Source of the DNA: Clostridia bacterium
GTDB taxonomy: Bacteria; Bacillota_A; Clostridia; Christensenellales; Aristaeellaceae
Assembly (NCBI GenBank): GCA_017509065.1
Contig: JAFWQM010000003.1
Span: 1-13,408 of the forward strand
DNA: 13,408 nt
Reading direction: 5' to 3'
A program made the position numbers and the translations under genes. Each line of letters opens with the position of its first letter. Within the stretch, counting starts at the first letter, position 1. The notes beneath the pieces are model-generated. The model ran no database searches and had not been told where the DNA came from. It saw only the letters and a list, made by a program, of their open reading frames with translations. Shown piece by piece: positions 1 to 13,408 of this stretch.

Positions 1-137
1 ACGATCCAGGTGAAGGGCTTGGTGAATTCTTGCATGAAAGGAACCTTTTCAAGCAGACTGGTCACCAGGGAGCCCACAGCCGCACAGGCAGGGGTAACGC
101 CGACGAACGTGAGAATGGCTTTCAGGGTTTTGTTCAT
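1..137 (-). CDS. Small hydrophobic protein, 5' part only (runs off left edge)
   Basis: Forty-five codons are visible from an ATG at 137, preceded on the minus strand by an AGGAAAG ribosome binding site about 5 nt away. The protein begins MNKTLKAILTFVGVTP, a short basic start followed by a hydrophobic stretch to about residue 31 with small residues (ACAAVGSLV), then KVPFMQEFTKPFTWI. This suggests a membrane-anchored or exported small protein. The 3' end is outside the window, so length and family are unknown. A pilin fragment with its own terminator lies upstream, so this gene is probably transcribed separately. I do not recognise the family. Confidence 0.55.
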   Translation of the reverse strand, partial: MNKTLKAILTFVGVTPACAAVGSLVTSLLEKVPFMQEFTKPFTWI

Positions 138-334
138 GATTCTTTCCTTCTTTCTTTTGAATAATAAATCTAAGGACGGACTTCCTTCCTGCGTTGATTT
201 TCCGTTCTGAAAAAGCTTCCTCCGATTCCGCGGGGGCGGGTACGATACCCTCTTCCGGCATTGCTTCCGATTCGTATTATCTTGGCAAACCGGGATTCCT
301 TTTCTTTGCTTACAACCCAATATGCAAGATATGA

Positions 335-370
335 TAAAATCCCCGTGCCAGCAGGAGCCGACACGGGGAT
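335..370 (-). terminator. Rho-independent terminator of the pilin fragment
   Basis: Perfect 9-bp inverted repeat ATCCCCGTG (339-347) and CACGGGGAT (362-370), with a 14-nt loop. Read on the minus strand it is followed at once by TTTTATC. It lies 34 nt past the stop codon of the LPXTG pilin fragment. Confidence 0.85.
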
Positions 371-403
371 GGGTTATGGCTTACTCAGCCATGGTTGGCT
401 GTA

Positions 404-994
404 TTAGTGCTGTTCAGCCTTGCGGCGGGCGATGATGATCGCAACAGCGCCCAGGACGAGCACAGCGCCGGCGATGTAGAAGATCGTGGTACCAATGCCG
501 CCGGTGGAGGGGAGCTGCGTGCCGGCAGTATTTTCAACAGTGATTTCAACAGCAGCGGTAGCTTCACTGGTAATAGTAACTGCTACTCTTTCGTCGAGCG
601 GATTATAACCATCGGGGAACTTAACTTCTTCCAGGTAGTAGGTTCCGGGGGCGAGGCCGCGCACATGACAACCATCGGCGCTGTCGATGTCGATGGTCAC
701 ATCTGCACTGGCGGTAGCATCCTTAACATACTCACCATTTCCTTCATCAGCAATCAGGATCTGGTCTCCACCAGTAGCAGCATCATACAGCTTGAATCCA
801 GCGCCATCCAGGAAGCTGGTGCCATCTGTCTTATAAAGCTGGAAGTCATAAGTCTCAACATAAACCTTATCTTCGGAATGCTGATTGGAATAATCGAGTT
901 CGACCTTGTTCTCGTTGCCAGTCGCGCTGTCAATCACAGCATTCTCGTTGATCGTCGCGTTGAAAGTGATGGTGATGATTTCACCAGTGCCCAA
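404..994 (-). pseudogene. LPXTG-anchored pilin/adhesin, C-terminal fragment (5' end lost)
   Basis: About 196 residues of the C-terminal part of a sortase-anchored pilin backbone protein. The first ~45 residues (GEIITITFNATINENAV ... VELDYSN) look like the end of an isopeptide-forming fimbrial domain. Residues ~48-150 form a Cna-B/SpaA-like domain with YKTDG, a GAGFKLYD strand, and the APGTYYLEEVKFPDGYNP region carrying the usual Glu. Then come the sortase signal LPSTG (161-165), one hydrophobic helix and a basic tail (ARRKAEQH). Full pilins of this type are several hundred residues with a signal peptide. Here the frame is closed by a TAA about 9 codons upstream, there is no ribosome binding site or ATG, and sequence coding on the other strand abuts it. 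I infer loss of the 5' part by rearrangement or an assembly join. No sortase gene is in the window. Confidence 0.8.
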
Positions 995-1007
995 GGATCG
1001 AATTATC

Positions 1008-1311
1008 AGGTGGTCATTTTATGATCAAGCAGATAACCTAACAATAATTGATGAATATGGGTACGCTACATTAAAACGCGAATTTGATACCTGCCGGGAC
1101 ATATAAAATTTATTTCAGTGGAACCACTACCTCGCGTGTTCGTGTCTTCCAGGATGCTAAGGAGGCAAGCAATACCTTCAACAAGGGAAAGGAGACCATC
1201 CTTGATTGGAATAATACCGAAGGAACCGTTACTCTAAGCGAGGGCAATGTTCTGCGGGTAGAATACACGCCAATCATCATGACAAAGGGCGGAGGATTTA
1301 CGTTTGACTGA
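1008..1311 (+). pseudogene. Frameshifted 3' remnant of a plus-strand gene, family unknown
   Basis: Two overlapping plus-strand frames read as one protein-like sequence. The first (to about 1095) gives FYDQADNLTIIDEYGYATLK; the second (from 1075 to the stop at 1309-1311) gives NLIPAGTYKIYFSGTTTSRV and later EGTVTLSEGNVLRVEYTP. The change of frame falls near 1080-1095. The second part looks like a beta-rich C-terminal domain of the PAGTYKIYF...LSEGNVLRVEY kind seen in Clostridial hypothetical proteins. There is no credible start or ribosome binding site, and the left side joins the truncated pilin on the opposite strand. A plus-strand terminator follows 55 nt after the stop, which supports this having been the end of a real gene. 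Confidence 0.5.
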
Positions 1312-1365
1312 TATGAAGTGTCTTTCAACTAGGCGAGCGATATCCTAACGAAAACAATGCCATAT

Positions 1366-1412
1366 AAGCGCTGGAAAGGGGCTGGAAATAAGCACTTCCC
1401 AGCGCTTTCTTC
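1366..1412 (+). terminator. Rho-independent terminator after the plus-strand remnant
   Basis: Inverted repeat AGCGCTGG (1367-1374) and CCAGCGCT (1399-1406) with a 24-nt spacer, followed on the plus strand by TTCTTCT. It lies about 55 nt beyond the stop of the plus-strand gene remnant. Confidence 0.65.
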
Positions 1413-1564
1413 TAAATCAGGAAAGGTTCTCTGGAGACCAGCTATGAGAAGTCAAGGGGGTAGCGGATAAAAATTTCTTTTTTCTCCCACCGGAAAAGAA
1501 GGGTGACCTTAACAAACCTCAGCAGGTCGTTCTTTACTGAGGTGGAAGACAAGCCGGAAAAGGC

Positions 1565-1689
1565 GTGTGGGGTGCCACGGTCAGCCAATTCTGTCAAGGA
1601 TAAACGGCTTCGCCGCGCTTCGCGTCCTTGACAAAATTGTCTGCCAGTGGCGAATGGCAGTCAAGAAGGTGCCAGGGCACCTTCCACAC
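1565..1689. repeat. Long imperfect palindrome, REP/MITE-like
   Basis: The core arms are 1574-1600 and 1625-1651, complementary at about 23 of 27 positions around a 24-nt loop that itself contains CGCGCTTCGCG. The best arm segment is TGTCAAGGA against TCCTTGACA. Outside the core, GTGTGGGGTGCC (1565-1576) pairs again with GGCACC..CCACAC (1676-1689). The right flank also has small local hairpins (CTGCCA/TGGCAG and GGTGCC/GGCACC). It begins 114 nt downstream of the stop of the HTH-ATPase gene. It could be an intergenic repeat element, a non-autonomous transposable element or a structured 3' UTR. Confidence 0.6.
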
Positions 1690-1803
1690 AAGATGTGTCA
1701 CTCCTCACTGGCAGCAAAATGCTGCTGAGGATCAGAGACAGTTCGGATCATTTACAAACTCCTGTCGGAGGAGATTGCTTGCTACTATTATCCTGAAAAG
1801 CAA

Positions 1804-3672
1804 TCATCCCTCGAAAATGCTGATCTCAACATGCTTTCCGCTGAAAGCCACGCCATACTGCGTAATCGCATCAACTCCCTGACTGCGCATTTCTTCGGCG
1901 TATTTCTTCTCCGCGATTTGCCGCAATGCTTGATCAGCAAGCGCTTTCAACTTGTCCTGTTCGGCATTTTTCTCAGCCTTCAGTTCAAAGATAAAGCCTG
2001 GATCCTCTGGCCTCCTAGGCATCAGCTGAATGTCATAGCGCCTTTCGCCGGATTCCCGATTTGAAGTCAGTGTATAGCGATCACTGAAAAGGACGCAAAG
2101 TCCCAGGATCAGGCCATGATAAAAGGTTTCCTTAGCCGTGTCATAGTAGCTTACCGATTCACGCAGCAGCTTTTCCAGAAGCATCTTCAAACGAAGTGTA
2201 TCGTTGCTATAAATGGATTCCTGTATGGAAATGGCAAGGGATTGCGGAACGATCGGCTCCAGCTTTGAGAGGATTTCTTTGTTATAGACAAATGAAATCT
2301 CTTTATTTGGCAAGGACACTCTGCACATAAAATCACCGGAGGGTGCATAGGCCGTTTCTTCCGCTTTCAGGTATCCAGCCACCAGCAAAAAGCTGTATAT
2401 CGAGGAAGGATTCTTTTGAATTTGCGGATAAATCACGCTCGTATCCACATATGTCAGGAAAGACTCGCGTTGCAGAAGAGAATGAAGTCGCTCAAAGATC
2501 TCTTCATCGGCAAGCGACAGGATTTCTCCAATCACTTCGTTGCTTCCGGTTGACAGCCAATAAGGCCCCGGCTTACAGGCATTGCTGAAGTAATTCACGA
2601 CTGACCATGGATTGAAAATTTCAGTATGTCCGAAATGATAGCCATCATACCAATCGCAGATTTCATCGTACCGATCCGGTACCGCGTAGTACTCAGTCAT
2701 CTCTTTGACTTCTTTCGCAGTAAAGCCAAAGTATTCGCTGTACTTATCGTCCAGAATAGAATTGATTTTCAGATTGTTCAGACCGCTGAAAATACTTTCC
2801 TTCGCCACACGCAGGATGCCTGTCAGGAATCCGTATTTCAGATGCTTGTTATCTTTGAAAACACCGGAGAAAAGATTCCGAATAAAGAGCACAACCTCAT
2901 CGTAAAAGCCGCAGGAATATCCTTGCTGAATCGGCGTATCATATTCATCAATGATGACAATCGGCTCTATTCCATGAAATTCATGCAGCATTTTGGCCAA
3001 CATCATCAGGGACAGCATAAAATCGTTACCGGAGGCCTGGCCGGAGATCACCTTATGGAAGAAATCCTGATCGGGATTCGTATCCGAGTCAAGCTCAGAA
3101 TGGCGCTTGTATTCAATAACGATCAGCTTCGAGATCAGATCATATGTTTCTACCCATGAGGTGCATTTCACATCCTTGAAGGAAAGAAATATGATGGGAT
3201 ATTTTCCCTGATGATCACGGTATACTTTGCCGCATTTCCAGATTTTCTTATCCGTGAAATAACGGGAAGTATCCTCATCGGTTTTCTCAAAGAAAGTTCT
3301 CAGCATATCCATGTTGAGTGTTTTGCCAAAGCGCCGGGGACGGGTAAACAAAGAAACCATCGGAACTTCATCGAGAAAGTCACGGATCATTAATGTCTTG
3401 TCAATATAATAATACTCTGTAGATGCCTTTCGATAGTCAGAAATGCCAATGGGTAAAGGGAGGAGCTTTTTTGTACGCGATGTTATTTCAGAATTGACTG
3501 AGCCAGATTTGCGCCTTCCATCTGCGGGGTACTGCGCATCCTCTGGTATCATCCATGCTCCTTTGATCTTTTGCACACCTGCAATTCGTCCGTCCCTGCA
3601 CAGTCTTGCAAGCAAGGACTTGGAGATTCCCCATTGCGCTGCAGCATCCTGAATGTTCAGCCATTCAGCCAA
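1804..3672 (-). CDS. HTH + AAA-ATPase-like + PD-(D/E)XK nuclease-like protein
   Basis: A 622-residue protein. Residues 1-55 form an excisionase/MerR-like winged HTH (WLNIQDAAAQWGISKSLLAR, then GRIAGVQKIKGAWMIPEDA). Residues ~70-360 match the AAA-ATPase_like family: P-loop TRPRRFGKT (110-118) and Walker B PIVIIDEYDTP (237-247). The C-terminal ~120 residues resemble the PDDEXK_9 nuclease-like domain, with ERRYDIQL (D547) and FELK (E563, K565). The ATPase-plus-nuclease pair is abundant in gut bacteria and has no settled function; the N-terminal HTH is the less usual part. I chose TTG at 3672 because GGAGG lies 8 nt before it; GTG at 3681 is in frame but touches the Shine-Dalgarno. A sigma-A-type promoter lies just upstream. 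No transmembrane segments. A role in mobile-element biology or defence is inference only. Confidence 0.85.
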   Translation of the reverse strand: MAEWLNIQDAAAQWGISKSLLARLCRDGRIAGVQKIKGAWMIPEDAQYPADGRRKSGSVNSEITSRTKKLLPLPIGISDYRKASTEYYYIDKTLMIRDFLDEVPMVSLFTRPRRFGKTLNMDMLRTFFEKTDEDTSRYFTDKKIWKCGKVYRDHQGKYPIIFLSFKDVKCTSWVETYDLISKLIVIEYKRHSELDSDTNPDQDFFHKVISGQASGNDFMLSLMMLAKMLHEFHGIEPIVIIDEYDTPIQQGYSCGFYDEVVLFIRNLFSGVFKDNKHLKYGFLTGILRVAKESIFSGLNNLKINSILDDKYSEYFGFTAKEVKEMTEYYAVPDRYDEICDWYDGYHFGHTEIFNPWSVVNYFSNACKPGPYWLSTGSNEVIGEILSLADEEIFERLHSLLQRESFLTYVDTSVIYPQIQKNPSSIYSFLLVAGYLKAEETAYAPSGDFMCRVSLPNKEISFVYNKEILSKLEPIVPQSLAISIQESIYSNDTLRLKMLLEKLLRESVSYYDTAKETFYHGLILGLCVLFSDRYTLTSNRESGERRYDIQLMPRRPEDPGFIFELKAEKNAEQDKLKALADQALRQIAEKKYAEEMRSQGVDAITQYGVAFSGKHVEISIFEG

Positions 3673-3701
3673 AGTGTTCACCTCCCCAATGAGTTATCAC
3701 T

Positions 3702-3730
3702 ATTATACCGGATAGAATGAACAAAAGCAA
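3702..3730 (-). promoter_or_regulatory. Sigma-A-type promoter of the HTH-ATPase gene
   Basis: On the minus strand a -35 box TTGCTT (3725-3730), a 17-nt spacer and a perfect -10 box TATAAT (3702-3707) lie about 30 nt ahead of the TTG start at 3672. Confidence 0.75.
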
Positions 3731-3748
3731 TATGAAGAATGAACAAAA
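3715..3748. repeat. Direct repeat pair over the -35 region (candidate operator)
   Basis: GAATGAACAAAA occurs at 3715-3726 and again at 3737-3748, start-to-start 22 bp, about two helical turns. The first copy overlaps the spacer and -35 box of the HTH-ATPase promoter. The position suits binding of a repressor, possibly the HTH of the gene product itself; that is inference. Confidence 0.45.
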
Positions 3749-3847
3749 TAAAATAGTTCAAGATTTGCAGTGTTCAAATTGTAGTTGTTTTATTCGATGT
3801 TCGACGTTTCTGAATAATTCTTTTCTTTTCGGGATAAGCACAAACAC

Positions 3848-4180
3848 TCACACAATCTTGACGCATTGTTCAAAAAACACTAATGTATCCACTGCAATGG
3901 TATACATTTTGTATGTTTCCTCCATGGAAATTGCTTTACAATACATGGCCATTTTAGAAGCATCCGAATATGACCCCAAAGCATCGAATTTCGCAGCAGC
4001 TTCATCGTATGATCCTTCCACAAGTAAGAGCTCTGCTTCAGCATATAATTCCGAAAGTTTTGCAGTTGCGCTCTCTGCCGCACTAACAGTAGCTGCAATA
4101 CACATCACTAATGCGATAAGAATAACAAAAAAGCGTTTCAATTCACATCCTCCATGACACGGCTTGAAAGTGTGCTTCAT
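3848..4180 (-). CDS. Small exported protein with one TPR-like repeat
   Basis: 110 residues from ATG at 4180, which has an ideal GAGGAGG site 7 nt upstream. An in-frame TTG at 4141, giving 97 residues, also has GGAGG 7 nt ahead and would give a more typical signal peptide (MKRFFVILIALVMC, cleavage probably near VSAAES). The mature part has one helical repeat, YAEAELLLVEGSYDEAAAKF followed by GSYSDASKMAMYCKA, which resembles the tetratricopeptide-like units repeated many times in larger Clostridial envelope proteins. With only one unit before the tail FFEQCVKIV, it may be a truncated remnant. It follows the SseB fragment by 12 nt, so the two were probably co-transcribed. Function unknown. Confidence 0.55.
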   Translation of the reverse strand: MKHTFKPCHGGCELKRFFVILIALVMCIAATVSAAESATAKLSELYAEAELLLVEGSYDEAAAKFDALGSYSDASKMAMYCKAISMEETYKMYTIAVDTLVFFEQCVKIV

Positions 4181-4192
4181 GTTAAACCCTCC

Positions 4193-4511
4193 TCATGCGA
4201 AACTAAACACCGGAAAGAAGAAGTCTTCTCCGTTTTGCAAAATATCCGGTACCATATGGACATCATCTTGATTTGTGATGGTGTTTCCCACCAGAACATC
4301 GAGACTGCCTTTTTTCACCGCATCCTTAATCATTTTTGTTACAGCCTCTGTGTCGGCGGCACTCATGATCGCGTTGCAGGGAATCCAGATCCAGCTGTCA
4401 CGCAAAATCTTCATCAGCTTTATCATGTTCATCTGCGTCCTGTTTCTGTTGCAGATCTCTACAGCCCTTTTAAGAAACGAGCCATCTTCAAGCAATTCGG
4501 CAGTATTCTAT
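4193..4511 (-). pseudogene. SseB-family domain fragment
   Basis: Open frame from about 4511 to the stop at 4193, reading TAELLEDGSFLKRAVEICNR and then SWIWIPCNAIMSAAD, SLDVLVGNTITNQDDVHMVP and DILQNGEDFFFPVFSFA. The order VPCNA, TNQDD, PDIL.NG..FFPVF is characteristic of the N-terminal domain of SseB-family proteins. Members are normally about twice this length or part of longer proteins; here a stop follows FFPVFSFA directly. Upstream the coding sense seems to continue in another frame (4459-4821), with the shift near 4495-4511, so the gene looks frameshifted and cut at the C-terminus. An intact short SseB protein starting at TTG 4495 is possible, but I see no good ribosome binding site for it. 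Confidence 0.6.
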
Positions 4512-4755
4512 CCGCAGATGCTGCTGTTAAATGATATTTATCTTTAATATGTCCTGCGCCTTTCCGAATATCATCCGCAAATGCAAAAGCATCAAAGTCT
4601 TTATACTCAATAATGCCAGAAATGCTTTTGTCTCCAATGCCGTCAATTCTCAGAAGCTTTTCTATCAATAAATCTTTCTGCTGTCTAAAGCTGATTGAAA
4701 GCCGAACAACTCCTTTGAGTTTCTTTTTGTTCAGCTTTTTCAGTTGTGCCGACAT
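4459..4755 (-). pseudogene. N-terminal part of the frameshifted SseB-type gene, unrecognised
   Basis: 98 codons from ATG 4755, open upstream to about 4821 (AIGIGKSVTYVDDMSAQLKK). No ribosome binding site precedes the ATG at 4755. The frame runs into the SseB-like frame and is closed by TAG after CLKMARFLKGL, while the other frame reads LEDGSFLKRAVEICN over the same bases. A one-base shift near 4495-4511 would join them. The sequence (LLIEKLLRIDGIGDKSISGI, EYKDFDAFAFADDIRKGAG) has amphipathic composition consistent with coding. I cannot assign a family. Confidence 0.35.
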
Positions 4756-5034
4756 ATCATCAACATAGGTAACAGATTTGCCAATGCCTATCGCCTTCGT
4801 TAGAAAAATTGCCTTTTTTCACCTTCCGAAAATGCGGCGGACGGCCCGAAGGAATCATATTAAGGTGAAGTGTGGCTGAAAAACGGCTTCACGTAAGGAC
4901 TTTCTCAGAAACTGCCAGAGGTCTGTCATCACCCTGAAAAGCTTGTTATTAGTTGGATTTCTAATCTCCAGTGCCATTAGCAGCCATAATTGCTGCAAAT
5001 TTTGGCGGACAACGATGCAAAGAAAGGCGGAAGG
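4756..5034. other. Intergenic region with inverted repeat and one CTAATTTTGGCG-type motif
   Basis: It contains TTCACCTT (4818-4825) facing AAGGTGAA (4862-4869), a small hairpin GCAGC/GCTGC and a copy of the motif also seen right of the ATPase (4996-5022). No gene or clear terminator for the ATPase was found here. Confidence 0.5.
4996..5022 (+). repeat. Motif copy 1, just past the ATPase stop
   Basis: CAAATTTTGGCGGAC then AACGATGCAAAG. It matches the copies at 6540, 6957 and 6979 with a 3-nt insertion, and begins 13 nt beyond the ATPase stop codon. Confidence 0.55.
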
Positions 5035-6294
5035 TCAGATATACCACACCGGGATTTGGAACAGATTATCTCTGAGCATTCCTGGGGCAGGACATGTGCA
5101 TATGATGGCTCCGGTTCCACGCTTTTTTTCATTGACTTTGTCGAGAACGGGGAAGGCAGATGCTTCATCAGCGCTGACTTTTGTCCCTTGTTTGATCTCG
5201 ATTGGGTAGAGTATCCCGTTTTCTTCGATAATCAGATCAATCTCGCTCTCGACTTCGACGGTCTCACCATTCTTTTTTACTTTTTTCTTGTCGCGGCCCC
5301 TGTAATAGGACACGCAGTAACGATAATCAATCCCTCTGTTGGAATAGGACTTTAGAATCTCTGAAATGACAAAGGTTTCAAAGAACGCGCCACTCATAGC
5401 TCCATTTGCCAATGTATCCGGGGTAAGCCAGCGAGTAAGATATGCTGCAAGCCCGGTATCACGGAAATAAACCTTAGGACTCTTGATAGCACGGTTCAAA
5501 ACACTTGGCATATATGCCTCGAGCAGATACACAATTCCAGATGCTTCCAGAATGGACATCCACGCCTTCACTGTTGTCTGATCCTTGCCGATCTCATCAG
5601 CAATATTGCTGTAGTTAACAATCTGTCCGGTTCGCGCGGCAACAGCGACCATGAAGCGTCTGAAATCATTCAGATCCTGGACGGCTGTCAGTTTACGCAC
5701 GTCTCTCTCCAGATAGGTTTTCACATAGCTGGAGAAAAACATGCCCCATTCTACTTCCGGATCCTGCAGCGCGGGATACCCGCCCCGATGAATTCTCTCC
5801 CAAATATTTGCTGGTACGATGACGCTTTGACTGCGCTCTTTGATGTAATCCATCGTAGGAACGAAAGGAAGCGTGAAGGAATCACGATCAATCTCGCGCT
5901 GGGACAAAGGCGCGAGTTCAATGATACCGACTCTTCCTGCCAGCGATTCGGAGGCTTTCTCCATCAGTTCCAGAGGTTGTGAACCTGACAGACAAAATTG
6001 GGCTTTCTCGTCTGACGCGTCACAGGCAATTTTGATGTAGCGAAACAGATCCGGCGCTCTCTGAACTTCATCATAGATGACTGGTGGTGGGTTGAGCATC
6101 ATGAACATATTGGGATTGCTGTTTGCTTGTTCCTCTATGAACGGATCGTCAATGAGAACATACTTTTTGTCAGGAAACAGTTCTTTTATCATTTTTGTTT
6201 TCCCGGTTTGCCGTGCTCCGGTAATGAGAATGCTTTTAAATGTTTTTTCAGAATGCGAAACAATGTCTTCGATGGCTCTTTTGATGTAGTCCAT
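5035..6294 (-). CDS. AAA_14/DUF4143 ATP-binding protein
   Basis: Intact 419-residue protein of the AAA_14 + DUF4143 family. The N-terminal ATPase has Walker A GARQTGKT (26-33), Walker B PVIYDEVQRAP (71-81) and a sensor-like CLSGSQ (101-106). Around 190-260 there is a helical, winged-helix-like part (NYSNIADEIGKDQTTVKAWM). The C-terminal DUF4143 ends in a PD-(D/E)XK-like core: ESEIDLII (D353) and YPIEIKQG (E366, K368). Length is normal for the family. Start ATG 6294 has GAGG about 7 nt upstream. Such proteins are common in gut and mobile DNA; proposed roles in defence or element maintenance are not established. It has its own promoter bracketed by two palindromes and stands apart from its neighbours, so it is probably monocistronic. 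Confidence 0.9.
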   Translation of the reverse strand: MDYIKRAIEDIVSHSEKTFKSILITGARQTGKTKMIKELFPDKKYVLIDDPFIEEQANSNPNMFMMLNPPPVIYDEVQRAPDLFRYIKIACDASDEKAQFCLSGSQPLELMEKASESLAGRVGIIELAPLSQREIDRDSFTLPFVPTMDYIKERSQSVIVPANIWERIHRGGYPALQDPEVEWGMFFSSYVKTYLERDVRKLTAVQDLNDFRRFMVAVAARTGQIVNYSNIADEIGKDQTTVKAWMSILEASGIVYLLEAYMPSVLNRAIKSPKVYFRDTGLAAYLTRWLTPDTLANGAMSGAFFETFVISEILKSYSNRGIDYRYCVSYYRGRDKKKVKKNGETVEVESEIDLIIEENGILYPIEIKQGTKVSADEASAFPVLDKVNEKKRGTGAIICTCPAPGMLRDNLFQIPVWYI

Positions 6295-6311
6295 TTCAAA
6301 TCCTCGCTTTC

Positions 6312-6342
6312 GACAAATCTGGGATTGAATCCCGGATTTGCC
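6312..6342. promoter_or_regulatory. Palindrome A between -10 box and ATPase start (candidate operator)
   Basis: AAATCTGGGATT and AATCCCGGATTT form 12-bp arms with a single mismatch around one central base, extended by GAC and GCC. It lies immediately downstream of the -10 box, where a bound protein would block transcription, or a hairpin in the leader RNA would form. Confidence 0.6.
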
Positions 6343-6345
6343 ATC

Positions 6346-6374
6346 ATTATAACATCATGTATCGAAAAGCACAA
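6346..6374 (-). promoter_or_regulatory. Sigma-A-type promoter of the AAA_14 ATPase
   Basis: On the minus strand -35 TTGTGC (6369-6374), 17-nt spacer, perfect -10 TATAAT (6346-6351). The start codon lies 51 nt further on at 6294. Confidence 0.7.
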
Positions 6375-6385
6375 GAGAGAATATT

Positions 6386-6416
6386 GACAAATCTGGGATC
6401 GGTTCCTGGAATTGCC
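6386..6416. promoter_or_regulatory. Palindrome B upstream of the -35 box (second copy of A)
   Basis: Begins with the same GACAAATCTGGGAT as palindrome A and matches it at 26 of 31 positions in the same orientation, 74 bp away. The promoter lies entirely between the two copies. Confidence 0.55.
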
Positions 6417-6489
6417 AGACCTCCTGCAGTCCTTATTATGCTCGATGCGGTACTATTGTATGCCGCCATGATGTTTAATAATACTAAAC

Positions 6490-6507
6490 TCAAATCCGGA
6501 ATTTGAC
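6490..6507. repeat. Shorter palindrome related to A and B
   Basis: TCAAATCCGGAATTTGAC, a near-perfect palindrome built from the same CAAATCC / GGATTTG half-sites. It lies a further ~100 bp upstream of the ATPase promoter. Confidence 0.4.
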
Positions 6508-6538
6508 GTTTTTTCAAAAACATGATATCGGTCATCCT

Positions 6539-6587
6539 GCTAATTTTGGCGAACGATGCGGGAAAATGTCCCACCGCCAAAATTAGC
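6539..6587. repeat. Strong hairpin containing motif copy 2
   Basis: Perfect 13-bp arms GCTAATTTTGGCG (6539-6551) and CGCCAAAATTAGC (6575-6587). The 23-nt loop has its own GGGA..TCCC stem. The left arm plus loop is motif copy 2 (6540-6559). It is followed by a short tandem GCTAATCGC (6591, 6602). No T-run follows, so it is not a standard terminator. Confidence 0.7.
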
Positions 6588-6729
6588 TCTGCTAATCGCT
6601 TGCTAATCGCACCAGGGTAAAAGAGGTGGTTTTTGGAGGAAATGCGAACAACCGGAAATCGTTAGAAACCCAGTAATATCAAGCATTTGCGGGCACTTGG
6701 AGGGTACTGGAGGCGAACGCTTTTTTCCT

Positions 6730-6774
6730 CTCCTAAGCGGAACGTCGCGCGTTCGAATCGCGCCGGGATCGCCA
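6730..6774 (+). tRNA. 3' half of tRNA-Arg(CCT); 5' half absent (att footprint)
   Basis: The bases fit a tRNA from position 32 to the end with canonical lengths: anticodon loop CTCCTAA (6730-6736, anticodon CCT at 6732-6734), 3' anticodon stem GCGGA, 5-nt variable region ACGTC, T arm GCGCG-TTCGAAT-CGCGC (6747-6763), acceptor strand CGGGATC (6764-6770), discriminator G and encoded CCA (6772-6774). The bases 5' of the loop (TTCCT and a T-run) do not pair with GCGGA, and the expected 5' acceptor GATCCCG is nowhere upstream. This is therefore a tRNA fragment, not a functional gene. Such 3' fragments are the usual product of tyrosine-integrase insertion into a tRNA gene. Confidence 0.7.
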
Positions 6775-6777
6775 TTT

Positions 6778-6845
6778 TCCTACCAGAATCGACGGATTTG
6801 CCCCGAAAAAGGCAGCCGTGAAGCTGGTAGGATTTTTCTTTTTCA
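6778..6845 (+). terminator. Terminator of the tRNA transcript
   Basis: TCCTACCAG (6778-6786) and CTGGTAGGA (6824-6832) form a perfect 9-bp stem with an internally structured loop, followed by TTTTTCTTTTT. It starts 4 nt after the tRNA CCA, as expected for the native tRNA terminator. Confidence 0.75.
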
Positions 6846-6863
6846 AAGCTCTAGTGAACGCAA

Positions 6864-6901
6864 AAATCTGCTAACACCGGAAAGCTTTCATTAGCAGATT
6901 T
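6864..6901. repeat. Hairpin AAATCTGCTAA / TTAGCAGATTT
   Basis: Perfect 11-bp inverted repeat (6864-6874 and 6891-6901) with a 16-nt loop containing GAAAGCTTTC. TCTAAATTTTTTAG follows. It could be a second plus-strand terminator or part of the nearby repeat family, which also uses TTAGCAG/CTGCTAA. Confidence 0.5.
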
Positions 6902-6956
6902 CTAAATTTTTTAGCCTGATTTCTAATTGCCTCTCATCAATGTTCTGCTTCGGCGT

Positions 6957-6998
6957 CTAATTTTTTCGAACGATCGTGCTAAATCTGGCGGACGATGC
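6957..6998 (+). repeat. Motif copies 3 and 4 in tandem
   Basis: CTAATTTTTTCGAACGATCG (6957-6976) and CTAAATCTGGCGGACGATGC (6979-6998), start-to-start 22 bp, same orientation as the copies at 6540 and 4996. Confidence 0.55.
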
Positions 6999-7243
6999 AA
7001 GCGGTGTTTTCCCCCTAACCTGAAAAGCTGCCTGTAAGTCCTTGAGTTTGAGAACTTCGTGAATGAAGATCAGACGAACCGCCAGAGGGTTTTGATTGGC
7101 CCTTACTGCCACCTTTCTATTCTAACGGTATGAAAAAACCTGGCAAGGCTGTCGAAGCTTGGTAGTATAAACAAGGTCGTTATTCTACCTTATCCCCATC
7201 GATGGTCCAATGGACGTTTCATGATTGCTTTAGATAACAAATC
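6999..7243. other. Gene-free stretch right of the repeat cluster
   Basis: Nothing convincing. A 51-codon minus-strand frame from GTG 7112 runs into the repeat at 6957 and looks spurious. A T-rich, low-GC composition continues to about 7240, where the GC-rich operon DNA begins. Confidence 0.4.
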
Positions 7244-7273
7244 CTCCCGATCACCGGCTTCGATGATCGGGAG
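7244..7273. terminator. Hairpin at the end of the right-hand operon
   Basis: Perfect 10-bp stem CTCCCGATCA (7244-7253) and TGATCGGGAG (7264-7273), loop 10 nt. On the minus strand it is followed by GATTTGTTA, a weak T-tract. The current stop codon of the ABC remnant (7251-7253) lies inside the stem, suggesting the original stop was upstream and the terminator is the operon's own. Confidence 0.5.
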
Positions 7274-8050
7274 TTGATTTTCTATGCTTTTTGCGCAGGT
7301 TATTCAAAACGCGATCCGCAGATCTCGCAATCTTCCAGGAAGCAGCCTCCTGCCCGCCTTCCACGAAAGATTTGTAGATGCCGTCTTTCTTTATCAGATC
7401 ATCGTGGGTTCCGCTCTGGGCGATATGACCGTTATCAACGACGAAAATCTGGTCGGCATGACGCACGGTTTTCAGGCGATGGGCGATCATAATGATAGTC
7501 TTCTCTTTCGTCAGTTCCTCAATGGCTTCGGTGAGTTCCGTTTCGTTCTCCGGGTCCACATTGGCGGTGGCTTCGTCCAGGATGATGATGGGCGCGTCCT
7601 TCATGATGGCCCGGGCAATGGAAATGCGCTGCTTTTCGCCGCCGGACAGGCTGGCCCCACCTTCGCCGATGATGGTATCATAGCCATCCGGCAAGGCCAT
7701 GATGAAGTCATGGCAGCGGGCTTTTTTCGCCGCTTCGATTACCTTTTCCATGGGTGCGTTCGGCTCGCCGAAGCGGTATTGTTGGCGATAGTACCAGGCC
7801 GCCATATGCGCCAGGTAATTACTCAGGAACCGGAACAGGATGCGCAGCAGATACAGCCCGATCAGGATCAGCGTCAGGGTGACCATCCTGCGCATGCCCG
7901 CGTCGTCCAACCGCGCTTCACAATGCCCGTCATGGCCGAAAGCGCCTTCGGCGCGGCCAGATTGACTGCGGTCAGGCCCAGCGTGGACAGGATCGCCACG
8001 ATGTAAAGACCCTTGTACCGCTTGGCTTCGCGGCTCAGCCGCCACAGCAT
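7251..8050 (-). pseudogene. ABC exporter (fused permease-ATPase) with deletion and frameshifts
   Basis: The gene starts at ATG 8050 with AAAGGAG upstream, overlapping the xylanase stop by 16 nt. It reads MLWRLSREAKRYKGLYIVAI and a first membrane helix, then loses one base near 7912 (…GIVKRG | LDDAGMRRM). It continues with a second helix (TLTLILIGLYLLRILFRF) to MAAWYY, then jumps near 7785-7791 straight to RFGEPNAPMEKVIEAAKKA of the nucleotide-binding domain. Roughly half the normal ~580 residues are missing, including Walker A and the Q-loop. The rest of the ATPase is preserved: signature LSGGEKQR, Walker B IIILDEAT, switch His in IAHRL. The C-terminus runs on past the expected end (after SWKI) into the terminator hairpin. 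It cannot bind ATP normally or form a transporter. Confidence 0.85.
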
Positions 8051-9318
8051 TTTCTTGGTTTCTCCTTTGCACCACTCCCGCTGAGCGCGTCATCCTTATC
8101 TTCCGAAAGTGTCAATGTGTCCGTCCTGTCTTCGGTGAGGGCAAAGGATGCGCTGCCACAGCTTGTTTTCAACGCATAGTTGCCCTTGAAGCCTTCCAGG
8201 GTGATCCATCCGTCCGAATCAGTGTTCAGCGTACGATGCGTCTCCCACGCGCCGTGGATCAGTTCTTTCAGCGCGGCGTAGGAAGGTTTCTCGCTGTTGT
8301 CCTCCCGGACGAAGCCGGAAGGCGCTTTGAGCCAGCAGCCGTCGCTGAAATCCCAGGTGGTGACAGCCTCCACCAGCGGATGGGCGAACAGTACAGAATA
8401 CATTTCGCTGATCTCCCGGGCCTGACGTTCCTCACCCCCCGGCGTGCTGGGCCAGGCGTCCACCTGCCAGTCATTCAGATCCACGATGTGGGCGGGCATG
8501 ATTTTTCCCGAAATCAGGGTGTTTTCGGTAAAGTGGATCGGCAGGCCGAAGAGGGAGAAGCGCGAAAGTACGTTTTGCAGCTTTTCCAGTCCCCAATAGC
8601 CCTGATGCTGATGGCTCTGGATGCCGATGGCACCGATGGGCACATCCGCTTCCAGCAGTTCTTCAATCAGGTGTTCATAGGGCGGGCTGGTGTTAAAATC
8701 GTTGATGAGCAGCACGGCCTCCGGGTCACTCTCCTTGGCCGCCGCAAAGACCTCCTTCACCAGCGGGACGCGGCCCAGCTCCTTGCAGATGCGGGTAATG
8801 GCGTTATCATACCGGTCGAACACCGGCATGATGACCACCTCGTTGATCACGTCCCATAATCCGATCACGTCCCGGAAAGCTGTTACGTCCCGATGGATGC
8901 GGGCCAGCTGGCGGCGGAGGATTTCATCGTTGTTGTACTGCATGAGCCAGTTTGCGCAGGCGGTGTGCCAGCACAGGGGATGGCCCTTCACTGTTACATT
9001 CCGTTCCCGCAGCCATTTTGCCGCCGCCATGGTTTCAGGATAGGCCGTTTTCCCTTCCACGGGCTCATACCGCCCCCAATAAAAGGGCAGCGTGCCGTAA
9101 TTGAACAATTTCAGCCATTTTTCCATGCGTTCCCGGAGAAAGGCTTTTTTCTGTTCATCCTCTGTTTTCATCATCGCCACGGTATCAAAGGCGCCGCAGC
9201 CAAACAGGAATTGGTGGGACACTTGATCCGCCTGAACGGGGCAGTTCGTCGCGGGGGTCCCGTCCGGGTTGAGAAGCCGCAAACGGGCGCTTGCCCGGCG
9301 GAAAGCCAATTGGTCCAT
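8035..9318 (-). CDS. GH10 endo-1,4-beta-xylanase, no signal peptide
   Basis: 427 residues from ATG 9318, with GGAGG and AGGAAAC upstream; an in-frame TTG at 9333 lies before the Shine-Dalgarno and is rejected. GH10 enzymes cut beta-1,4-xylan or xylo-oligosaccharides with retention. Visible landmarks: GHPLCWH (112-118), acid/base Glu160 in WDVINE, QSHQHQG (234-240), nucleophile Glu265 in IHFTEN and TTWDFSDGCWL (320-330). Residues 1-35 are an N-terminal beta segment (ARLRLLNPDGTPA). From ~365 there is a short beta-like tail ending in KEKPRKCCGG. No signal peptide, cell-wall anchor or clear binding module is seen, so it is probably cytoplasmic and would act on imported oligosaccharides. It starts 15 nt after the dehydrogenase stop and overlaps the ABC remnant, so it belongs to the operon. 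Confidence 0.93.
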   Translation of the reverse strand: MDQLAFRRASARLRLLNPDGTPATNCPVQADQVSHQFLFGCGAFDTVAMMKTEDEQKKAFLRERMEKWLKLFNYGTLPFYWGRYEPVEGKTAYPETMAAAKWLRERNVTVKGHPLCWHTACANWLMQYNNDEILRRQLARIHRDVTAFRDVIGLWDVINEVVIMPVFDRYDNAITRICKELGRVPLVKEVFAAAKESDPEAVLLINDFNTSPPYEHLIEELLEADVPIGAIGIQSHQHQGYWGLEKLQNVLSRFSLFGLPIHFTENTLISGKIMPAHIVDLNDWQVDAWPSTPGGEERQAREISEMYSVLFAHPLVEAVTTWDFSDGCWLKAPSGFVREDNSEKPSYAALKELIHGAWETHRTLNTDSDGWITLEGFKGNYALKTSCGSASFALTEDRTDTLTLSEDKDDALSGSGAKEKPRKCCGG

Positions 9319-9333
9319 GTTTCCTGCCTCCAA

Positions 9334-10509
9334 TCAAAGCATCATCCTGTAAATCCTGGCGCAGTCCCCTTCATCCAGCGTCACAAAGCCGGAAATGGTT
9401 CCCTGTCTGCCGTCGCCCCGGCACAGGGCCTGCACCAGCGCGGGAATGTCCTCCTCCTTCGCGCCCAGCTCCCTGAAACTGATGGGCATGCCCAGGGACT
9501 TGAGGAACTGCCTGAGCTTTTCGATGCCCTCCTTCGCCGTGACCTCGGGATGGGCAAAATCCATCTGGCAGCCCCACACCCGTACGGCAACCTGGGCAAA
9601 GCGCATCACGTCGTGATCCATGACGTAGGTGAACACCGCCGGCATGGTCACCGCCAGGCCCGCGCCGTGGGCGCAGTCGTACAGGGCGGAAAGCTCGTGC
9701 TCGATGTTGTGGCTGTTCCAGTCCTGGCTGCGGCCCACGCCGCAGGAATTGTTGTGGGCCATCATGCCGGCCCACATGATGTTTGCGCGGGCGTCGTAGT
9801 TGTCAGGATCGGCAATCACGCGGGGGCCCTCGTGAATCATGGTGAGCAGCAGCGCTTCGATGAGCCGGTCAGTGACTTCCACCTCTTTGGTGTTGGTGAG
9901 GTAGCGCTCATAGAGGTGCGCCATGATGTCGGTGATGCCCGCGGCGGTCTGGTAAGGCGGCAGGGTCTGGGTCAGGGCGGGATTCAGGATGGAGAACTTC
10001 GGGCGGATGGCGTCGCCGCTGGCTCCGCGCTTGAACATGCCCTCCTCGCGGGTGATCACGCTGTCCGGGCTGCCCTCGCTGCCGGCGGCGGCGATGGTGA
10101 GCACGGTGCCCACAAGCAGGGCGTTTTCAATGGGCCTGCCGCTGTAAAAATCCCAGAAATCCCCGTCATAGACCGTTCCGGCTGCGATGGCCTTGGAAGA
10201 ATCGATGGCGCTGCCGCCGCCCACCGCCAGGACGAAGTCAATCTTTTCCCGGCGGCACAGTTCGATACCTTCATACACCAGCCCGCTGCGGGGATTGGGC
10301 TGCACTCCGCCCAGCAGGAAATACGGGATGCCCGCCGCCTCCAGCGAGGCCTTTACCCGGCCGATGAGCCCGGAGCGCACGGCGCTGCCGCCGCCGTAAT
10401 GAATCAGCACCCGGGTGCCGCCGAAGCGCCTGATCAGGCTCCCTGCCTGGTTTTCGGCATCCCTGCCGAAGGCGAAATATGTGGGCGAATAAAAAACGAA
10501 GTTATTCAT
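9334..10509 (-). CDS. yqhD: Iron/zinc-containing alcohol dehydrogenase (YqhD/BdhA type)
   Basis: 391 residues, normal for group III metal-dependent alcohol dehydrogenases that reduce aldehydes with NAD(P)H. ATG 10509 is chosen because GGGAGG lies 7 nt upstream; ATG 10515 is only 1 nt from it. The nucleotide-binding loop is GGGSAIDSSKAIA (97-109). The metal ligands fall at Asp194 and His198 (DIMAH), His267 (SHNIEH) and His281 (CAHGAGLA), which as far as I recall are the same positions as in E. coli YqhD. The N-terminus (MNNFVFYSPTYFAFG) is also typical of the YqhD/butanol dehydrogenase branch. Cofactor preference (NADPH or NADH) cannot be decided here. The symbol indicates family resemblance only. 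It lies after the SDR with an 82-nt gap containing a hairpin, and directly before the xylanase. Confidence 0.92.
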   Translation of the reverse strand: MNNFVFYSPTYFAFGRDAENQAGSLIRRFGGTRVLIHYGGGSAVRSGLIGRVKASLEAAGIPYFLLGGVQPNPRSGLVYEGIELCRREKIDFVLAVGGGSAIDSSKAIAAGTVYDGDFWDFYSGRPIENALLVGTVLTIAAAGSEGSPDSVITREEGMFKRGASGDAIRPKFSILNPALTQTLPPYQTAAGITDIMAHLYERYLTNTKEVEVTDRLIEALLLTMIHEGPRVIADPDNYDARANIMWAGMMAHNNSCGVGRSQDWNSHNIEHELSALYDCAHGAGLAVTMPAVFTYVMDHDVMRFAQVAVRVWGCQMDFAHPEVTAKEGIEKLRQFLKSLGMPISFRELGAKEEDIPALVQALCRGDGRQGTISGFVTLDEGDCARIYRMML

Positions 10510-10522
10510 GGTCATTCCTCCC

Positions 10523-10542
10523 GGGCCGTTCGGAGACGGCCC
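10523..10542. promoter_or_regulatory. Hairpin just upstream of the dehydrogenase ribosome binding site
   Basis: GGGCCGT (10523-10529) and ACGGCCC (10536-10542) form a 7-bp stem with a 6-nt loop, abutting the GGGAGG site. No T-run follows, so it is not a terminator. It may set mRNA stability or translation within the operon. Confidence 0.4.
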
Positions 10543-10591
10543 TTGTCATCGGTCCTGTGGGAACGGACGCCCCGATCTGCATCAGCAGAGA

Positions 10592-11338
10592 TCAGTAAGG
10601 GCTCTGGAAGCTGCTCTCCGCCTTTTGTACCGCATCCTCCAGGGTCATTCCGGCGAAGGATTGCGCGCCGAGGTTTCGGCCGGATTTGCCGTCGTTCACA
10701 AACACGCCGACAACAATGCCGGGAATGGCGCTCTCCGGGGCATTCGGCGCGTGCTGTCCTCCCAGATCGGTGCGGCACCAGCCCGGATCAGTCAGGTTGA
10801 TCAGCACGTCTGTGCCCTGTACTTTCGAACCGAGATCAATCGTAATCTTATTCAAAGCAGCCTTGCTGGCAGAGTAACCTGCCTGACAAACATCCAGCGC
10901 GATTCCGCTGGTGGTGTTGAGGATCCGTCCGGAACCCCGGGCCATCATGCCCGGCAGAAAATGATAGCAGATCATGGCCGGAGCAATGGTGTTGACCCGG
11001 AAACTGATCTCGTAATCCTCCGCGGGAGTGCGCAGATAATCCGTCCGGTAGGCGATTTGAAGTCCCGCGTTGTTCAGCACAATGTCCACCGGTACGCCCA
11101 GGGCATCGATCTCAGACAGCATCGCTTCGACCGCCCCAAGGTCGTTCAGATCAGCCGCCACCGCATGCGCCTGCACGCCTTTGGCACGCGCTTCCCCAAC
11201 GATTTTCTCGGTGTGAGCAAGGCTTCGGCTGTGAAGAATCAGGTTGCAGCCCTGGTCCGCCATGAATTGTGCCGTCAGATAACCGATCCCCCGGGCCGCC
11301 CCGGTGATCAGTGCCCATTTCCCTTTTACCTGGTACAT
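10592..11338 (-). CDS. Short-chain dehydrogenase/reductase (classical SDR)
   Basis: 248 residues, a normal classical SDR. It has the Rossmann motif TGAARGIG (12-19), NNAG (89-92), and the catalytic Ser144 with Tyr155-x-x-x-Lys159 (YSASK), then DPGWCRT (184-190). ATG 11338 follows AAGGAG with 8 nt spacing and lies 11 nt after the nitroreductase stop, so the two are translated from one message. SDRs of this kind interconvert alcohols and ketones with NAD(P)(H); the HSRS after the second strand (36-39) hints at NADPH but is not decisive. The C-terminal ~25 residues (LGAQSFAGMTLEDAVQ) are not diagnostic. Substrate unknown. Confidence 0.9.
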   Translation of the reverse strand: MYQVKGKWALITGAARGIGYLTAQFMADQGCNLILHSRSLAHTEKIVGEARAKGVQAHAVAADLNDLGAVEAMLSEIDALGVPVDIVLNNAGLQIAYRTDYLRTPAEDYEISFRVNTIAPAMICYHFLPGMMARGSGRILNTTSGIALDVCQAGYSASKAALNKITIDLGSKVQGTDVLINLTDPGWCRTDLGGQHAPNAPESAIPGIVVGVFVNDGKSGRNLGAQSFAGMTLEDAVQKAESSFQSPY

Positions 11339-11349
11339 GGTTCTTCTCC

Positions 11350-11868
11350 TTATACTTTGTAAATGTAATGGTCCTTGCGGGGAGCGGGGGCCTTGGGCTC
11401 CTGGGCGGCATAGCCGAGAATGCAGTGGCCGATGCCCTCATAATCCCCTTCGATCCCCAGGGAGCGCAGCAGAGCCTTTCCTTCTTCACTGTCAAATTCT
11501 TCCTTTGCCCGGTGGATCCAGCAGCTGGCGATCCCCAGGGCATGGGCGGCATTCATCAGGTTCCCCATGACCAGGCTGCCGTCATAGAGGTATGTCCCGA
11601 TCCTGCGGTCTGCCAGGACGACGATCAGGTTGGGCGCGCCATAGAAGGGATCACCTGTGCTTCCCATCACGGCCGCGTTCATACGGGACAGCCGGTCGCG
11701 GGTTTCCTTGTCCGTCACGGCGATCATGATGGGCGACTGGCGTCCCATGCCGGTAGCGGCGTAGCTGCCGGCCTCCAGGATCTGGTTCAGAATTTCCTCC
11801 GGGACGGGATCGGGCCTGTAGCTGCGGCAGCTGCGGCGTTCCATCAGGGTTTTCAGCGCTTCATTCAT
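11350..11868 (-). CDS. Nitroreductase-family FMN oxidoreductase
   Basis: 172 residues from ATG 11868, preceded by GAGGAGG; a longer in-frame start at 11955 has no such site and overlaps the previous gene. The N-terminal MNEALKTLMERRSCRSYRPD carries the FMN phosphate-binding Arg-Arg-Ser...Arg-Ser pattern. The middle has the family's QSPIMIAVTD and YGAPNLIVVLAD strands, then LGIASCWIHRA, and the end is HCILGYAAQEPKAPAPRK. These enzymes are flavin-dependent NAD(P)H reductases of nitroaromatics, quinones, enones or similar acceptors, usually as dimers; the natural substrate is not predictable. It is 47 nt downstream of the VOC gene and 11 nt upstream of the SDR. Confidence 0.9.
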   Translation of the reverse strand: MNEALKTLMERRSCRSYRPDPVPEEILNQILEAGSYAATGMGRQSPIMIAVTDKETRDRLSRMNAAVMGSTGDPFYGAPNLIVVLADRRIGTYLYDGSLVMGNLMNAAHALGIASCWIHRAKEEFDSEEGKALLRSLGIEGDYEGIGHCILGYAAQEPKAPAPRKDHYIYKV

Positions 11869-11915
11869 TGTGTTTTCCTCCTCGCTTGATCGTTGAATCG
11901 TCGTTGATTTCGGGT

Positions 11916-12383
11916 TCACGCCTTTTCGTAGCTTTCCAGAAGCTCCACGATGCATTTGAGCTCCGGCGCGTCCAGATAGTTGTATTCGCCGCTTCCGTCG
12001 CCGTAGATGCCATGCTGAATCAATCTGAGGCCAGCAGCCTCCGCCCTGGCCACCTGGGTTTTAGAATCCCTGACCTGGAAAGCCAGGTGATGCATGCCTT
12101 CGCCGTGCTCGTCCAGGAACTTCCGCCAGGTGGAAGGCGCTTCGTTGGGCTGGATCAGCTCGATCTGCAGGCTCGGCCCCACATCGAAGAAAGCCAGCAG
12201 GGAGTCCGCTTCCGGCGCGGGCTTCCCCTCATACTCGGTGCGGGTGATGGCATAGTCGCCGCATGGCTGCGTTGGAGGCACATCCACCCCCAGGAAAGCC
12301 GCCCATTTCCGTTTTGCTGTTTCGATGTCCCTTACGATGAAGCCCACTTGGGCCACAAGATGCGTTCCGACAATTCCTGCCAT
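11916..12383 (-). CDS. VOC-superfamily (glyoxalase/epimerase-fold) metalloprotein
   Basis: 155 residues from ATG 12383 with GGAGG 9 nt upstream; a start at 12407 lies before this site. The protein has two VOC beta-alpha-beta-beta-beta modules. The first is VAQVGFIVRDIETAKRKWAA with LQIELIQP; the second is GMHHLAFQVRDSKTQVARAE with CIVELLE. Likely metal ligands are a His/Gln near 8-12, Glu75, His98/His99 and Glu148. The general pattern is nearest to methylmalonyl-CoA epimerase and glyoxalase-like proteins, but it is too divergent to name a reaction. In an operon of carbonyl reductases, an isomerase or glyoxalase-like step on an aldehyde or keto compound is plausible (inference). Confidence 0.85.
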   Translation of the reverse strand: MAGIVGTHLVAQVGFIVRDIETAKRKWAAFLGVDVPPTQPCGDYAITRTEYEGKPAPEADSLLAFFDVGPSLQIELIQPNEAPSTWRKFLDEHGEGMHHLAFQVRDSKTQVARAEAAGLRLIQHGIYGDGSGEYNYLDAPELKCIVELLESYEKA

Positions 12384-12414
12384 GTCAGTTTTCCTCCGAT
12401 CTTTCACTTATGGA

Positions 12415-13131
12415 TTACCAGGGATAGGCTTCCCCGGTGTGGGTGATGAAAATGGGGCCGGTTTTGTCGTGCCGCCTGGCTTCAAACAGGAACCGCAGCG
12501 TTTCGGCGTGCTCGTAGGGGTCCAGCGGCGCTTCGTGATTGTCCGGGTTCGTCCGCATCCAGCCGGGGTGAACGCAGAGGATATTCAGGTTCGGATCGTT
12601 TTTGAAATAATTATGCAGCGTCTTTGTCAGCATGTTCAGCGCGGCCTTTTCGGTGCCGTAATCCAGATAGAAGGTACGGTAGCATTTCCCGATGCTTCCG
12701 GCCTCGGAGGAAATGTTGACCACCAGCGCGCCGACTGCGCTTTTCCTCAGCAGCGGCAGGAACGCTTTCAGCACCCGAACCGGGCCTACCGCGCCCACGT
12801 TCACCGCTGGGGCGATCAGGTCCAGGTCGAAATCCGGCAGCTCCTTCATGGTGTCGGCGGAAGCCATGGTGGCGTTGTTGACGATCAGGTCCAGGTGGTC
12901 CGTCAGCTGTCCCGCTTTCCGGGCTGCCGCGTTCACCGATTCCGTGGACGCGATGTCCATGGTGAGGATATACAGACGGTCGGGATTCTCCTTTTTCAGC
13001 GCTTCCAGCGCCTCGGACGGGCGGCGTACGGAAGCAAACACCGTGTCTCCATGCTCCAGGTATCTTTTGACGAGATTGAAGCCCAGGGCGTATGGCCGGC
13101 CTGTTCCGGTGATCAGTACATGCTGTGACAA
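12415..13131 (-). CDS. Short-chain dehydrogenase/reductase (second SDR)
   Basis: 238 residues from TTG 13131, which has GGAGG 8 nt upstream; no better ATG exists before the Rossmann motif. The glycine motif TGTGRPYALG (8-17) is stretched relative to the usual TGxxxGxG. It also has NNAT (85-88) in place of NNAG, ISSEAG with Ser141/Ser142, catalytic Tyr158 and Lys162 (YGTEK), and HPGWMRT. The other operon SDR is clearly only a distant relative, so this is not a recent duplication. It is the first structural gene after the regulator (69-nt gap) and 31 nt before the VOC gene. NAD(P)H-dependent carbonyl reduction is the likely chemistry; substrate unknown. Confidence 0.88.
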   Translation of the reverse strand: MSQHVLITGTGRPYALGFNLVKRYLEHGDTVFASVRRPSEALEALKKENPDRLYILTMDIASTESVNAAARKAGQLTDHLDLIVNNATMASADTMKELPDFDLDLIAPAVNVGAVGPVRVLKAFLPLLRKSAVGALVVNISSEAGSIGKCYRTFYLDYGTEKAALNMLTKTLHNYFKNDPNLNILCVHPGWMRTNPDNHEAPLDPYEHAETLRFLFEARRHDKTGPIFITHTGEAYPW

Positions 13132-13200
13132 CGTGAATTCCTCCTTTGTTTCATGATCCGCTTGATATGCAAGCTGCTATTGTTCCATCCGCAGCGCGCG

Positions 13201-13408
13201 TTATTCTCCCGGAGGTATCCCCTTTTCCGCATGGAACACGCGGTTGAAGCTGGAGATGCTCTGAAACCCGGACAGCATGGCCACCTCCGTCATGGTTTTT
13301 TCCTTGTCCGCCAGCAGCTCCGTCGCCTTTTCCAGCCGGATCATGTTGAGCCACTTGCTGTAGTTCATCCCGGTCACGCTGCGAAAGATCCTGGAGAAAT
13401 ACTCCTTG
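13201..13408 (-). CDS. AraC-family transcriptional regulator, C-terminal part (partial)
   Basis: The last 69 codons of an AraC/XylS-type regulator; the rest is beyond the right edge. The double-HTH DNA-binding domain is clear: YFSRIFRSVTGMNYSKWLN, MIRLEKATELLADKEKTMTE, VAMLSGFQSISSFNRVFHAE. The second helix pair with GFQS.SSFNRVF is the family signature. The stop (13201-13203) comes right after KGIPPGE, a few residues earlier than usual. It is on the same strand and directly ahead of the oxidoreductase genes, so it may head the operon or control it from its own transcript. The 69-nt gap holds a small hairpin GCTTG/CAAGC but no promoter I would vouch for. Confidence 0.88.
   Translation of the reverse strand, partial: KEYFSRIFRSVTGMNYSKWLNMIRLEKATELLADKEKTMTEVAMLSGFQSISSFNRVFHAEKGIPPGE

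Follow-up and report, generated by a model that had tools for sequence, protein, structure and literature searches.

Integron gene cassettes, which are small and encode no recombinase themselves, are captured serially at one platform, and tycheposons are tRNA-associated cargo elements of marine and freshwater bacteria. The elements proposed here would resemble tycheposons, as these are generally described, in their tRNA-associated cargo; unlike integron cassettes, they would use as the platform a tRNA gene brought by each element, and their insertion would nest. According to excerpts of the Islander paper (PMC4383910), islands that tyrosine integrases insert into tRNA genes leave fragments beside a complete tRNA, and excerpts of PMC9897764 likewise describe element-derived tRNA fragments beside a complete tRNA. 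The locus analyzed here shares with the Islander islands, as these excerpts present them, a tRNA target, a possible crossover in the anticodon loop, a displaced 3' fragment and tandem arrangements, but differs in that the whole tRNA appears to travel inside the element and both old halves stay, whereas in the Islander islands the gene is restored by a fragment carried in attP (PMC4383910). A displaced tRNA fragment at one end and a crossover at a known sub-site of the tRNA, both typical of tRNA-integrated islands, are found; however, instead of the single fragment that is left when an attP fragment restores the target, the relatives keep both halves together with a whole mobile tRNA. In the nearest such case, an archaeal tRNA-Thr locus, excerpts of PMC3293823 describe a short insertion that, as here, leaves a 5' tRNA fragment upstream of a tRNA gene; that insertion differs in its archaeal tRNA-Thr target and in the recombinase-like gene beside the tRNA, and the excerpts mention neither 3' halves nor arms common to several species. 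The titles and abstracts of open PMC papers describe no element that brings a complete substitute tRNA while both halves of the old gene persist; on this open literature, the arrangement is therefore classed as a previously undescribed variant of tRNA-targeting integrative elements.

The window (the whole analyzed stretch of 13,408 nucleotides) contains at 6730-6774, on the forward strand, the 3' half of a tRNA-Arg(CCT) gene, CTCCTAAGCGGAACGTCGCGCGTTCGAATCGCGCCGGGATCGCCA, whose 45 bases begin where the anticodon loop begins and end with the CCA. The 7-base anticodon loop, CTCCTAA, is followed by GCGGA, the 3' anticodon strand, by a variable region of 5 bases, by a T arm with TTCGAAT enclosed by a perfect 5-bp stem, and by CGGGATC, the 3' acceptor strand, with the discriminator G and CCA. 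The sequence-only reading had recognized such a half, without its 5' counterpart and with a good terminator 4 nt after the CCA, and each of these points is borne out. In addition to the canonical segment lengths, a scan of genome_contigs finds 16 loci with an exact copy of the first 42 bases, 11 of which are intact tRNA-Arg(CCT) genes according to ARAGORN, confirming that this is a true tRNA half. The 5' half is absent before 6730, and neither ARAGORN nor cmscan reports a tRNA in the whole window; the remaining 5 of the 16 loci (L007, L009, L012, L014 and L019) are half copies as well, with conserved, mutually related non-tRNA DNA immediately left of the break. The Rfam tRNA covariance model applied to 6700-6840 alone scores 13.9 bits (E 1.9), below the gathering score of 29, with the good fit confined to the T arm and acceptor end, as half a tRNA should give. 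The terminator hairpin, CCTACCAG...CTGGTAGG, with a T-run behind it (6779-6838 with the T-rich tail, forward strand), starts 4 bases past the CCA, and the segment 6775-6842 folds with an energy of -28.6 kcal/mol.

The hosts of the 16 loci are uncultured Clostridia or Clostridiales and one Christensenella sp., with four of the genomes labeled as sheep, goat or roe deer. One genome, G001, contains DNA that is 93% identical to the DUF4143 gene of the window over 1.25 kb, along with three short matches of 70-87%. It was dropped as a candidate close relative of the window host because nothing else is common to the two and the half tRNA, with up to 3 mismatches allowed over 45 bases, occurs in 0 of 60 genomes around G001.

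Here, the two parts of a tRNA gene divided at the core CTCCTAA are called T5 (the 5' half) and T3 (the 3' half). U is the arm that follows T5, RE the arm that precedes T3, and LE the arm behind either a T3 or a whole tRNA. The anticodon stem is TCCGC/GCGGA in allele a and GTCGC/GCGAC in allele b. The T3 of the window, of allele a, lies displaced at a right junction, RE|T3, and its first seven bases (6730-6736, forward strand) form the common core where the crossover is placed. The RE (6537-6729, forward strand), the right-end arm of the left element, contains four GCTAA[CT] repeats that start between 6539 and 6602 and a block, GGAAATGCGAAC / GTTAGAAACCCAGTAAT / GGCGAACGC, that reaches the core; it is 74-79% identical to the corresponding DNA of L007, L009, L012 and L014, in alignments of 195-520 bases. 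The match to L019 (contig C185 of G070, a roe-deer rumen genome) is much longer, with 96.8% identity over 1863 bases including the half tRNA, and defines 4912-6729 as the right-hand part of the left element, common to the window and G070 (L019/L072). On the other side of the T3, 6775-7096 (forward strand), the probable left-end arm (LE) of an outer element, comprises the terminator and the arm beyond it. Six loci with an intact mobile tRNA (L005, L008, L010, L013, L018 and L020) are 78-82% identical to it in alignments of 308-375 bases that take in the half tRNA. The terminator arms that follow half or whole tRNAs are mainly of two types, type T (CCTACCAG...CTGGTAGG), to which the window belongs, and type A (AAAAAGCCCG...CGGGC). 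The sequence-only reading regarded the 3' half as the displaced end of the host gene with its original terminator; this is probably incorrect, given that both the allele and the downstream arm match a mobile tRNA that is 100% identical in six hosts. Because the 3' half carries the allele and the downstream arm of the mobile tRNA, the DNA right of 6775 is likely element DNA, so that the DNA on both sides of the half tRNA is probably mobile. The earlier description of the left-hand DNA as an integrated island is supported in that this DNA ends in the right end of a mobile element.

Repeats of the form GCTAA[ACT] are found 0-5 times per RE (18 sequences; mean in shuffled sequences 0.47), 0-4 times per U (18 sequences; shuffled mean 0.32; none in type T U) and 0-9 times per LE (30 sequences; shuffled mean 0.65). 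Clusters of them mark the ends of elements in the window and in L141, L066, L067 and L072. These repeats may be arm sites of the recombinase. A further cluster, of three GCTAA[CT] motifs, at L072:17632, is remote from any junction found and perhaps marks another element end. The core, which coincides with the anticodon loop, fits the 7-bp overlap that excerpts of PMC8371274 report for tyrosine recombinases.

Each 5' half found upstream of an intact tRNA ends at CTCCTAA and is followed by a U of about 220-260 bases and then by the 5' end of the next tRNA. In six Clostridia genomes (G061, G063, G064, G066, G071 and G072), this arrangement recurs as a type T block that consists of a 5' half cut at the same loop, a 253-base arm, tRNA-Arg(CCT) and the terminator arm, with a core-to-core distance of 292 bases in all six. 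Over the 15 pairs of hosts, identity is 78-97% in T5, 91-100% in U, 100% in the tRNA and 77-99% in LE, as opposed to 18-47% in the 300 bases upstream of the block, i.e., the flanks are unrelated. A protein that we take to be MurC-like is only 41-46% identical between G064 and the other five hosts; this divergence, compared with the near-identity of the block, indicates that the block was transferred horizontally and, with its complete tRNA, occupies different tRNA-Arg(CCT) genes of distant hosts.

A scripted census of junctions in the window and 42 fetched loci yields 16 RE|T3 junctions in 9 genomes and the window, 16 cases of T5 joined to other DNA in 11 genomes, 20 uninterrupted T5|T3 in 18 genomes, and 2 cases of RE joined to other DNA (G063 and G066). 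Each of the 34 split junctions, which come from many assemblies, changes partner at this one 7-base core. The script recognizes RE by the motif GCGAAC, so that the junction on contig C42 of G064 stands outside these counts; it was found through similarity, the DNA before its 3' half being 80% identical to the window RE over 208 bases. In G066, the RE is joined to a U arm, as in an attP, which we read as insertion into a pre-existing RE|T3 site, whereas the case in G063 (C36) is a more distant relative, 68-71% identical to other REs, with a different tRNA 5' half. The U of G068 follows DNA that is neither a recognizable half tRNA nor an RE. The hosts are draft, mostly metagenome-assembled genomes. 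A 3' half behind an RE that pairs with the 5' half was found in 6 of the 11 hosts with T5|U (G062, G063, G064, G066, G070 and G152) but not in the other 5 (G061, G067, G069, G071 and G072). The junction counts are unbalanced, with four RE|T3 versus two T5|other in G063. None of the fetched contigs spans a complete element with its T5|U and RE|T3 junctions, and in the host genomes searched, an intact mobile tRNA never shares a contig with a further 3' half.

The comparison of G064 with its close relative G223 (94% identity in the MurC-like protein), in which the corresponding tRNA is whole, comes nearest to an empty site. The outer 5' half of G064 pairs with the 3' half on C42 at 7 of 7 positions in the acceptor stem and 5 of 5 in the anticodon stem, whereas the five further 3' halves compared reach no more than 5 of 7 in the acceptor stem. 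Contig C4 of G064 is 92.6% identical to G223 over 6133 bases, and the homology ends within 10 bases past the core; contig C42 is 95.5% identical over 3487 bases, and here the homology begins at the core. The site in G223 is not cleanly empty, as 8.7 kb, with a right end of another type and a T3 at its end, separate the intact tRNA from the common right flank. The comparison nevertheless shows that a single native tRNA gene was split into both halves in G064, and the proposal of the sequence-only reading that the half tRNA is an integration scar cut at the anticodon loop agrees both with this break and with the switching of partners at CTCCTAA. G064 carries one intact gene and six further 3' halves. 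Right ends of another kind, e.g., ATATAGGGATTTG and then AAGGTT or a variant of it, stand before 3' halves that have the same core and an allele c or c-like sequence in L135, L136 and L138 (G064), L195 (G223, where the tRNA is whole), L200-L203 and L206; they perhaps belong to ordinary tRNA-restoring elements that use the same hotspot.

Two contigs of G066 have the order predicted if one element inserts into the tRNA of another: C66 reads RE|U_A'-T5b|U_A-T5a|U_T, and C41 reads RE|T3b-LE_A'-RE|T3x-LE_T. In G061, a T5 of allele a precedes the type T block and itself lies behind an older T5, similar to allele b and joined to a U of type A, which we read as an element within an element. The units can be small: on C41 of G066, the 651 bases from LE_A' to the next core contain no stop-to-stop frame of more than 102 codons, and one putative cassette of G066, pieced from two contigs, measures 994 bases. 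On contig C3 of G063, a 3966-base unit lies between two T3; its proteins presumably are a rubrerythrin, a ferredoxin-domain protein and Fur.

The observed halves, arms, junction types, recurring block and break at the core can be combined in the following scheme. The element would form a circle with the attachment site RE|CTCCTAA|U, i.e., two arms around the 7-base core, and would carry beside U a short upstream region, probably the promoter, a complete tRNA-Arg(CCT), its own terminator arm (LE) and then the cargo. A recombinase supplied in trans, most likely a lambda-type tyrosine integrase, would recombine this core with the anticodon loop of the tRNA-Arg(CCT) gene already present. That gene would be cut in two, with the 5' half joined to U at one side and the 3' half to RE at the other, while the tRNA of the element replaces it and provides a new target. 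It is because of this new target that the elements could nest. In the window, the left element, which ends at 6729, would have entered the tRNA carried by a type T element that was there before it, and the 3' half and LE of the latter would make up 6730-7096. We consider it likely that 6537-7096 is such a right junction (attR) and that the site-specific elements nested here each bring a whole tRNA; the half tRNA is then most likely the scar of one mobile element cutting into another that bore a complete tRNA-Arg gene. An intact tRNA-Arg(CCT) is predicted to the left of the window, and the elements may be mobile at present. A wider proposal, which is tentative and somewhat less probable than not, describes tRNA-based gene capture: non-autonomous cassettes, down to about 1 kb in size, that carry a landing platform (a complete tRNA-Arg(CCT) and recombinase-binding arms), are mobilized in trans and nest, would have replaced the resident tRNA-Arg(CCT) of many Clostridia, from the guts of ruminants and elsewhere in the gut habitat, by a single allele that spread horizontally, and would bring in defense systems and metabolic genes.

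These observations also bear on other accounts of the junction. Were the left element a standard tRNA island, carrying only a 3' half that restored the host tRNA further left, 6730-6774 would be the displaced end of the host gene with its terminator and the DNA to the right ordinary chromosome. This is the commonest arrangement, with 3760 islands leaving a 3' fragment versus 159 leaving a 5' fragment in excerpts of the Islander paper (PMC4383910), and the second set of right ends, before the 3' halves similar to allele c and with the tRNA whole in G223, is what such an island yields. However, the 3' half of the window and its downstream arm belong to a block that is found in six hosts with unrelated flanks, and a standard island would leave no 5' half, yet 5' halves joined to other DNA persist in 11 genomes; for the window, this account appears quite improbable. 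A purely accidental origin, by old rearrangements or chimeric assembly without site-specific recombination, is hardly credible: the sources are mostly metagenome assemblies, contigs often stop within a few kb of the junctions, and the window contains apparent gene remnants, but an identical 7-base switch point in 34 split junctions from many assemblies and a relative whose locus matches on both sides speak against it.

The mosaic could also have been built by two independent small elements with the same core, one consisting of a 5' half with the upstream region (about 256-299 bases, from U to T5) and the other of a 3' half with cargo (from LE to RE), which together would produce the arrays. 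Gene-less 5' units of 256-299 bases do occur upstream of intact tRNAs, with a tandem pair in G061 and in G070, the RE|U junctions could arise when the 5' kind enters an RE|T3 site, and the alleles of the 3' halves are only loosely linked to arm types. For instance, T3 of allele b stands before type T arms in G063, G070, G078 and G090 but before a type A arm in G063 as well, G074 combines allele b with an arm similar to type T, and in G108 a U with a start similar to type A lies beside a type T arm. Beside intact tRNAs, in contrast, the types of U and LE mostly match, with U_T and LE_T in six hosts, U_A and LE_A in G062, G067, G068, G069 and G070, and U_A' and LE_A' in G152, G108 being a partial exception; furthermore, a single native gene is split into both halves in G064. 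We regard the two-element account as unlikely and prefer nested elements that carry the whole tRNA.

A search for the recombinase with the profile PF00589 gives 86 matches in the genomes of 8 relatives. Among the 18 contigs of these genomes that carry junctions or mobile tRNAs, 3 have a match, namely, C36 of G063, C1 of G069 (about 13 kb off) and C4 of G064 (about 200 kb off), none of which is tied to the arms or to the elements, themselves incomplete; among the array loci, only L141, L155 and L156 contain one. Of 34 open reading frames picked at PF00589 coordinates in seven genomes, an incomplete set in which at least 3 picks are in the wrong frame, one group spans G061, G062, G064 and G071 (48-70% identity), and we take it to be the housekeeping Xer recombinase. 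In G152, a recombinase-like frame lies 2.8 kb from the intact mobile tRNA; it lacks the N-terminal part and could not be tied to the system. Adjacent tyrosine recombinase genes are present at L155:739-4977 and at L160:1344-4240 and 7234-7596, the three proteins being 84%, 89% and 96% identical between G063 and G070, with the third a fragment of 115 residues; these genes resemble recombinase-in-trio elements. In the stretches fetched around the trios of G063 and G070, there are neither GCTAA clusters nor tRNA genes, and five stretches with recombinase genes (L155, L156, L159, L160 and L161) contain no GCTAA clusters.

A similar 3' half, either inside an intact tRNA or alone, is present in 38 of 150 genomes around G063, with G063 counted. 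Four of the 38 are among G061-G072, and ten of the other 34 were fetched; by our reading, six of these (G074, G078, G090, G108, G132 and G152) have arms of the tRNA-carrying element family, bringing the genomes with such arms to 18 together with G061-G072, and four (G093, G104, G115 and G139) have a plain tRNA. By pattern, no other intact tRNA-Arg(CCT) is detected in 9 of the 11 hosts with a mobile tRNA, all of them drafts, in which a divergent gene could escape such a search. As for a possible prophage or plasmid origin, five exact-pattern scans of viral_contigs, including one with the 42-mer, give 0 matches, a phage collection has no match to the element sequences, and the matches in a plasmid collection amount to 5 records, each covering 48-55 bases over the half tRNA.

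If the preferred reading is correct, a tRNA gene that serves translation itself spreads horizontally as the attachment platform of mobile DNA, the identical tRNA-Arg(CCT) being found in hosts whose MurC-like protein is only 41-46% identical to that of G064. The system would then be a test case for tRNA gene replacement and for the build-up of small elements without a recombinase at one site, and would show a route by which defense genes (BREX, type III restriction) enter uncultured gut bacteria. It also calls for caution, in that a displaced tRNA end is not necessarily that of the host.

Since no element was seen end to end, we infer the cargo membership of each gene near the junctions. On contig C74 of G063, BrxL and PglZ, which belong to BREX, are encoded 6-11 kb downstream of the mobile tRNA, and on C1 of G069, it is followed downstream by type III genes for restriction and methylation, along with an HKD+Snf2 helicase. 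The neighbors of other junctions include glutaminase, AAA_14/DUF4143, flavodoxin, GH125, radical SAM and S-adenosylmethionine synthetase genes, among others. Same-sized reading frames (477 and 379 residues, and others) stand in a row at L066:4137-8824 and L074:1567-9044, in two genomes, the one row near an arm of type T and the other near one of type A; the row in L066 includes radical SAM and S-adenosylmethionine synthetase genes. Judging by frame sizes, this cargo may be common to different element types.

In the window, the gene that adjoins the right end of the left element (5035-6294, reverse strand) encodes an AAA_14 and DUF4143 ATPase, the PADLOC candidate PDC-S01, whose counterpart is the DUF4143 gene of G001 mentioned above. 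Upstream of it, at 6312-6417, a 32-base direct repeat occurs twice, with starts 74 bases apart and 84% identity. A predicted AAA-ATPase with a PD-(D/E)XK nuclease domain (1804-3681, reverse strand) is possible cargo of the same element. On the right, the DNA beyond about 7100 would be cargo of the outer element, as suggested by the LE at 6775-7096; this possible cargo (7251-13408, reverse strand), whose far end would lie beyond the window, encodes a truncated-looking ABC transporter, GH10, an iron alcohol dehydrogenase, two short-chain dehydrogenases, a nitroreductase, a glyoxalase-family protein and a piece of an AraC-type regulator. The ABC transporter gene (7251-8093), a near neighbor of the type T arm, aligns with no more than the latter portion of its domain model. 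Near the left edge of the window, 404-994 encodes a SpaA-like surface protein with a cell-wall anchor motif, and a SpaA-repeat protein is also encoded downstream of the mobile tRNA on C4 of G064 (L071:1025-2743).
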